Assembly: GCA_938041445.1 (NCBI GenBank)
Contig: CALISO010000029.1
Location: 1-64,000, forward strand
Origin: an uncultured Saprospiraceae bacterium
Lineage (GTDB): Bacteria > Bacteroidota > Bacteroidia > Chitinophagales > Saprospiraceae
DNA length: 64,000 nucleotides
Reading direction: 5' to 3'
The notes under the pieces are model-generated. The model was not told where the DNA came from. It was given only the letters and a program-made list of their open reading frames with translations, and made no database searches. Shown one piece after another: positions 1 through 64,000 of this stretch. Position 1 is the stretch's first letter. Each line of letters starts with the position of its first letter. A program made the position numbers and the translations under genes.

Positions 1-381
1 ACTTTGCTCTAATCAGATGCCACCCATTGAGAACCTCCATCTAACCATGTGTGACTACGGCATACTCCGCTGTCTGACACAGGCAAATTTGACACGTCAA
101 TTTCGATCCTCTGTTTTTCACGCTTTTTGTATCTTAGTTCGCGGAGGTACGCCGAGTACACTTGTCCGTTACCTACAAGCGAGAGGAGAAAAGCAAACCC
201 GCAATCAGGCACATTTGGCTTTAGCCTTGCTCAAAAGCCAAACCTTGAAACCAAAAGAGCCTGATTCAATGTCAACCCGAAAGAAAACCAAATTTATAAT
301 TTACTAATGATTGAAATCTCTTCAATAAAAAACTGAATTAGTGCAAAATCTTAACTGAATATTAATAACGTAGAAAATATA
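1..381. other. Left-edge block with no convincing gene
   Basis: This stretch holds two mutually antisense reading frames, 67 codons on the minus strand (9-212) and 96 on the plus strand (17-307). Neither resembles a family I recognise, neither has a signal peptide or known motif, and each looks like the shadow of the other. By eye positions 20-240 are richer in G and C than the surrounding AT-rich DNA, and there is a short inverted repeat of type TTGAC-2-GTCAA near 90. It could be a repeat, a structured RNA or the end of a gene lying outside the window. From 308 to 381 nothing is seen. Confidence 0.4.
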
Positions 382-1890
382 TCAATCGACCAAAACAACT
401 CTTTCCACCCATCTACGACCATCATCACTATACACCTCCAGCAAATACATACCAGCATTAAATCCAGAGAGATCAACCTGCATCTCATCGCCATACTCCC
501 AATCCAGAGTCAACACAACCTGACTAGACAAATCTTTCACCGACAGTATTCCTGATAGAGTCTCAGGCAACTCAACAGTCACTAGACCACTCGTAGGATT
601 GGGAAAAACCTCCATCCCTTGCACAGTCTCTATCGGCACACCAAAGACACTTGTAATGGTCGGATCACAAACCTGATCCTCATCAATCCTAAAATGTGGA
701 AAATTAGGAAATGAGCCTGGTTGATTGAGGTGAGGGAGCTTGATGCTATGCTGTCGGAAGTCACAGGCCTTGCCTTTCTCATCTGGGTTATTGATAACAT
801 GTAGCCAATCATACTGGCGAATGGTATTCATGTAAATCTTGCAGTCTGGCCCGAGCTGCTGGTATCCAAAATTAGTCGCTGTACCAAGTTCAGCTGTTGT
901 ATCCAGAGTATCAATCAACTCAAGTCCTGCGCTTAGGTCCTCCTCCCAAAGATCAACCTGCCAAAGACTATCTGCACATGAGAGGTAAGCAAAACGTGAA
1001 TTGGGACTGATGCCAACTCCACATGTATGATATTCAGCCTCAATAGATAGATGGCGATAGTTAGATATCATCCCATTAGATCTATCAAAGTCCCATAGGT
1101 CGAAACCTGTCAAGGGACACATTTTGGCAAGCTTAGTGCCATCTGGAGAGAAGCAGGATTGAGAAGTTGATGAACACCAGTCATCAAGACTTTCAAAATT
1201 CTGTATTTCTATTTCCTGTTGCAATGTTATAGTATCTTTCTCGACTAAATATGCTAGATAATATTCTTCCACAGGACCTTTAGTGAAATCAATCACCCAC
1301 CAATCATTACCATTTTGATGTAGAATTGCCTCAGCAAGTCCACTCAATGTAGATCGATCTGGATCAATTTCAATATTTTTTTGGATAACTTCTCCTAACT
1401 CTACTAATTCAAAAGAAATTGAAGACATCATTAAACCAGAAATTATGACTTTGAAATCATCAGTCAGTGTCCATATTTTATGCAAATAGTAGTATTTGCT
1501 ATTGCTATTTGGAGCTGGTAAGATTATAGAATTCTGCAATCCTGGATAATTCCCTATATGGCATTGACCAATGACTCCACCCACGTTAATCCCATCACCA
1601 TTTTCCATAACCTGAAAGGTCGAATCAAAGACTGCACAACCGTTAGTGTAGAAGAGTAACCTACCATTCTCATCACAAATTGAGGCATTGTTAGAGCCGA
1701 TACTAGCAGCCAACTGTACATAAGCTGTATCTAATCCACTATCAGTAAAAGTAACCAAACTTCCTTCTGAACCTTCCAAAAACAATGCATTCGACCCAAA
1801 TATCCATTGATAGTCGCCTTTGGATTGAGCAGCCGAATGCAGATAACAGCATATCAGTAAAACTGATGATATGGATAAAGTCTTCAACAT
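382..1890 (-). CDS. Secreted beta-propeller-like protein with T9SS type A sorting domain
   Basis: A 502-aa exported protein of unknown function. Residues 1-21 form a signal peptide ending in SAAQ. The central part has short repeated phrases such as SPDGTKLAKMCP and ISPNSRFAYLSC, which resemble WD40/YncE-like propeller blades. The last 80 residues are a type 9 sorting domain (VFPNPTSG, then LSVKDLSSQ, GMYLLEVYSDDG). The family is known to be exported by T9SS and anchored at or released from the cell surface. It is the downstream member of a tandem pair with the gene ending at 2014; their C-terminal halves are nearly identical in protein, the N-terminal halves much less so. The ligand or role cannot be read from sequence. 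Confidence 0.85.
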   Translation of the reverse strand: MLKTLSISSVLLICCYLHSAAQSKGDYQWIFGSNALFLEGSEGSLVTFTDSGLDTAYVQLAASIGSNNASICDENGRLLFYTNGCAVFDSTFQVMENGDGINVGGVIGQCHIGNYPGLQNSIILPAPNSNSKYYYLHKIWTLTDDFKVIISGLMMSSISFELVELGEVIQKNIEIDPDRSTLSGLAEAILHQNGNDWWVIDFTKGPVEEYYLAYLVEKDTITLQQEIEIQNFESLDDWCSSTSQSCFSPDGTKLAKMCPLTGFDLWDFDRSNGMISNYRHLSIEAEYHTCGVGISPNSRFAYLSCADSLWQVDLWEEDLSAGLELIDTLDTTAELGTATNFGYQQLGPDCKIYMNTIRQYDWLHVINNPDEKGKACDFRQHSIKLPHLNQPGSFPNFPHFRIDEDQVCDPTITSVFGVPIETVQGMEVFPNPTSGLVTVELPETLSGILSVKDLSSQVVLTLDWEYGDEMQVDLSGFNAGMYLLEVYSDDGRRWVERVVLVD

Positions 1891-1913
1891 AATTTTAAAA
1901 TTACGATTTTTCT

Positions 1914-1988
1914 ACCCAACCCTTTCTGCCGATTTAAAAATCGGCATTCATTCCCTTCCCTAAATTTAGGGAAGGGCTAGGGATGGGT
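1914..1988. repeat. Nested palindromic intergenic element
   Basis: Three stacked inverted repeats sit between the two paralogues. There is an outer imperfect pair (ACCCAACCCTT at 1914 with AGGGATGGGT at 1979-1988), a perfect 24-base palindrome at 1953-1976 (CCCTTCCCTAAA and its complement), and a second stem, GCCGATTT/AAATCGGC, at 1928-1945. There is no long T run, so a simple intrinsic terminator is not the obvious reading. It resembles a REP-type or miniature repeat, but copy number cannot be tested within the window. Confidence 0.6.
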
Positions 1989-2013
1989 AAAAATGCCAAG
2001 AATGGGTAATATA

Positions 2014-3552
2014 CTAATGATCCGTAACCAAGACTCTCTCAACCCACCTACGACCATCACCACTATACACCTCTATCAAATACATCCCAGATTCCAATCT
2101 AGAGAGGTCAACCTGCATCTCTTGAGCATTTTCCCAATCTACAGTCAACACAACTTGACTAGTCAAATCTTTCACGGACAGCCTCCCTGATACCACCTCA
2201 GGCAACTCCACAGTCACATTACCACTCGTAGGATTAGGAAATAGCTCCATTCCACTCACTGTCTCCACAGGTACCCCAAAGACACTCGTAATCGTCGGAT
2301 CACAGATAGCCTCCTCATCAATGCGGAAGTGAGGAAAGTTAGGGAAGGAACCAGGTTGATTGAGGTGAGGAAGCTTGATGCTATGCTGTCTGAAGTCACA
2401 GGCCTTGCCTTTCTCGTCAGGGTTATTGATGACATGGAGCCAATCGTATTGGCGAATGGTATTCATATAGATCTTACAGTCTGGACCTAGTTGCTGGTAA
2501 CCAAAGTTTGTCACAGTGAACGGATCTGCGGATTTATCCAACGTGTCAATCAACTCAAGACCAACACTTAAGTCCTCCTCCCAGAGGTCGACTTGCCAGA
2601 GACTGTCTGAGCAAGACAGGTAAGCAAATCTGGAATTGGGGCTGATGCCAACACCACACCTTACATAGTTAGTTTCTATAGGCAAATGTTTATAATTAGA
2701 GATCAAACCAGTTGACCGATCAAAATTCCAAAGATCAAAACCTGATTCTGGACACATTTTTGCCAATTTAGTGCCATCGGGAGTAAAGCAAGACTGACTA
2801 GTTGATGAGCAACGATCCGTAAGACTTGCAATATTTGCTATCTCTACTTCACTGTGGAGAACGATAGTGTCTTGAGTTACTAAATAGGAAAGGTACAAAT
2901 GTTCCTCAGGACCTTCTGTGTAGTCTATCACCCACCAATCAAAACCATTTTGATGTTGGATAGCTTCAACAAAACTACTTAAGGTTTTCCTGCCGGTATC
3001 AATTTCAATGTTTTTCGCAGTCACTTTACCAGTTAAGTTGTCTTTAAAAGAGACATTTGTCACTAATATCCCTTCAACAAAAACTTCAAAGTCTTCGGAA
3101 ATTATTACAGTTTTATGAATTAAATGGTACTCATCTTGGGTATTTGGACGAGGTAGTATGATGAGACCTTGGGCATCGGGGTAAGCTCCTGTGTCACACC
3201 AACTATCATGAATAGGACCTGGGTTAATTCCATCTCCGTTTTCTATGATCTGATAATTAGAATTATAAATTGAACAACCATTACTGTACAACAATAGCTC
3301 GCCATCTTTTGTACTTAAAGATGTATTTGCTATGTCAATATCATGGTCTAAGTCAAGACCTAAGGTGTCCCTACCTTCATCAAAATCTAAAATACTTCCG
3401 TCACCACCTCGGGATGAGAATATCCAAACGTAGTCATACTTTGCTTGACCAGTCAATAGAGAACCAATAAAAAAACTTGAATATATATCAATAATTGTCT
3501 TCTCATCACTCAACAAAGATTTTTCTGACCAATTCTTGTTTAGAATAACCAT
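2014..3552 (-). CDS. Paralogous secreted beta-propeller-like T9SS protein, start uncertain
   Basis: Paralogue of the gene at 382-1890, with the same layout: propeller-like body (TPDGTKLAKMCP, ISPNSRFAYLSC) and a type 9 sorting domain starting at LFPNPTSG. The C-terminal halves share long identical protein stretches although many codons differ synonymously, which points to selection on the protein. The start is a problem. The only in-frame ATG, at 3552, lies inside the 3' end of another T9SS gene remnant, and the hydrophobic export segment (FFIGSLLTGQA) begins some 26 residues in. A TTG at 3513 is an alternative. I infer that the original 5' end was lost by deletion or recombination, so the protein may be poorly expressed or exported. 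Confidence 0.7.
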   Translation of the reverse strand: MVILNKNWSEKSLLSDEKTIIDIYSSFFIGSLLTGQAKYDYVWIFSSRGGDGSILDFDEGRDTLGLDLDHDIDIANTSLSTKDGELLLYSNGCSIYNSNYQIIENGDGINPGPIHDSWCDTGAYPDAQGLIILPRPNTQDEYHLIHKTVIISEDFEVFVEGILVTNVSFKDNLTGKVTAKNIEIDTGRKTLSSFVEAIQHQNGFDWWVIDYTEGPEEHLYLSYLVTQDTIVLHSEVEIANIASLTDRCSSTSQSCFTPDGTKLAKMCPESGFDLWNFDRSTGLISNYKHLPIETNYVRCGVGISPNSRFAYLSCSDSLWQVDLWEEDLSVGLELIDTLDKSADPFTVTNFGYQQLGPDCKIYMNTIRQYDWLHVINNPDEKGKACDFRQHSIKLPHLNQPGSFPNFPHFRIDEEAICDPTITSVFGVPVETVSGMELFPNPTSGNVTVELPEVVSGRLSVKDLTSQVVLTVDWENAQEMQVDLSRLESGMYLIEVYSGDGRRWVERVLVTDH

Positions 3553-3742
3553 CGATAATAACGAAGTAGATTCCAGATTCTAAAGGTAAATGAATATTGA
3601 ATACTGTGCTTATGCCTTCATAATAGGCATGCTGGACACCAGTTACATCACTAATTGAGATGCTGTGGTCCCTTTCATCTAATCCAGTAATTGAAAATCT
3701 ACCTGAGTTGGGATTTGGATAGATTAAGATACTTTCACAATG
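3506..3742 (-). pseudogene. 3' remnant of a T9SS-exported protein gene (sorting domain only)
   Basis: Reading the minus strand from 3742 gives an open frame with a type 9 sorting domain: ESILIYPNPNSG, then ISISDVTGV, then LESGIYFVIIDG, ending KIFVE and TGA at 3508-3506. A stop (TGA at 3745-3743) closes the frame just upstream and there is no ATG before the domain. Only the C-terminal tail of a larger secreted protein remains. Its end overlaps the beginning of the reading frame of the next T9SS gene. The domain differs from those of the two neighbouring paralogues, so it came from a different gene. Confidence 0.75.
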
Positions 3743-4000
3743 TCAGTTTATGGTTTAATGGTTCTATCTTTGACAAGGCAACCAGATGTTAGACACATCA
3801 TATCTGCATTGAAATTATGCACGCTTAAAATACTAATAGAAGCTAGAAGTGAGTCCTAAATAATAAACAGTTCTTTTTTGTTGATGACTAAGAGCAATGT
3901 TGGAAGATAATTAAGAGTTTAGTAATAGTTATTAAGGGAGCATTAACGACATCTGTGGCCGAATATTTGTAGATTTAATATAGAATCAACTCAATAGGAT

Positions 4001-4999
4001 ATGAAAGAAATACTAACACAAACAGAGCAAGATGGGAAAAAGCGAGGGATGAGAGTGTCTATTGCATTCCACACAGTCATCTTATTACTCGCGTTCTTAT
4101 TGGGTTGTCCTTCTAATCCTGAGGAGGCACAGGCCAAGCAATATGCGGTCGCGGTTAACTTTGAAAAGCCAATAGAATTCAAGCCAGCACCTAGTAGTAA
4201 CTCCAATAAAGCGAAGGAGAAAGAAGGTGCGATGAAGAAAAAAGCAGATCCAGTAGCAAAGATTGATAAGAAAACTGAGCGAATTGAAGTCAAAACACCG
4301 ACTCCAAAACCACCAACGCCGAAGCCACCAACTCCGACTCCAACTCCACCAGTTATCACTCCGCCCATACAAGCAGAGACAACGACAGTAGAAGAAGTAG
4401 AAGTGGTCGTGACACCTCCTGAAGCAGATGTTGTAGAAGTAGAAGTGGAAGTTGATGATGTCCCAGCACCAGAGGTAATGGATGTACCAGAACCAGTGAA
4501 GGTTATCAAGAAGCCCTCCACTAAGGTCAATGCAGGTACAGCGAATACATCACAAAGCAGTGAGCAATCAGATACGCCTAACAGCGCCGGTAATGGATCT
4601 GGAAGCGGAAAGGGAGATCAAGGTACTGGCAAGGGTGCTGATCCAAGTGGCAATGATGGTGATAGTGGTCAAGGTACAGGTGGTACCGGACTAGGAGAAT
4701 ACGACGATAGTGGTAATGGCATCTTCGGTCGTAGAGTAACTTATAGAAACATTGCTCCAATACTAAAATTTGCAAGTGGCAAAAGTGGTAAGATCTATTT
4801 CAAAGTATGTATCAATCCTAAAGGTCAAGTCAACTTCGCAGAACTCAATGAGATGCAGACTACTATCACTGATAGAACAACATTGAAGGAGGCAATAAAA
4901 GCAATCTATGGCTATAAATTTGAGCCAGATCCAAGAGCAGCAGATGAAGAATGTGGTAAAATCGTAGTTAACGTTGAAAATTTCAACGGGATTAGATAA
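4001..4999 (+). CDS. TonB-family energy transducer
   Basis: A 332-aa protein with the architecture of TonB. A short cytoplasmic N-terminus is followed by one membrane helix (about 18-35, SIAFHTVILLLAFLLG), a long Lys/Pro/Thr/Glu linker with PTPKPP repeats across the periplasm (about 90-120), a Gly/Ser/Asp-rich linker (185-240) and a compact C-terminal domain (about 245-332, GRRVTYRNIAPIL to NGIR). TonB proteins couple the proton motive force, through ExbB/ExbD, to outer-membrane receptors such as the SusC protein at 57.9-61.1 kb. No exbB or exbD is adjacent. The C-terminal domain is divergent and could instead be the AgmX/GltJ-like variant. An intrinsic terminator follows at 5033. Confidence 0.75.
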   Translation: MKEILTQTEQDGKKRGMRVSIAFHTVILLLAFLLGCPSNPEEAQAKQYAVAVNFEKPIEFKPAPSSNSNKAKEKEGAMKKKADPVAKIDKKTERIEVKTPTPKPPTPKPPTPTPTPPVITPPIQAETTTVEEVEVVVTPPEADVVEVEVEVDDVPAPEVMDVPEPVKVIKKPSTKVNAGTANTSQSSEQSDTPNSAGNGSGSGKGDQGTGKGADPSGNDGDSGQGTGGTGLGEYDDSGNGIFGRRVTYRNIAPILKFASGKSGKIYFKVCINPKGQVNFAELNEMQTTITDRTTLKEAIKAIYGYKFEPDPRAADEECGKIVVNVENFNGIR

Positions 5000-5032
5000 A
5001 CTGACCATTATAGCAAAAATTAATTAAGAGAA

Positions 5033-5062
5033 AGAGAGTTGACATCAACTCTCTTTTTTTTT
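5033..5062 (+). terminator. Intrinsic terminator after the TonB-type gene
   Basis: A stem of about 10 bp (AGAGAGTTGA paired with TCAACTCTCT, loop CA) is followed directly by a run of nine T. It lies 34 bases after the stop of the TonB-type gene. Confidence 0.85.
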
Positions 5063-5180
5063 GGTAAACCATCATAATTGACATTCACTTTCGTTTAATC
5101 ACCTACTTACTAGAATGTCAATTGCATTTCTAGGGTTTCCCATTAATGCTATACCATATTACAAATAGCCGTAATTTGTA

Positions 5181-5188
5181 TATCTTTG
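5181..5188 (+). promoter_or_regulatory. Candidate -7 element TATCTTTG
   Basis: An exact match to the Bacteroidota sigma-ABfrA -7 consensus TAnnTTTG, 34 bases before the OmpA lipoprotein start. No clear -33 TTG is seen at the usual distance. Confidence 0.5.
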
Positions 5189-5221
5189 GCAACTAGATTT
5201 ATAAACTCAGAATATTAAAAA

Positions 5222-6139
5222 ATGAAAAAAACAGTCTTATTACTCCTATGTGTGAGTCTTGGATTATCTTCTTGTATTTCTAAGAAGCAATTTGCCGGAC
5301 TACAAACAGAACTTGAAGTCGCAAATAAAGACCTCGGAAAGTGTGGGGAAAGCCTAAATGATTATATGAACAGGCTCACTGCATGTGAGAAAGAAAATGA
5401 AAGACTCAAAGGTGAGCTCAAAGCAAATGTCAGTACGATGCAATTAAGACAAGAGCAGATGGAAGATCTCAGAGAGCAAATAGCAGATGCGAGAAGTGTC
5501 AGAGATAATACAGTGACTCAAGTCGGAGATCTCACTGTCCTCACTTCAGAAGCAAATAAAAATGTAGAAGCTACTCTCAAGCAACTAGAAAAGAAAGATA
5601 AATACATCAATTTGCTACAAGCGGCTAAAACTAAGGCTGATAGTATCAACCTTGCGCTTGCTGTAAACTTGAAAGATGTACTCAGAGAAGGCATCGCAGA
5701 TCAAGATGTAGATATCAAAGTTGACAAGACAGTTGTCTTTATCAATATTTCTGATAAAATGCTTTACGAATCAGGTAGCTACAGACTAAGTCCAAGAGCT
5801 AATGAAGTCCTAGGAAAAATCGCCAAAATCGTACAATCAAGACCTGAACTTGAGGTAATGGTGGAAGGATATACTGATAATGTACCTATGAGGTCATCTT
5901 GTATAGAGGATAACTGGGATCTTTCAGTAAAGCGATCAACATCTGTTGTAAGGGCTCTACAAACCAAGTATGGTGTCAATCCGAATAAACTCATAGCGGC
6001 AGGAAGAGGTGAATACAATACTTTGGCTTCAAATGACACTACTGAAGGTAAGTCGATGAATAGAAGGACTAGAATCATATTATTGCCAAAACTAGATCAG
6101 TTTTACGATTTGTTAAATCCTAATAATATTCCTAAATAG
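5222..6139 (+). CDS. OmpA-family peptidoglycan-binding lipoprotein
   Basis: A 305-aa envelope protein. Residues 1-18 are a lipoprotein signal with lipobox LSSC, so it should be lipidated and sit in the outer membrane. Residues 20-150 are a heptad-rich coiled coil with many Glu, Lys and Leu. Residues 165-290 are an OmpA_C domain with the peptidoglycan-contact signature GYTDNVPM, then LSVKRS and NRRTRI near the end. The family tethers the outer membrane to peptidoglycan non-covalently. It has its own candidate promoter at 5181 and lies between two terminators, with the small TerB-like gene 62 bases downstream, so the two may share a transcript. Confidence 0.9.
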   Translation: MKKTVLLLLCVSLGLSSCISKKQFAGLQTELEVANKDLGKCGESLNDYMNRLTACEKENERLKGELKANVSTMQLRQEQMEDLREQIADARSVRDNTVTQVGDLTVLTSEANKNVEATLKQLEKKDKYINLLQAAKTKADSINLALAVNLKDVLREGIADQDVDIKVDKTVVFINISDKMLYESGSYRLSPRANEVLGKIAKIVQSRPELEVMVEGYTDNVPMRSSCIEDNWDLSVKRSTSVVRALQTKYGVNPNKLIAAGRGEYNTLASNDTTEGKSMNRRTRIILLPKLDQFYDLLNPNNIPK

Positions 6140-6201
6140 TAACATATGTGATTGAATTATTTCTTTAATTTCAATTTTCAAACAATTCCTAAATAACAGC
6201 T

Positions 6202-6549
6202 ATGGAGACAATCCAAACAACTTCTGGCCACAAAGAATGGTCTTACAAAGAATTTATATGTTTTACTTTGATTTACGCTTCTTACGAAGATCTAGATTTC
6301 AGTGAGGATGAAGAAATTTTTATCAAGAAGAAGACAAGTGCTGAAACATTTGAAAAAATGCACAAAGTATTCCAGGATGCTGGCCAATATGAATGTCTTC
6401 AAATGATTCTTGATCAAAAAAGTAGATTCTTTGCTACTGAAACACAAAAAGAAGATTTACTCAACATTCTTTCTCAGTTTTTCGGAGCAGATGGAGAATA
6501 TAGCAAGCTAGAAAAAGTATTAATGGGCTTCCTTAGAAATTTGTTATAG
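6202..6549 (+). CDS. Small TerB-like acidic helical protein
   Basis: A 115-aa soluble, all-helical acidic protein with no signal peptide. The segment LDFSEDEEIFIKKK and the C-terminal FGADGEYSKLEKVLM pattern resemble the TerB-like fold, in which acidic residues can bind metal. The assignment is by pattern only; the exact function is unknown. It follows the OmpA lipoprotein by 62 bases and is closed by a strong terminator at 6572, which suggests a two-gene unit. Confidence 0.6.
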   Translation: METIQTTSGHKEWSYKEFICFTLIYASYEDLDFSEDEEIFIKKKTSAETFEKMHKVFQDAGQYECLQMILDQKSRFFATETQKEDLLNILSQFFGADGEYSKLEKVLMGFLRNLL

Positions 6550-6571
6550 AGCCATTAATCAATAAAAATAT

Positions 6572-6610
6572 AAAAGCGACAATCATCTTGAGTTGATTGT
6601 CGCTTTTTTT
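6572..6610 (+). terminator. Intrinsic terminator after the TerB-like gene
   Basis: A stem AAGCGACAATCA / TGATTGTCGCTT with an 8-base loop is followed by a T run to 6610. It separates the OmpA/TerB-like unit from purH. Confidence 0.9.
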
Positions 6611-6692
6611 GTCCGCACTACAGCTTATTCTCTTCCCATATTCCCAATACCTATTTGTATATTCGCGTCTTATAATTTTCACCTGAAATTAC

Positions 6693-8207
6693 ATGTCACA
6701 AAAAACCATCCAATCTGCTCTAATCTCTGTATATCACAAAGATGGACTAGATCAAATCGTAGAAGGATTAAAAGCACAAAATGTCACTGTTTACTCTACT
6801 GGAGGAACCTACAAGTTCCTTGATAACAAAGGACTAGATTTGCGCAAAGTAGAAGATCTCACATCATATCCATCCATCCTTGGAGGTAGAGTCAAAACAC
6901 TGCATCCAAAAGTATTCGGAGGTATCCTTGCAAAGAGAGAAGATGATCATCTCAGTCAATTAGCTCAGTACGAGATCCCAACCCTTGACCTAGTGATTGT
7001 AGACCTCTATCCATTTGAGGAAACAGTTGCCAATACAGACGATGAAGATCAAATCATAGAGAAAATTGACATCGGAGGCATTGCATTGATCAGAGCTGCA
7101 GCCAAGAATTATAAGGATGTAGTCGTCATACCATCGAAAGAACAATATCAGGACTTGGAGCACATACTCGCTAACGATGGAATAACTGAAATCGAGACTC
7201 GTAAGACACTATCTGCAAAAGCATTTGGTATCTCTTCTAGTTATGATACAGCGATTCATAATTATATGGCTACTGACCAAAAACTATCAATCTCATCATT
7301 GACAAGTACATCACTAAGATATGGGGAGAATCCACATCAGAAAGGGATCTTCTTTGGCGAAATGTCAGCAATGTTTGATAAGCTCGGGGGCAAAGAACTC
7401 TCATATAATAATCTAGTTGATATAGATGCTGCAGTTTGCTTAATGAAAGAGTTCAAGGACGAGAAGCCAACTTGTGCAATCCTTAAGCATACTAATGCTT
7501 GTGGTGTTGCTACAGCTGATACGGTGAATGAAGCATGGGCAAAGGCACTTGAAGCAGATTCTGTTTCGGCATTTGGAGGTATATTTATTTTTAATAGCCC
7601 AGTTGATGCTGATACAGCGAAAGAGATAGATAAGTTATTCTACGAAGTAGTCATAGCTCCGGATTTTAGTGAAGGTGCTAAGGAGGTATTGATGGCCAAG
7701 AAAAAACGGATATTACTGAGACTCAATCATTATAATACTAGAGCTAAGTCAGTAAAGTCAATCTTGAATGGATACATCGAACAAGACATTGACAATACAG
7801 TAGAAAGCCCTGATCAGTTTACATATCCCACTAAGGCATATGCCCAAGGTACTCAAGAGTCAGATCTAATATTTGCACTTAAGTGTGCCAAACACCTAAA
7901 GTCTAATACGATAGTATTTGCCAGAGATGGACAGATGCTCAGTATGGGTTGCGGACAGACGAGCAGAGTTGATGCTTGTAGACAAGCCATTCAGAAGGCA
8001 GCTGCATTTGGGCTTGACTTGAAAGGGAGTGTTATGGCCTCAGATGCATTCTTTCCTTTTCCAGATTGTGTAAACCTTGCCGCAGAGGTCGGCGTAACCG
8101 CGGTTGTTCAACCTGGAGGATCTATTAAAGATAACCTCAGCATAGAAGCTTGTGACCAACATGGAATCGCAATGGCAGTAACAGGTATTAGACACTTCAA
8201 ACACTAA
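6693..8207 (+). CDS. purH: Bifunctional AICAR transformylase / IMP cyclohydrolase
   Basis: 504 aa, the usual PurH length. It catalyses the last two steps of IMP synthesis: formylation of AICAR with 10-formyl-THF, then ring closure. Residues 1-140 are the MGS-like cyclohydrolase domain (ALISVYHKDG, STGGTYKFL, GGRVKTLHPKVFGGIL). The rest is the transformylase, with the catalytic Lys-His in ILKHTNACGVA and the SAFGGIF and PGGSIKD motifs. The ATG at 6693 is followed at once by the conserved N-terminus, so it is preferred over an out-of-frame ATG at 6593. It shares strand with coaX 27 bases downstream, and the two may be co-transcribed. Confidence 0.97.
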   Translation: MSQKTIQSALISVYHKDGLDQIVEGLKAQNVTVYSTGGTYKFLDNKGLDLRKVEDLTSYPSILGGRVKTLHPKVFGGILAKREDDHLSQLAQYEIPTLDLVIVDLYPFEETVANTDDEDQIIEKIDIGGIALIRAAAKNYKDVVVIPSKEQYQDLEHILANDGITEIETRKTLSAKAFGISSSYDTAIHNYMATDQKLSISSLTSTSLRYGENPHQKGIFFGEMSAMFDKLGGKELSYNNLVDIDAAVCLMKEFKDEKPTCAILKHTNACGVATADTVNEAWAKALEADSVSAFGGIFIFNSPVDADTAKEIDKLFYEVVIAPDFSEGAKEVLMAKKKRILLRLNHYNTRAKSVKSILNGYIEQDIDNTVESPDQFTYPTKAYAQGTQESDLIFALKCAKHLKSNTIVFARDGQMLSMGCGQTSRVDACRQAIQKAAAFGLDLKGSVMASDAFFPFPDCVNLAAEVGVTAVVQPGGSIKDNLSIEACDQHGIAMAVTGIRHFKH

Positions 8208-8234
8208 CCTTTAAAAATTAAAAGACTGCTAGCT

Positions 8235-8954
8235 ATGATGACAATCTGTATAGATGAAGGGAATACAAACGCCAAAGTTGCGCTGTTCGCAGGGGACAAT
8301 ATGGTGCAGTATGCCAGATTCAAAGGTGATTGGGCATCAGATTTTAAGGAGTTTGCGAAGTCTACACATATCGATCAGATTATCGTTACATCTTCAAGGG
8401 AAGACTACCCTACTCTAGAATCTACCTTATCAGACTATCCACATCGTATTATTAAGGATGTGACTGATATTCCATTAGGCATTGAGTACGACACACCTCA
8501 TACACTTGGCAAAGACCGTGTGTTATCAGTCTATGCAGCGTCTCATATATATCCTGGAGATCACGCAGTCGTATTTGATATAGGTACATGTATGACTTGG
8601 GATGTTCTAGATAATGGTCAAACCTTTATCGGAGGCAATATATCACCTGGACTAGAAATGCGACTAGAGGCAATGCATACCAATACAAGCAAATTGCCTA
8701 GAGTAACACCAAGTAATGAGAATCATTTCATCGGAAAAAGTACTGCAACAGCCTTGCAGAATGGGGCTTTCTACGGAATGCTATATGAAATTGAAGGATT
8801 TATCATTTCCTTAAGAAAAAAATACAACCAGTTACGCGTTATGCTTACTGGAGGTAGTGCTCAATATTTTGCACCGCATATGGGGCGATCTACATACGTA
8901 GATCCATTTTTAAACATTAAAGGATTACACTACTTATCAAAATACTATGCTTAG
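8235..8954 (+). CDS. coaX: Type III pantothenate kinase
   Basis: 239 aa. It phosphorylates pantothenate, the first step of coenzyme A synthesis, and belongs to the ASKHA acetate-kinase-like fold. Visible motifs are the N-terminal phosphate loop DEGNTNAKVALF, the second phosphate motif FDIGTCMTWD and the GGNISPGLEMRLEAM substrate region. The CoaX type, unlike CoaA, needs a monovalent cation and is not feedback-inhibited by CoA. Its last 8 bases overlap the next gene, a barrel protein, an arrangement I associate with Bacteroidota. Confidence 0.95.
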   Translation: MMTICIDEGNTNAKVALFAGDNMVQYARFKGDWASDFKEFAKSTHIDQIIVTSSREDYPTLESTLSDYPHRIIKDVTDIPLGIEYDTPHTLGKDRVLSVYAASHIYPGDHAVVFDIGTCMTWDVLDNGQTFIGGNISPGLEMRLEAMHTNTSKLPRVTPSNENHFIGKSTATALQNGAFYGMLYEIEGFIISLRKKYNQLRVMLTGGSAQYFAPHMGRSTYVDPFLNIKGLHYLSKYYA

Positions 8955-10278
8955 ATACATTATCGCTTTAGCAGGTTTACTTCTTCACTTGGGCATTTCA
9001 GCTCAAGCGACTGACAATTCTGTATTCTCAAGATTTGGAATAGGAGATTTAGTCGTACCAGGATACACAAGCTTTTCAGGTATGGGAGGATCAGCATCAG
9101 GATATTATACTGGATATACCCTGAATAATGTCAATCCTGCTTCATATAGTCGATTGACAACTGCTGTCTTTGATATCGGACTCGGTGCAAGAAATTTCGA
9201 GACTACTATAGATGATGCTACCGGACCAGCATTATGGAGTGGTCAGTTGAATAATATCGGTGTCGCATTTCCTCTGAGGAATACTCTCAATAAAACTCTC
9301 GATCCATTGATCAAGCCAACAGACTTTGGGATGGCGTTTGGAATCAACGCCTTATCTAGAGTCGGATATAACGTATCAAGTATCGATGAGATAGACGGTG
9401 TAGGATCTATAGAGAATAATTTTCAAGGATTCGGAGGCTTAAATAAGTTCTATTGGGGAAGTAGTATTGAGTACAAGAACTTCTCAGCTGGTGTTAATGC
9501 GAATTTTATCTTCGGTAGATTAAACTATGATCGTAATGTCATATTCACTGATATTTTGACAGCTTATAACAACCTATTCTCTACATCCTATTCTGCTAAA
9601 GGACTAGGTCTAGATGCTGGAATTCTCTATACATACGTCTTCAATGAAGACGAGCTGAAGCAAAATGTGGTAGGTAATAAGTTGACTATTGGACTACATG
9701 CATCGACATCATCAACTCTCAATACGAATGCTGATATTGAGAATATTACATTCCAATCAATAGGAACGGTTGCAACAACGGATACTTTATTTGTTCAACA
9801 AGATGTGTCTGGCGAAATAAATTTGCCAGGTAGTATTGGCACAGGTATCTCATACCAAAAAGGTCTTGATTGGGCAGTATCAGGTTCATTCAACTATACT
9901 CCATGGGGTAACTATACCAATGATCGTAATGAAGAATCTTTAAATGATGTTAAATCTATTCAAATCGGTGGATGGTTTACACCAAATGCCAAATCGTATA
10001 CATCTTACTTTAAAAGAATTAGGTACAAATTTGGTGGCTTTTACAGAACTGAACCGTCTCAATTAGGCAACACAGAAGTAGCTGGAGAAATTGACAATTT
10101 CGGATTGACGATGGGTTTACAATTACCTTTCGTCAGTTCTCGGAGATTGAGCAGAGGCGATTTGAGTGTGACTCTAGGAAGAAAGGGTAATGACCTTATC
10201 TCGGAAGATTATATAAACTTAAGATTTGGGTTTTCATTCAATGATGACCAATGGTTCTTGAAGAGAAAGTACAATTAG
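8947..10278 (+). CDS. Outer-membrane beta-barrel protein of the coaX-linked family
   Basis: 443 aa with a signal peptide (1-20, ending SAQA) and then alternating strands rich in aromatic and Gly residues, ending in a barrel-like C-terminus (LRFGFSFNDDQWFLKRKYN). The start SVFSRFGIGDL, followed by a GMGGSASG segment and NPASYS, is typical of a conserved Bacteroidota outer-membrane protein found next to coaX and related to FadL/PorV-like barrels. The exact role is not known. It overlaps coaX by 8 bases and is followed closely by a TPR gene, so the three probably form one unit. Confidence 0.75.
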   Translation: MLRYIIALAGLLLHLGISAQATDNSVFSRFGIGDLVVPGYTSFSGMGGSASGYYTGYTLNNVNPASYSRLTTAVFDIGLGARNFETTIDDATGPALWSGQLNNIGVAFPLRNTLNKTLDPLIKPTDFGMAFGINALSRVGYNVSSIDEIDGVGSIENNFQGFGGLNKFYWGSSIEYKNFSAGVNANFIFGRLNYDRNVIFTDILTAYNNLFSTSYSAKGLGLDAGILYTYVFNEDELKQNVVGNKLTIGLHASTSSTLNTNADIENITFQSIGTVATTDTLFVQQDVSGEINLPGSIGTGISYQKGLDWAVSGSFNYTPWGNYTNDRNEESLNDVKSIQIGGWFTPNAKSYTSYFKRIRYKFGGFYRTEPSQLGNTEVAGEIDNFGLTMGLQLPFVSSRRLSRGDLSVTLGRKGNDLISEDYINLRFGFSFNDDQWFLKRKYN

Positions 10279-10313
10279 AAAAATTAAATACCTGTATTAT
10301 AAAAACTGAAATT

Positions 10314-11708
10314 ATGATGATTAGAATTGGTACGATACTCTTGTCGATGTGCATTGCCTCGATAGCGAGTAGTCAGTGTGAGACATGGGAAGGACTTCCT
10401 AATCAAAGTGAAGCTGAAGAAGCTCACTCTGTATATCGACAAGCATTGAAAACTGAAGACTACGAGATTGCTGAAGAATACTGGCAAAAGGCTTACGACA
10501 TGGCACCAGGAGCAGATGGTAAGAGAGATTACCATATGATTGATGGGGCGAAGATTACAATGAACAAATTGAAGAATGAAGCAGATGCAACTAAAAAACA
10601 AGCATACGCTGATCAAATCATCGCATTCTACGAGCAAGCAATTAAATGCTATGAAGATGGTAACCTCTCAGTAAGCAATGGTGAAACGGTTGATAGCAGA
10701 GTGTCTTACCTCAAAGGACGACTTGGCTATGATATGTACTACTTTATGCAAACACCTTACTCTACTAACTATGAGTACCTAATGGATGCGATCAAAAGAG
10801 GTGGAAATAATGTAGAGTACATTGTGATGGATCCATTAGCTAAGATTACAGTCTACCAATACCAACAAGGTAAACTTGACAAGGCTACAGCTCTTGCAAA
10901 CTTTCAATTATTGGAGAGTATAGCAGATGCAAATACTGAAGGTGAGTACGCATCAGGATATGAACAAGCATGGGGAGCAGCGCAAGCACATTATGCACCT
11001 ATTGAGACAGAAATATTTGACTGTGAGTACTTCAAAGGTTCTTACAAAGAAATGTATAATGAGAAGCCAGATGACATGGATAATGTCAAGACGCTTATTG
11101 TTCTATTGAAGAAGAGAGGTTGTGCTGATAATGATCCATTCTTAACTGAGCTAGAAACGAAGTGGTCTAAGTATGCTTCTGCAACTAATGCTGCAAGACA
11201 GGCAGACTTCGAAGCAAGTAACCCAGCATTTATGGCTAAGAAGGAGTACGACAAAGGAAACTTCGAAGGTGCTATATCCAAATACAATGAAGCAATTGCT
11301 GCAGAGGCAGATCCTAGCAAGAAAGCAAGTATGCTCTTCTCTAAAGCATCTATCCAATTCAGAAAGTTGAAGAAGTACAGTGACGCTAGAACAACGGCGA
11401 GAGAAGCTGCTAAAGCTAAGTCCAACTATGGAAGGCCTTACATGCTTATTGGTGATATGTATGCAACTACTGCTCGTAATTGTGGAGATTCATGGAATCA
11501 AAGACTAGCAGTAATCGCAGCTATCGAAAAGTATAGTTATGCAGCAAGTATTGATCCATCAGTAGCTGATGAAGCAAATGAAAAAATCTCAAAGTATCGA
11601 TCTTCTTTACCTGAAAAGCAAGAAGGATTTATGAGAGGTGTAAAGGCTGGTCAGAAAGCAACAGTTGGATGTTGGATCGGTGAAACTGTGACTGTTAAGT
11701 TCAATTAG
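10314..11708 (+). CDS. Exported TPR-repeat protein
   Basis: 464 aa from the ATG at 10314. The longer frame from 10251 is rejected because the signal peptide (MMIRIGTILLSMCIASIASSQ) begins here. The mature part is helical. It has recognisable TPR pairs near the N-terminus (YRQALKTEDYEIAEEYWQKAY) and around residues 310-400 (KEYDKGNFEGAISKYNEAI, LFSKASIQFRKLKKYSDA). It probably acts as a periplasmic scaffold. It starts 35 bases after the coaX-linked barrel gene and is closed by the terminator at 11749, which suggests the coaX/barrel/TPR genes act together in the envelope; the partner is unknown. Confidence 0.8.
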   Translation: MMIRIGTILLSMCIASIASSQCETWEGLPNQSEAEEAHSVYRQALKTEDYEIAEEYWQKAYDMAPGADGKRDYHMIDGAKITMNKLKNEADATKKQAYADQIIAFYEQAIKCYEDGNLSVSNGETVDSRVSYLKGRLGYDMYYFMQTPYSTNYEYLMDAIKRGGNNVEYIVMDPLAKITVYQYQQGKLDKATALANFQLLESIADANTEGEYASGYEQAWGAAQAHYAPIETEIFDCEYFKGSYKEMYNEKPDDMDNVKTLIVLLKKRGCADNDPFLTELETKWSKYASATNAARQADFEASNPAFMAKKEYDKGNFEGAISKYNEAIAAEADPSKKASMLFSKASIQFRKLKKYSDARTTAREAAKAKSNYGRPYMLIGDMYATTARNCGDSWNQRLAVIAAIEKYSYAASIDPSVADEANEKISKYRSSLPEKQEGFMRGVKAGQKATVGCWIGETVTVKFN

Positions 11709-11748
11709 TCGTAGCGGGCCTAGAAGCTTCGTCTTGAACAAAATAAAT

Positions 11749-11788
11749 AAAGAGGCTACTTCGAATAGAAGTAGCCTCTTTGTATTTT
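11749..11788 (+). terminator. Intrinsic terminator after the coaX/barrel/TPR unit
   Basis: A perfect 14-bp stem AAAGAGGCTACTTC / GAAGTAGCCTCTTT with a 5-base loop is followed by a T-rich tail. Confidence 0.88.
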
Positions 11789-11850
11789 CAATCTTTCAAG
11801 AATAATATTCTATTTACATTGTAATGATGTAAAATCTTATTAGCACCGCA

Positions 11851-12558
11851 ATGACATTCCTCTCTATACTTCCAGCTGAACTAAAAAATCCAACAATCTA
11901 TGTTGGGGATATCAGAGTAGACGAACCAATCACAACCATCACTGATTTGATCATCGCCGGTATGTGTATATACTTTTATACAAAGTTGCGATCGATATCC
12001 AAAGAAGGCAACTTCTATCAACTAAGCAATTTGTTTTTCTTACTGACTGGTATTGCAACTTTCCTAGGTGGCATAATGGGACATGCCTTTAACTACACTT
12101 TAGGTATCGAATGGAAGATTCCATTTTGGATTATCAGTATGCTAGGTATTGCATGCTTCGAACGAAGTGCTATTCTCTACATTGAGCCAATTGTATCAAG
12201 TCGACTACTCAAATTCCTAAAATGGATAAACTGGATCGAACTCTTTATTTTCATCGTATTGGCAATTTACTATCTAGACTTTATGTTTGTGGTTGCTCAT
12301 ACACTCTACGGGATGCTATTTGTAGTTACTGCTTTCCACACTTACTCATATATCAAACGACAAAATCACGGTAGCTTACTTTATTTATATGCAGCAGGTG
12401 TTTTATTCATATGTCTATTTTGCTTCTTATTCAGACTTGGATTAGGCATCTGGTTTAATCACTTAGATGTGAGCCATTTATTTATGGCAATCGCTGCATA
12501 TCTCTATTATCAAGGTAGTATACGACTCTATAATGAGTACCAAATATCCAAACCTTAG
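11851..12558 (+). CDS. Seven-helix membrane protein, ceramidase/CREST-like
   Basis: A 235-aa polytopic inner-membrane protein with about seven hydrophobic helices. The N-terminus has a conserved-looking DEPITTITDLIIAG. Later helices carry GHAFNY and DVSHLFMAIAAYL, whose His and Asp placement recalls the CREST superfamily of membrane hydrolases (alkaline ceramidase, PAQR and the DUF6962-type group). I place it there by pattern only. It has no signal peptide and stands alone between a terminator and the DUF6495-like gene. Substrate and activity are unknown. Confidence 0.6.
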   Translation: MTFLSILPAELKNPTIYVGDIRVDEPITTITDLIIAGMCIYFYTKLRSISKEGNFYQLSNLFFLLTGIATFLGGIMGHAFNYTLGIEWKIPFWIISMLGIACFERSAILYIEPIVSSRLLKFLKWINWIELFIFIVLAIYYLDFMFVVAHTLYGMLFVVTAFHTYSYIKRQNHGSLLYLYAAGVLFICLFCFLFRLGLGIWFNHLDVSHLFMAIAAYLYYQGSIRLYNEYQISKP

Positions 12559-12615
12559 GTCGTACTGAGAATTCATTGTTTAATATGCTTTACTTTGTAT
12601 CATTGATATAATCAA

Positions 12616-13071
12616 ATGCCTAAATACAGACACTTAACTCAAGAAGAACTTAAAGCTCTAGAAGAAGACTTTATCAAGTACCTTATAATTAATGGTATTG
12701 ATGCTGATGAATGGAGCAAAGTCCAAGCTAAAGAGCCAGCAAATGCAGCAAAGATTACTGAACTGTTCAGTGATGTTGTCTTTGAAAAAATCCTTCGTAA
12801 TGTAACATACCTAAGGCATCAAACTGCTGATAGTCTCCACTGCTTTCATTACCAAGAGTCACAAGCTGCAATGATCGGTATCAAGAGTCATACTGGCAAC
12901 CTAATATTTGATCAAAATATTCCTACACTACTTAAGCAAGGAAAATATGAACTCATCACTGGACAAAAAACCTATCAGCTTGAACGGAGTATAGAAGTGT
13001 TTGAAATGACAGTGAAAGGTGCAGAGATCAGTGATGGATCTTGGTATAAAGAACTTGCTAAGATGTTGTAA
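12616..13071 (+). CDS. DUF6495-like conserved Bacteroidota protein
   Basis: A 151-aa cytoplasmic protein starting MPKYRHLTQEELKALEEDF, with the pattern EFVKFLVVNGI-like (here DFIKYLIINGID) and later LHCFHYQESQAAMIGI and GNLIFD. This matches a small family conserved in Bacteroidota and of unknown function. It shows no membrane segment or known catalytic motif. The next gene, on the same strand, starts 19 bases later, so they may be co-transcribed. Confidence 0.75.
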   Translation: MPKYRHLTQEELKALEEDFIKYLIINGIDADEWSKVQAKEPANAAKITELFSDVVFEKILRNVTYLRHQTADSLHCFHYQESQAAMIGIKSHTGNLIFDQNIPTLLKQGKYELITGQKTYQLERSIEVFEMTVKGAEISDGSWYKELAKML

Positions 13072-13090
13072 TCAATAAACCACTATCAAT

Positions 13091-13345
13091 ATGAAACCTC
13101 CATTATGTGCCTTCTGTAGAAAAAATTTCAGAACTCATTCTGAATTAGAATTCAAACTAGTAAGATTTAAGAAGTCGGATGTGCAAGTGGTTAAAGAAGC
13201 GAAACTCAAAGACGAAAATTTTGTAGGACACCCTGCAAATGCTGAATGGTTTTGCAATGAACATATTGAGCATGCAAAAACACATTCCAACTTGACATTA
13301 CAAGCTTACTGGCTAGTAGTCAGTAAGGAAAATGATTCAGAATAG
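13091..13345 (+). CDS. Small Cys/His protein, possible zinc-binding
   Basis: 84 aa. The N-terminal CAFC and the later FCNEHIEHAKTH supply three Cys and several His residues in a spacing that could bind one metal ion, and the protein is otherwise charged and soluble. I do not recognise the family. It starts 19 bases after the DUF6495-like gene and ends 45 bases before the convergent di-heme peroxidase gene. Confidence 0.6.
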   Translation: MKPPLCAFCRKNFRTHSELEFKLVRFKKSDVQVVKEAKLKDENFVGHPANAEWFCNEHIEHAKTHSNLTLQAYWLVVSKENDSE

Positions 13346-13390
13346 AATCCATTCCTCATCCCAAACTTTCAATAAATATTTAGTATTCCT

Positions 13391-14497
13391 CTACTCAGAG
13401 AAAGGGTCAGACCATTTGACATCCGAAACTAATCTATCATCATGCAATGTCAACATAAATGCCTTCAAAGCCTCTCGTTCACCTAGAGTCATATCAAGAT
13501 TAGCATTCTTAAGTCTGAAGTCTAAATTCTCATGCTGCTGCACTCCGAATTGATAATGATCGAGTACTTCATCCAAAGTATTGAACCTACCATCGTGCAT
13601 ATAAGGTGCTGTAAGCGCAATGTTACGTAGAGATGGCACTTTGAATACTCCATTTCCTCTTCCTTGATCCGCATAGTGCATATCTAAGCCGATGTTAGCA
13701 GCATCTTCGCCTGTACCACCATAAAATCCACCTCCTTCGAAATCAATGATATTGGTACCATCAAAAAAGAATGTAGAATTACCAAGTACTGAATGACAAT
13801 CATTACATCCGACCCTTTTAAAGATAGCAAGGCCAGTTCGTTCTATCGCAGTAAAGTTTTCGAAATCAGTTGTACTACCGATATCAAATCTTGAACTACC
13901 ACTATCCATAGATCTAATAAACTGTGCAAGCGCTTTACCAATGTTATCTGTTGTGACTTCTGCAGTACCAAATGCTTGCTCAAAAAGCGGTGGATAGTAG
14001 TCTTTATTCTGGAGTTTTTCAGATAGATATTCTATGTCTTCTATTCCCATTTCAATATGATTCTGGATAGGCATAATCACCTGCTCTTCTAGTGAATGCT
14101 GAGACATATCCCAAAAAAACTGATTGGAAAACCTCAAGTTTACTAAGCCAGGAGTATTTCTATGTGTAATACGATTAGCATATCCTTCACTGAATTGCTT
14201 ACCATCAGCAAATGAAAATTCTTGAGAATGACAAGTCCCACAAGAAATACGGTTATTGATAGATAGCGCAGGATCATAGAACAATACCCTACCCAATTGT
14301 GCTCCTTCATTGGTCATAATATTGTCGGAGGGTGTATTATCAAATGCAAAACCTGAATCTATATCACTAGTGGTATAATCAAACAGCTGATCTGGGAGAA
14401 CTGGAACCGGTAAAGCAGCAGAGGACTGTGACAACTCTTTGTCACAACTAACAAGTACTAATGCTAACAAAGCTGAAAAGAAGAGTAGATTTTTCAT
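13391..14497 (-). CDS. Di-heme cytochrome c peroxidase (MauG/CcpA family), lipoprotein
   Basis: 368 aa from the ATG at 14497, chosen because the lipoprotein signal MKNLLFFSALLALVLVSC begins there. Two c-type heme sites are visible, CGTCH (about residue 86) and CNDCH (about residue 231), with the usual spacing of the family; KVPSLRNIALTAPYMHDGR is the typical second-domain segment. Such enzymes reduce hydrogen peroxide, or oxidise protein residues in the MauG branch, in the periplasm. The outer-membrane barrel gene upstream is separated by 26 bases from this start, so the two form a unit. The natural electron donor is not evident. Confidence 0.92.
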   Translation of the reverse strand: MKNLLFFSALLALVLVSCDKELSQSSAALPVPVLPDQLFDYTTSDIDSGFAFDNTPSDNIMTNEGAQLGRVLFYDPALSINNRISCGTCHSQEFSFADGKQFSEGYANRITHRNTPGLVNLRFSNQFFWDMSQHSLEEQVIMPIQNHIEMGIEDIEYLSEKLQNKDYYPPLFEQAFGTAEVTTDNIGKALAQFIRSMDSGSSRFDIGSTTDFENFTAIERTGLAIFKRVGCNDCHSVLGNSTFFFDGTNIIDFEGGGFYGGTGEDAANIGLDMHYADQGRGNGVFKVPSLRNIALTAPYMHDGRFNTLDEVLDHYQFGVQQHENLDFRLKNANLDMTLGEREALKAFMLTLHDDRLVSDVKWSDPFSE

Positions 14498-14523
14498 AGT
14501 TCTAATTGTTTTATCTGACAATG

Positions 14524-15273
14524 TTAAAAGGCAAATTTTGCAAAGATTGATGCTGGCAAATCAACTGTCACTCTGTTTGCATTCGAGTTTTGATTATTGA
14601 ATATCATACCATCTACTTCATCAAAACTCTCATTTGTTGACCATATTGCTCTTAATGAAGATTCAAACCAGAGTCCAAATCGATCGGTAATCCAGAATGT
14701 AGCCCCAATAGGCACACCAATACCCCAACCCTGTCTATCAGATACTGATTTATCTCCGAATCCAAACTCAAATTTGGATTTACTTATATCGTAAGTGATA
14801 TCAGTACCTATATGCATCTCTACCCATTTAGCAATTGGATATCTCCATTCCACCCCTAGCCTAGCATTAATATCAGTAAAAGAATTTGTAAAGCCCTGTT
14901 CATCATCACTCTTGAAATCAACTGTATTGATATTTAACCCGGATCGAAGCATAGTCCGTTGATTCAGTTTGATACCAAATGTTGCTAGATATTCGCCATT
15001 AGAATTAAATATACTTGTTGGGGACACAATTCTTTGGAATATTGGTGATACATTGATTCCAATCTCAAATCGAGTATCTAGCCTTTTACGGATGATTGTA
15101 TCTTCAGAAAGTGATAGTTGATCTATGGAATCTTTGCTGGTAATATCATCCCCATAGTAATCAGACAATGCATTTTCTACCTTTTCCTTGTTAGAATTGA
15201 TCTCCTGAGCCCTCAACATATGAGAAGTTGAGACTAGTATCAATATGTATATAACGACCTTGAAGAGCTTCAT
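14524..15273 (-). CDS. Outer-membrane beta-barrel protein
   Basis: 249 aa with a signal peptide (1-22, ending LRAQ), an acidic linker (about 25-60) and then amphipathic strands with GINV, YPIAKW, GIGVPIGATFWITDRFGLWFE and a C-terminal aromatic FAKFAF, all typical of a small 8- to 10-strand barrel. It is the first gene of a two-gene unit with the di-heme peroxidase. It may therefore be a surface partner, but the function is unknown. Confidence 0.7.
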   Translation of the reverse strand: MKLFKVVIYILILVSTSHMLRAQEINSNKEKVENALSDYYGDDITSKDSIDQLSLSEDTIIRKRLDTRFEIGINVSPIFQRIVSPTSIFNSNGEYLATFGIKLNQRTMLRSGLNINTVDFKSDDEQGFTNSFTDINARLGVEWRYPIAKWVEMHIGTDITYDISKSKFEFGFGDKSVSDRQGWGIGVPIGATFWITDRFGLWFESSLRAIWSTNESFDEVDGMIFNNQNSNANRVTVDLPASIFAKFAF

Positions 15274-15368
15274 AAAATTGCTTGTATCCTAAAAATAACA
15301 AATTCTAATAACAATAAAGACGTATTCCATAGTAAAAAAGGTTGGGTAAAAAAGCAAACTAACAGTAA

Positions 15369-15524
15369 TTACTCTGCAGACGCTTGTCAATATCCAATGT
15401 AGCTCTAGAGGTATTTAATAAGAATCTATTCCATGAACTACCTATCACAGAAAATGGTGTACTAGTTGGTATTGTAACGACATTTGATATTATCAAACAA
15501 CTCTCTATAGATGAAGAATCGTAG
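15369..15524 (+). pseudogene. CBS-domain fragment
   Basis: The plus-strand frame 15369-15524 encodes about 50 residues that read as the second half of a CBS domain: VALEVFNKNLFHELPI, then ENGVLVGIVTTFDIIKQL, ending TAG. The frame is closed upstream by TAA at 15366 and has no ATG, so the first half of the domain and any partner domain are missing. CBS pairs bind adenosyl nucleotides and are often stand-alone proteins in Bacteroidota. I call it the remnant of such a gene, ended by deletion. Confidence 0.7.
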
Positions 15525-15592
15525 CTAAGTACTGATTTTCATACAGTTCAGTCCTAAGTTTGATTCAATCAATGTCAAAGTTGACTAATTGT

Positions 15593-15635
15593 AAAAAAAA
15601 ACTACTGAAACCTATAAGTGATAGGCTTCAGTAGT
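15593..15635 (-). terminator. Intrinsic terminator for the TMTC-like gene unit
   Basis: A 15-bp stem (15601-15615 with 15621-15635, one wobble, loop of 5) is followed, on the minus strand, by a run of at least eight T (15593-15600). It ends the transcript that carries the GT-C/TPR gene and the 53-aa gene. Confidence 0.88.
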
Positions 15636-15666
15636 TGTGTTGAAAAAAAAGAAGCAGTATTCGTTT

Positions 15667-15828
15667 CTAATTATTAGATTGAGAATTGTATCCTTCGGTA
15701 ATCCATTTTTTATAAATATCTTCATCTATCACAACTGGAACTTCTAGATTTGGAAATTTTATGTGATATTTCCCATTGATATATGACAATACTTGTAGTT
15801 GAATATTTCCATTCTTTAATTGTTTCAT
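15667..15828 (-). CDS. Small 53-aa protein downstream of the TMTC-like gene
   Basis: ATG at 15828, TAG at 15667. The product is 53 aa, starts MKQLKNGNIQLQVLSYINGK and contains FPNLEVPVVIDEDIYKKW. It has no membrane segment. It lies 19 bases after the stop of the GT-C/TPR gene and before the terminator, with a GGAG close ahead of the ATG, so expression is plausible. The family is not recognised. Confidence 0.55.
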   Translation of the reverse strand: MKQLKNGNIQLQVLSYINGKYHIKFPNLEVPVVIDEDIYKKWITEGYNSQSNN

Positions 15829-15847
15829 AACTCCATAATTTTTTAGA

Positions 15848-17683
15848 TTATAAATTAGCTGATTCTATAGCTTGCATTCGTTCGTTTGCAAGATTATATT
15901 CAGGGTTACGTTCGAGGACATAAGAATAGTCGTCTATAGCTTTATCAGTCCTGCCTATATATTCATAAGTAAGTGCACGATCGAGATAGTTGTCAATATC
16001 ATCAGGAAAGTAGGTGATAGCTTGTTCTAGATCTCGAAGTGCTTGATCGAATTGTGCAATCATTCCATAAGCCCTACCTCTAGGAGCATAGATTAATCTA
16101 GAGATATATGTATTCTCAGATTCTTCACAATAATTAAAATCTTGAATTGCTTTAACTGGATCAATCTCAAGTAACTGAACACCTCTATGATAACGAGCTA
16201 TCACGTTGAACTCATCAAGTCGGATAGCTTCGTTATAAAATGCAATAGCCTCATTGACATTACCTAATTCAGCATGACAGTTAGCCAATAATTCAAAAGA
16301 AGAGCTTTTAACTGCTCCTAAGTTATTAATCGCATACTCGATATGATAGAGAGCACTATCCAATTCTCCAGCCGTCCACAGACCACTGGCATAATATTCT
16401 CTTATCAAAGGATTCTCTGGATACTGTTCTACAGCTTGACCGAATAGCGTCGTATGGTCTTGCCAAACATCTGATTGAACACTGGTCTGGGCAAAGCACA
16501 TCATAGTCAACAATGGCACTACAGAGGCTGGTATCCATTCTTGCTTAAGTTCATATAATTTATGTAGGCCAACACCGAGCAAATATGCAAGTCCAATATA
16601 TGGCAAATAGGTATACCGCTCTGCAACAACAACACTACCTACTGGAATCAATTGTATGACAAGCAGCAATGTCGCTAAGTAGAATCCAAAACTAAATACA
16701 AATTCTCGCCATCCTTTAACAATTCCGATCAAGAGCATTAACATAAGTCCAAGACCTATACCACTTGTCACCAATGGCGATATAGACTCCACTGATTCAT
16801 AAGGGTGAAATACAGAAAACTCACTAGGATAAATGAAGTTTTTTAGATAATAGGTATTTGCATAAGCGGCATTGGCTACTCTATCTAATAGACCTAAATT
16901 AGAATTCATTGCATTCGCGGATTCAGAAGGAGTCAGCAGACCATAAAAGTCTCCTCCACCTTGTACATTCATTGCTATCAGACCAGTAATCAATGCAATG
17001 ATGATATATGGCGCTTTCTCTATATATAATTTCATTGTGCTAAAGTCTCGATAACGTAGATAATCAATCAAGAATAGACACGGTACTAGTGAGACTGCCA
17101 TCGCCTTAGAGAGGCAGGCAAGGATAAAAAGACCAAGGCTGCTAGCTATCCAAGTGATTCGATTATTGCCAATATACTTTAGGTAGGTAATCAATGATGA
17201 TAACAAGAAAAATGCATATAAGACATCCTTTCTCTCAGATACCCAAACAACGGATTCTACGTGCATCGGGTGGAGTCCAAAAATAATCGCAGTACCAAAG
17301 GCGACTATCCATTTACGATCGGTGAGGCCCATCATTAAGAAAAAAACCAATGCCGTATTCATAAGGTGTATGAGTATGTTGGTAGCAATGAATGGTTGGG
17401 CGGAATCGACACCAGACATTGCAGCATTAACCCACAAACTGATCATCGTCAGAGGATGATAATTTAAAGACACAACTTGGGTGAGCAATGTCTTTAAGGA
17501 TTCAGTTGTAGGATTTTGTATAAATGGATTATTTGTAATGTAGAACTGGTCATCCCAGCTTACAAATTGATTGTCTAGGGCTGGAATAAAGGCAGCATAA
17601 GTAATCACGAGGATAAGAGCTAACCCTCCAATCAATCCAAGTGCTCTACTTGTTTTAGTTGTTGAGATTTGTACTTTTCGCAT
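15848..17683 (-). CDS. TMTC-like GT-C membrane glycosyltransferase with TPR tail
   Basis: 611 aa. About ten transmembrane helices (residues 15-400) precede a cytosolic or periplasmic tail of TPR repeats (about 430-605, e.g. ALYHIEYAINNLG, NEAIAFYNEAIRLD, ALRDLEQAITYFPDD). The first loop has WDD at residues 43-45, the acidic motif expected of GT-C transferases, and the second has the hallmark HPMHVESVVWVSERKDVL. Animal TMTC proteins are protein O-mannosyltransferases with the same helix-plus-TPR layout; the bacterial members are common in Bacteroidota, and their acceptor is unproven. It precedes a 53-aa gene and a terminator. Confidence 0.85.
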   Translation of the reverse strand: MRKVQISTTKTSRALGLIGGLALILVITYAAFIPALDNQFVSWDDQFYITNNPFIQNPTTESLKTLLTQVVSLNYHPLTMISLWVNAAMSGVDSAQPFIATNILIHLMNTALVFFLMMGLTDRKWIVAFGTAIIFGLHPMHVESVVWVSERKDVLYAFFLLSSLITYLKYIGNNRITWIASSLGLFILACLSKAMAVSLVPCLFLIDYLRYRDFSTMKLYIEKAPYIIIALITGLIAMNVQGGGDFYGLLTPSESANAMNSNLGLLDRVANAAYANTYYLKNFIYPSEFSVFHPYESVESISPLVTSGIGLGLMLMLLIGIVKGWREFVFSFGFYLATLLLVIQLIPVGSVVVAERYTYLPYIGLAYLLGVGLHKLYELKQEWIPASVVPLLTMMCFAQTSVQSDVWQDHTTLFGQAVEQYPENPLIREYYASGLWTAGELDSALYHIEYAINNLGAVKSSSFELLANCHAELGNVNEAIAFYNEAIRLDEFNVIARYHRGVQLLEIDPVKAIQDFNYCEESENTYISRLIYAPRGRAYGMIAQFDQALRDLEQAITYFPDDIDNYLDRALTYEYIGRTDKAIDDYSYVLERNPEYNLANERMQAIESANL

Positions 17684-17820
17684 CGTAAGTATTCATCTAT
17701 TTGAGTTAATCAAAATGTATGAACATCAATGGAAAAAGCTGCCATATCAGATCTGAATTATGGAAAGTATCACCATCATCATAGTCCGTAAACTTCTACA
17801 TTAACCACAGGCTAGTTGAT
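17684..17820. other. Intergenic, nothing recognised
   Basis: This is the 5' side of the TMTC-like gene. No promoter match of the TAnnTTTG type and no reading frame worth noting was seen. Confidence 0.5.
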
Positions 17821-18088
17821 CTAAGTAAGTAATGACAACTTTACTCTATGATCTCCATACGGAGAGTTTTCGCTATCAATGCTAAGATTGATATGAATAG
17901 ATATTGAGTTATTGACTTTCGAGTAATAACGGGAAGAAGGAATCAGGAGGATCCTGAAGCTTAACTAGTGGAGTGGTCATTGACTGTAGAGTATTCATTA
18001 TTCTTCTCAGCCATTCATAATGTGTATTCCAATCGCCATCCAAAAATCTTGAGACGGTTGGAACCAAAGGAGTATTAATTGGTAACAT
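17821..18088 (-). pseudogene. Possible small gene broken by a frameshift
   Basis: ATG at 18088 opens a 59-codon frame (MLPINTPLVPTVSRFLDGDW start; TAA at 17909). Around 17935 the coding character appears to continue in the +1 frame (RYYSKVNNSISIHINLSID to HRVKLSLLT, TAG at 17821). Together they would give a protein of about 95 residues. A GAGG lies just before the ATG. No family is recognised, and the reading is based on appearance only; the first frame alone could also be a real 59-aa protein. Confidence 0.35.
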
Positions 18089-18460
18089 ACCTCAAAAAAT
18101 TTAAATTAAATAAAACATTCTATTGAATTCACATCAACTCATATGCCAAATGTAACATTATGCATATTTGACATTTGACGAAATGTCAATATGACAGATT
18201 GACTAATCATCACAAAGAGCGATGAAATTCCATTACAAAATTAAAATCAAAATAATAAAACTTCAAATTTTTAAAATCCATTTCTGCCGACATTCATAAA
18301 AAACAATTTCTAAAATTATTCTAAATCTGGTCTTGATGAATCCTAAGTATCAGTAAATATCTGCCAAAGACGTAGTTGCATATCTATTAGATCACTCTAG
18401 GATATTCATAATGATAACAGGCCAACAATGAAAAAATGTAACTTGAACAGTCATAATAAT
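18089..18460. other. AT-rich intergenic region with a palindromic site
   Basis: There is no supported gene here. The only structure I see is the palindrome at 18168-18189. The rest, up to the metF stop, is low-complexity AT-rich DNA with short frames only. Confidence 0.5.
18168..18189. promoter_or_regulatory. Operator-like palindrome TTGACATTT-N4-AAATGTCAA
   Basis: A perfect inverted repeat with 9-base arms and a 4-base centre, in AT-rich DNA 80 bases upstream of the small minus-strand frame starting at 18088. The TTGAC and GTCAA ends recall CRP/FNR-family sites, but the length does not fit the standard spacing. The regulator is unknown. Confidence 0.45.
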
Positions 18461-19414
18461 TTAAAATATCTGCTCACAGATCGCCTTAGTGGTCTTAGCT
18501 CTACCCATCGTGTAGTAGTGTAGGCAAGGCACATTGGCAGCCATAAGTTCTTTAGCTTGTTGGACACCCCACTCTATGCCTACTTGCTTTACGGCTTCCT
18601 TAGATGTTGCTGCTTCGATTGCATCAGAGAGATCTTCTGGAATCTCTAAGTGGAAGTACCTTGGCAGTACACTGAGTTGGGACTTAGTTGTGATTGTCTT
18701 GAGACCTGGGATAATAGGGACTGTGATACCTTCTGCACGACACCTATCCACGAAGTCAAAATAGTGCTTGTTATTGAAAAACATCTGAGTGACGATATAG
18801 TCCGCCCCCATATCGATCTTTTGTTTTAAATACTTGAGGTCAGACTTGAGGTTAGGTGCTTCGAAGTGCTTCTCTGGATAACCTGCAACTCCAATACAGA
18901 AGTCAGAAGGATTAGGATTAGTCAACTCTTCATCAATGTAGACACCATTGTTCATATCAGTAATCTGTCCAATGAGGTCAGAACTATAGGCATGACCATC
19001 TGGCTCGGCAACAAAGGCTCTTTCTGACTTTATCGGGTCACCTCTAAGTGCTAAGACATTGTCTATTCCTAGAAACGCCAAGTCAATCAAGGCGTTCTCA
19101 GTCTCCTCCTTAGAGAATCCACCGCAGATGAGATGAGGTACAGCTTCGATATCATACTTATACTTTATAGCTGCACAGATTCCTACAGTTCCAGGTCTCT
19201 TCTTTGTACTTTTCTTTTCAAGTAGACCATTAGGGTGTTTCTTAAATGTATACTCCTCTCTGTGGTAAGTTACATCAATAAACGCCGGATTGAATTCCTT
19301 CAATGAGTCAATTGTATCATAGATGGACGAGACGCCTTGCCCCTTTCTAGGTGGCAAGATTTCCATACTGAATACCGTTTCCTTTTGATTCTTCAAGAAG
19401 TCTGTAAGCTTCAT
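18461..19414 (-). CDS. metF: Methylenetetrahydrofolate reductase
   Basis: 317 aa. It reduces 5,10-methylene-THF to 5-methyl-THF with a flavin cofactor, supplying the methyl group for MetH. Family features are MEILPPRKGQG near the N-terminus (catalytic Glu), FIDVTYHREE, the LALRGDP loop, the FCIGVAGYPEKH folate/FAD region and DYIVTQMFF. It lies 52 bases after the metH stop on the same strand and is probably under the same SAM-I riboswitch. Confidence 0.97.
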   Translation of the reverse strand: MKLTDFLKNQKETVFSMEILPPRKGQGVSSIYDTIDSLKEFNPAFIDVTYHREEYTFKKHPNGLLEKKSTKKRPGTVGICAAIKYKYDIEAVPHLICGGFSKEETENALIDLAFLGIDNVLALRGDPIKSERAFVAEPDGHAYSSDLIGQITDMNNGVYIDEELTNPNPSDFCIGVAGYPEKHFEAPNLKSDLKYLKQKIDMGADYIVTQMFFNNKHYFDFVDRCRAEGITVPIIPGLKTITTKSQLSVLPRYFHLEIPEDLSDAIEAATSKEAVKQVGIEWGVQQAKELMAANVPCLHYYTMGRAKTTKAICEQIF

Positions 19415-19466
19415 TATTTATGTATTTTCTATTGAGGCAATCCTCTAAGTGTTTCTAAAATGTAGT

Positions 19467-22400
19467 TTAGTAATTCAAGTTTGGCGCAAGCCACTTTTCT
19501 ATATAGTCAACAGACTCTCCTTTTACTTCGGCATATGCTTCCACTTGGTCTTTCTCTATCTTATTTACAGCAAAGTACTTCGACTCAGGGTGAGAGAAGT
19601 ACAAGCCACTAACCGAAGACGCTGGATACATTGCAAATGATGAAGTGAGCTTCATCTGTATATCATCTGCCTTGAGCAAGTCAAACAACTTTGTTTTCTC
19701 AGTGTGATCAGGGCAAGCAGGATATCCATAGGCAGGTCGGATTCCTTGGTATTTCTCCTTGATGAGAGATGCGTTATCCAAGGTCTCATCTGTGGCATAA
19801 CCCCACAATTCTCTTCTAACTAATTGGTGAACATACTCTGCTGTTGCCTCAGCTAACCTATCTGCTACAGCCTTGACCATAATACTGTTATAGTCGTCGT
19901 GCTCTTTGGCAAATTCTTCTAACATCGCTTCAATACCAATACCTGCTGTCACCGCAAAGCAACCTATATAATCGTCAAATCCTTTCGGAGCGATAAAATC
20001 TGAAAGACCAATATTGGGAACTCCACTACCTTTCTTCCCTTGTTGCCTAAGCATAGGCAACTTGGCTAAAACTTCTGTCCTAGTCTCATCAGTATAGAGT
20101 GTAATCACTGATTCATCGACGGTATTGGCTGGATAGAATGCCACCTTTCCTCTAATCTTAAGTCTATCGTTTTGAATGATATCATCAAGCATATCTGTTG
20201 CATCATTGAAGAGTTTTTTAGCTTCTTCCCCTACTATTTCATGGTCCAGTATTGCAGGGTATTTGCCCTTGAGCATCCAAGTTGAGAAGAATGGAGTCCA
20301 GTCAATGTACTCTTTGATTGTACTGATCGATAGATCGTGTACCTCTCTTACACCTATAAAGCTAGGCTTATGCATTGTTGACTCTGCCCAATCTAGAGTC
20401 ATCTTATTTGTATTAGCAGCGTCTATAGTGATGAAGTTTTTAGACTTCTGCCTAGAGGCAAAATTCTGACGAACATCAACATATTCATTAACTGTGTTTG
20501 CGATGAAGTCCGCCTTGGAATCTTCACCCAACAATGATGACACTGTTGTAACACTTTTAGACGCATCCAGAACGTGAATCACTGGGCCACTATATTGCTC
20601 GTCAATCTTGACAGCAGTATGAATCCGAGAAGTCGTTGCTCCACCTATCAATAGAGGCATAGACATTCCTTGTTTTTCCATTTCTTGAGCAACTGTCACC
20701 ATCTCGTCCAGACTCGGAGTAATCAATCCACTTAGACCAAGGACATCCACTTGTTGCTTTTGAGCTTCTTCTAGAATCTTCTGGGCCGGAACCATCACTC
20801 CTAAATCTATGACCTCATAATTATTACAAGCAAGTACAACTCCTACAATATTCTTACCTATATCGTGAACATCACCTTTTACTGTAGCGAGGAGCACCTT
20901 ACCTTGATAGGTCTTCTCTTCTTGAGAGTCCTCCATAAATGGCGTCAAGTAAGCTACCGCTTTCTTCATCACTCTTGCACTTTTCACTACCTGTGGCAGA
21001 AACATTTTACCACTACCAAATAAATCACCAACTGTATTCATCCCATCCATCAACGGACCTTCAATCACCTTAAGTGGAGACGGTAATGCTAATCGTGCCT
21101 CTTCAGTATCTTCTATAATATGACTAGTAATCCCTTTGACTAGAGCATGCTCTAGACGCTTCTCGATAGGAAGTGATCTCCATTCATCAGCAGTTGCTTC
21201 TTGCTTGACATCTTGCTTGACATTAAGTGCAAAATCCAACAGTGCTTCTTCAGCATTTTCATCGGTATTGAGTAATACTGCTTCTATACGCTTGAGCAAT
21301 TCTGGATCAATACTATCGTATACTTCTAGCTGACTAGGATTGACAATGGCCATATCCATTCCATTTTTGACAGCATGAAATAGGAAGGCTGAGTGCATTG
21401 CTTCTCTTACCTTATTGTTTCCTCTGAATGAAAATGACACATTACTTACACCACCGCTAACTTTAGCATATGGAAGGTTTTCTTTGATCCACTTGGTCGC
21501 CTCAAAGAAATCTAATGCATTGCGTCGATGTTCTTCCATCCCAGTTGCAACTGGGAAAATATTGGGATCAAATATGATATCTTCAGGAGGAAAGCCTACC
21601 CTATCAACAAGGATATCATAGCTTCTCTTACAGATCTCAACTCTTCTATCATAGCTGTCTGCCTGCCCGACTTCATCAAAGGCCATTACAATCACAGCAG
21701 CACCGTATTTTTTAATCTTCGATGCATGTTCTATGAATTCTTCTTCACCTTCTTTCAGACTTATAGAATTGACAACTGCCTTGCCTTGGATACACTTTAA
21801 TCCCTCTTCTAATATTTCCCATTTAGAACTATCAACCATAAATGGTATCCTAGCAATATCTGGCTCAGAGGCCAATAAATTCAAAAAATGCTTCATAGAC
21901 TCTACGCCGTCTATAAGACCATCATCCATATTAATATCAAGTATCTGTGCTCCGCCTTCTACTTGGTCTCTTGCCACTTCAAGAGCAGTATCAAAATCTC
22001 CTTCTTTCACTAACCTGAGAAACTTCCTTGATCCAGCTACGTTAGTTCTCTCACCGACATTGACAAGGTTTGCATCTGGTCTGAATTGCATTTGCTCTAG
22101 GCCACTCAATCTTAACCTAGGTGGCAATTCTGGCAATAATCTTGGCTTCTTAGTCGCGGCCAAATCGGCTATCTTTCTGATATGCTCCGGGCTGGTTCCA
22201 CAACATCCACCTATGATGTTAATGAGGCCATCAGTAAGATAGGTATTGATAATTCCACCCATCATCTCAGCTGTCTCGTCATACTCACCAAAAGCATTTG
22301 GCAATCCAGCATTGGGGTGAGCAGAAGTATAGAATGGACACTCCTTAGATAGTGTCTGCATATATTGCTTGAGCTGATCAGCCCCAAGAGCACAATTGAA

Positions 22401-23114
22401 TCCTACACTAAGTAAGTCCATATGCCTTACACTATTGAGAAATGCCTCCACAGTCTGTCCAGACAATGTCCGGCCACTTGCATCAGTAATGGTTCCTGAT
22501 ACCATTATCGGAAGCTTTACATTGTGTGCCTCATAATATGTGCTGATAGCAAACAATGCTGCCTTAGCATTCAAGGTATCAAAGATGGTCTCTACAAGTA
22601 AGATATCAGCACCACCTTTGACAAGTCCATCAATTTGAGTCGTATAACTCTCAACTAAATCATCAAATGTCACAGCTCTATATTCTGGCCGATTGACATC
22701 AGGTGAAAGGGAGCAAGTTCTGTTCGTGGGCCCTATCGACCCAGCTACAAATCTTGGCTTGCTAGGATTCTCCTCTGTAAATAATTGACATTGTTCCTTA
22801 GCCAATCTTGCGGACTCATAGTTGAGTTCATATACCAAGTCTTCCATATTGTAGTCAGCCATCGACACACTATTTCCATTGAAGGTATTAGTCTCGATGA
22901 TATCTGCACCTGCCTTGAGGTACTCGGCATGAATATCACTGATGATCTTGGGTTGAGTAAGTGTCAAAAGATCATTATTTCCTTTCAGATCACTCTCGTA
23001 GTCGGCGAATCTCTCCCCTCGATAATCCTCTTCCGTCAACTTATATTGTTGAATCATCGTCCCCATTGCGCCATCCAGTATAAGGATTCGGTCTTTAAGT
23101 ATCTCTTTAATCAT
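19467..23114 (-). CDS. metH: Cobalamin-dependent methionine synthase
   Basis: About 1215 aa, a full-length MetH. It transfers the methyl group of 5-methyl-THF through methylcobalamin to homocysteine. Order of modules: homocysteine-binding domain ([11 protein letters not shown] start, zinc Cys in [11 protein letters not shown] and [10 protein letters not shown]), pterin-binding domain ([12 protein letters not shown]), cobalamin domain ([11 protein letters not shown], with the base-off His, roughly residue 750) and a C-terminal SAM-binding activation domain ([12 protein letters not shown]). The ATG at 23114 is chosen because the conserved N-terminus follows it; the frame could be extended to 23150. 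It is preceded by a SAM-I riboswitch and followed by metF. Confidence 0.97.
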
Positions 23115-23195
23115 AATCTTTTGCATAAGCGATGTAGTACTATTGTACAATGATTATCAAAGAAAGACACTAGGCTATAACGTGAAAGATAATTT

Positions 23196-23300
23196 CCATC
23201 GTTCCAGACTTATTTGTTGTCTGGCAGGCATTAGCACCACTGAAAAGCTACTGGTTGCTAAGGTTTCGTCGGGCCTGATCCCTCCACCTTTCTTGATAAC
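23196..23300 (-). ncRNA. SAM-I (S-box) riboswitch aptamer upstream of metH
   Basis: Read on the minus strand, the conserved S-box core is plain: TTATCAAGAAAGGTGGAGGG, then GGCCCGACGAAACC, GCAACC, then GGTGCTAATGCCTGCC, and a P4 hairpin CCAGAC/GTCTGG at 23204-23224. SAM-I riboswitches bind S-adenosylmethionine and turn off methionine genes, here metH and probably metF. The closing helix P1 is weak: TTATC can pair only with GATGG next to P4, partly by wobble. No T-run terminator is seen between the aptamer and the metH ATG, so control may be translational or use another structure. Confidence 0.92.
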
Positions 23301-23315
23301 ACTGCAAATATGATA

Positions 23316-23352
23316 AAAAAGCCAGTGTTTTATGCGAAAACACTGGCTTTTA
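23316..23352 (-). terminator. Intrinsic terminator of the DUF4412-like gene
   Basis: A stem AAGCCAGTGTTTT / AAAACACTGGCTT with a short loop and, on the minus strand, a following T run. It closes the gene at 23382 and insulates the metH riboswitch, which begins about 15 bases on. Confidence 0.85.
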
Positions 23353-23381
23353 TTAATTCTTTAAGACATATGTAAGATGGT

Positions 23382-24083
23382 TTAGAATCCCATTCCTCCC
23401 ATTTTACTGAACTCCTCCAGAGACATCTCAGTATACTTAGTCTCGTCGACCTTGAATACGGACTCATCAACCTCTGTTGAAAACTCTTTTGCAGTAAATG
23501 TCATACTCATATCTGCTCCACCCATACTATACTCAAGAGGAAATCCTACTAAGTCCACAGCCTCAAATCCAGATAGTACCTTAGCATCTGCCTTTATCTT
23601 CTCCGTTACATAACAATTGATAGTTTGAATTGGGTCATTCTCATTGTTGATGACTGCCTTATGGCATTTATAACCTGCAATCTCTTTTGTATCTTTTGTA
23701 TCATATGTCACTGTATACTTAGCGTCTTTACCTCCTGTTTGCTCCATTATCATTTTTTCCTTTTCGACTTTTGTCATTGGAATTACATATTGCATACCCA
23801 TTGCATCCATATACATCTTAGAATTGCCTGAGTTGAGGGTAGTGATTGTCTTCATCTTGACTAATCCTTCCATCATATTGAGTTCCATCACGGAGTACTC
23901 TTTATTGAATGCTACAACTGTCTTTGATCCACCCATCATCGCCATTTGTTCTTTTACCGCAGGATCAGAAGCTTTCACATCACTGAGTTCCATTGTTATT
24001 TGCCCTTCAGTAACTGTTTTTTGTGCTACTGCTTGACTAGTTACAAAGCCTAATAATATTAAGAGTATTGTTGTGTATTTCAT
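23382..24083 (-). CDS. Exported DUF4412-like protein
   Basis: 233 aa with a signal peptide (1-20, ending AVAQ). The mature part is rich in Met (PVKEQMAMMGG-type, MEGLVKMKTIT, MDAMGMQYVI) and has the segment EIAGYKCHKAVI, which resembles DUF4412 and GLPGLI-type periplasmic proteins of Bacteroidota. Function is unknown; the many Met residues could bind a soft metal, but this is inference. It has its own terminator at 23316. Confidence 0.6.
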   Translation of the reverse strand: MKYTTILLILLGFVTSQAVAQKTVTEGQITMELSDVKASDPAVKEQMAMMGGSKTVVAFNKEYSVMELNMMEGLVKMKTITTLNSGNSKMYMDAMGMQYVIPMTKVEKEKMIMEQTGGKDAKYTVTYDTKDTKEIAGYKCHKAVINNENDPIQTINCYVTEKIKADAKVLSGFEAVDLVGFPLEYSMGGADMSMTFTAKEFSTEVDESVFKVDETKYTEMSLEEFSKMGGMGF

Positions 24084-24169
24084 TAAAGTAGAAATTATTT
24101 TATTTGAATAAAATTAAAAGTAGATGTCTGAAATTTTTACATTCTCAAACTACAACAGTCAAATGATGA

Positions 24170-24727
24170 CTATTGGTCCCATTCATCTATATATTTAACA
24201 AAAACTTTAGCTAAATTTTCAGCATCTGAGATAGCTCTATGGTGAATCCCTGTAAATTCAAAGCCTTCTTTCTTGACAACTGCCTTGAGTCCTCGGTGTG
24301 GTGAAAGCCCTCGATTGACGTGATATGCTTCCTTCACATCAAGGTGATTATCGTCTACCCAATCTGATTCCAGTCTATGTAACTCACAATTATTGATAAT
24401 AATACGCTTATCGAATTTGCCCCAAGAGCAAAGGAGAAATTCATTCTCTATCTCAATCCAATCTGTAAACTCTTCGATAATCTTGGGGTAAGCTTTACTG
24501 CTGTCTACTTGTGCCTGTGTAATACTTGTCAATTTTGTGCAGAATGACGAAAGCTTAGGATTGACTGTGGGTTTGACAAATTTGCAAAAGCTATCTAATA
24601 CTTGACCGTATCGATTGACAGCGACAGCACCTATCTCAATGATTTCATTATAGCCACCAGGGGGTCTTCCCCTCCAACAAGTCGCTTCTAAATCGTAAAT
24701 AATGAATTTCACGATGCAATAATACAA
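24170..24727 (-). CDS. DEDDh 3'-5' exonuclease
   Basis: 185 aa. The single nuclease domain shows all the acidic residues of the DnaQ/ERI1 type: D12 and E14 in IYDLEATCW, the middle Asp in GKFDKR, and the pair H163 and D168 in HHRAISDAEN. The acids hold two metal ions for removing nucleotides from RNA or DNA 3' ends. The short size and the ATCW motif look more like ERI1/KapD-type exonucleases than polymerase epsilon subunits. A GTG six codons in could be the true start. It lies 40 bases after the LptF/LptG-type gene. Confidence 0.85.
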   Translation of the reverse strand: MYYCIVKFIIYDLEATCWRGRPPGGYNEIIEIGAVAVNRYGQVLDSFCKFVKPTVNPKLSSFCTKLTSITQAQVDSSKAYPKIIEEFTDWIEIENEFLLCSWGKFDKRIIINNCELHRLESDWVDDNHLDVKEAYHVNRGLSPHRGLKAVVKKEGFEFTGIHHRAISDAENLAKVFVKYIDEWDQ

Positions 24728-24767
24728 TTTTACTCATAGACAATCTGAAAAGGGATAGAATCTCGTC

Positions 24768-26420
24768 TTAAGTGTCTTCCTTATTCAATGCAGGAATCTT
24801 GCGTATCACCCATGTCTTGATACCTTGAAACTCAGAAAACCCGAGATCGTTCAACGCCTTATAAGTGATATAAACTGAAAATGGCGCAAGAACTATACAT
24901 GGTAACCATGCAGCTAGTACTGGACTCACTCCACCACCTCGAAGCAGCTTCTCACCCATAATATTTATGATGATAAACATCATAAAAAACATGATACTAA
25001 ACAACATTGGGTATCCATATCCACCCTTCTTTACTATACTACCAAGTGGAGCACCTATGAATAGAAAAATGATACAAATGATTGCCCAACTGTACTGTTG
25101 GTGAAAGCGTAAGATATGCTTATTACGGTCTTTTTGTAGGGTCAATATCTTAGATGTAGCAACGTTTTGTTTCTCTGCCAATTGTCTAGTCTCATTCTTA
25201 GATAGCGTGAGCAACTCTTGCCGATTCTCTGCATCATATAGTTCTACAATTGAAGTGATCGAATCTGAAGCCTCGTATGTCTGGGTAATAAAGTTACTCT
25301 TTGAAGGAGTCTTTGATATTTGAGTTTGAGTTGTAGAATGACTATTGACTTCTTTGGTTTTTGGCTTTATCGGTTGTTTGACAGTCCTATTGATATTTCT
25401 ATCAAGCAAAGATTTGTCGGTTTTAACAATAGGACTAACAGTATCTTTACTCGGTTTAGATTCTACTATTTCAGTAGAATCAATGATAGGAGTTCTTATC
25501 TCAGTTGTCTTGAACAAGTGATTCCTATACCATGGATAAATCTGAACAGCGCCTTCCTTTATACTGTCCATCTCCATCGAAAATGAATCAATAGCTCCAT
25601 AAAGCTGAAATGTATTCATCAAGTCATAAGACTTCCTAGTCAGGTTAAGATTGGTAGCTTCAAGATCGAATTGACTCATATCAAAGACCTTATTCCATTC
25701 AGCGAATTCGGTTCTGACAAATTGATTATTGCCCTTCTTTTCTTTAGATGTACTGTTCTTCTTAACATCACCATACTGAATACCATTAAAAAGCTTGATG
25801 ACAAATAACTTCCCATCATCGGTTGAATACATCTCTCCATCATCGGCAGTGATCAGGTGCACTTCTGATTTATCAGGTTGAGAATGATCATATATCATTA
25901 CATCCTTTACAGTCTTTCCATCAGGATGCTTCTCTCCTACTCTCATGACCATATTCTTAAAGTCTGCATTGAATACCTTGGGACTGATACTCAAGGATGG
26001 CTTCTGCTTTCTTACAGAATTGAATCGATAGTAGAATTTATAGTTTGCTTTAGGTTTGAGATAGTTGGATGCAACGAATGAAAACCCAGCAGTAAGTACA
26101 GAGACCACAAAAGCTGCAGCCATAATCCTAAGTAAAGATAATCCGGCACTCTTCATACTAGACAATTCATATCTCTCACCTAGATTTCCAAAGACCATCA
26201 CAGATGAAATCAATATTGTGAGCGGTATCGCAAGTGGTATAATCGTTACCGCAAAGTAGAAGATCAGCTCCATCAAGACAAAGAATGAAATCCCTTTACC
26301 AATAATCTCATCAATATACTTCCACAAAAATTGCATCACCAAGACAAACTCCGCCACAAAGAATGCCAACATATATGGAGGCAACATTGATGTGAGTACA
26401 AGTTTGTCTATTCTTTTCAT
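24768..26420 (-). CDS. LptF/LptG-family permease (YjgP/YjgQ)
   Basis: 550 aa from the second ATG (26420), which starts the typical MKRIDKLVLTSMLPPYM. Three helices near the N-terminus (FFVAEFVLVMQFLWKYID, then PLAIPLTILISSVMVFG) and three near the C-terminus flank a periplasmic beta-jellyroll. LptF and LptG form the membrane part of the LptB2FG ABC transporter that extracts lipopolysaccharide. Between the jellyroll and the last helices lies a long Ser/Thr/Lys-rich linker (about 330-400), longer than in enterobacterial proteins. No lptB, lptC or lptA is near. Confidence 0.88.
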   Translation of the reverse strand: MKRIDKLVLTSMLPPYMLAFFVAEFVLVMQFLWKYIDEIIGKGISFFVLMELIFYFAVTIIPLAIPLTILISSVMVFGNLGERYELSSMKSAGLSLLRIMAAAFVVSVLTAGFSFVASNYLKPKANYKFYYRFNSVRKQKPSLSISPKVFNADFKNMVMRVGEKHPDGKTVKDVMIYDHSQPDKSEVHLITADDGEMYSTDDGKLFVIKLFNGIQYGDVKKNSTSKEKKGNNQFVRTEFAEWNKVFDMSQFDLEATNLNLTRKSYDLMNTFQLYGAIDSFSMEMDSIKEGAVQIYPWYRNHLFKTTEIRTPIIDSTEIVESKPSKDTVSPIVKTDKSLLDRNINRTVKQPIKPKTKEVNSHSTTQTQISKTPSKSNFITQTYEASDSITSIVELYDAENRQELLTLSKNETRQLAEKQNVATSKILTLQKDRNKHILRFHQQYSWAIICIIFLFIGAPLGSIVKKGGYGYPMLFSIMFFMMFIIINIMGEKLLRGGGVSPVLAAWLPCIVLAPFSVYITYKALNDLGFSEFQGIKTWVIRKIPALNKEDT

Positions 26421-26607
26421 AGTTACTAAATACAAATGTACACGACTTATAACATAAGTCTGCGAATCAAACGAACCTAGATTTGGATTGGTCTAGATTA
26501 TTTGTATTGTTATAAAAACATTAACCCAAAAAAAAGCAGATTACAACACATATACACAGCAAGCTAGCGCCGTGTAGTTCATTTGAGATCTCCGAAATAT
26601 TAGGACC

Positions 26608-28002
26608 TTATCTTCGCCAAGTCTCAAACGGCACCATCGCCTCAACATAGTTTTCAACTTGATTAACTGATGGATGGTGCACAGTGCTAGTATCGAGTGA
26701 TTGTAGTTGCGGGATCCAATGTTTGACATAGCTGCCGTCGCTATCGTACTTGCGAGCCTGTGATAGAATATTAAAATATCGATTCTCACGTGGATCAGCA
26801 CCTACACCAGCGATGTAGTTCCAGTTACCATAATTACTACAAGGATCGTAGTCAATGAGCAATGACTCAAAGTACTCTGCTCCAATCAACCAATGCTGTT
26901 TGAGGTCATTGATGAAAAAACTAGCAACATTCTGCCGTCCACGATTAGACATAAATCCTGTCCGATTGAGTTCAATCATATTCGCATCGATAAATGGAAT
27001 GCCTGTCTGACCCAGCATCCATTTTTCTGCTTGCTGCCAATCCTCTTTAAATTCCTTTTCGTAACGACCGGCAGTCCCCCCTTCTTGAAAGATTGTATTG
27101 CCATATTTTTTGCCAATAAGGCGGAAGAAGTCTCGCCATAGTAACTCAAAAAACACCCAATATGTCGACTTATTACTGCCTTCTGCTGCCTCATAGCGTT
27201 TGAGCTCATCATAAACATACTTAGGAGAGATACAGCCTTTAGCAAGATAAGCCGACAACCTAGTAGAGAATTCATTACCCAGTAATTGATTCCGAGTATT
27301 GAAGTAATCTTTGACTCGATGAGTCTCCCACAAATATTTGTCTAATTGTGCAAGTGCTGCGGATTCTCCACCTTCAACTACCTTGATATCACCTTCTTCG
27401 CTTGAAAGATTGAAGTCACTGAGACTTGGTATCTCTCCAAAGTCAAGAGAAATAGAGATTGGCCGAACATCAGAAGCCATTGGACTCGGAAGTGGCTTCC
27501 TAATCTTAACAAACTTCTCAACCTCCTTACGGAAATTGGTAAATATATCTGGGGTATGTGTTACTGGAAACGGTAAATCAGCTGTGTGATAGAGCATCTT
27601 ACCTCTATAGTATCTAATCTCCTGGCCGATAGTCCACAATTTATCCTCCAATTTGTCTTGGACATTAACCTCTTCTTGTGTCCGTTCACGATTGCAGAAT
27701 ACCCAAGAGCTTTTGACATCCTGAGCTAGGTTGTATATCTCCTCTTCAGGTTTACCCACACGGATATAAAGTTTCAACCCTATTGCTTTGAGATTATCTG
27801 AGAGATTTTGAATACATTCTATGATAAATGCAATACGGTGTCTATCTGCCTTTCGAAACCCATATTTGGTGTAACCACGAAATATCCTAATGTCAAATAT
27901 GTAGACAGGAAGTACTTCTTCACACGTACGAATCGCATCAGTGAGTGCTTCATTGTCATGTAGACGAAGATCATTTCTAAACCAAACTATACCTCTTACC
28001 AT
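26608..28002 (-). CDS. DASH-type cryptochrome/photolyase
   Basis: 464 aa. The N-terminal Rossmann domain (WFRNDLRLHDNEAL) and the C-terminal FAD-binding helical domain are both complete. FELLWRDFFRLIGKKYG, GFMSNRGRQNVASFF, DYDPCSNYGNWNYIAGVG and ENRYFNILSQARKYD match the DASH branch. DASH proteins bind FAD, often with an MTHF antenna, and repair cyclobutane dimers in single-stranded DNA using blue light; a signalling role is also proposed for some. It is divergent from the His-rich lipoprotein gene, with mirrored -7 elements in the 95-base gap. Confidence 0.92.
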   Translation of the reverse strand: MVRGIVWFRNDLRLHDNEALTDAIRTCEEVLPVYIFDIRIFRGYTKYGFRKADRHRIAFIIECIQNLSDNLKAIGLKLYIRVGKPEEEIYNLAQDVKSSWVFCNRERTQEEVNVQDKLEDKLWTIGQEIRYYRGKMLYHTADLPFPVTHTPDIFTNFRKEVEKFVKIRKPLPSPMASDVRPISISLDFGEIPSLSDFNLSSEEGDIKVVEGGESAALAQLDKYLWETHRVKDYFNTRNQLLGNEFSTRLSAYLAKGCISPKYVYDELKRYEAAEGSNKSTYWVFFELLWRDFFRLIGKKYGNTIFQEGGTAGRYEKEFKEDWQQAEKWMLGQTGIPFIDANMIELNRTGFMSNRGRQNVASFFINDLKQHWLIGAEYFESLLIDYDPCSNYGNWNYIAGVGADPRENRYFNILSQARKYDSDGSYVKHWIPQLQSLDTSTVHHPSVNQVENYVEAMVPFETWRR

Positions 28003-28021
28003 ATTCGCTAAATATACGATT

Positions 28022-28029
28022 CAAAAGTA
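28022..28029 (-). promoter_or_regulatory. Candidate -7 element (TACTTTTG) for the photolyase gene
   Basis: On the minus strand this reads TACTTTTG, a TAnnTTTG match 20 bases before the photolyase ATG. No clear -33 element was found. Confidence 0.45.
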
Positions 28030-28066
28030 AGAACAAGTTAGGCAGACTACTGTTTCAATATTGTAA

Positions 28067-28074
28067 TACTTTTG
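28067..28074 (+). promoter_or_regulatory. Candidate -7 element (TACTTTTG) for the His-rich lipoprotein gene
   Basis: The same TACTTTTG octamer on the plus strand, 24 bases before the ATG at 28098. Together with the element at 28022 it forms a divergent promoter pair. Confidence 0.5.
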
Positions 28075-28097
28075 CCAATCAAAAAGCTACAATTTAA

Positions 28098-28511
28098 ATG
28101 AAAACAATCACACAATCCCTTCCAATTAGTGTCTTATTAATCGCTGCTGTAGTAAGTCTTGCAGGTATCTTTAGTTGTAAGCCATCTATGGATGATCAAG
28201 TAAGTAAGAGGTATGATGAAGTAATGGCAGTCCACGATGAAGTCATGCCACTTATGTCAACTACAAGCAAGCTTCGCAGACAGATCAAGAACCATAATCA
28301 TGGTGATGCTGGTCAACTCATCGCTGACCTCAATGCTGCTGACGAATATATGATGGAATGGATGAGAGACTTTAAAGTACCAGAAGATCTTCCTGTCGCT
28401 GAGCAGCTTAAGTTTATCGATATAATGGAAGAAAAAGCTGTGAAAATGAAGCAAATGTTTGATAAATCAATAACGAATGCAACAAATTATACCAAGAGTC
28501 ATCAACATTAA
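28098..28511 (+). CDS. Small His-ended lipoprotein upstream of SCO1
   Basis: 137 aa. A lipoprotein signal ends at the lipobox GIFSC (Cys about residue 27). The mature part is helical with KRYDEVMAVHDEVMPLMSTTSKL, a pattern shared by a small Bacteroidota family sometimes annotated as viral A-type inclusion protein; it ends in SHQH. The role is unknown. His and Met residues in the first helix could bind copper or heme, which would suit the SCO1 and cytochrome c genes that follow. Its 3' end overlaps the SCO1 start by 35 bases. Confidence 0.7.
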   Translation: MKTITQSLPISVLLIAAVVSLAGIFSCKPSMDDQVSKRYDEVMAVHDEVMPLMSTTSKLRRQIKNHNHGDAGQLIADLNAADEYMMEWMRDFKVPEDLPVAEQLKFIDIMEEKAVKMKQMFDKSITNATNYTKSHQH

Positions 28512-29109
28512 ATGTATTCTCTTCTTTGCTCTTATTGGATTGTTATCCTGTGAACAAGAGAGTGGTTCCTTGCCGATACTTGGTCGCACGGAAGTAGTTG
28601 ATGGTCAGACTATTCACCATAAAATCAGAAATTGGGAATTTGTCAATCAAGACAGTGTCCTGATTACTAATGATAGCCTAAAGAATCACGTCTACATTAC
28701 AGATGTCTTCTTCACATCGTGCCCAACCATCTGTCCAAAGGTGATGAAGCAAATGTTAGTATTACATGATGAATTTAGGGATGATGATCTAGTCAAACTT
28801 GTCTCTTTCACAATAGATCCTAAACGAGATGATGTAGACCGACTAAAACTCTACAGCAGCAATCTAGGTGTAACGAGTGATAAATGGCACTTCCTCACCG
28901 GAGATAAAGATGATGTCTACGAACTTGCAAATGACTACTTCATTGTTGCGTATCCAGATGCTGATACACCAGGAGGATTTGACCATAGTGGTAAGATAAT
29001 CTTGACTGATAAGGATGGGCACGTGAGAGCATTCGCGGAAGGGACAGAGCCTGAGACTATTCCACGATTTATTAAAGATGTCAAAACTCTGATGAAAGAA
29101 TATGAGTAA
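28477..29109 (+). CDS. SCO1/SenC copper chaperone
   Basis: 210 aa, lipoprotein (lipobox GLLSC, Cys25). The thioredoxin-like fold carries the copper ligands C82 and C86 in TSCPTICPKVM and the conserved His170 in GGFDHSGK. SCO proteins load copper into the CuA site of cytochrome c oxidase or keep its cysteines reduced. The start overlaps the previous gene by 35 bases, and the stop overlaps the cytochrome c gene by 8, so the three are co-translated. No oxidase subunit is in the window. Confidence 0.95.
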   Translation: MQQIIPRVINIKCILFFALIGLLSCEQESGSLPILGRTEVVDGQTIHHKIRNWEFVNQDSVLITNDSLKNHVYITDVFFTSCPTICPKVMKQMLVLHDEFRDDDLVKLVSFTIDPKRDDVDRLKLYSSNLGVTSDKWHFLTGDKDDVYELANDYFIVAYPDADTPGGFDHSGKIILTDKDGHVRAFAEGTEPETIPRFIKDVKTLMKEYE

Positions 29110-29533
29110 GATGATGATATTGATATTAGCGATTATGTTAGTTGGAATAGCATCAACTATGACTCTACAATCCTGTAATGATAACACATATGTACAGGGA
29201 GCAAGACTTTACACCTTCCACTGTGCTAACTGCCATATGGAAGACGGAAGTGGACTGGAGAATGTAATCCCAAGCATCATAGAATCGAAATACTTTGGCG
29301 CCAAACTAGATTCACTTCCGTGCTTAATAAGACATGGCAAAGCGAATCTAACTACCTCGCATAGTATGATGGTAGATATGCCCGTCAACTATCAAATGAC
29401 TGAGTATGAGATCAACAATGTCATCAATCACATCTTCGTCACTTGGTACCCAGATAGAGAGGCAGTCACTATCCAAGACACTAAAAAAAATCTCAAAGAC
29501 TGCCCAGTCCCAGCGATGAGATACGGTCAATAG
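29102..29533 (+). CDS. Mono-heme cytochrome c lipoprotein
   Basis: 143 aa. A lipoprotein signal ends at LQSC (Cys25). One c-type heme site, CANCH at residues 41-45 (FHCANCHMEDGSG), starts a class I cytochrome fold; the later MVDMPVNYQM offers the Met axial ligand and TEYEINNVINHIF the closing helix. It should carry electrons at the periplasmic face. It overlaps SCO1 by 8 bases. The link to SCO1 suggests service to a terminal oxidase encoded elsewhere. Confidence 0.92.
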   Translation: MSKMMILILAIMLVGIASTMTLQSCNDNTYVQGARLYTFHCANCHMEDGSGLENVIPSIIESKYFGAKLDSLPCLIRHGKANLTTSHSMMVDMPVNYQMTEYEINNVINHIFVTWYPDREAVTIQDTKKNLKDCPVPAMRYGQ

Positions 29534-29688
29534 ATATATCAGGATCCCCTGCTTCCAATCCCCATCAAGATTGTTCATCGTAAATCACGCATTCATAAAG
29601 AAGAGTGACACTTGCGAATAATCAATAATCGTTGGCTAATACTCATGTACTAAAGTTAGCTCTCAATAGTGAGATACTTTGTGAATAT

Positions 29689-30168
29689 ATGAATGTACTT
29701 TTTCACACAGCAACTGCAGTTGGGCTATTTACTGTAGTCAATAATTCATCTGCCCATTCTGTGGTCAAGATAAGCATTGTATTATTCGGAGGAATCATTA
29801 TGCACGGGATCTTAGATTATACACCACATTGCTACCCACTAAGTGCCAAGACAGATATCTTCATCAGTGCCTCAGTCATTGCAGTGCTTCATTTCGCAAT
29901 AAATAGTGAAGCTAGGATACTACTATATGCATCAATCTTGGGTGCAACATTTCCAGATCTTGTAGACCTTGGGCCATCTATGGTAAATGAACATTTAGGA
30001 ATGAACATTCCTATTACTGACACCATATTCCCATGGCATTGGCAGAAGTATTCAGGATCTATATACAATGAAAACTGTGGTGTGTCTCATATTCATCATA
30101 GTGTTGTGATTCTATGCGTATTCACAACAGTGATGCGCTATGGATTGCCTATAAACTGGGGCAAATAA
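29689..30168 (+). CDS. Small membrane protein, possible YdjM/DUF457-like hydrolase
   Basis: 159 aa from ATG 29689; a TTG at 29632 would add 19 residues but those look non-conserved. Four or so hydrophobic helices carry His and Asp pairs: FHTATAVG, MHGILDYTPH, GATFPDLVDLG, then FPWHW and HIHHS. This His/Asp pattern in a membrane protein recalls the LexA-binding, membrane-associated metal-dependent hydrolases (YdjM, DUF457). The assignment is tentative. It is separated by 155 bases from the cytochrome gene. Confidence 0.55.
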   Translation: MNVLFHTATAVGLFTVVNNSSAHSVVKISIVLFGGIIMHGILDYTPHCYPLSAKTDIFISASVIAVLHFAINSEARILLYASILGATFPDLVDLGPSMVNEHLGMNIPITDTIFPWHWQKYSGSIYNENCGVSHIHHSVVILCVFTTVMRYGLPINWGK

Positions 30169-30219
30169 AAAGCTAAGAATTATACTGTAAGAGATCTATC
30201 AAAGACGCAATTTATTCTC

Positions 30220-30324
30220 TCAGCAATCACATTTAGCACAAGTCTTAGGACATTTCTTGCAGTGTGACTTGCCTTTCTTCTTAAACTTCTTGCAACAATT
30301 CTTTTTACAACATTTGCTTGCCAT
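30220..30324 (-). CDS. 34-aa Cys/Lys-rich peptide, metallothionein-like
   Basis: ATG 30324 to TGA 30220 encodes 34 residues, nine of them Cys (5, 6, 10, 11, 22, 25, 29, 32, 34) and many Lys: MASKCCKKNCCKKFKKKG, then HCKKCPKTCAKCDC. The paired CC motifs and the CxxC/CxC tail are typical of metal-thiolate peptides. I do not recognise a named family. A TACTTTTG element at 30388-30395 precedes it on the same strand. It is convergent with the SCO1/cytochrome unit, so a copper or zinc buffering role is an attractive inference, not shown. Confidence 0.65.
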   Translation of the reverse strand: MASKCCKKNCCKKFKKKGKSHCKKCPKTCAKCDC

Positions 30325-30387
30325 AAACTAGGTATTTGCTGGGGTTAACATCAAGTACTTAAGCAACACATTTACCTAAGTGCAAAA

Positions 30388-30395
30388 CAAAAGTA
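30388..30395 (-). promoter_or_regulatory. Candidate -7 element (TACTTTTG) for the Cys-rich peptide
   Basis: A minus-strand TAnnTTTG match 64 bases upstream of the ATG at 30324. No clear -33 element was found. Confidence 0.45.
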
Positions 30396-30443
30396 ATCTT
30401 TTATCTAGAATAAGTCTAATTTAACATAAGGAATATCTAAGGC

Positions 30444-30479
30444 ATAAAAAAAGAGACTGTCTTCTAAAAGACAGTCTCT
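30444..30479 (-). terminator. Intrinsic terminator of the OmpA/TSP3 gene
   Basis: A perfect 12-bp stem AGAGACTGTCTT / AAGACAGTCTCT with a 4-base loop is followed on the minus strand by a T run. It lies 35 bases after the stop of the gene at 30514. Confidence 0.9.
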
Positions 30480-30513
30480 ATAGTTTTATTAATGGAACGC
30501 TAAAGTACCTGCG

Positions 30514-32061
30514 TTATCTTATACTTGCGTTGAATTCAACTCTTCTATTTAATTTTCTTCCTGTTTCAGTAGAATTGTCTGCAATTGGCCTAGCCTCGCC
30601 ATATCCAACATAACTTAATCTACTAGAGCTGATACCTTTGTTCACCAGATAGTCTTTACAAGCTTTAGCTCTTTTCTCACTTAGTGATTGATTGAGTGAT
30701 GAACCACCAGAACTATCTGTATGCCCTTCTATGCTGATAAAGTAGTTAGGGTATCTCTGCATGATATCAAGAACTTGATTCAATACTCTATAAGATTCTG
30801 ACTTAAATGTTGCCTTACCTGAGTCAAACTGTACAGCTCTCATAGCTACTTCCAATACTTGCTTATCTGCTGCATTCATTCCAGGACATCCATTGTTATC
30901 AACTGATCCAGCTTGATTAGGACATCTATCCCTGCTATCATCAAGACCATCTCCATCACTATCTGGACAACCGTTGTATGTTCTCAATCCTGGCAATGTA
31001 GGACACTTATCCGATGCATCAGCAACTCCATCACCATCTCTATCTGGACAACCTTGAGCACTAGATACTCCTGGAGTATTTGGACATCTATCGTCGTTAT
31101 CAACAATACCGTCACCATCAGAATCTGCCGCCTGGACAATTACTTGTGGACAACCATTATTGGATACTGCCCCAGCTCTGTCTGGACATCTGTCATCCTT
31201 ATCAAGAACGCCATCACCATCTCTATCTGATTCCTTTTTTGGGCAACCATTGTTAGCTACTGTACCAGCCATATTAGGACATTCGTCATCGTTATCGCTG
31301 ATTCCATCACCATCACTGTCTGGACATCCGTCAAATGCTTCAAGTCCAACATAATTAGGACACTTATCTTTGTAATCTGCTATACCATCCCCATCTTTAT
31401 CAGGACAACCATTTAACTCAATAGGTCCAGCCATATCAGGACACAGATCGATATCATCTTCTAATCCATCACCATCTCTATCGCCTACTGTTTCTTTTTC
31501 TACCTTCTTAGGTAACTTATCCATCTTATTCAGACCATAGATAAAACCAATCCCGTGGTGTAGATTATTTCTATCTTCCGCCAGACTTACTCTATACTCT
31601 GATTGCCATACTAATCTAGCATTCGGTGCCAAAGTATATTGTAAACCTACACCCAGTGGAAACTGAACATTGAGGTCTCCATCTTGCTCATAGACACCAC
31701 CAATTCCACCTAGTACAAATGGTGAAACTATAGCCGTAGGCTTCTGAAATAAATATTGTAATTGAGCATCTAAGCCATAGACTGACTTATGTAAGCACTC
31801 TGTATTCGCCTCACTCTTATTCACTACACCTGCCTTGAAAGGTACATAGAGATTAAAGTTATCACTAAGCATCTTTTGATACCCAAGCTCAAAGCCATGA
31901 TGATAAGCTTGAAATTCAGTAAGGTTACCACCATTTTGGGATTGATAATCCATAAATACAGCTCTGACTGATATCCCCTGATCCAGCGGATAGTTCTGTC
32001 CACTCAGTTGAGACAACGAGAGACACAATAATAGACTGATTGTTAGAAATAAATGTTTCAT
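30514..32061 (-). CDS. OmpA-family protein with thrombospondin type 3 calcium repeats
   Basis: 515 aa. Signal peptide (1-21, ending LSGQ). Residues 22-180 look like an eight-strand outer-membrane barrel. Residues 195-390 contain about seven type 3 repeats of the form DxDGDGxxDxxDxCPxxxG, each expected to bind calcium. Residues 400-515 are an OmpA_C peptidoglycan-binding domain (GHTDSSGGSS, LSEKRAKA, NRRVEFN). Such proteins are abundant structural links between outer membrane and wall in Bacteroidota. A candidate -7 element lies at 32101 and a strong terminator at 30444, so it is a single-gene unit. Confidence 0.93.
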   Translation of the reverse strand: MKHLFLTISLLLCLSLSQLSGQNYPLDQGISVRAVFMDYQSQNGGNLTEFQAYHHGFELGYQKMLSDNFNLYVPFKAGVVNKSEANTECLHKSVYGLDAQLQYLFQKPTAIVSPFVLGGIGGVYEQDGDLNVQFPLGVGLQYTLAPNARLVWQSEYRVSLAEDRNNLHHGIGFIYGLNKMDKLPKKVEKETVGDRDGDGLEDDIDLCPDMAGPIELNGCPDKDGDGIADYKDKCPNYVGLEAFDGCPDSDGDGISDNDDECPNMAGTVANNGCPKKESDRDGDGVLDKDDRCPDRAGAVSNNGCPQVIVQAADSDGDGIVDNDDRCPNTPGVSSAQGCPDRDGDGVADASDKCPTLPGLRTYNGCPDSDGDGLDDSRDRCPNQAGSVDNNGCPGMNAADKQVLEVAMRAVQFDSGKATFKSESYRVLNQVLDIMQRYPNYFISIEGHTDSSGGSSLNQSLSEKRAKACKDYLVNKGISSSRLSYVGYGEARPIADNSTETGRKLNRRVEFNASIR

Positions 32062-32407
32062 TTTCTTATAAACGTTATACTGTTAGTGCATAACACATTA
32101 CAAATATATTTAATATGTAGGAGATTATATTGAAAAACAGGAAAAAAAATCAAATTCTGCTGTTTATTCATATTAAAAACGTCTATATATGCTTTTATGA
32201 TGCTCTAAACATTAAATATCCCCTTACATTTTCTATTTAATCTTGCTGTTGCCTCTTGAATTCTACGTTATCACATCTCATAAGTGTAAAGTATTCGTTA
32301 AATGCACTAATCAAATAATCATATTATACACTATGATGCTGAACTCTAGCGTTAAATCAACTGTTGATAGAAACATAAACCACATACGAAATTTTAAAAA
32401 GTACACC
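32062..32407. other. Divergent intergenic region
   Basis: This is AT-rich, with the candidate promoter for the minus-strand OmpA gene at 32101 and a 5' region for the plus-strand tiny lipoprotein. A TTG-started frame from 32243 runs into the lipoprotein but looks non-coding. No structured element was seen. Confidence 0.5.
32101..32108 (-). promoter_or_regulatory. Candidate -7 element (TATATTTG) for the OmpA/TSP3 gene
   Basis: A minus-strand TAnnTTTG match 39 bases before the ATG at 32061. Confidence 0.45.
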
Positions 32408-32533
32408 ATGAACAAATTAAGAAAAGGAATAGCAGTTGTATTTGCATGCCTAGTATTCGTCACAGTATTCTCAGCTTGTGGAAAGAAGAATGTAGGATGT
32501 CCGAACGCATTTAAGATTGAAGTAACTAAATAA
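32408..32533 (+). CDS. 41-aa lipoprotein upstream of ytxJ
   Basis: From ATG 32408 the product is a complete tiny lipoprotein: a basic start MNKLRK, a hydrophobic core, and lipobox VFSAC, leaving a mature peptide of only about 18 residues (CGKKNVGCPNAF and a charged tail). The longer frame upstream (TTG at 32243) lacks coding character. It ends 8 bases before the ytxJ GTG start, so the two are translationally linked. The function is unknown; the two mature Cys residues leave one free after lipidation. Confidence 0.6.
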   Translation: MNKLRKGIAVVFACLVFVTVFSACGKKNVGCPNAFKIEVTK

Positions 32534-32541
32534 GAAATAAA

Positions 32542-32889
32542 GTGCTGAACTGGAATATACTTTCATCTACTAAGCAAGTAGATAATATTGTAAGTACAGA
32601 GTCGAATGATGCTGTATGTATCATTCTTAAGCATAGTACGACTTGTCCGTTGTCTTCTATAGCTAAAATGCGATTAGAAGGTGATGGCAATAGTCTTGGA
32701 GATCACATCAAATGGTACTATCTTGATTTGTTAGCAAATAGACCACTATCAGCCTATATCGCAGATACCTTGAATGTTCATCACGAATCTCCTCAAGTGA
32801 TTGTCATTAAAAATGGTGAAGTAACTTATGATGTTTCGCATCTCGATATTACTGTAGACGACTTATCTAGTGAAGTGGTTGCGGCATAA
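32542..32889 (+). CDS. ytxJ: Bacillithiol-system redox protein YtxJ
   Basis: 115 aa from a GTG start. The thioredoxin-like fold has a single active Cys in CIILKHSTTCPLSSIAK, followed by YYLDLLANRPLS and the cis-Pro segment HESPQVIVIKNGE, all matching YtxJ (DUF2847). YtxJ is a monothiol bacilliredoxin candidate that removes bacillithiol from oxidised proteins; many Bacteroidota make bacillithiol. No bacillithiol synthesis gene is in the window. mnmD follows 32 bases on. Confidence 0.85.
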   Translation: MLNWNILSSTKQVDNIVSTESNDAVCIILKHSTTCPLSSIAKMRLEGDGNSLGDHIKWYYLDLLANRPLSAYIADTLNVHHESPQVIVIKNGEVTYDVSHLDITVDDLSSEVVAA

Positions 32890-32921
32890 GTTTCACTTTT
32901 AATAAGATCCCCTCACAACTA

Positions 32922-33605
32922 TTGGAACAAAGAACATTACTGACGACTCAAGATGGTTCTCATACCATTAAGTCAGAACAGTTCGATGCGACTTACCATA
33001 GCATATTTGGTGCAGTAGATGAATCAATCCATGTCTTTATTATGGCTGGTCTAGACTACATGCGTCTACGACAGAACAAATCAACAATCAATGTACTTGA
33101 AATTGGTATGGGTACAGGTCTCAATGTATGGCTGGCTGCCTTGTGGGCAAATACACATCAAGTCAAGATACACCTAGATACGCTAGAGAAATTTCCAATC
33201 GAAGCAACAGTATATCAGCAACTCAACTTTGCTGATTCGATTCCCTCTTTATCTAGTTCAGAGGTAGACATCTTACAAGACATACATACTACCGAATGGA
33301 ATAGTACAATACAATTGACAGAATATTTTTCATTTACTAAGCATCAAGCAGATGTCCTCGAACATCCTTACCCCAATAATCAATACAATGTGATATTCTT
33401 TGATGCCTTTGCACCTAACTGCCAACCTGAATTATGGAGTGCCCCATTTCACAAGCAACTAAAGGATAGTCTAAAAGCCGGCGGTGTATTGACGACTTAT
33501 TGCGCTAAAGGCGTATTCAAAAGAATGCTCAAGAATATTGGCTATGAGCTTGATCAATTGCCCGGTCCACATAGAAAACATGAAATGACTCGGGCTGTGA
33601 AGTAA
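32922..33605 (+). CDS. mnmD: tRNA 5-methylaminomethyl-2-thiouridine(34) methyltransferase MnmD
   Basis: 227 aa from a TTG start. It has the SAM-binding motif VLEIGMGTGLNVWL, the acidic LDTLEKFP loop and the DUF752 signature FFDAFAPNCQPELWS, then TYCAKGVFKRMLKNIGYE. This is the stand-alone methyltransferase half of E. coli MnmC, which completes mnm5s2U at the wobble base; the FAD oxidase half is absent here. TTG is preferred because the conserved LLTTQDGSHT segment begins just after it. Confidence 0.88.
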   Translation: MEQRTLLTTQDGSHTIKSEQFDATYHSIFGAVDESIHVFIMAGLDYMRLRQNKSTINVLEIGMGTGLNVWLAALWANTHQVKIHLDTLEKFPIEATVYQQLNFADSIPSLSSSEVDILQDIHTTEWNSTIQLTEYFSFTKHQADVLEHPYPNNQYNVIFFDAFAPNCQPELWSAPFHKQLKDSLKAGGVLTTYCAKGVFKRMLKNIGYELDQLPGPHRKHEMTRAVK

Positions 33606-33853
33606 TTATTCTTTCACAACAGTCTTTTCAGTTATAAGAGTTGGCTATATTATCTCCAAGTCTGCAACACCAATGCAGATAGTGTAACCTGTGAGATCAA
33701 GTAAAACTGACTTGACATAATGATTTCGTTAGACTTTCTTAGGATAAAAACCACCATTTTCGCTATTCATCCCATACAAAACCAGAACTCAATGTATCAC
33801 CGCCTTCCATAATCTGAAAGTATATGTACAATGCATTCTTGGTTTCGTGTGCA

Positions 33854-35134
33854 TTAATTCTGATACACTACCCCATCCTTCATAACAAAAATCACATCAC
33901 TAGTCACTGAAATATCATCAAGTGGATTGCTTGGCATCGCGATGATATCAGCAGATTTACCCTCTGTGATTGTTCCTACTTCTTCAGAAATATTCATCAG
34001 ATCTGCAGCATTGACGGTTGCAGTTTTAAGAGCATCAAAGTTAGACATCCCTACTTCTGTCATAAAGCCAAACTCTAGTGCATTATCACCATGAGGAGAT
34101 ACACCCGCATCTGTGCCAAAGGCAATCTTTACTCCATATTTGTGAGCCTTAGAAAACGTTTCTTGGATTTTAGGACCTATAGCAAGTGCTTTGGGGACAA
34201 TAATTGTAGGATAGTATCCAGGTGTTGCCGCTTTTTCTGCGACAAACTTTCCTGCTGATATTGTAGGGACATAGTAAGTACCTCTCTCTATCATCAGATC
34301 CATCACTTCTTGAGTCATCATCGTGCCGTGTTCAATACTATGAATACCACCTAGAACAGCTCGTTTCATTCCTTCTGCTCCGTGAGCATGAGCTGCTGTG
34401 ACATAGCCATAATCATTAGCCGCTTCTACGACTGCTGCAACTTCATTGACTGTGAACTGCGGACCTTGTCCATCTTTGGCTACACTCAGCACACCCCCAG
34501 TTGCTGTGATCTTGATACAATCAGCACCATTCTTATATCTCTGTCTTACTGCTTGTCTTGCTTCTTCAGGGCTATTGATAACTCCTTCAGCAGGTCCGGG
34601 ATTACCCATCAAGTCTTTCTTCATACCATTGGTTGGATCAGCATGACCTCCAGTAGTGGCTAAGGACTTTTCTGCTGTATAGATCCTAGGGCCTATGATA
34701 CTTCCATCTGCAATGGCATTACGAAGTGAGACATTTACACCAGTGCCGCCTAAATCTCTTACCGTCGTAAATCCAGCCATCAATGTTCTCCTACAATACT
34801 TGACAGCATCAAGTGCAATATCGGCTTCATTATCTTTGAATCTATTGAGGTAACGATTGGGATTGGACTCATGCTCAATATGAACATGCATATCCATAAA
34901 CCCAGGCATAACGAATTGGTCAGTAAGATCATATATCTTGATTGTATCATTTGGGTCTGTGTATCCTTTGATAACTTCTACAATATCTCCATTCTCCACG
35001 ACGATGGTCATCTCCTTCTGTACTCGATCATTCTCCATCGTTAGCAGTTCTCCACAATGGAGATGAGATGTCTGACTCATAGTGATTTGAGTTAGACCAA
35101 ACATAAGTACAAAACTCATCATTAGATGTTTCAT
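33854..35134 (-). CDS. Secreted amidohydrolase (imidazolonepropionase-like)
   Basis: 426 aa with a signal peptide (1-20, ending TMSQ), so periplasmic. The TIM-barrel metal ligands are all visible: HVH at 83-85 in GFMDMHVHIE, the bridging Lys in CIKITATGG, His in TAAHAHGAEG, His in HSIEHGTMM, and the Asp of AFGTDAGVSPHGDNA. Members act on peptides or cyclic amides (Xaa-Pro dipeptidase-like, imidazolonepropionase-like). The exact substrate is unknown. It lies downstream of the rpoC terminator on the same strand. Confidence 0.9.
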   Translation of the reverse strand: MKHLMMSFVLMFGLTQITMSQTSHLHCGELLTMENDRVQKEMTIVVENGDIVEVIKGYTDPNDTIKIYDLTDQFVMPGFMDMHVHIEHESNPNRYLNRFKDNEADIALDAVKYCRRTLMAGFTTVRDLGGTGVNVSLRNAIADGSIIGPRIYTAEKSLATTGGHADPTNGMKKDLMGNPGPAEGVINSPEEARQAVRQRYKNGADCIKITATGGVLSVAKDGQGPQFTVNEVAAVVEAANDYGYVTAAHAHGAEGMKRAVLGGIHSIEHGTMMTQEVMDLMIERGTYYVPTISAGKFVAEKAATPGYYPTIIVPKALAIGPKIQETFSKAHKYGVKIAFGTDAGVSPHGDNALEFGFMTEVGMSNFDALKTATVNAADLMNISEEVGTITEGKSADIIAMPSNPLDDISVTSDVIFVMKDGVVYQN

Positions 35135-35208
35135 AGCAATTCATTTATAGCAATCAAGAATATACTTTCTAAGATATCGGAAATACTTGACAAAGAGAAT
35201 GTATCAAT

Positions 35209-35248
35209 ACAAAAACAAAAAGAGCCGCTCAATTTAATGAACAGCTCT
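35209..35248 (-). terminator. Intrinsic terminator after rpoC
   Basis: An 11-bp stem (35221-35231 with 35238-35248, including G-U pairs) is followed on the minus strand by TTTTGTTTTTGT. It lies 29 bases past the rpoC stop and ends the ribosomal-protein and polymerase operon. Confidence 0.85.
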
Positions 35249-35276
35249 TTTCCTATAATTCAATATGTATCTAGAT

Positions 35277-38200
35277 CTAAGACGTTTCCTCTTGAACGTA
35301 GTCTTTTTCGTTTCTATTTACATAAACGTTTCTAAAGTCTTTGATACCTGTACCTGCAGGGATGTTCTTACCTGCAATGACATTCTCTTTAAGACCGAGT
35401 AATACATCTCTCTTAGCTCCGATTGCTGCTGTACTCAGTACCTTAGTTGTCTCTTGGAATGATGCAGCTGATATCCAACTGACTGTTCCTAAAGATGACC
35501 TTGTGATACCTTGTAGAATAGGTTTAGATGTAGCTGGTACAGCGTCTCTTGAACCTATCAACTTCTGATCGTTACGCTTCAAGAAGCTATTCTCCTCTCT
35601 CAACTGTCTCAGAGTCACTGTCATACCTGCTTTCAACTTTGTACTGCCACCGGCATCAAGTATAATCTTCTTGTCAAAGATGAAATCATTCTGCTCTAGG
35701 AAGTCAATCTTCTCAACTGCTTCACCTTCTAAGAATATCGTATCTCCTGGATCTTCTATCTCAACTCTTCTCATCATTTGCTTGACAATCACCTCAATGT
35801 GCTTATCATTAATCTTAATACCCTGAGATCTATAGACCTCTTGGACACCATTGACTAAGTGCTGCTGTACCGCAAATGGCCCTGAAATATTCAAGATATC
35901 GAATGGAGATGTTGCACCATCAGAAAGCTTAGTACCTGATCTCACAAAGTCACCATCCTGCACGAGCATGAGGAGACCTTTACCAATCATATACTTCTTC
36001 TTCTGTCCCGTCTTCTCATCTTCTACGAATACCTCTCTGTTACCTCTCTTCAACTTACCGAATGTCACAATACCATCAATTGCTGCAACTACAGCTGGAT
36101 TAGACGGGTTACGTGCTTCGAATAATTCCGTAACTCTTGGAAGACCACCGGTAATATCCTGGATCTTACCAAGCTTTCTTGGAATCTTTGCAAGTCTAAC
36201 ACCTGGTTTGATATCTTCTCCATTATCAACTGCTAAGTATGCACCCACTGGCATTGTATAGCTCTTAATCAACTCACCTGATGGAGACTTGATATTGATA
36301 AGTGGTACGATCTTCTTGTTTCTAGATTCTATGACAATCTTCTCTGTAAACCCAGTCTGATCATCTCTTTCCGTTCTAAATGTCACACCTTCATCAACAC
36401 CTTCGTACTCTACGATACCACCAAATTCAGAGATAATCGCTGAGTTAAAGGCATCCCATTGACACACTAAGTCTCCCTTGGAAATCTTAGCTCCATCCTT
36501 CACTTTAAGAATACTTGCATATGGAATAAATGCCGTAGTTAAGATCTTATTAGTCTTTGGTTCAAGAATTCTAATTTCTCCTGATCTTGAAAGTACCAAT
36601 TGCTGTGTTTCACCATTATCATCGTAATCTATCGCCTTGATATTATCAAAGTCTAGAATACCATCAAACTTAGAGATGATTTCTGACTCTGTCTTGGATA
36701 CTGAGGCAATACCACCAACGTGGAAGGTACGTAGTGTCAACTGCGTACCCGGCTCACCAATAGATTGTGCTGCAATAATTCCTACTGCATCACCTCTTTC
36801 AGAGATTCTATTTGTTGCAAGGTTCTTTCCGTAACACTTAGTACAGACTCCTACTTTGGCATCACAAGTCAATACTGATCTGATCATTACTGATTCAACT
36901 CCAACTGCTTCAATCTTATTGGCAGTTTTATAGTCGATGTATCCAGCTTCTTGTACCATTACTTCACCAGTCTCCGGGTGAATAATATCGTGTAATGAAT
37001 ATCTTCCTTCAATACGGTCGCTTAGTGGCTCAATGATTTTATCATTTTCAATAAGCGCTTTAGTATTAAGTCCTCTTAGTGTATTACAATCTTCTTCTCT
37101 GACTACAACATCTTGTGATACATCTACAAGTCTTCTTGTCAAGTAACCTGCATCGGCAGTCTTCAAGGCTGTATCGGCAAGACCCTTACGAGCACCGTGA
37201 GTAGAGATAAAGTAATCTTGAATTGATAATCCTTCAAGGAAGTTTGATAAGATTGGGTTTTCAATAACCGCTCCTCCTGTGTCACCTGACTTTCTCGGCT
37301 TGGCCATCAGCCCTCTCAATCCACATAACTGCTTAATCTGTTGCTTGGAACCCCTTGCACCAGAGTGAAGCATCATATATACTGAGTTGAATCCATCTTT
37401 GTGAGCAGCCAGCTCTGTCATCAAGTTCTCAGTAATCTTATTATCGGCATATGTCCACTTATCAATGACTTGATTGTATCGCTCATTGTTAGTGATGAGA
37501 CCCATATTATAGTTCTCCCATACTTCGTCCACTTCATCCTTTGCAGTGATAAGTGTGCTTTCCTTGACAGAAGGATTGATCAAATCTCCCAAGTTGAATG
37601 ATAGTCCACCTTTGAATGACCAGTAGAATCCTAACTCCTTAATCTTATCAAGAAATTCTGCTGCTACTGTGAAACTCGTTTTTTGGATCAACTTGTTGAC
37701 AACTTTCTTTAAGTTTCTCTTAGAAAGCTCAACATTGATATATGGATATCCTTCTGGCTTAGCATTGTTAAACAATACTCTACCGACTGTTGTATCCAAT
37801 AACTTCCACTCAACAACACCTTCTTCGTTCTCTACTTCTACTCTTGCTTTTACAGGGGCATGCAGATCTACTTTACCTTCATTGTATGCAATCTCAGCTT
37901 CTTCAGAAGAATAGAATGTCATACCAGCACCCTTAGATTTATCAGCTGGCTTCTCCTTTGAAAGGTAGTAAAGACCAAGTACCATATCCTGTGAAGGAAG
38001 TGTAATCGGTGTACCATTCTGCGGGTTAAGCATATTGTGTGATGCAAGCATCAAGATCTGTGCTTCCAAGATTGCCGCGTGGCTTAATGGAACGTGTACA
38101 GCCATCTGATCACCATCAAAATCGGCGTTGAAAGCACCACAAACTAGTGGGTGTAACTGAATTGCCTTTCCTTCTACCAACTTTGGTTGGAATGATTGGA

Positions 38201-39539
38201 TTGACAATCTGTGAAGTGTCGGTGCCCTGTTCAATAAGATCGGGTGTCCCTTCAGTATATTCTCTAAGATATCCCAAATCACAGGATCCTTTCTGTCAAC
38301 AAGCTTCTTCGCTGACTTTACAGTCTTGACGATTCCTCTCTCAATCAACTTTCTAATAATGAACGGCTTGAATAACTCAGATGCCATTCCCTTAGGAAGA
38401 CCACACTCATGCAACTTAAGATTAGGTCCTACAACGATTACTGATCTACCAGAGTAGTCAACCCTTTTTCCTAAGAGGTTTTGTCTAAATCTTCCTTGCT
38501 TTCCTTTGAGGACATCACTCAATGACTTCAATGATCGTCCACCTTCTGCCTTTACAGCATTAGATTTACGACTGTTGTCAAATAGAGAGTCAACTGCCTC
38601 TTGAAGCATTCTTTTCTCATTTCTAAGGATTACCTCTGGAGCTTTAATCTCAATCAACCTTTTCAGACGATTATTTCTGATAATCACTCTTCGGTAAAGG
38701 TCATTCAAATCAGAACTTGCGAACCTACCCCCATCTAGAGGTACTAATGGTCTTAATTCTGGTGGAATAACTGGTAGATAATCAATGATAGTCCATTCAG
38801 GTCTATTATCGATTCTTGTTTGCCCATCTCTGAAAGCTTCTACAACTCTCAATCTCTTAAGTGCTTCAGACTTACGTTGTCTTGAAGTCTCTGTAGCTGC
38901 TTGGTGTCTCAAGTCATAAGCTAACTGTGTCAAATCCAATCTAGCTAATAGATCTCTGACACCGTCAGCACCCATCTTAGCGATGAATTTGTTAGGATCA
39001 GTGTCGTCTAACAACTGATTATCGGCTGGTAAAGTATCTAATACCTCGAAGTACTCCTCTTCTGTAAGAAGTGCCTTGAACTCAACCTCACCCTCTTTTA
39101 CACCAGGTTGTATAACTACGTATCTCTCGTAATAAATAATTGTTTCTAATTTCTTAGAAGCAATACCTAGCATATACCCAATCTTGTTAGGTAATGACTT
39201 GAAGAACCAAATATGAACCACAGGTACCACAAGCTTAATGTGTCCCATACGTTCTCTCCTGACTTTCTTCTCAGTCACTTCTACCCCACATCTATCACAT
39301 ACAATACCCTTGTATCTGATTCTTTTGTATTTACCACAATAACATTCGTAATCCTTGACAGGTCCAAAGATTCTTTCACAGAATAAACCATCTCTCTCAG
39401 GCTTGTAAGTTCTGTAGTTAATTGTTTCTGGCTTCAACACCTCTCCATATGATCTCTCTAGGATATGATCAGGTGAAGTAAGGCTTATCGTAATCGCATC
39501 AAAACTCTTTTGCTGCGTAAAATTTTTCTTAAAAGACAT
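35277..39539 (-). CDS. rpoC: RNA polymerase beta' subunit
   Basis: 1420 aa, within the Bacteroidota size range. The N-terminal zinc site is [20 protein letters not shown], the catalytic Mg site [12 protein letters not shown] (around residue 460), the second zinc cluster [13 protein letters not shown], and the trigger-loop region [21 protein letters not shown]. It binds RpoB, the alpha dimer and omega to form the core enzyme. It follows rpoB by 32 bases and closes the operon. Confidence 0.99.
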
Positions 39540-39571
39540 CTTGCTATTATATTAAGATGAAAAAATAAAGA

Positions 39572-42500
39572 TTAATCAAACTTGACATCTAGTGCCAATC
39601 CTCTGAGCTCATGTACAAGTACATTGAACGACTCAGGAATTCCTGGTTCTGGCAACCTATCACCTTTGACAATTGCTTCGTAAGTTTTCGCTCGACCGTG
39701 GATATCATCTGACTTAATCGTGAGTAACTCTCTAAGGATATTAGATGCACCAAATGCCTCTAGTGCCCAAACTTCCATCTCACCAAATCTCTGTCCACCA
39801 AACTGGGCTTTACCACCGAGTGGTTGTTGAGTAATCAATGAGTATGGTCCGATAGACCTTGCGTGCATCTTATCATCAACCATGTGAGATAACTTCAGCA
39901 TATAGATAATACCTACTGTCGCTTCTTGATGGAATCTATCTCCAGACTCTCCATCGTATAAGTAAGTCTGACCTAGTGAAGGCAACTCAGCTTTCTGGAT
40001 ATAAGTCTCGATCTGATCCATACTAGCACCATCGAATATCGGTGTAGAAAACTTAACACCAAGTTTCTTACCAGCCCATCCAAGTACTGTTTCGAATATC
40101 TGTCCAAGGTTCATCCTTGATGGTACACCGAGTGGATTCAGTACAATATCAACTGGAGTTCCATCCTCTAAGAATGGCATATCTTCAAGTTTAACGATAC
40201 TAGATACAATACCCTTATTACCGTGACGTCCAGCGAGCTTATCACCCACCTTCAGCTTACGTTTCTTGGCCATATATACCTTAGCAAGCTTCAATACACC
40301 AGCTGGCAACTCATCACCAATACTGATATTGAATTTCTCTCTCTTATATCGTCCTATCTCCTCATTTACTTTAATCGTGTAATTGTGAAGTAGTCTTGCG
40401 ATCAACTTATTAGAGTCGTCGTTATTCGTCCATCCTGAGTAGTCAATTTGACCGTAGTCAACACTCTTAAGTGCCTTCATCGTAAACTTAGTACCCTTAG
40501 AGATGATCTCCTCTTTGTAGATAGATTTTACACCCGCAGAAGTCTTACCACCTACGAACTTCATCAACTTATCCACAAGGACAGTTTTTAATTCATTAAG
40601 TGTAACTGCGTGGCTATCATCTAGCTTAGCAAGCAAATCTTTCTCTTGTACTTTCTGGAATTTGTCTTTCTTAGCTCTTGTAAATAATTGCTTAGAAATA
40701 ACAACTCCTTTAGTAGATGGTGGCGCTTTCAATGATGCATCTTTAACATCACCAGCTTTATCACCAAAGATTGCTCTTAAGAGTTTTTCTTCTGGTGTAG
40801 GGTCAGATTCACCCTTAGGTGTAATCTTACCAATGATAATGTCACCTTCTTTCAACCAAGCTCCAACTCGGATAACTCCGTTTTCATCAAGATCCTTAGT
40901 TGCTTCTTCACTGACATTAGGAATATCGTTAGTCAATTCCTCCTCTCCTAACTTCGTATCTCTAACTTCTAATTCAAAGCTTTCGATGTGTAGTGAAGTA
41001 AAGACATCTTCTCTTACGACTCTCTCACTAAGTACAATTGCATCCTCAAAGTTGTATCCCTTCCATGGCATAAATGCTACAAGTAGGTTTTGCCCTAGAG
41101 CAAGTTCTCCTTTCTGAGTTGCATAACCTTCGCAAAGCAATGAACCTTTCTGAACTCTATCACCTTTTCTAACAATAGGCTTCAAGTTGATACAAGTACC
41201 TTGGTTAGTTCTTCTAAACTTAGTCAACTTATAAGTAACAACGTTATCCTCAAAGGATACTAATTGATCAGTCTCTGATCTATCATATTGAATAACAACT
41301 TGATTAGCATCTACATACTCTACAATACCTTCACCTGATGCATTGATCAACATTCTAGAATCTTGAGCAACCTTAGCTTCTATACCTGTACCAACAATTG
41401 GTGAATTAGGTATCAAACAAGGAACTGCCTGACGCTGCATGTTGGATCCCATCAAGGCTCTATTGGCATCATCATTTTCCAAGAATGGAATCAACGATGC
41501 TGATACTCCTACAATTTGATTTGGAGCAACATCCATATATTCTAGTTCGTCTGGAGCTAACACAGGAAAATCTCCATGATCTCTAGATTTAATCCTATCA
41601 CCTAAGAATGCGCCTTTTTCATCAATTGGTGCATTGGCTTGTGCAATCTTCTTGAAATCTTCCCCTTCTGCACTTAAGTAGATAGGCTCTGAATTAATCT
41701 TCACCTTTCCTTTGACAACTTCTCTATATGGCGTTTCAAGGAATCCCATTTTATTGACCTTGGCATGTACACAAAGTGTAGATATCAGACCAATGTTTGG
41801 TCCTTCTGGAGTCTCAATAGTACAAAGTCGACCATAGTGAGAATAATGAACATCTCTTACCTCAAAACCTGCTCTTTCTCTCGAGAGACCTCCTGGTCCT
41901 AGCGCCGAAATTCTTCTTTTATGAGTAATCTCAGAAAGTGGATTAGTCTGATCAAGGAATTGTGAAAGCTGTGAAGTTCCGAAGAATGAATTTATGACTG
42001 ATGATAATGTACGTGCATTAATCAAATCAACTGGTGTAAATACCTCGTTGTCTCTGACATTCATTCTTTCTCTGATCGTACGTGCCATTCTTGCAAGACC
42101 AACACCAAACTGAGAATATAATTGCTCACCAACAGTTCTCACACGTCTATTAGACAAGTGATCAATATCATCAAGTTCAGCATTCTGGTTAATCAATGCT
42201 ACTAAGTACTTAACGATTTCAATGATATCTTCCTTAGTCAAGACGAGTACTTCATCTGGAGTCTCAGTACCTAACTTTCTATTGATCTTATATCGACCAA
42301 CTTCACCAAGATTATATCTCTTATCAGAGAAGAACAACTTATCGATAATACCTCTTGCTGTTTCTTCATCTGGCGGATCAGTACCTCTTAATTGTCTATA
42401 TATTTGTGCAACGGCCTCAAGCTCTGAGTTGGATGCATCTTTTTGAAGAGTGTTGTAGATGATTGTGTAATCATCCAAATTCTCATCTTCTCTTTGAAGA

Positions 42501-43381
42501 ATGATTGTATCAACGTTTGCTTCTTCAATCAATTCAATATTAGACTCATCTAGTATTGCATTTCTTTCGAGAAGCACTTCATTTCTTTCAATAGTTACAA
42601 CCTCTCCAGTATCCTCATCTACAAAGTCTTCTGACCACTTTCTAAGAACACGAGCAGCTAGCTTACGACCAACAGCTTTTTTGAGAGATTTTTTATCTGC
42701 TTTGATCTCTTCTGAGAGACCAAAGATTTCCAATATGTCTTTATCTGAGTCAAATCCGATAGCTCTTAATAAAGTTGTAACTGGGAATTTTTTCTTTCTA
42801 TCAATGTAGGCATACATTACCATATTGATATCAGATGCGAATTCCATCCAAGCTCCTTTGAAAGGAATAATTCTCGCAGAATAGATTTTCGTACCGTTAG
42901 GGTGGAAAGTCTGACTGAAGAATACACCTGGTGATCTATGCAATTGCGAAACGATCACTCTTTCAGCACCATTAACCACGAATGTTCCCTTAGGTGTCAT
43001 ATAAGGAATGTTTCCTAAGAATACATCCTGTACAATCGTTTGGAAATCCACGTGCTCCTCATCATTACATGATAATCTGAGCTTAGCCTTGAGTGGCACG
43101 GCATATGTCAACCCTCTTTGCATACACTCTTCTATAGTGTATCTAGGTGGATCGATAAAATAATCTAAGAACTCAAGTACAAAGATGTTTCTTGCATCTG
43201 TAATTGGGAAGTTTTCTTGAAATACCCTAAAGAGACCTTCATTACCTCTGTTCTCAGGGGTGGTCTCTAATTGGAAAAATTCTTGAAAAGATTTTAGCTG
43301 GATCTCTAATAGATCCGGAGTGTTCTCTGGGAGCTTAATACTTCCAAAATCTACTCTTTCTAAAGACGGATTTTTTGTCAT
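39572..43381 (-). CDS. rpoB: RNA polymerase beta subunit
   Basis: 1269 aa. It has the rifampicin-region sequence [23 protein letters not shown], the [17 protein letters not shown] block, [10 protein letters not shown], and the C-terminal [14 protein letters not shown] and [21 protein letters not shown] motifs (residues named in pieces). It forms the active-site cleft with RpoC. A stem-loop (43434-43462) in the 138-base gap after rplL may tune its expression. Confidence 0.99.
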
Positions 43382-43433
43382 GTTAATGTTTTAAATCTTC
43401 AAGATTGAAAAATGGTGCCTACAAACAAAACAT

Positions 43434-43462
43434 GGCCTAGCACTCACTATTGAGTGCTAAGC
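43434..43462 (-). terminator. Attenuator-like stem-loop between rplL and rpoB
   Basis: The stem TAGCACTCA / TGAGTGCTA, loop of 4, is extended by GGC/GCC. On the minus strand the hairpin is followed by TTTTGTTTGT. Its place between rplL and rpoB matches the partial terminator known in many bacteria, which makes fewer rpoBC than rplL transcripts; strength here is inferred. Confidence 0.65.
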
Positions 43463-43519
43463 CTGTTTTATCTTACTTATTTAGCTTTGAACTTCTTCTG
43501 CCATTAGCAAGATAGAATA

Positions 43520-43897
43520 CTATTTCAATTCTACCTCTGCACCAGCTTCAGTAAGAGCAGCAGCGATACTTTCTGCATCTGCCTTAGCAACACCAGCTTT
43601 GATTACGCCTGGAGCTCCATCTACTAAATCTTTTGCGTCTTTAAGTCCGACACCTAATAGAGTTTTAACTGCTTTCACAACTGCCAACTTCGCAGCACCT
43701 GCTGAGTTAAGGACAACGTCAAATTCAGTTTTCTCTTCAGCAGCGGCTCCGCCGCCTGCTCCTCCCCCTGCTGCTACAGCTACTGCTGCTGCTGCTGGTT
43801 CGATACCATACTCATCCTTTAGGATGTCAGCTAATTCGCTAACCTCTTTTACTGTGAGGTTTACTAATGATTCAGCTAATGTTTTTAAATCTGCCAT
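43520..43897 (-). CDS. rplL: 50S ribosomal protein L7/L12
   Basis: 125 aa. The N-terminal dimerisation helix ([22 protein letters not shown]), an Ala/Gly-rich hinge and the C-terminal domain ([30 protein letters not shown]) are all present. It forms the flexible stalk that recruits translation factors. It follows rplJ by 75 bases. Confidence 0.99.
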
Positions 43898-43972
43898 GAA
43901 TAAATTTGTTTTTAAATGCTTAATTATATATTAATGCGTTTAAGCTTGGAAGCCTTAACTGGTAGGTCTGTC

Positions 43973-44497
43973 TTATCCTCTCTCTTGGAGTGCTTTGACT
44001 AGACCAGCGAGTGTATTCTGCCCACTCTGTAGTGAACCGAGTACATTCTTGATTGGAGATTGTAGTAATACAATAACTTCTCCAAGTAAATCTTCTTTCG
44101 ATTTTAAATCTGCAAGTTGTGCAAGACTTTCATCTCCTAAGAAGATATCAGAATCGATGTATGCCGCTTTCAACAATGGCTTATCGTGATCCTTTCTAAA
44201 TTCTTTGATCAGCTTAGCTGGTGCATTTGCAACATTGCTAAACATCAATGCTGTAGGTCCAGTCAATACTTCGTAAAGACCTTCATAACCTTTTTCAGCT
44301 GCATTCTCTTCTAGTGCTTTTTTTACAAGTGTATTCTTTACTACTTGCATTTCTACACCACTTTCAAATGCCTTTTGTCTAAGTGTGTTGACTTGACCTA
44401 CGTTAAGAGTAGATGAGTCAGTAATATAAAAGAATGAAGCATTGGATAATTTCTCCTTTAGTGCTTCTATTGTTTGTGCTTTATCTTGACGTGTCAT
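43973..44497 (-). CDS. rplJ: 50S ribosomal protein L10
   Basis: 174 aa. MTRQDKAQTIEALKEKLSNA, VVKNTLVKKALEE and FKDHDKP-type segments identify L10, the base of the L7/L12 stalk and, with L12, the usual autoregulator of this operon. It starts 24 bases after rplA. Confidence 0.98.
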   Translation of the reverse strand: MTRQDKAQTIEALKEKLSNASFFYITDSSTLNVGQVNTLRQKAFESGVEMQVVKNTLVKKALEENAAEKGYEGLYEVLTGPTALMFSNVANAPAKLIKEFRKDHDKPLLKAAYIDSDIFLGDESLAQLADLKSKEDLLGEVIVLLQSPIKNVLGSLQSGQNTLAGLVKALQERG

Positions 44498-44521
44498 TTC
44501 TTGAAATTTTGGGAGTGATTA

Positions 44522-45217
44522 CTACAATTTGATTTCCTTAGGATCAATCTTGATACCTGGGCTCATCGTACTTGCCACAGCAATCGACTTCATATAGATA
44601 CCTTTTGCAGATGAAGGTTTCATCTTAGCAACAGTTGTTAATAGTTCATTAGCATTCTCTTTAAGCTTCTCAGCAGAGAAAGAGACTCTACCGACAGCTG
44701 AATGAATGATACCATACTTATCTACTCTAAATGCAATCTTACCACCCTTGACATCACCAACCGCTGTTGCAACATCCTGAGTTACTGTTCCTGTCTTTGG
44801 GTTAGGCATTAGGCCTCTTGGACCGAGTATTCTACCAATCTTACCAACTTGTGCCATCACATTTGGAGTTGCAATTACAACATCAACGTCAGTCCATCCT
44901 TGTTGAACCTTTTGAACATATTCATCTAATCCAGCATAGTCTGCTCCTGCATCCATTGCTTCTTTCTCCTTATCGGGTGTACAGAGAACTAGGACTGTTT
45001 TAGTCTTACCAGTACCGTTTGGTAAATTTACTGTACCTCTGATTGCTTGATCTGCTTTTCTAGGATCAACTCCTAATCTAATGTGCAGATCAACAGATGC
45101 GTCAAACTTTGCGCAGTTAACTTCTTTAACTAAAGCCATCGCTTCTTCTAGACCATAAAGCTTATCTGCGTCTACCTTCGCTAAAGCTTCTTTTCTTTTC
45201 TTTGAAATTTTTGCCAT
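44522..45217 (-). CDS. rplA: 50S ribosomal protein L1
   Basis: 231 aa. [38 protein letters not shown] and the C-terminal [12 protein letters not shown] are diagnostic of L1, which shapes the E-site stalk and in many bacteria represses its own mRNA. It lies between rplK and rplJ in the standard order. Confidence 0.99.
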
Positions 45218-45292
45218 TGTAAAATATTAAAAGGTAAAACGCTTGGCTTTTATACTAAGCTCCCTTTCGTTAATAAATAATCTTAATAATAC

Positions 45293-45736
45293 TTACGCTT
45301 CCCAAGGTGGTGTACCACTAACCGTGACACCCATACTTCTAGCTGTGCCAGCGATCATTTTCATTGCTGACTCTACCTTGTATGCATTAAGGTCTTCCAT
45401 TTTGTTCTCAGCGATTTCTTTCAACTGATCCCATGAAATGCTACCTACCTTATCTCTGTTAGGTACTGAAGAGCCACTCTTTAACTTAATAGCCTCCAAT
45501 ATCTGAGATGCTGCAGGTACAGTCTTAATGATAAACTCAAAAGACTTGTCCTTAAATACTGTAATTACAACTGGAAGGAGTGCCCCTCTTTTGTCTTCAG
45601 TCTTTGCATTGAACCTCTTACAAAACTCCATAATATTGACACCCTTCGCACCTAATGCAGGCCCAACTGGTGGTGCAGGATTCGCTGATCCTCCTCTTAC
45701 TTGAAGCTTGATAAAGCCGTCTACTTCTTTAGCCAT
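45293..45736 (-). CDS. rplK: 50S ribosomal protein L11
   Basis: 147 aa. [20 protein letters not shown], the [10 protein letters not shown] segment and the C-terminal [12 protein letters not shown] are typical. It binds 23S rRNA at the factor-binding centre. It starts 27 bases after nusG. Confidence 0.99.
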
Positions 45737-45763
45737 CTTTGACTTTTATTTTATATTACTAAA

Positions 45764-46318
45764 CTATGTTTTCTCTACTTGCATAAAGTTAAGCTCTACT
45801 TCAGTACCTCTACCGAAAATCTTAACAATCACTTTAAGTTTCTTCTTCTCTTCATTTACCTCAAGGACGTCTCCAACGAACTCGTTGAAAGGTCCATCTA
45901 CAACCTTCACCGTCTCACCTACTATGTATGGTTCGATCATTGATTCAGAGACATCTTGACTTTCGTCTACCTTTCCGAGCATTCTATTTGCTTCGGATTG
46001 TCTCATTGGTATTGGATTATTCTTACCTAAGAAATGAATCACATTTGGCATTCCAGAAATAGACATAATCATCTCTCCAGAAAAACTACCGGGTACAGCT
46101 TCGATAAGGATATAACCTGGTAGAATATTTCTTTCAAGAATGACCTTTTTACCCTTTCTAATCTTGTACACCTTCTCGGAAGGGACAAGGATTTGAGTAA
46201 TAGCCTCACTCCACTTATTTCTAGTTATCTCTAGCTCAATTCTCTCCTTTATCTTCTTCTCCTTCCCACTAATTACCCTAAGAGAATACCACCTTGTTAA
46301 TTCTTGTTCTTCTGACAT
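45764..46318 (-). CDS. nusG: Transcription antitermination factor NusG
   Basis: 184 aa. The NGN domain (WYSLRVISGKEKKIKERIE, then LPGYILIEA and VIHFLGKNNP) and the C-terminal KOW domain (GETVKVVDGPFNEFVGDV) are both present. It binds elongating RNA polymerase and links it to the ribosome or Rho. It lies between secE and rplK, the standard order. Confidence 0.98.
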   Translation of the reverse strand: MSEEQELTRWYSLRVISGKEKKIKERIELEITRNKWSEAITQILVPSEKVYKIRKGKKVILERNILPGYILIEAVPGSFSGEMIMSISGMPNVIHFLGKNNPIPMRQSEANRMLGKVDESQDVSESMIEPYIVGETVKVVDGPFNEFVGDVLEVNEEKKKLKVIVKIFGRGTEVELNFMQVEKT

Positions 46319-46341
46319 AATCTACTGCTTATCCTAAGTGT

Positions 46342-46536
46342 CTAAAGGCCTAGGCCGTAAATAAAAGTCGTAATACCCTTTGCTATAAAATCCATCACAA
46401 AAACGATCAAGGCAATAAGGATTGTTGCTACAATTACAATCCAAGAATTCCTTAAAAGGTCATTCCACGTTGGCCATGTGACGTTGTGCAACAACTCATT
46501 GTAACTTTCCTTTATATATAGTACGATATCGCTCAT
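46342..46536 (-). CDS. secE: Preprotein translocase subunit SecE
   Basis: 64 aa with one membrane helix (WIVIVATILIALIVFVMDF) and the amphipathic ELLHNVTWPTW segment that SecE uses to clamp SecY. The short single-helix form is usual outside enterobacteria. It starts 15 bases after the tRNA-Trp gene, so the tRNA and protein genes share a transcript. Confidence 0.96.
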   Translation of the reverse strand: MSDIVLYIKESYNELLHNVTWPTWNDLLRNSWIVIVATILIALIVFVMDFIAKGITTFIYGLGL

Positions 46537-46551
46537 AATAATTCTTAAATG

Positions 46552-46624
46552 CAGGGGAGACAGGATTCGAACCCGCGGCCTATGGTTTTGGAGACCACCG
46601 CTCTACCAACTGAGCTACTCCCCT
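46552..46624 (-). tRNA. tRNA-Trp (CCA)
   Basis: A 73-base cloverleaf read on the minus strand: acceptor stem AGGGGAG / CTCCCCT, D arm GCTCAGTTGGTAGAGC, anticodon loop CTCCAAA with anticodon CCA, T arm with GGTTCGAATCC. The 3' CCA is not encoded. It lies between tuf and secE. Confidence 0.97.
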
Positions 46625-46676
46625 AAATAATTGCTAATTTGAATCCCTTAACAAATGCATCCACTTTATAAGAGAA

Positions 46677-46707
46677 AATTAAGCACTCTACAAGAGAGTG
46701 CTTAATT
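46677..46707 (-). terminator. Stem-loop between tuf and tRNA-Trp
   Basis: A perfect 13-bp stem AATTAAGCACTCT / AGAGTGCTTAATT with a 5-base loop, 60 bases past the tuf stop. The T tract on the minus strand is short and broken, so it may be a partial terminator or a processing site between tuf and the tRNA/secE unit. Confidence 0.6.
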
Positions 46708-46767
46708 TATATAATTCCAACTATTACTAAGTGCAAATACTCAGAGCACTCACACAAAATATTAGTA

Positions 46768-47964
46768 TTAGTCTAAAATCTCAGTAACCTGACCTGCACC
46801 TACAGTTCTACCACCTTCTCTAATTGCAAAACGAAGACCTTTCTCCATTGCAATCTTGCTAAGTAGCTTCACCTCGATAGTTACATTATCACCAGGCATT
46901 ACCATCTCAACTCCATCAGGAAGTTTAACATCTCCTGTTACATCAGTAGTTCTGAAGTAGAACTGAGGTCTATAACCATTGAAGAAAGGAGTGTGTCTTC
47001 CACCCTCGTCTTTGCTCAATACATAGATTTCACACTTGAAGTGAGAGTGAGGATTAACAGAAGCAGGCTTACAAATAACCATACCTCTTTTAATATCAGT
47101 CTTATCAATACCTCTCAAAAGGATACCAGCGTTATCACCAGCTTCTCCTCTTTCAAGAATCTTTCTAAACATCTCAACACCTGTAACAGTTGACTCAAGA
47201 GGCTTTTCGTCATCCTTCATCATACCTACAATCTGTACTGGATCTCCAGTATTGATCACACCTCTCTCAATACGACCTGTTGCTACTGTACCTCTACCTG
47301 TGATAGTGAACACATCTTCAATAGGCATCAAGAATGGCTTATCTACATCTCTTTGTGGCTCAGGAATCTGGGCATCAACTGCAGCCATTAATTCCATAAT
47401 TTTAGCAACACCGTTAGCGTCACCTTCTAAAGCCTTAAGAGCTGAACCCTGAACTACTGCAGATCCGTCACCGTCAAACTCGTACTGGTCAAGAAGTTCT
47501 CTTACCTCCATCTCAACAAGCTCAAGCATTTCCTCATCATCAACGAGGTCAACTTTGTTCATAAATACTACGATAGAAGGTACACCTACCTGACGACAAA
47601 GAAGTATGTGTTCTCTTGTCTGTGGCATAGGACCATCTGTAGCTGCTACTACTAATATTGCACCATCCATTTGAGCCGCACCCGTAACCATGTTTTTAAC
47701 ATAATCGGCGTGACCTGGACAATCAACGTGAGCATAGTGTCTATTCTCAGTTTCATACTCTACGTGAGCAGTGTTAATAGTAATACCTCTTTCTTTTTCC
47801 TCCGGAGCTGCATCAATTGAAGAGTAATCTTTTTTCTCCGCAAGTCCTTGATCAGCTAATACGTTAGTAATCGCTGCAGTAAGAGTCGTTTTTCCGTGAT
47901 CGACATGACCAATAGTTCCAATGTTTACGTGTGGTTTGCTACGATCGAACGTTTCCTTTGCCAT
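46768..47964 (-). CDS. tuf: Elongation factor Tu
   Basis: 398 aa. All GTPase motifs are present: [28 protein letters not shown] and the RGITINTAH effector loop; domains 2 and 3 end in [12 protein letters not shown]. It delivers aminoacyl-tRNA to the ribosome. It lies between a four-tRNA cluster and tRNA-Trp/secE, an order also seen around E. coli tufB. No second tuf is in the window. Confidence 0.99.
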
Positions 47965-48023
47965 CAGATAAAATTTTAAGTGTTAATATACAATTCTGTT
48001 AAAGTATCTTTTTATTGCCAACA

Positions 48024-48095
<72 letters not shown>

Positions 48096-48125
48096 CAATT
48101 CTAATTTCTTTCTTCACTATAAAAA

Positions 48126-48198
48126 AGCGGGTGATGAGACTCGAACCCACGACCCTCAGCTTGGAAGGCTGATGCTCTACCAACTGAGCTACACCCGC
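48126..48198 (-). tRNA. tRNA-Gly (TCC)
   Basis: A 73-base cloverleaf on the minus strand: acceptor GCGGGTG / CACCCGC, anticodon loop CTTCCAA with anticodon TCC, T arm GGTTCGAGTCT. Confidence 0.96.
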
Positions 48199-48219
48199 AT
48201 CTTATAATGTATGTCTGTG

Positions 48220-48301
48220 TGGGGATGGTAGGATTCGAACCTACTCAGCCGAAACAACAGATTTACAGTCTGTCCCGCCTCTCCAACTGCGGCGCATCCC
48301 C
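48220..48301 (-). tRNA. tRNA-Tyr (GTA)
   Basis: An 82-base type II tRNA with a long variable arm, on the minus strand: acceptor GGGGATG / CATCCCC, anticodon stem CAGA / TCTG with anticodon GTA, T arm GGTTCGAATCC. Confidence 0.96.
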
Positions 48302-48321
48302 TCTACTGTGTTATTTCAAAA

Positions 48322-48395
48322 AGCCGATGGAGGGATTCGAACCCCCGACCCGCTGATTACAAATCAGCTGCTCTGGCCAACTGAGCTACATCGGC
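48322..48395 (-). tRNA. tRNA-Thr (TGT)
   Basis: A 74-base cloverleaf on the minus strand: acceptor GCCGATG / CATCGGC, anticodon stem GCTGA / TCAGC with anticodon TGT, T arm GGTTCGAATCC. It is the first tRNA of the cluster in transcription order. Confidence 0.96.
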
Positions 48396-48536
48396 GTTCA
48401 CTTTCATTAAAGCGAATGCAAAAGTAAGTCTATTTTTTTATTTATAGAAGAGAAATTTTCAGAAAATCGCATAAAAATAATAGAACATCCATAATTACTT
48501 AACAATCAATTTATTATGACACACACTGCTGATTAG

Positions 48537-49415
48537 TTATGAACGCGGATGTGAATTTGCGTAAGCAGTCTTGAGTAAAGAGATTGAAGAGTGGGTATAA
48601 ATCTGTGTGGCAGCCAAACTACTGTGACCCAACAAGTCTTTTATTGCTGTAATCTGTGCTCCATTCTCTGAAAGAAGAGTTGCAAAAGAATGCCTGAGTA
48701 CGTGCGGTGATCGCTTATGGATTGAACTTACTTGAGTTATCTTACGTCTGACAAGGTTGTAAACAAACTTTGGATACAGTGGCTTACCAGCATTTGTTAG
48801 AAATACCTCACCGCATACTTCAAACTCTTTATTCTTTAGTGCTGTGTACTTAGCATAATGACCTATATACTCCTTAGATAGTGGAAGCCTTCGTTCTTTA
48901 TTTCCTTTACCTATCACTGACAGTATCTGGCGTGAGAGGTTGACATCACTCGTTTTCATGTTGATTAATTCTGAACGACGAAGACCAAGTGTCAATAATG
49001 TGTATATAATCATGTAGTCACGATATGAAGCATAATCCGTATAATCTACAATCTCATCAAGAAGATCAATCACTTCACCTTCCTTGACATATGATGGAAG
49101 ACGCTTTGGTATTTTAGGCGCTACAACTTGAGAAGCCGGATTAGTCTCAATTAGCCCTTCGATCAATAAATACTTAAAGTATGACCTGAGCGAAGAGAGC
49201 TTTCGATTGATTGACTTTTCTGACACCTTATTTTGAACCATATCAATGACATACGATCGGATGTGTCTATTGCCTACTTTGGTATGTTCAGCAAGATTGT
49301 AAGTTTCAACTAAAAACTGGTCAAACAACTCAATGTCCTTCTTGTATGCAAGAAGCGTAGATGTCGAATACCGCTTCACACTTCGAATGTAATCGAGAAA
49401 CTTGGATAAATACAT
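48537..49415 (-). CDS. Tyrosine recombinase, XerC/XerD type
   Basis: 292 aa. The SAM-like N-terminal domain (1-95) and the catalytic domain are complete, with R146 (LGLRRSEL), Lys at about 170-173, H238 and R241 in HVLRHSF, H264 in LGHSS and nucleophile Y273 in QIYTH. Size and motifs match the housekeeping Xer enzymes that resolve chromosome dimers at dif, rather than an integron or phage integrase. It faces away from the UnbV gene, and a -7 element lies 5 bases before its ATG, implying a nearly leaderless mRNA. No attachment-site repeat is seen near. Confidence 0.9.
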   Translation of the reverse strand: MYLSKFLDYIRSVKRYSTSTLLAYKKDIELFDQFLVETYNLAEHTKVGNRHIRSYVIDMVQNKVSEKSINRKLSSLRSYFKYLLIEGLIETNPASQVVAPKIPKRLPSYVKEGEVIDLLDEIVDYTDYASYRDYMIIYTLLTLGLRRSELINMKTSDVNLSRQILSVIGKGNKERRLPLSKEYIGHYAKYTALKNKEFEVCGEVFLTNAGKPLYPKFVYNLVRRKITQVSSIHKRSPHVLRHSFATLLSENGAQITAIKDLLGHSSLAATQIYTHSSISLLKTAYANSHPRS

Positions 49416-49419
49416 ATTG

Positions 49420-49427
49420 CAAATATA
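49420..49427 (-). promoter_or_regulatory. Candidate -7 element (TATATTTG) for the Xer gene
   Basis: A minus-strand TAnnTTTG match only 5 bases from the ATG at 49415. Confidence 0.4.
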
Positions 49428-49513
49428 TGTAATATGTATTACAATTGCTACTTCGCGAATTGTAGATATGAATAGAACCTATAGACTCCTTTCTCATAGA
49501 GGACGTAATGCGG

Positions 49514-49546
49514 ACACATTTAATATCCATAATCGGATAAATGTGT
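49514..49546. promoter_or_regulatory. Operator-like inverted repeat upstream of the UnbV gene
   Basis: The arms ACACATTTA and TAAATGTGT (9 bases, perfect) are separated by 15 bases that contain a further TCC/GGA pair. It overlaps the expected -33 region of the candidate promoter at 49556, so a bound regulator would block transcription. It could also form a short hairpin. Confidence 0.4.
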
Positions 49547-49555
49547 AAAGTTGAA

Positions 49556-49563
49556 TATCTTTA
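49556..49563 (+). promoter_or_regulatory. Candidate -7 element (TATCTTTA) for the UnbV gene
   Basis: A one-base variant of TAnnTTTG, 67 bases before the ATG at 49631. It argues for that start over the ATG at 49571, which would be almost at the transcription start. Confidence 0.35.
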
Positions 49564-49630
49564 TTAGCATATGACAGAACGTATGCCTAAGTATCATTTC
49601 ACAAATGATCAAAACCACTTTTTTAAAACT

Positions 49631-52600
49631 ATGATACAACGTCTTGTATTTGTCTTATTGTTTTTGTTATACCTATCATTAGGTACTTCTCAGATTTCGG
49701 ATTTGACCCTTGATCATATATCCGACCAAATAAATCATAGTCATTATGGAACAGGAGGAGGAGGTATTAGTACTGTTGATTTTAACCAAGATGGATATCA
49801 AGATATTTCACTAGCTGGTAGCGCAGGAGAGTTATCGACATTTATACTTAATGTAAATGGAGAACTCATTGATACAGTCCTCACAGGAATAGATAACACC
49901 TTTGAAGTGAGGCAAATATTGTGGGTTGATATTGATAATGATCATGATCTAGATGTATTTCTCACCTGTAAGGCAGGAGTAAGTCAGTTGTATATCAATA
50001 GTGGCAACTTGACCTTTACCAATCAGACCATAGCATTCAATTTAGATACAAGTATTCGCAATTATATAGGTGCAACATTTATGGATTTCGACCGAGATGG
50101 CTACTTAGACTTATATCTAGCGGAGAGACCCAATGCCAACCTTGAAGGAGAGAATAGATTCAGATTGTATCGAAACATAAGAGGAAAAACATTTGATGAA
50201 ATAACTGAAGAATGTAATTGTGATGATTTGGGTAAACGTCCATTTGGGAGTCTTGTAATAGATCTTAATAGAGATCTCTACCCTGACATTCTCAATGCAC
50301 ATGATAGAGGAAATGGGTTGTCTCTATTCCAGAATTGGGAAGGAGAATTCTCAAATATCACTGCAACAGCTAATGTCGATATTGAAATGGACGCTATGGG
50401 AATGTCTCCCTCAGATGTAAACATTGATGGTGCATTAGATATCTATGTCACAAATATTGCAGAAGGTAATAAGCTGCTCATAAAGGATCAAAATAATAGT
50501 AGATATGAAGAAGGTTCGAAAACTTGGAATGTAGAGCATAAAGTGCTTTCCTGGGGTACTTTGTTTTTGGACTTAGATAATAATGGGACTGAAGAACTCT
50601 ATGTTGCTAATTCAGTATCTGGTAGTCAATATCCGAACCTCATTTATGTCAATCAAGGAGATGAATTTACTCCAACTTCTATTCAAGGTGATACTCTCAC
50701 AAACTATTCTTGCGCATACATAGACCTGTATAATGATGGAGTCAAACATATCATCAATGCAGGTGTAAGAGAAAATAAGACTGCTCTCCTATTCAATACT
50801 ACTCCGCAAGGAAATTACATTGACATCGTACTTCAAGGAGAAAAGAGCAACAAGTCTGGAATCGGAAGTTGGGTTGAAGTACATAGAGACTCTACAATAA
50901 TTAGTACCTATTATCAAAATATTGAGGGCTTTCTATCTCAGCAACCATTCACACAATCTATTGGATTGGGAAATAATGAACAGATTGATACTATCAAAGT
51001 TGTATGGCCAACTGGGCATACTGATGTCTTGACTGATATTGAGCCTAACCAACGAATTACAATTAAAGAAGGACAAAGTACAAATGGACTAATAGCAATT
51101 GATTCATCTATTCAACACCATTATAATGAACCCACGTTATTTCTTGAGGCGAGTGATAGTCTAAATATTGACCACTATGTTAGGCATCAAGGTTTTAATG
51201 GCGGTGGATGCGCTTTCATCGACACAGATAACGATGGTTATGATGACCTATACCTCATTGGAGGTGCAGAAAAAGATGCCTTATACCTCAATAAAGATGG
51301 GGTATTTGAGGAGGCAGGTTTCTTATCGGGAATAGCCATTACTGAAAATTTTTATACTACTGGAGTAGCCTCTGGTGATCTCAATAATGATGGGCTAGAA
51401 GACTTATTTATTACCACTCATGGTAGCAATCAACTAACCGCTAAGAATCTTTTACTCTTCAATAAAGGTAATAACGAGTTTGAAGATGTGTGGCCTATTA
51501 TAGATACGATTGATGCATCATCAGCAGTAATCCTAATCGACTATAATCAAGATGGCTTACTAGACATCTACACGCTTAATTATGTAAATGATGCAGGATT
51601 TTTAGAAGACTCAGAAGGGACAATCATTGGCTATGATCACACTTGTTATGAAAATCGTCTTTATCAGAATCTAGGCAACTTCCAATTTGAAGATGTTACT
51701 CAGAACCAACTCGATGATGCCCTTAATCAAGCTTGTAGCTTAGCTGCATTAGGCACAGACTTTGATCAAGATAGAGATCAAGATATCTTGGTAGGAAATG
51801 ATTTTGGTCTAGATATCATTGGCAATACAATTCTTGTTAACAATAATAATGAGTCGTTGTCAGCCGCTAGTGACCTTGGTTTTATTGATGCTATATTCTC
51901 TATGGGCATATCAGGATCCGACTTAGATAATGATCTAGACGTAGACTACTATGTCACTAATTTTGGAGAAAATATCTTTGTAAGAAATGATGAGAATGCA
52001 TTAACAACTTTAGGCGGATTGACTGCAAGCAGCACTTACAACAGTTTAGATTCTACAGATCTCAGTATCAGTTGGGGAACCGTGATTGAAGACTTCAATA
52101 ACGATGGTAATAGCGATGTGTTTGTAGGCAATGGATATGTTCCATCACCAGACTACCTACCAGGCCGAGTTTCAGATAACGATAGGCTCTATTTAGGCAA
52201 TGGAGATTTTGATTTCATAGAATTATCACCTGACTTCTCTGGAATAGACAACGTAGAAAGCACAAGAGGCGTAGCATCAAGCGACTTTGATGGAGACGGA
52301 GATATTGACCTTGCAATAAATATTATGAGAGTTCCTATAAACGGAAACTCAAAGTCCAAAGTGTACCTAAACCAATTAATTCCATCCGATACTAGTCATT
52401 GGGTACAACTGAAACTTGAAGGGCTAAAGTCAAATAAGTCAGGTTGTGGTGCAAGAGTTGATTTGTACAGTCAAGGTCATATGCACTCAAAGGAGATATA
52501 CTGTGGTAGTAGTCATGCTTCTAGTAATTCTAAAGTTTTACACTTTGGGTTAGGCAATCACTCTGTAGTTGATAGCCTCAACATATATTGGCCTAATAAT

Positions 52601-53077
52601 AAGCAAACTATTGACACCTATTATCAATTTGAAGCTAATAGGCTGTATCATATACTAGAGGACACAAGTTTATGGTCAGTTGATACAATGGTCATCGATA
52701 CGACAATGATTGATACTATGGAAGTTGACACTATTGAAATAGGTGATGATGGGCCATCTGTATATCCAGAGGAAGATCAGGTATTTGTCGTTAGCAACAC
52801 CTTAGAATTTAGCACTGATCAAGCATTGACTTGGATATATCCAAATCCGGTAAGTCGTTCTAATAGAATGAAAGTCTATGCGATCAAAGAGATAATGAAT
52901 CTAAATGTATATGATAATCTTGGCCATCGGCAACCTATTCGCATACACCAAGTATTAACCAATAATCAAGAGTTGAAATCATACTTTTTGCATCCTCCAG
53001 AAGTTCCAGGTATATACTCTGTAATAACTCAATTGATAGATGGCCAACTTTCGGTTCAAAAATTGGTAGTATACTAA
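49631..53077 (+). CDS. Very large secreted protein with two FG-GAP/ASPIC-UnbV modules and a T9SS tail
   Basis: 1148 aa from the ATG at 49631, where the signal peptide MIQRLVFVLLFLLYLSLG begins. Two modules of similar layout follow. Each starts with GGGISTVDFNQDGYQD- or GGGCAFIDTDNDGYDD-type FG-GAP/VCBS calcium repeats (about 25-400 and 510-930) and ends with an ASPIC/UnbV domain (KSGIGSWVEVHR with IKVVWPTGH; KSGCGARVDLY with LNIYWPNNK). The tail is a type 9 sorting domain (WIYPNPVSR to LVVY). CRTAC1-like proteins of this kind are surface or matrix proteins; the ligand is unknown. Its stop codon overlaps that of the convergent arylsulfotransferase gene. Confidence 0.88.
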   Translation: MIQRLVFVLLFLLYLSLGTSQISDLTLDHISDQINHSHYGTGGGGISTVDFNQDGYQDISLAGSAGELSTFILNVNGELIDTVLTGIDNTFEVRQILWVDIDNDHDLDVFLTCKAGVSQLYINSGNLTFTNQTIAFNLDTSIRNYIGATFMDFDRDGYLDLYLAERPNANLEGENRFRLYRNIRGKTFDEITEECNCDDLGKRPFGSLVIDLNRDLYPDILNAHDRGNGLSLFQNWEGEFSNITATANVDIEMDAMGMSPSDVNIDGALDIYVTNIAEGNKLLIKDQNNSRYEEGSKTWNVEHKVLSWGTLFLDLDNNGTEELYVANSVSGSQYPNLIYVNQGDEFTPTSIQGDTLTNYSCAYIDLYNDGVKHIINAGVRENKTALLFNTTPQGNYIDIVLQGEKSNKSGIGSWVEVHRDSTIISTYYQNIEGFLSQQPFTQSIGLGNNEQIDTIKVVWPTGHTDVLTDIEPNQRITIKEGQSTNGLIAIDSSIQHHYNEPTLFLEASDSLNIDHYVRHQGFNGGGCAFIDTDNDGYDDLYLIGGAEKDALYLNKDGVFEEAGFLSGIAITENFYTTGVASGDLNNDGLEDLFITTHGSNQLTAKNLLLFNKGNNEFEDVWPIIDTIDASSAVILIDYNQDGLLDIYTLNYVNDAGFLEDSEGTIIGYDHTCYENRLYQNLGNFQFEDVTQNQLDDALNQACSLAALGTDFDQDRDQDILVGNDFGLDIIGNTILVNNNNESLSAASDLGFIDAIFSMGISGSDLDNDLDVDYYVTNFGENIFVRNDENALTTLGGLTASSTYNSLDSTDLSISWGTVIEDFNNDGNSDVFVGNGYVPSPDYLPGRVSDNDRLYLGNGDFDFIELSPDFSGIDNVESTRGVASSDFDGDGDIDLAINIMRVPINGNSKSKVYLNQLIPSDTSHWVQLKLEGLKSNKSGCGARVDLYSQGHMHSKEIYCGSSHASSNSKVLHFGLGNHSVVDSLNIYWPNNKQTIDTYYQFEANRLYHILEDTSLWSVDTMVIDTTMIDTMEVDTIEIGDDGPSVYPEEDQVFVVSNTLEFSTDQALTWIYPNPVSRSNRMKVYAIKEIMNLNVYDNLGHRQPIRIHQVLTNNQELKSYFLHPPEVPGIYSVITQLIDGQLSVQKLVVY

Positions 53078-54735
53078 AGTAACACAAACTTTCTTACTCC
53101 TAAATTCTCTATGTAAATAACGTATACCCCAGATATTAGATTATCTAGGTGTATAGACTTGGTTTCATTAATACTACCAGAAAGAATAAACTCGCCATTG
53201 ATATCGGTAATCTTATAGTCACTTGATAAGTAATGATCAGCTATTTCGAGATGTAGCACTTGATCTAAGATTGGATTTGGTGAAATGCTAAAATTATTAT
53301 AGCTAGATTCTTCTTCTACATCCGATACTACTTCACAATAACTAGGCTCTTCTCCGAACTCTATAGTTACAAGTACCTCGGGGACCACGGCACTTTTTGG
53401 CACATAAGACTTAGGAAACTTTCTTGCTTCAAAATTAAAGTTATCACTCAATGCAAGCTCACTTCCTTGCGGTAGAGCAAAACCATTTCTGAAAGGAATT
53501 AAATATTCCCAAGCTAACTCACCATCGGGAGTTACTTCAAAGATTCTTCCCTGTCTTGCAGCACACATAAGAATATTACCGTTGTCAAGGATCTGAATTG
53601 AACTACCTGCAGTAGAGAATCCCTTGATGGTATCTGGGTGAGTAAAAGACTGACTGTAAGTATCAGGTAAATATGAGTTAGTTACTGGATTAATTTGGTA
53701 GGCTTGAGTGACTGTGTCAAACACTGGGCTTATCAATTGTCCAAGAGAAGTATTGGGAGCATACCAATTATTATAAACTAGCAGTTTAGTTTCTCCTGAC
53801 TCTTGATCCTTATACCAGCTAGCATCATGTTGGTAGTTAAGTATTTTGGGACTTAGGGAATCTTGATACGCATCAGGATTTCCCCAACGATACATAATAT
53901 CCCCTCCTCTACCTGATTTACCACCTGAGTTTGTGGCTGCTTCAGCGGTAGTTGTAGAGTGATCTATCACCCATAGCTCATGGAAGTTTCTAACTGAGAT
54001 TACAACTTGATCTCTTTCTTCAGAATAGGCAACAGAATTTGAATGTAGCCAATCTGGCCGATCAAATGTAAAGTCTACATAATTAATATCAATGCGGCCT
54101 AAACTCTCTGAAATAACACCAAAATTTAATGCGGTAGAATCAAAATCTTGTATAAGGTGATCCCATGCATTCCATTGCCATACAACTTCTCCATCCTCAG
54201 GATTAAACTCTATGAGTGCATCAGACCACAATGTTCTTTGGAAGTGACTGAGTGTATCAAATCCATTGGCCAATAACTCTTCTAAAGAATGCCTTCGCCA
54301 AGCCAGGGCTAGGATATTTCCATTTGGCATTACCTCAAAATCATGATGTTGTCTTTTTAAGGAATCTGCTATTGTATGTCTCCATTGAAGATTTCCATCC
54401 CAGTCATACTTTTCCATTACACCACCTGAGCCTCCAGCTCCGAACGAAGGACCATCGACAAAATCTGGATTGCTCATAGCAACATATATATTCCCAAGAC
54501 TATCTAGGACAGCTTTTGAACCTGGAAAGCTATTCTCAGGTAATTGCCATCTATGAATTAAGCCTCCACAATTATCGATTAAATATACTTGAGTCTGATG
54601 ATTGGGATAAAATAGCGTGTATGCATCTGAATCTACATATTCTTCGTCAAGAAACAATGTCCCGATAGTAGGTTGACAAATGATATCATTAACACAAAAT
54701 GATAGTCCGACTGTCATCAAAACAGTAACCGGCAT
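53074..54735 (-). CDS. Arylsulfotransferase-family protein with T9SS sorting domain
   Basis: 553 aa from the ATG at 54735, chosen because a signal peptide (MPVTVLMTVGLSFC) starts there. The body is an ASST-like propeller (PNHQTQVYLIDNCGGLIHRW start). Candidate catalytic residues are the His in LKRQHHDFEVM, the WLHSNS His, the Arg in SVRNFHE and the QHDA His, which correspond in order to those of E. coli ASST. ASST enzymes move sulfate between phenols without PAPS. The last 75 residues (SISPNPILD to FVLL) are a type 9 sorting domain, so it is exported to the surface. It follows the SusC/SusD operon, behind a terminator. Confidence 0.85.
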   Translation of the reverse strand: MPVTVLMTVGLSFCVNDIICQPTIGTLFLDEEYVDSDAYTLFYPNHQTQVYLIDNCGGLIHRWQLPENSFPGSKAVLDSLGNIYVAMSNPDFVDGPSFGAGGSGGVMEKYDWDGNLQWRHTIADSLKRQHHDFEVMPNGNILALAWRRHSLEELLANGFDTLSHFQRTLWSDALIEFNPEDGEVVWQWNAWDHLIQDFDSTALNFGVISESLGRIDINYVDFTFDRPDWLHSNSVAYSEERDQVVISVRNFHELWVIDHSTTTAEAATNSGGKSGRGGDIMYRWGNPDAYQDSLSPKILNYQHDASWYKDQESGETKLLVYNNWYAPNTSLGQLISPVFDTVTQAYQINPVTNSYLPDTYSQSFTHPDTIKGFSTAGSSIQILDNGNILMCAARQGRIFEVTPDGELAWEYLIPFRNGFALPQGSELALSDNFNFEARKFPKSYVPKSAVVPEVLVTIEFGEEPSYCEVVSDVEEESSYNNFSISPNPILDQVLHLEIADHYLSSDYKITDINGEFILSGSINETKSIHLDNLISGVYVIYIENLGVRKFVLL

Positions 54736-54769
54736 AAAAAAAGAGGAGCACCTAATAGGTCCTCCTCTT
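54736..54769 (-). terminator. Terminator of the SusC/SusD operon abutting the arylsulfotransferase start
   Basis: The stem AGAGGAG-x-ACCT / AGGT-x-CTCCTCT (one mismatch) is followed on the minus strand by TTTTTTT, and the ATG at 54735 comes directly after. It ends the operon 33-67 bases past the stop at 54803. Any mRNA for the next gene must either read through it or start inside it. Confidence 0.8.
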
Positions 54770-54802
54770 CCTAATATTTCTAAAAGAAAAAACAATTATT
54801 AT

Positions 54803-55726
54803 CTAGTTTGATAATTCTGGCCATTCTGCACCATCAGTTCTAGTTAAGACAGAAATTCCACCTTCACCGTAATCATTAGTCAATGTAAGTGTAAGGTTAG
54901 CTCCATCTACAGACAACGCATCAATCGACCAAATTTCACCCCATTGAGAGGCACCTGTAATCGCCAATGTACCATCTACATCAGTCAGCTGAAGATTACC
55001 ACCATCTGGCATTCCATTATTAGGCAAATTTCCTTGTGCATCCGTACCATAGCAAGCATAGTACGATCCATGTGACATATCATCAAATTGCTCATCTGAC
55101 CCAGAAGTAGTCAATACTTGATACAAGCCATCATCATCTGCACCTTGCTGTAATCGTACCCATTCAACTGTACCTTCCCAAGTGTTACCTTCACAATCAT
55201 CCCAACCAATACCTGCACCTTGGTTAGTTACTGTTGTAACACAGTTGAATACACCTGCAAGAGCAGACTTAAACACTGTAACTACAAGAATATCAAACTG
55301 AACACCAGAATCATATGTTCCAGAGCTCGTAGCTATTTCGTCAAATGATATAGTAAATAGATCACCTGGAACTAAACTTTCCTCACTTACTCCAGCAGCT
55401 GCAGCAGCTTCCGTGATATTGAAAGACATTGAGGAAGGAAAACTTGTTACACTAGATACAAGTTGACGTTCAGCACCATTTAATGAAATATACATATTAA
55501 CAGAGTTGACAGCCTCACCTAGACTTGTAACATCAAATGTAACAGGTGTCTTTTCAGTGTCAACTACGTTATATTCAGAACCAGAAATATTCAATGCATT
55601 AACTGTTGCTCCTGTAACTCCAAATAATGAATCCTCTGCCTTCTCTACTAGTGGATCGTCTTCACAACCAATTACTATAAATAGAGTAGCAGCAAAAAGT
55701 AATTTTAAAATGCTATTTATTTTCAT
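54803..55726 (-). CDS. Lipoprotein of the SusC/SusD operon (SusE/F-like position)
   Basis: 307 aa. Lipobox FIVIGC gives a mature lipoprotein that starts CEDDPLVEKAED. The N-terminal half is Ser/Thr/Val-rich beta structure (Ig-like, about 30-150). The C-terminal half contains a Cys/Trp/Asp-rich part (GIGWDDCEGNTWEG, SYYACYGTD) that could be a carbohydrate- or metal-binding domain. No family is certain. Its place as last gene of the unit, 11 bases after the previous gene, matches SusE/SusF surface glycan-binding proteins, which is why I suggest that role. Confidence 0.6.
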   Translation of the reverse strand: MKINSILKLLFAATLFIVIGCEDDPLVEKAEDSLFGVTGATVNALNISGSEYNVVDTEKTPVTFDVTSLGEAVNSVNMYISLNGAERQLVSSVTSFPSSMSFNITEAAAAAGVSEESLVPGDLFTISFDEIATSSGTYDSGVQFDILVVTVFKSALAGVFNCVTTVTNQGAGIGWDDCEGNTWEGTVEWVRLQQGADDDGLYQVLTTSGSDEQFDDMSHGSYYACYGTDAQGNLPNNGMPDGGNLQLTDVDGTLAITGASQWGEIWSIDALSVDGANLTLTLTNDYGEGGISVLTRTDGAEWPELSN

Positions 55727-55737
55727 GTTTAATTTAT

Positions 55738-56463
55738 TTAAATTTTATAATTTTTCATCATATCAACGATCTGCTCATTGTCCTTCAAGTTGATTTTGTT
55801 CTCCTTGATAAAAGATCTCAAATTTTGATCTTCAATTTGGGACAAAATCTTCTTATTTGACCCTTTCAGTTTAATCAATTGACCGTTAATAATCATAACA
55901 TGCTCTTGATCCTTCACATATTTATCGTTGGGACTACCAACATCTAAAGCTGTATTATAATTCGCTTTGATAAATTTTGCCTCATGATCTAAAGCTAGTG
56001 AAATCGTCCCATTGGACTGAATAATTTCATAATAGTTACTAGTATTATCAGGATTTGCAATTCTGATGAAATTGCGAATATTCCTGAAACCTTTATCCGT
56101 AATCTGCATAGCACTGAATTGTGTAAATACAGAATTAGGTAAAGTATAATACTCTCCTTCAAGATTGATAACTAGTGTTTCATTCGCGATGTCATACATA
56201 AATGGTATATCATCGAGTAACTTGCCATCATATAGTTTGACATCTCCTGTAAACCACATATCGTCGAGGTAAGGCGTTCCTTCCGTCGCAAAAACACGGG
56301 TACTAAATGGATTGATACCATAGACACTCATCTGAGCATTAGTAATCGCTCCTGGATTAGTTCTCCAAGCAGTCTGATTGACAGTGTCCTGTCCAACTAA
56401 TGCAAGAGAGCATAAGGTAATAGCTAATATGAAAAAAACTCTATTCACTATTGAAATGCCCAT
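55738..56463 (-). CDS. Exported protein of unknown function in the SusC/SusD operon
   Basis: 241 aa with a signal peptide (about 1-24, ending LVGQ). The mature part has alternating strands and ends in a charged helix (LRSFIKENKINLKDNEQIVDMM). Repeated aromatic/hydrophobic patterns (YDGKLLDDIPFMYDI, INLEGEYYTLP) suggest a beta-rich domain. I do not recognise the family. It overlaps the SusD start side by 16 bases, so it is translationally coupled to susD, and precedes the lipoprotein gene by 11 bases. Confidence 0.65.
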   Translation of the reverse strand: MGISIVNRVFFILAITLCSLALVGQDTVNQTAWRTNPGAITNAQMSVYGINPFSTRVFATEGTPYLDDMWFTGDVKLYDGKLLDDIPFMYDIANETLVINLEGEYYTLPNSVFTQFSAMQITDKGFRNIRNFIRIANPDNTSNYYEIIQSNGTISLALDHEAKFIKANYNTALDVGSPNDKYVKDQEHVMIINGQLIKLKGSNKKILSQIEDQNLRSFIKENKINLKDNEQIVDMMKNYKI

Positions 56464-57827
56464 ACGTCTGTGTCAAGAGTCTGTGATTCAGGATCTCCTC
56501 CTTGAGACATAATTGCAGCTTCCACATTATCAGAGTTAGTTGCAAACTCAGTATCTGCATAAAGGAATCTTCTAGGAACCAATCCTCCTGGATTCAAACC
56601 ATTTGCTGTGTTATTCTGCGGTGTGATTGCAGGATATCCTGTTCTTCGATAATTCGTCCAAGTCTCAGTAAAATTATAACCATAATATGCTTTGTAAGCT
56701 TCAGTCATAATTTGCTCAATTGCAGCATCCATTGATAGTCCAGCCAAGCTACTATTAGCAGCAGCATAAGCGCCTTCGTCATCGAGACCAATCTGCGTCA
56801 ATGAAGCATTAATTGCTTCCTCAAGCACACTACTAGCATCCATACCATTTCGAGTCATTATCTCAGCTTGGATAATCTTAAGTTCGACGAATGAGATCAA
56901 AGGTAATGTCGCGTCATTCGCTCCCCATGCTGTTGTCCCTTGTACAAAGTAATCGAACCCTTCTCCAAAGTAAGAGTCAGCTCTAGGATCCCCATCAAGC
57001 ATTGCTGCAAATTCCGGGTGAAAGCCTAAAGTACCTGGTCTCTCTGTTCCAAATTTTGCAAGTGCATGATTTGCAGTAGCAGAAGTCTCAAACTGTAAAT
57101 TAGGCTGAGCATCTAAAGAAGTAAATGATGCATTTAATGCAGAAAGTGCACTAGCATAATCACCAGTTCGCTTAGAAGTGTGCATATAGAACCTTGCTTT
57201 TAGTCCTTGCGCAGTAGCAATCCATGCCGCTGGATCACCACCAAAAACTAAGTCACCACCAGCATAATTAGCAGGATCCGAAGCACCTAAGTCCGCAATC
57301 CCTTCATCTAATAATGCTTGGACGGCTGCATATACACTCTCTTGACTGTCATAATTTGGCTTTGAAACATCAAGTCCTAATAACGCTTCACTTTGAGGAA
57401 TGTCACCAAACATTGAGGTAGCAATACCATATTGGTTCGCCATCAATACTTTAGCTAGTCCAGAATAGAATGCTCCATCACCTTCAGCTTCTACTTTTTC
57501 AATAATTGCTGAACAAGATCGTAATGCACCTGAATATAGACCTGTGTTCCAGTAGTTGTCCATCGCATTAGTCGTGATATTATAATTCATATAATCAAAC
57601 TGCTGCGCATCTAGACCTTCAAATTGCTTCATTATTAATCCTGAAACTCTTGCAGGATTTGTACCCAGATTAAAGAAAGACTGAACGATTGCCTCAGGCA
57701 TCATAAGTCTTAAATCAACTTCTGTTAAAGCATTTGGATTTGTGTTGATTTCTTCTAATTGATCGCTACACGCATTAAAAATGAATGCACCAACTAATAG
57801 AAGAAAAATATATTTAATTGATTTCAT
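56448..57827 (-). CDS. SusD/RagB-family outer-membrane lipoprotein
   Basis: 459 aa. The lipobox FNAC and mature start CSDQLEEINTNPN are typical, as is the helical core with MDNYWNTGLYSGALRS, AKVLMANQYG and the C-terminal YYGYNFTETWTNYRRTGYP. It best fits the SusD-like_2 group. SusD forms the lid over the SusC channel and captures the nutrient. The gene lies 26 bases after SusC. The substrate is not given by the sequence; the protein composition and the absence of nearby glycosidases leave peptides or other polymers possible. Confidence 0.93.
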   Translation of the reverse strand: MKSIKYIFLLLVGAFIFNACSDQLEEINTNPNALTEVDLRLMMPEAIVQSFFNLGTNPARVSGLIMKQFEGLDAQQFDYMNYNITTNAMDNYWNTGLYSGALRSCSAIIEKVEAEGDGAFYSGLAKVLMANQYGIATSMFGDIPQSEALLGLDVSKPNYDSQESVYAAVQALLDEGIADLGASDPANYAGGDLVFGGDPAAWIATAQGLKARFYMHTSKRTGDYASALSALNASFTSLDAQPNLQFETSATANHALAKFGTERPGTLGFHPEFAAMLDGDPRADSYFGEGFDYFVQGTTAWGANDATLPLISFVELKIIQAEIMTRNGMDASSVLEEAINASLTQIGLDDEGAYAAANSSLAGLSMDAAIEQIMTEAYKAYYGYNFTETWTNYRRTGYPAITPQNNTANGLNPGGLVPRRFLYADTEFATNSDNVEAAIMSQGGDPESQTLDTDVWAFQ

Positions 57828-57853
57828 ATATTCTTATTTAAAATTTTGGGTTG

Positions 57854-60800
57854 TTAGAATGTAAGTTTTACAGTCGCACTATAAGACTTCGTATTTGGAT
57901 TATTAAAGTAATCTAAACCATAACCATTGGTATCACCTGTAAGGTTAGTCTCTGGATCAATACCTGGATAATCAGTACTTAACCATAAATTTCGACCTGA
58001 TAAAGTAAAGTTAACTCCTTCAATTCCAGAATTTTCTAGCATTGTTGCTGGTAAGCTATACGCTAGAGTCAATTCTCTAAGTCTAATCCAACTTGCATCA
58101 AAAATATTCATCTCTCCAATTCCACCAAAACCATATCTAACTCTATAGTATGTATTTACATCAGAAGTAGTAGGATCAGCTAAAGCGACTGGTGTATTGT
58201 TTTCAACATATACTGGCTCGTCTGCTGTACCTGTATTGATTACACCGTTGAATACGACTACGTCATTTCTTTCATCAGCTGATAGCTGTGATGTCCCAAA
58301 GTAATTGATGATACCACAAGTACCACACCATACATCTCCACCTTGTCTGATATCAAGTAATCCAGAAAGAGTCACTCCTTTATAAGTGAAAGAGTTTCTC
58401 CAACCTGCAATCCAATCTGGGTTAGGATCACCAAGTACCTGCGGAGCAGAATCAACTAATGGCCACCCATCAGCACCTACAATAATTTGATTTGCTTCAT
58501 TTCTTTGGAATCCTAATCCGTAAATAGCAGAATAAGGTTGACCAGCTACAGCTCTTGCAGAAGTAGAGGTAAATCCAGCTAAGAATACATTTTCAATATC
58601 ATCAGATAAAGACTCTACTGTGTTTTCCATAGCAGTGAAATTCACTTCTGTATCCCATCTGAAATCTCCTTGTCTTACTGGATTTGCATATCCAGTCAGC
58701 TCCCATCCAGTGTTAGTAATAGTCGCTGCATTTTGAACAGCATTTGTATAACCCGTTGTTGGTGATAAATCAACAGCAATAATAACATCTTCAGATTTAG
58801 AATTAAAGTAGTTAACATCAACACCTAATCTATCTCTAAGGAATTTGAATTCTCCACCAATTTCAAATGATGTAGTTGTTTCAGGTACGATTTGGTTATT
58901 ACCTAATAGTACATCTCTTTCGAATGCACTAGTACCAAGAGCTGGGAAATCAAATGTCGAAATGAATCCATCTCCACCAATACCTGCATTCTGCGTACTT
59001 GATGCTAGATTAAATACATTATTTGTCGCATAAACAAATGCATCTAGTCCTACTCTACCAATTGAAGCTCTTAGCTTACCGTAATTTAGGATATTTGAAT
59101 TCATATTAAGTGCTTCTGTAAATGCGAAACCCAAACTTGCACTGTAAGATTGATATGAATTATTATCAACAGGTAGTGTTGAAGACCAGTCATTTCTTGC
59201 AGTCAAATTCAAGAATAAAAACTCAGAAAAATTAAAATCTGCGGTTCCGTAAACACCTAAAATTCTCTTTCTAGTAAGATCTTGTGATGTCTGAATATCA
59301 GCTGCATTACTAATATTATAGAAGTTTGAAGATGAGAGAGTCGTACCTCTTGTCGTATTAATATTGAACTGTGAATCAAATACATTGAACCCTACTAATC
59401 CAGAAAGTCCAATTGCACTTGTCAATTGATCATTATACGCTAACGTCAAATCTGAGTTAAGATCTTGGCTTGTAATATTAGTTAATGCCAATGCACCTAC
59501 TGTCCAGTTCGGTACAATGTCTTCTGTATCAAGTCTAGAATCATTATATGTATCTAATCCCAACTTGTATCCAAGACGAATTGTAGGTGTTAGATCATAT
59601 CCGAAATTGATATTACCAATTACTCTGTTTACATCATCTAATGATTGATTTTTATTAACTACCCAGTATGGATTGTCATAAATACCAGCTCTGTATGATC
59701 TTTGATTACCATTAATTAGCTCATAAGTTGAAGGAGTGTCTGCAGCCTCTTGACCAGTCAATCCATTCCCGACATCAAACGTTGGCGTATTTCTCAACAA
59801 TCCAAGCATTACACCTCTTAGGTTTGATCCTCTTTGAAGTCTAGTACCACCTGAATTGATATAATTAATATCTAGTCCAACATCAAATTTATCTGTAACA
59901 TTAGCAGTAGTATTTAACCTGAAAGAATTTCTTGCAAACTCTGAATTAGGTACAATACCGTTCTGATTTAATCTACCAAATGATAAGAAGTACTTAAATG
60001 CTTCTGAACCACCTGAAATACTTGCATTTAAATCCACAGTATTTCCATTTACAAAGAAATCGTAAGGATCATAAGCTTGAGCAGCAACACCGTTTCCAGT
60101 ACCTGCAGGTACTAATGCACCATTTCTATCAAAATCATAATCTTCAGCGCCATCATATTCTAGACTAGAAATAAGTGGTCCCCAACTGAATCCTTCAAAA
60201 GTCTCTGGACCTCTGTACGTCGGAACACCATTCAATGCTCTTCCTTGTGCATACGTCGATTGTCTATCATTCAATTGACTTACTTGATCAAGCCCATAAG
60301 AAGCTGATACAGTAACTCTAGGTTTTCCTGCTGCACCTCTTTTAGTCGTAATAACGATTGCTCCATTAGCAGCTCTCACACCATATAGTGCTGTCGCAGC
60401 AGGTCCTTTCAAAACTGTTAAAGATTCAACGTCGTTAGGATTAATATCAATTGCACGATTAGAGTAATCTACACCTGATACGTTAGATGATCCAGGGTCA
60501 GCACCTGTTCCAGTAGAAGAGTTGTCAATCGGCACACCATCAACTACGAATAGTGGGCTGTTAGATCCGTTAATAGAAACAGACCCCCTAATTCTGATAT
60601 TAGAAGATGCTCCAGGTGATCCTGAGCTACTTACTACTGATACACCAGCAACTTTTGAGTTCAATGCATCTACAAAGTTTACTTCTTGAGAAGTAAGTAG
60701 ATCATCTGGATCAACGTTCTGAACTGAATATCCTAGTGTACGTTTGTTTTTTTCTAGACCCGCAGCCGTGACGACTACTTCATCTAGAATTGCTCCCTCA

Positions 60801-61084
60801 GCCATAGTGACCATTACCTTAGATAAACCAGAAGAAATATCAATTTCTTGGTTGGCAAATCCTGTGTAACTAACCTCTAGCGCTTCAGCAGCGTCTGAGA
60901 CATCTAGGGAAAATGTCCCATCTATGTCTGTAATAGTTCCATTTGTTGTTCCCTTCTCGATGACGTTTACACCGATTAATGGGATTCCCGTGTCATCAGC
61001 TATCGTTCCCGAAACAGTCCTTTGAGATAGACCCAAAGTCACCATTGTCGCAACAATAACAAATGTCATAAACAGTTTTTTCAT
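57854..61084 (-). CDS. SusC/RagA-family TonB-linked outer-membrane channel
   Basis: 1076 aa. After the signal peptide (1-20, ending LGLSQ) come a carboxypeptidase-D-like regulatory domain (21-95, TVSGTIADDTGIPLIGVNV), a TonB box region (LDEVVVTAAG), the plug (to about 230, VVVSSSGSPGASSNIRIRG, APLFVVDGVPID-type) and a long 22-strand barrel with the C-terminal NPNTKSYSATVKLTF. It imports a large substrate using TonB energy, probably from a transducer such as that at 4001. It is the first gene of a four-gene unit. A candidate -7 element lies 82 bases upstream. Confidence 0.95.
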   Translation of the reverse strand: MKKLFMTFVIVATMVTLGLSQRTVSGTIADDTGIPLIGVNVIEKGTTNGTITDIDGTFSLDVSDAAEALEVSYTGFANQEIDISSGLSKVMVTMAEGAILDEVVVTAAGLEKNKRTLGYSVQNVDPDDLLTSQEVNFVDALNSKVAGVSVVSSSGSPGASSNIRIRGSVSINGSNSPLFVVDGVPIDNSSTGTGADPGSSNVSGVDYSNRAIDINPNDVESLTVLKGPAATALYGVRAANGAIVITTKRGAAGKPRVTVSASYGLDQVSQLNDRQSTYAQGRALNGVPTYRGPETFEGFSWGPLISSLEYDGAEDYDFDRNGALVPAGTGNGVAAQAYDPYDFFVNGNTVDLNASISGGSEAFKYFLSFGRLNQNGIVPNSEFARNSFRLNTTANVTDKFDVGLDINYINSGGTRLQRGSNLRGVMLGLLRNTPTFDVGNGLTGQEAADTPSTYELINGNQRSYRAGIYDNPYWVVNKNQSLDDVNRVIGNINFGYDLTPTIRLGYKLGLDTYNDSRLDTEDIVPNWTVGALALTNITSQDLNSDLTLAYNDQLTSAIGLSGLVGFNVFDSQFNINTTRGTTLSSSNFYNISNAADIQTSQDLTRKRILGVYGTADFNFSEFLFLNLTARNDWSSTLPVDNNSYQSYSASLGFAFTEALNMNSNILNYGKLRASIGRVGLDAFVYATNNVFNLASSTQNAGIGGDGFISTFDFPALGTSAFERDVLLGNNQIVPETTTSFEIGGEFKFLRDRLGVDVNYFNSKSEDVIIAVDLSPTTGYTNAVQNAATITNTGWELTGYANPVRQGDFRWDTEVNFTAMENTVESLSDDIENVFLAGFTSTSARAVAGQPYSAIYGLGFQRNEANQIIVGADGWPLVDSAPQVLGDPNPDWIAGWRNSFTYKGVTLSGLLDIRQGGDVWCGTCGIINYFGTSQLSADERNDVVVFNGVINTGTADEPVYVENNTPVALADPTTSDVNTYYRVRYGFGGIGEMNIFDASWIRLRELTLAYSLPATMLENSGIEGVNFTLSGRNLWLSTDYPGIDPETNLTGDTNGYGLDYFNNPNTKSYSATVKLTF

Positions 61085-61165
61085 ACAATTAAAAAGTTTA
61101 GTGAAAATTAAAGTTTTAATAATTCCAGCCCCAAAATTTAGTTAGAATTTATAACCGAGGCACAT

Positions 61166-61173
61166 CAAATATA
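61166..61173 (-). promoter_or_regulatory. Candidate -7 element (TATATTTG) for the SusC operon
   Basis: A minus-strand TAnnTTTG match 82 bases upstream of the SusC start; a TTAAC stands about where -33 is expected. Confidence 0.45.
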
Positions 61174-61246
61174 TAAAACGTAGACGTAAGTTAACGAAAT
61201 ATTAAAAGTATTAATGCAAAGTTAAGAAGGTCTTAAGGCAGTGTAA

Positions 61247-61966
61247 CTAACGATTACAGAGCTTCCTGTACATCATAATTGTATTTTGAAGACCATAATA
61301 AAGCGAATCAGATATTAACGCGTGACCTATTGACACTTCTAACAACTCGGGAATCTGCTCACAATAGAATTTTAGATTCTGAAGGTTGAGGTCATGGCCA
61401 GCATTGACACCTAAGTTATGAGCAACTGCTGCTTTAGCTGCGAGTTGATGATCAGATATAGCTAACTCTTTGTCAACCTCATAGTTGTTCGCATAACCAC
61501 CAGTGTAAAATTCTACTCTATTAGCACCTACATTCGCAGCACCAGCCATAAGTTTTTCGTCTGGTAACATAAATAAAGATACCCTGATACCTTCAGCTTG
61601 CAATTCCGATATCACTTTCTTGAGGAGATGGACATTATTGGGGATATCCCAACCATCATCACTAGTCAATACACCAGGAGGGTCAGGCACTAAGGTGCAC
61701 TGATGTGGCTTGACAGATTTAACAATATTTAGGAAATCTTCGTTAGGGTATCCCTCAATATTAAACTCAGTAGTATTGACATCTTTTAGTGCCTGTAAGT
61801 CGTCATATCTCACATGTCGTTGGTCGGGACGAGGATGAACAGTAATACCATCTGCACCAAATTTCTCACAATCAATCGCTATTTGCTGGAGATTTGGAAG
61901 ATTACCTCCACGAGAATTACGAATAAGAGCTACTTTATTAATGTTTACGCTTAATTTTACCGCCAT
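61247..61966 (-). CDS. pdxJ: Pyridoxine 5'-phosphate synthase
   Basis: 239 aa from the ATG at 61966, where the conserved VKLSVNINKVALIRNSRGG begins; a frame to 62023 adds residues unlike the family. GADGITVHPRPDQRHVR, FNIEGYP, TLVPDPPG, RVEFYTGGYA and NAGHDLNLQN are typical of the PdxJ TIM barrel. It condenses 1-deoxyxylulose 5-phosphate with aminoacetone phosphate to make PNP, a step toward vitamin B6. It is divergent from cdsA. Confidence 0.97.
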   Translation of the reverse strand: MAVKLSVNINKVALIRNSRGGNLPNLQQIAIDCEKFGADGITVHPRPDQRHVRYDDLQALKDVNTTEFNIEGYPNEDFLNIVKSVKPHQCTLVPDPPGVLTSDDGWDIPNNVHLLKKVISELQAEGIRVSLFMLPDEKLMAGAANVGANRVEFYTGGYANNYEVDKELAISDHQLAAKAAVAHNLGVNAGHDLNLQNLKFYCEQIPELLEVSIGHALISDSLYYGLQNTIMMYRKLCNR

Positions 61967-61998
61967 CAGTACTGTATTTTCAATTTCGAAATTATCCG

Positions 61999-62006
61999 CA
62001 AATCTA
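61999..62006 (-). promoter_or_regulatory. Candidate pdxJ promoter (TAGATTTG)
   Basis: A minus-strand -7 match 33 bases from the pdxJ ATG. A TTG lies 18 bases further upstream, at 62025-62027, so both promoter halves are present. The -33 TTG overlaps the cdsA start codon. Confidence 0.55.
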
Positions 62007-62026
62007 ACTAACACTACAACCATTCA

Positions 62027-62830
62027 ATGCAAGTAACTGGAATTTCAAATGGAACTTTACGTGTAATCAGCGGAATAGTGATTGCGATCTTGTGTATCCT
62101 GAGTTCATTGACAAATGAAATGGTCCAACTTACTCTATTGGCAACTATCCTCCTATTATGTGCATATGAGGTCATAGGATTTTATCCACCTGAACAAAAA
62201 CTCTTAGGGCTAGGTGCTGCAATGATGACCACAGGCGGTGGTATTATAGGATATTTAGTAAATGGCGAAATTCTTCTTTGGATAACAATCGTTTGCTGTT
62301 TGTATCTGGTTGCTGATTTAGTAAGAAAATTACCCTTACAAGCAAAACCAATCAACACAATGCTTCAGACGTTTATCTACCCTGGACTTTGTTTGGGTTT
62401 GATAGCAAAGTTTCTAAGTATTGGAAACTTTAGCGTACCGATTCTATTGTTCTATTTTATTATGATTTGGTCAAGTGATGTTGGGGCATATTATGTTGGT
62501 AGAAGATTTGGCAAGAGAAAACTTGCAAAAAAAGTTTCTCCAAATAAATCTGTAGAAGGATTCTTTGGTGGAGGCCTTGCTTGCTTAATCACTGCATCAA
62601 TATGGTATCTTATATTTCAAGATAAGAATCTCATCTTCTATCTTTTACTTGGGATTACTACTTGGATATTTTGCTCTATGGGCGACTTAGTCCAATCCAA
62701 AATAAAGCGACTTTCCAAAATTAAAGACTCAAGTAACTTGATACCTGGTCATGGAGGTTTTTTTGATAGGTTCGATGGTTTTATTTTTGCTGCTCCATTC
62801 TTTATACTTGCATATTCGATACTATGCTAA
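62027..62830 (+). CDS. cdsA: Phosphatidate cytidylyltransferase
   Basis: 267 aa with about eight membrane helices. The CDP-diglyceride signature is plain near the C-terminus: GDLVQSKIKRLSKIKDSSNL, then PGHGGFFDRFDG (the metal-binding Asp residues). It makes CDP-diacylglycerol, the precursor of phosphatidylethanolamine and other phospholipids. psd follows 23 bases later, so the two are phospholipid genes in one unit. Confidence 0.95.
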   Translation: MQVTGISNGTLRVISGIVIAILCILSSLTNEMVQLTLLATILLLCAYEVIGFYPPEQKLLGLGAAMMTTGGGIIGYLVNGEILLWITIVCCLYLVADLVRKLPLQAKPINTMLQTFIYPGLCLGLIAKFLSIGNFSVPILLFYFIMIWSSDVGAYYVGRRFGKRKLAKKVSPNKSVEGFFGGGLACLITASIWYLIFQDKNLIFYLLLGITTWIFCSMGDLVQSKIKRLSKIKDSSNLIPGHGGFFDRFDGFIFAAPFFILAYSILC

Positions 62831-62853
62831 CTTTGCGCAATAATTTTGCTTGA

Positions 62854-63504
62854 ATGATTCATAAAACAGGATATCCGACTATTATTATTGTCCTCATAGT
62901 TTTGACAATACTCACCATAGTTGGTTATAACTACCTTTCTGCTCCCTTGGCACATTGCTTACTGGTTTTGGCTGTTGGGTTCTTCATATTTATTCTATCA
63001 TTTTTCAGAAATCCAGATAGACCTATTTCTATTAGGGATCAAAATGTCCTCTATGCACCAGCAGATGGCAAAGTTGTAGTTATCGAAGAAATAGATGAGT
63101 CTGAATACTTCAATGATAGGCGAATCCAGATTTCAATTTTCATGTCACCTCTTAATGTACACGTCAATAGAACTCCAGTAGATAGTACGATTAAAAAAAT
63201 CATTTACCATAAAGGCAAATATCTCCCAGCTTGGAATCCGAAATCGAGCACAGAGAATGAGCGATGCTATACCATATTTGACGCTAATGGTACAGTAATA
63301 ATGCTCAAGCAAATCGCCGGTGCTCTTGCAAGACGGGTTGTCAACTTCGTAAAAGAGGGTGATCAACTATCTCAAGGTGAAGAATATGGATTTATTAAAT
63401 TTGGGTCAAGGGTTGATATTATTCTACCACTTTCTGCAACAGTTGTAGCTACAATGGATCAGGTTGTCAAGGGCAATATTGATATCATTGCAAAGCTCTC
63501 CTAG
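62854..63504 (+). CDS. psd: Phosphatidylserine decarboxylase, short type
   Basis: 216 aa. Two N-terminal membrane segments (about 8-25 and 35-50) precede the catalytic domain (YAPADGKVVVIEE, FMSPLNVHVNRTPVD, IAGALARRVVNF). The self-cleavage site is the GS pair at 184-185 in IKFGSRVDIILP; the Ser becomes the pyruvoyl cofactor. It makes phosphatidylethanolamine. This short form lacks the LGST motif of the longer type but matches a known branch with GS. It follows cdsA, and is convergent with hemH with one base between. Confidence 0.93.
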   Translation: MIHKTGYPTIIIVLIVLTILTIVGYNYLSAPLAHCLLVLAVGFFIFILSFFRNPDRPISIRDQNVLYAPADGKVVVIEEIDESEYFNDRRIQISIFMSPLNVHVNRTPVDSTIKKIIYHKGKYLPAWNPKSSTENERCYTIFDANGTVIMLKQIAGALARRVVNFVKEGDQLSQGEEYGFIKFGSRVDIILPLSATVVATMDQVVKGNIDIIAKLS

Positions 63505-63505
63505 A

Positions 63506-64000
63506 TTACGCTAATATTCTTCTTTGCTCCACCATTTCCTTGATGGAGGCTACCCATAAGTCATTAGAATTTAGACTCTCAACCAAGTCAAGTGCTTCTC
63601 CACCCATCTCGTCGAATTCTTCCTTGTACTCGTAGCCAATTTCTATTGTTGTCTCAAGGCAATCCGCAACAAAAGCCGGTGAAAAAACTAACAACCGCTT
63701 CTTACCTTCTTTTTCTACTAAATGTTCTAAAACATCACTTGTATATGGCTTGGTCCAATCTTCAAAGCCGAGTCTGGACTGAAAACATACAGTAAATTGA
63801 TCAGAAGATAAACCAAGAGATTCTGCAATGCTGTAAGCGGTCTGATGACACTGGGCCGAATAGCAAAACTGGTTGTCTGGGGTCAAATTATTACAACAAT
63901 TCTCTACCTTAAGACAGTGATTATTATCACAAGCTTTTTTTAGTTGACGCTGCGGTATTCCGTGAAAGCTAAACACAAAATGATCATAAGATGAAATATC
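63506..64000 (-). CDS. hemH: Ferrochelatase, C-terminal part (gene runs off the window)
   Basis: The open frame continues to the last base of the window, so only the C-terminal 164 codons are seen; the internal Met is not a start. FVFSFHGIPQRQL carries the metal-inserting His of HemH, followed by CYSAQCHQTAYSIAESLGL, FQSRLGFEDWTKPYTSDVLEHL, and the second conserved Glu in ADCLETTIEIG (pieces named separately). It inserts Fe2+ into protoporphyrin IX, supplying heme to the cytochromes encoded elsewhere in the window. Confidence 0.95.
   Translation of the reverse strand, partial: DISSYDHFVFSFHGIPQRQLKKACDNNHCLKVENCCNNLTPDNQFCYSAQCHQTAYSIAESLGLSSDQFTVCFQSRLGFEDWTKPYTSDVLEHLVEKEGKKRLLVFSPAFVADCLETTIEIGYEYKEEFDEMGGEALDLVESLNSNDLWVASIKEMVEQRRILA

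Follow-up and report, generated by a model that had tools for sequence, protein, structure and literature searches.

The peptide gene and its surroundings

The stretch of DNA analysed, 64,000 nucleotides long and referred to below as the window, contains a small frame on its minus strand at 30220..30324, stop codon included, that encodes the 34-residue peptide MASKCCKKNCCKKFKKKGKSHCKKCPKTCAKCDC. The first-pass annotation had described a 35-codon frame with nine Cys, arranged as two CC pairs followed by CxxC and CxC. Indeed, the frame and its motifs are present exactly as described, and the nine Cys are accompanied by 13 Lys. The codons of a Cys10-Cys11-x10-Cys22-x2-Cys25 core occupy 30250..30297 (minus strand). 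Stop codons bound the frame on both sides, and an in-frame TAG lies two codons 5' of the ATG, so the start of the peptide is unambiguous. Further upstream, a 23-bp Fur-type operator, TAAATTAGACTTATTCTAGATAA, lies at 30401..30423 (minus strand), followed after 5 nt by a TAnnTTTG (-7 type) promoter element, TACTTTTG, at 30388..30395 on the same strand.

Genes for SCO1 and a cytochrome c, previously singled out as neighbours of the peptide gene, are indeed close by; they are convergent with it and thus belong to a separate transcription unit. Together with a short lipoprotein-like gene, they form one plus-strand unit at 28098-29533. The lipoprotein-like gene, there assigned by eye, and SCO1 occur together beside the peptide gene again at one locus, L272.

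The frame is a real gene, as judged from its conservation. It has a single match in its own 3.35-Mb draft genome, and the copy in a same-genus relative is 74% identical. In the 14-member subfamily nearest the window, 91 pairs contained 791 synonymous and 318 non-synonymous codon differences, whereas all possible single changes split 27 to 162. Between the window and the same-genus copy, the ratio was 7 synonymous to 3 non-synonymous, with 2, 1, and 9 differences at the three codon positions. The Dyadobacter group was not used in this test, as it had been picked for an identical core and has zero non-synonymous changes by construction; the remaining groups were found via protein similarity, which biases the counts towards synonymous change. 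Homologues and codon pattern together rule out a chance frame. The Cys content by itself is only moderately unusual: it is seen in 1 of the window's 853 open stretches and once in 30 shuffled windows taken together. Conservation, rather than composition, settles the matter.

Distribution of the family and its four-Cys core

The first-pass annotation had proposed a search for homologues with conserved Cys spacing, and such homologues were found. An initial search of 100 relatives yielded matches in 23 genomes at E values up to 1, including the same-genus one; many of the weaker hits appear fortuitous. Using a profile of 11 members, the family was detected in 115 of 398 genomes of the same taxonomic family, representing 58 of 112 genera. 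A 51-member profile detected it in 34 of 395 genomes in a phylum sample and in 64 of 395 genomes (44 of 197 genera) in a class sample. These three profile searches returned one match per genome and did not require each Cys; the four Cys were present in all matches that were read, namely 67 of 115 (family), 30 of 34 (phylum), and 30 of 64 (class). Two of the three congeners gave no match to the peptide gene, so its occurrence is patchy. One genome, G080, has two copies, and Splendidivirga corallicola carries a pair on a single contig (L138 and L145), of which L145 is near a ferritin gene.

A DNA pattern search, in which the four Cys were fixed, found 68 stretches in named genomes. The carriers include many Dyadobacter, Aureispira, Fulvivirga, Splendidivirga, Jiulongibacter, Lishizhenia, and Marinimicrobia, as well as three genera of Pasteurellaceae and some Acidobacteria-type MAGs; Dyadobacter fermentans is one of the carriers (L162). 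In the Pasteurellaceae loci that were read (L158, L160, L176, and L177), the homologue follows an rdgC-like gene (identified by eye) at a distance of 20 to 31 bp, and no Fur box is clearly recognisable; the family may have a different role in these organisms. The loci are not independent events: a Dyadobacter core is common to 27 of 139 loci, nine ferritin-linked loci come from one genus, and the totals retain the duplicates L129/L086, L130/L084, and L181/L080 and, among held-out loci, L304 (the same as L165) and L323 (the same as L146).

An alignment of 51 diverse members is invariant at Cys 10, 11, 22, and 25, Lys 16, and Pro 26, and four further Lys are at least 90% conserved. The spacer between the CC pair and the next Cys is 8, 9, or 10 residues, with 10 in the window. 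The subfamily of the window has an additional N-terminal CC and a C-terminal CxxC. The N-terminal part differs elsewhere in the family, so the common element is the CC-x8..10-C-x2-C-P core. Many copies are 24 to 70 codons long.

No known family or solved relative was identified. The window peptide gave zero matches in Pfam at E values up to 10 and one weak match in NCBIfam, and a sequence search of the PDB returned just ShTK and antifungal proteins at E values of 1.5 to 8.9. An AlphaFold model, with a mean pLDDT of 72, a pTM of 0.35, and one helix at residues 8-16, had no match in the PDB at E values up to 10; this predicted structure is weak and uninformative. A literature search, with subscription papers and preprints outside its scope, found no publication on the family or the sequence. 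The peptides make up an unnamed bacterial family.

The pattern C-C-x10-C-x2-C has been described as the [2Fe-2S] ligand pattern of E. coli FhuF, a ferric-siderophore reductase, and was called unprecedented by the authors of that report (PMC8068687). In FhuF, it lies within residues 240-260 of 262, VRRTCCQRYRLPDVQQCGDCT. Aligned with the peptide family using hhalign, this segment scored an E value of 0.006 and a probability of 6%. Among 18,950 NCBIfam models searched at E values up to 10, the sole models touched by the 51 members were three FhuF models, touched by 44, 15, and 7 members with a best E value of 0.0008 and none over cut-off. When the same 51 peptides were shuffled, none touched those three models. 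In Pfam, FhuF_C was the most frequent match (4 of 51 members, best E value 0.0041), again below cut-off. The FhuF models concerned are PF11575, TIGR03950, TIGR03951, and NF007932; the window peptide itself scored 9.4 bits against TIGR03950, whose cut-off is 137.9, with an E value of 0.82. Because no cut-off was passed and the match of the window peptide is this weak, we regard the similarity as a shared motif, perhaps convergent, with descent unproven. Full-length FhuF was also considered in the class genomes, with up to 21 candidates scored per genome. FhuF_C matched in at least 8 of 395 genomes at E values up to 0.01, two of them over cut-off. Four of the eight matches are interrupted by stops and the open frames span 20 to 122 residues, so none was taken as a full FhuF.

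The Fur-type box, its regulon, and ferritin

The homologues share an upstream palindrome, TTATTTrGA-N5-TCYAAATAA. With its own site left out of the matrix, the window box scores 21.8 bits; the runner-up in the 64 kb scores 10.9 bits, and the best sites in 20 shuffled windows score 8.6 to 16.3 bits. Within the discovery set of 139 upstreams, 75 contain at least 12 of the 14 box positions, against 1.2 expected. The box was first noticed in this set, so the test to trust is that on held-out loci, which were chosen by profile and lay outside the matrix. Specifically, a box of at least 18 bits within 300 bp upstream occurs in 35 of 52 held-out loci and in 2 of 64 control upstreams of neighbouring genes. 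A strong box is missing in the other 17; two of the 52 loci, both boxless, turned out to be training loci.

The consensus of the family's box equals that of the Fur box of Riemerella anatipestifer, ATTTAGAATTATTCTAAAT, which was predicted from Fur-dependent promoters, with EMSA support on four (PMC5609570). The window box likewise matches it. The TAnnTTTG match that had been reported exists; the window as a whole has no excess of such matches (57 against 62 expected), and what counts is its 5-nt spacing from the box. Of 54 non-redundant box regions, including the window's, 14 have the element at this spacing, with 22 exact matches at offsets of 2 to 7. The genome encodes one Fur and two weaker FUR-family proteins. 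Based on these sequence features, the peptide gene is predicted to be Fur-controlled, and the position of the box suggests repression. In two Marinimicrobia-type loci, L135 and L179, a flavodoxin-like gene, identified by eye, is divergent from the peptide gene, and the two genes flank a Fur-like site, ATTGCGATTTAGTCTCATT or a close variant; this site is weak in L135.

A strict version of the box pattern occurs at 43 sites in eight genomes of the taxonomic family (1 to 9 per genome), whereas the pattern read backwards occurs once. Five of the 43 sites are at the peptide gene. The remaining 38, together with two looser sites of the window's own genome, make up 40 other box loci, whose targets were assigned by Pfam for one representative per group and by similarity or eye for the others. 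The targets were DUF4856 (7 loci), NqrA-like genes (6), IscS-like cysteine desulfurases (4), multiheme cytochromes c (4), HemA (3), LuxR-type response regulators (3), FeoA-type genes (2), Sdh-type cytochromes (2), imelysin (1), CDGSH (1), and the genome's own ferritin behind a weak site (1; L247); the box leads into other or no genes at the last 6. The putative regulon is thus largely one of iron, heme, and Fe-S genes. The NqrA-like genes (L223, L230, L239, L243, L249, and L259) carry an extra N-terminal stretch. The CDGSH iron-sulfur gene, with a dehydrogenase-like gene adjoining, lies behind a Fur-type box in the window's own genome and in a congener (L200 and L240). The LuxR-type regulators lie behind Fur-type boxes in three genomes (L228, L233, and L254), so iron may have an input into broader regulation.

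A ferritin gene lies within 2 kb of the peptide gene in 26 of 166 loci, and within 600 bp in every one of these. The linked loci come from about 13 genera, with nine from genus g157 and five from genus g36, and display four arrangements. Ferritin is upstream on the same strand in g36, g5, three genera of family f25, and Jiulongibacter; downstream in g4, g96, Fulvivirga, Splendidivirga, and a Bacteroidia MAG; divergent in g43; and convergent in g113. At the f25 loci, the ferritin stop codon comes first, then the box, and then the peptide gene. The other 140 loci, the window included, have no ferritin within 2 kb, and 1 of 24 further peptide loci has one. By comparison, none of 39 other box loci has a ferritin, L247 being left out. 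Four ferritins were tested, and their best matches were non-heme ferritin models, at scores under those models' cut-offs. The window's own genome has its non-heme-type ferritin on another contig. The second recurrent neighbour is a TonB-receptor/imelysin operon, present at five loci (families assigned for one), whose Riemerella counterpart is putatively Fur-regulated (PMC5609570). The Fur-type box and these recurrent neighbours point to iron.

Proposed function and relation to known systems

The gene family, the invariant Cys, the box with its regulon, and the linkage to ferritin in a minority of loci are computed results. Based on these, the peptide probably assists in the handling or retrieval of iron and not of copper. 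With somewhat less than even confidence, we favour a Fur-controlled mini iron-sulfur or iron-thiolate protein that serves ferritin and works in a Bfd-like manner. The metal or cluster type, the direction of regulation, the ferritin contact, and the electron transfer are what we infer. Specifically, a small cytoplasmic peptide of this kind would belong to the iron-starvation response. In iron-replete cells, the gene would be repressed by Fur-Fe(II), which on binding at 30401-30423 would mask the promoter, and iron shortage would allow the peptide to be produced. A [2Fe-2S] cluster or Fe(II) would be ligated by Cys 10, 11, 22, and 25, in the FhuF arrangement CC-x10-C-x2-C, while the loop rich in lysine would dock on an acidic partner, the likeliest being a non-heme ferritin. 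By passing electrons to ferritin, or by accepting Fe(II), the peptide might release the stored ferric iron. The ferritin behind a weak box and the Fur gene in the window's own genome, and the lack of a Bfd-domain match there, are in line with this reading. If the peptide acts independently of ferritin in most genomes, it would require some other partner. The loci without ferritin or without a strong box, together with the boxless Pasteurellaceae copies, count against the ferritin reading. So do the concentration of linked loci in g157 and g36, the FhuF similarity below every cut-off, the lack of the gene in two of three congeners, and the weak structure model. More doubtful still is the broader proposal of a new, very small class of ferritin-serving Fe-S proteins in Bacteroidota, in which a stem rich in lysine, 24 to about 70 residues long and bearing one FhuF-type CC-x8..10-C-x2-C site, would be switched by Fur and would reduce or unload non-heme ferritin.

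An alternative that is unlikely, if still sizeable, is that the peptide buffers or chaperones Fe(II) or Fe-S clusters in general when iron is low; it would hold scarce iron or ferry clusters to apo-enzymes, and its adjacency to ferritin would reflect shared regulation only. The 140 loci that lack a ferritin neighbour fit this reading, as do the IscS-like, cytochrome, and CDGSH genes of the regulon and the extra CC and CxxC of the window subfamily, which could bind more metal. However, ferritin turns up beside the peptide gene in several different arrangements, and none of the other neighbouring gene clusters spans so many unrelated loci, the larger ones being Dyadobacter synteny. The ferritin linkage also argues against a small, basic, Fur-controlled RNA- or DNA-binding regulator resembling Bacillus FbpA/B/C, with the Cys core as a structural zinc site or iron sensor. 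Lys makes up 13 of the 34 residues, one of them invariant and four more conserved in at least 90% of members, and the Fur-type box is compatible with such a regulator; the four invariant Cys with FhuF-like spacing count against it, and we consider it improbable.

The FhuF-type motif itself, and the TonB/imelysin operons that adjoin some copies, would suit an FhuF-like module that has become detached and acts, by itself or with a partner, as a ferric-siderophore reductase. This seems very improbable, as the siderophore-binding body of FhuF is missing and no siderophore biosynthesis or reductase gene is among the recurring neighbours. Least probable is a thiolate buffer or chaperone for copper or zinc, linked to SCO1 and cytochrome c. 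The nine Cys and the proximity of these two genes in the window had suggested it, but the neighbours are convergent, SCO1 is near just 2 of 166 loci, and that cytochrome c is found in the window alone (flanks of 1.5 to 5 kb). Moreover, the gene has a Fur-type box, and neither Pfam nor NCBIfam gave a match to a metallothionein family. Of the first-pass annotation's metal-thiolate buffer or chaperone, the small metal-thiolate may be retained, as it would fit the four invariant Cys; the copper/heme context is unsupported.

In a paper on Bfd, the retrieval of iron from ferritins is described as generally poorly understood, bacterioferritins excepted (PMC12363616). The peptide, as Fur-boxed, sometimes ferritin-adjacent, and found in 44 of the 197 genera sampled from the class, is a testable candidate for iron release from ferritin. 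If the proposal of a new ferritin-serving class is true, the peptide would rank with the smallest Fe-S proteins that occur on their own and would give non-heme ferritins a partner. The box at its gene also delineates a compact iron regulon, with the few strict sites per genome given above for eight genomes. Many family copies of 24 to 70 codons may be missing from annotations.

Among known systems, the peptide resembles metallothioneins in being Cys-rich and short, and differs from them in that no metallothionein model matched, in its ordered four-Cys core, and in its Fur-type box in place of a zinc or copper switch. The FbpA/B/C proteins of Bacillus are small, basic, and Fur-controlled; the peptide is similar to them in being short and basic with a Fur-type box, and FbpA/B/C are not known for a four-Cys core. 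Cys 10, 11, 22, and 25 of the window peptide match the FhuF C-C-x10-C-x2-C motif, whereas the peptide has 34 residues rather than 262, lacks the siderophore-binding helical body of about 240 residues, and belongs to a family with a spacer of 8 to 10. Bfd is a ferredoxin that serves the release of iron from heme-containing bacterioferritin. The peptide differs from it in having no Fer2_BFD domain (no Pfam match at E values up to 10), and Fer2_BFD (PF04324) had no match in the window's own genome. In addition, its presumed partner is a non-heme ferritin without the heme relay of bacterioferritin. An iron-storage gene next door, as expected of Bfd, is seen at the 26 of 166 loci described above, the window not being one of them. 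If the ferritin reading is right, the likeness would be that of a small Cys protein under iron-responsive control with an iron-storage gene beside it.
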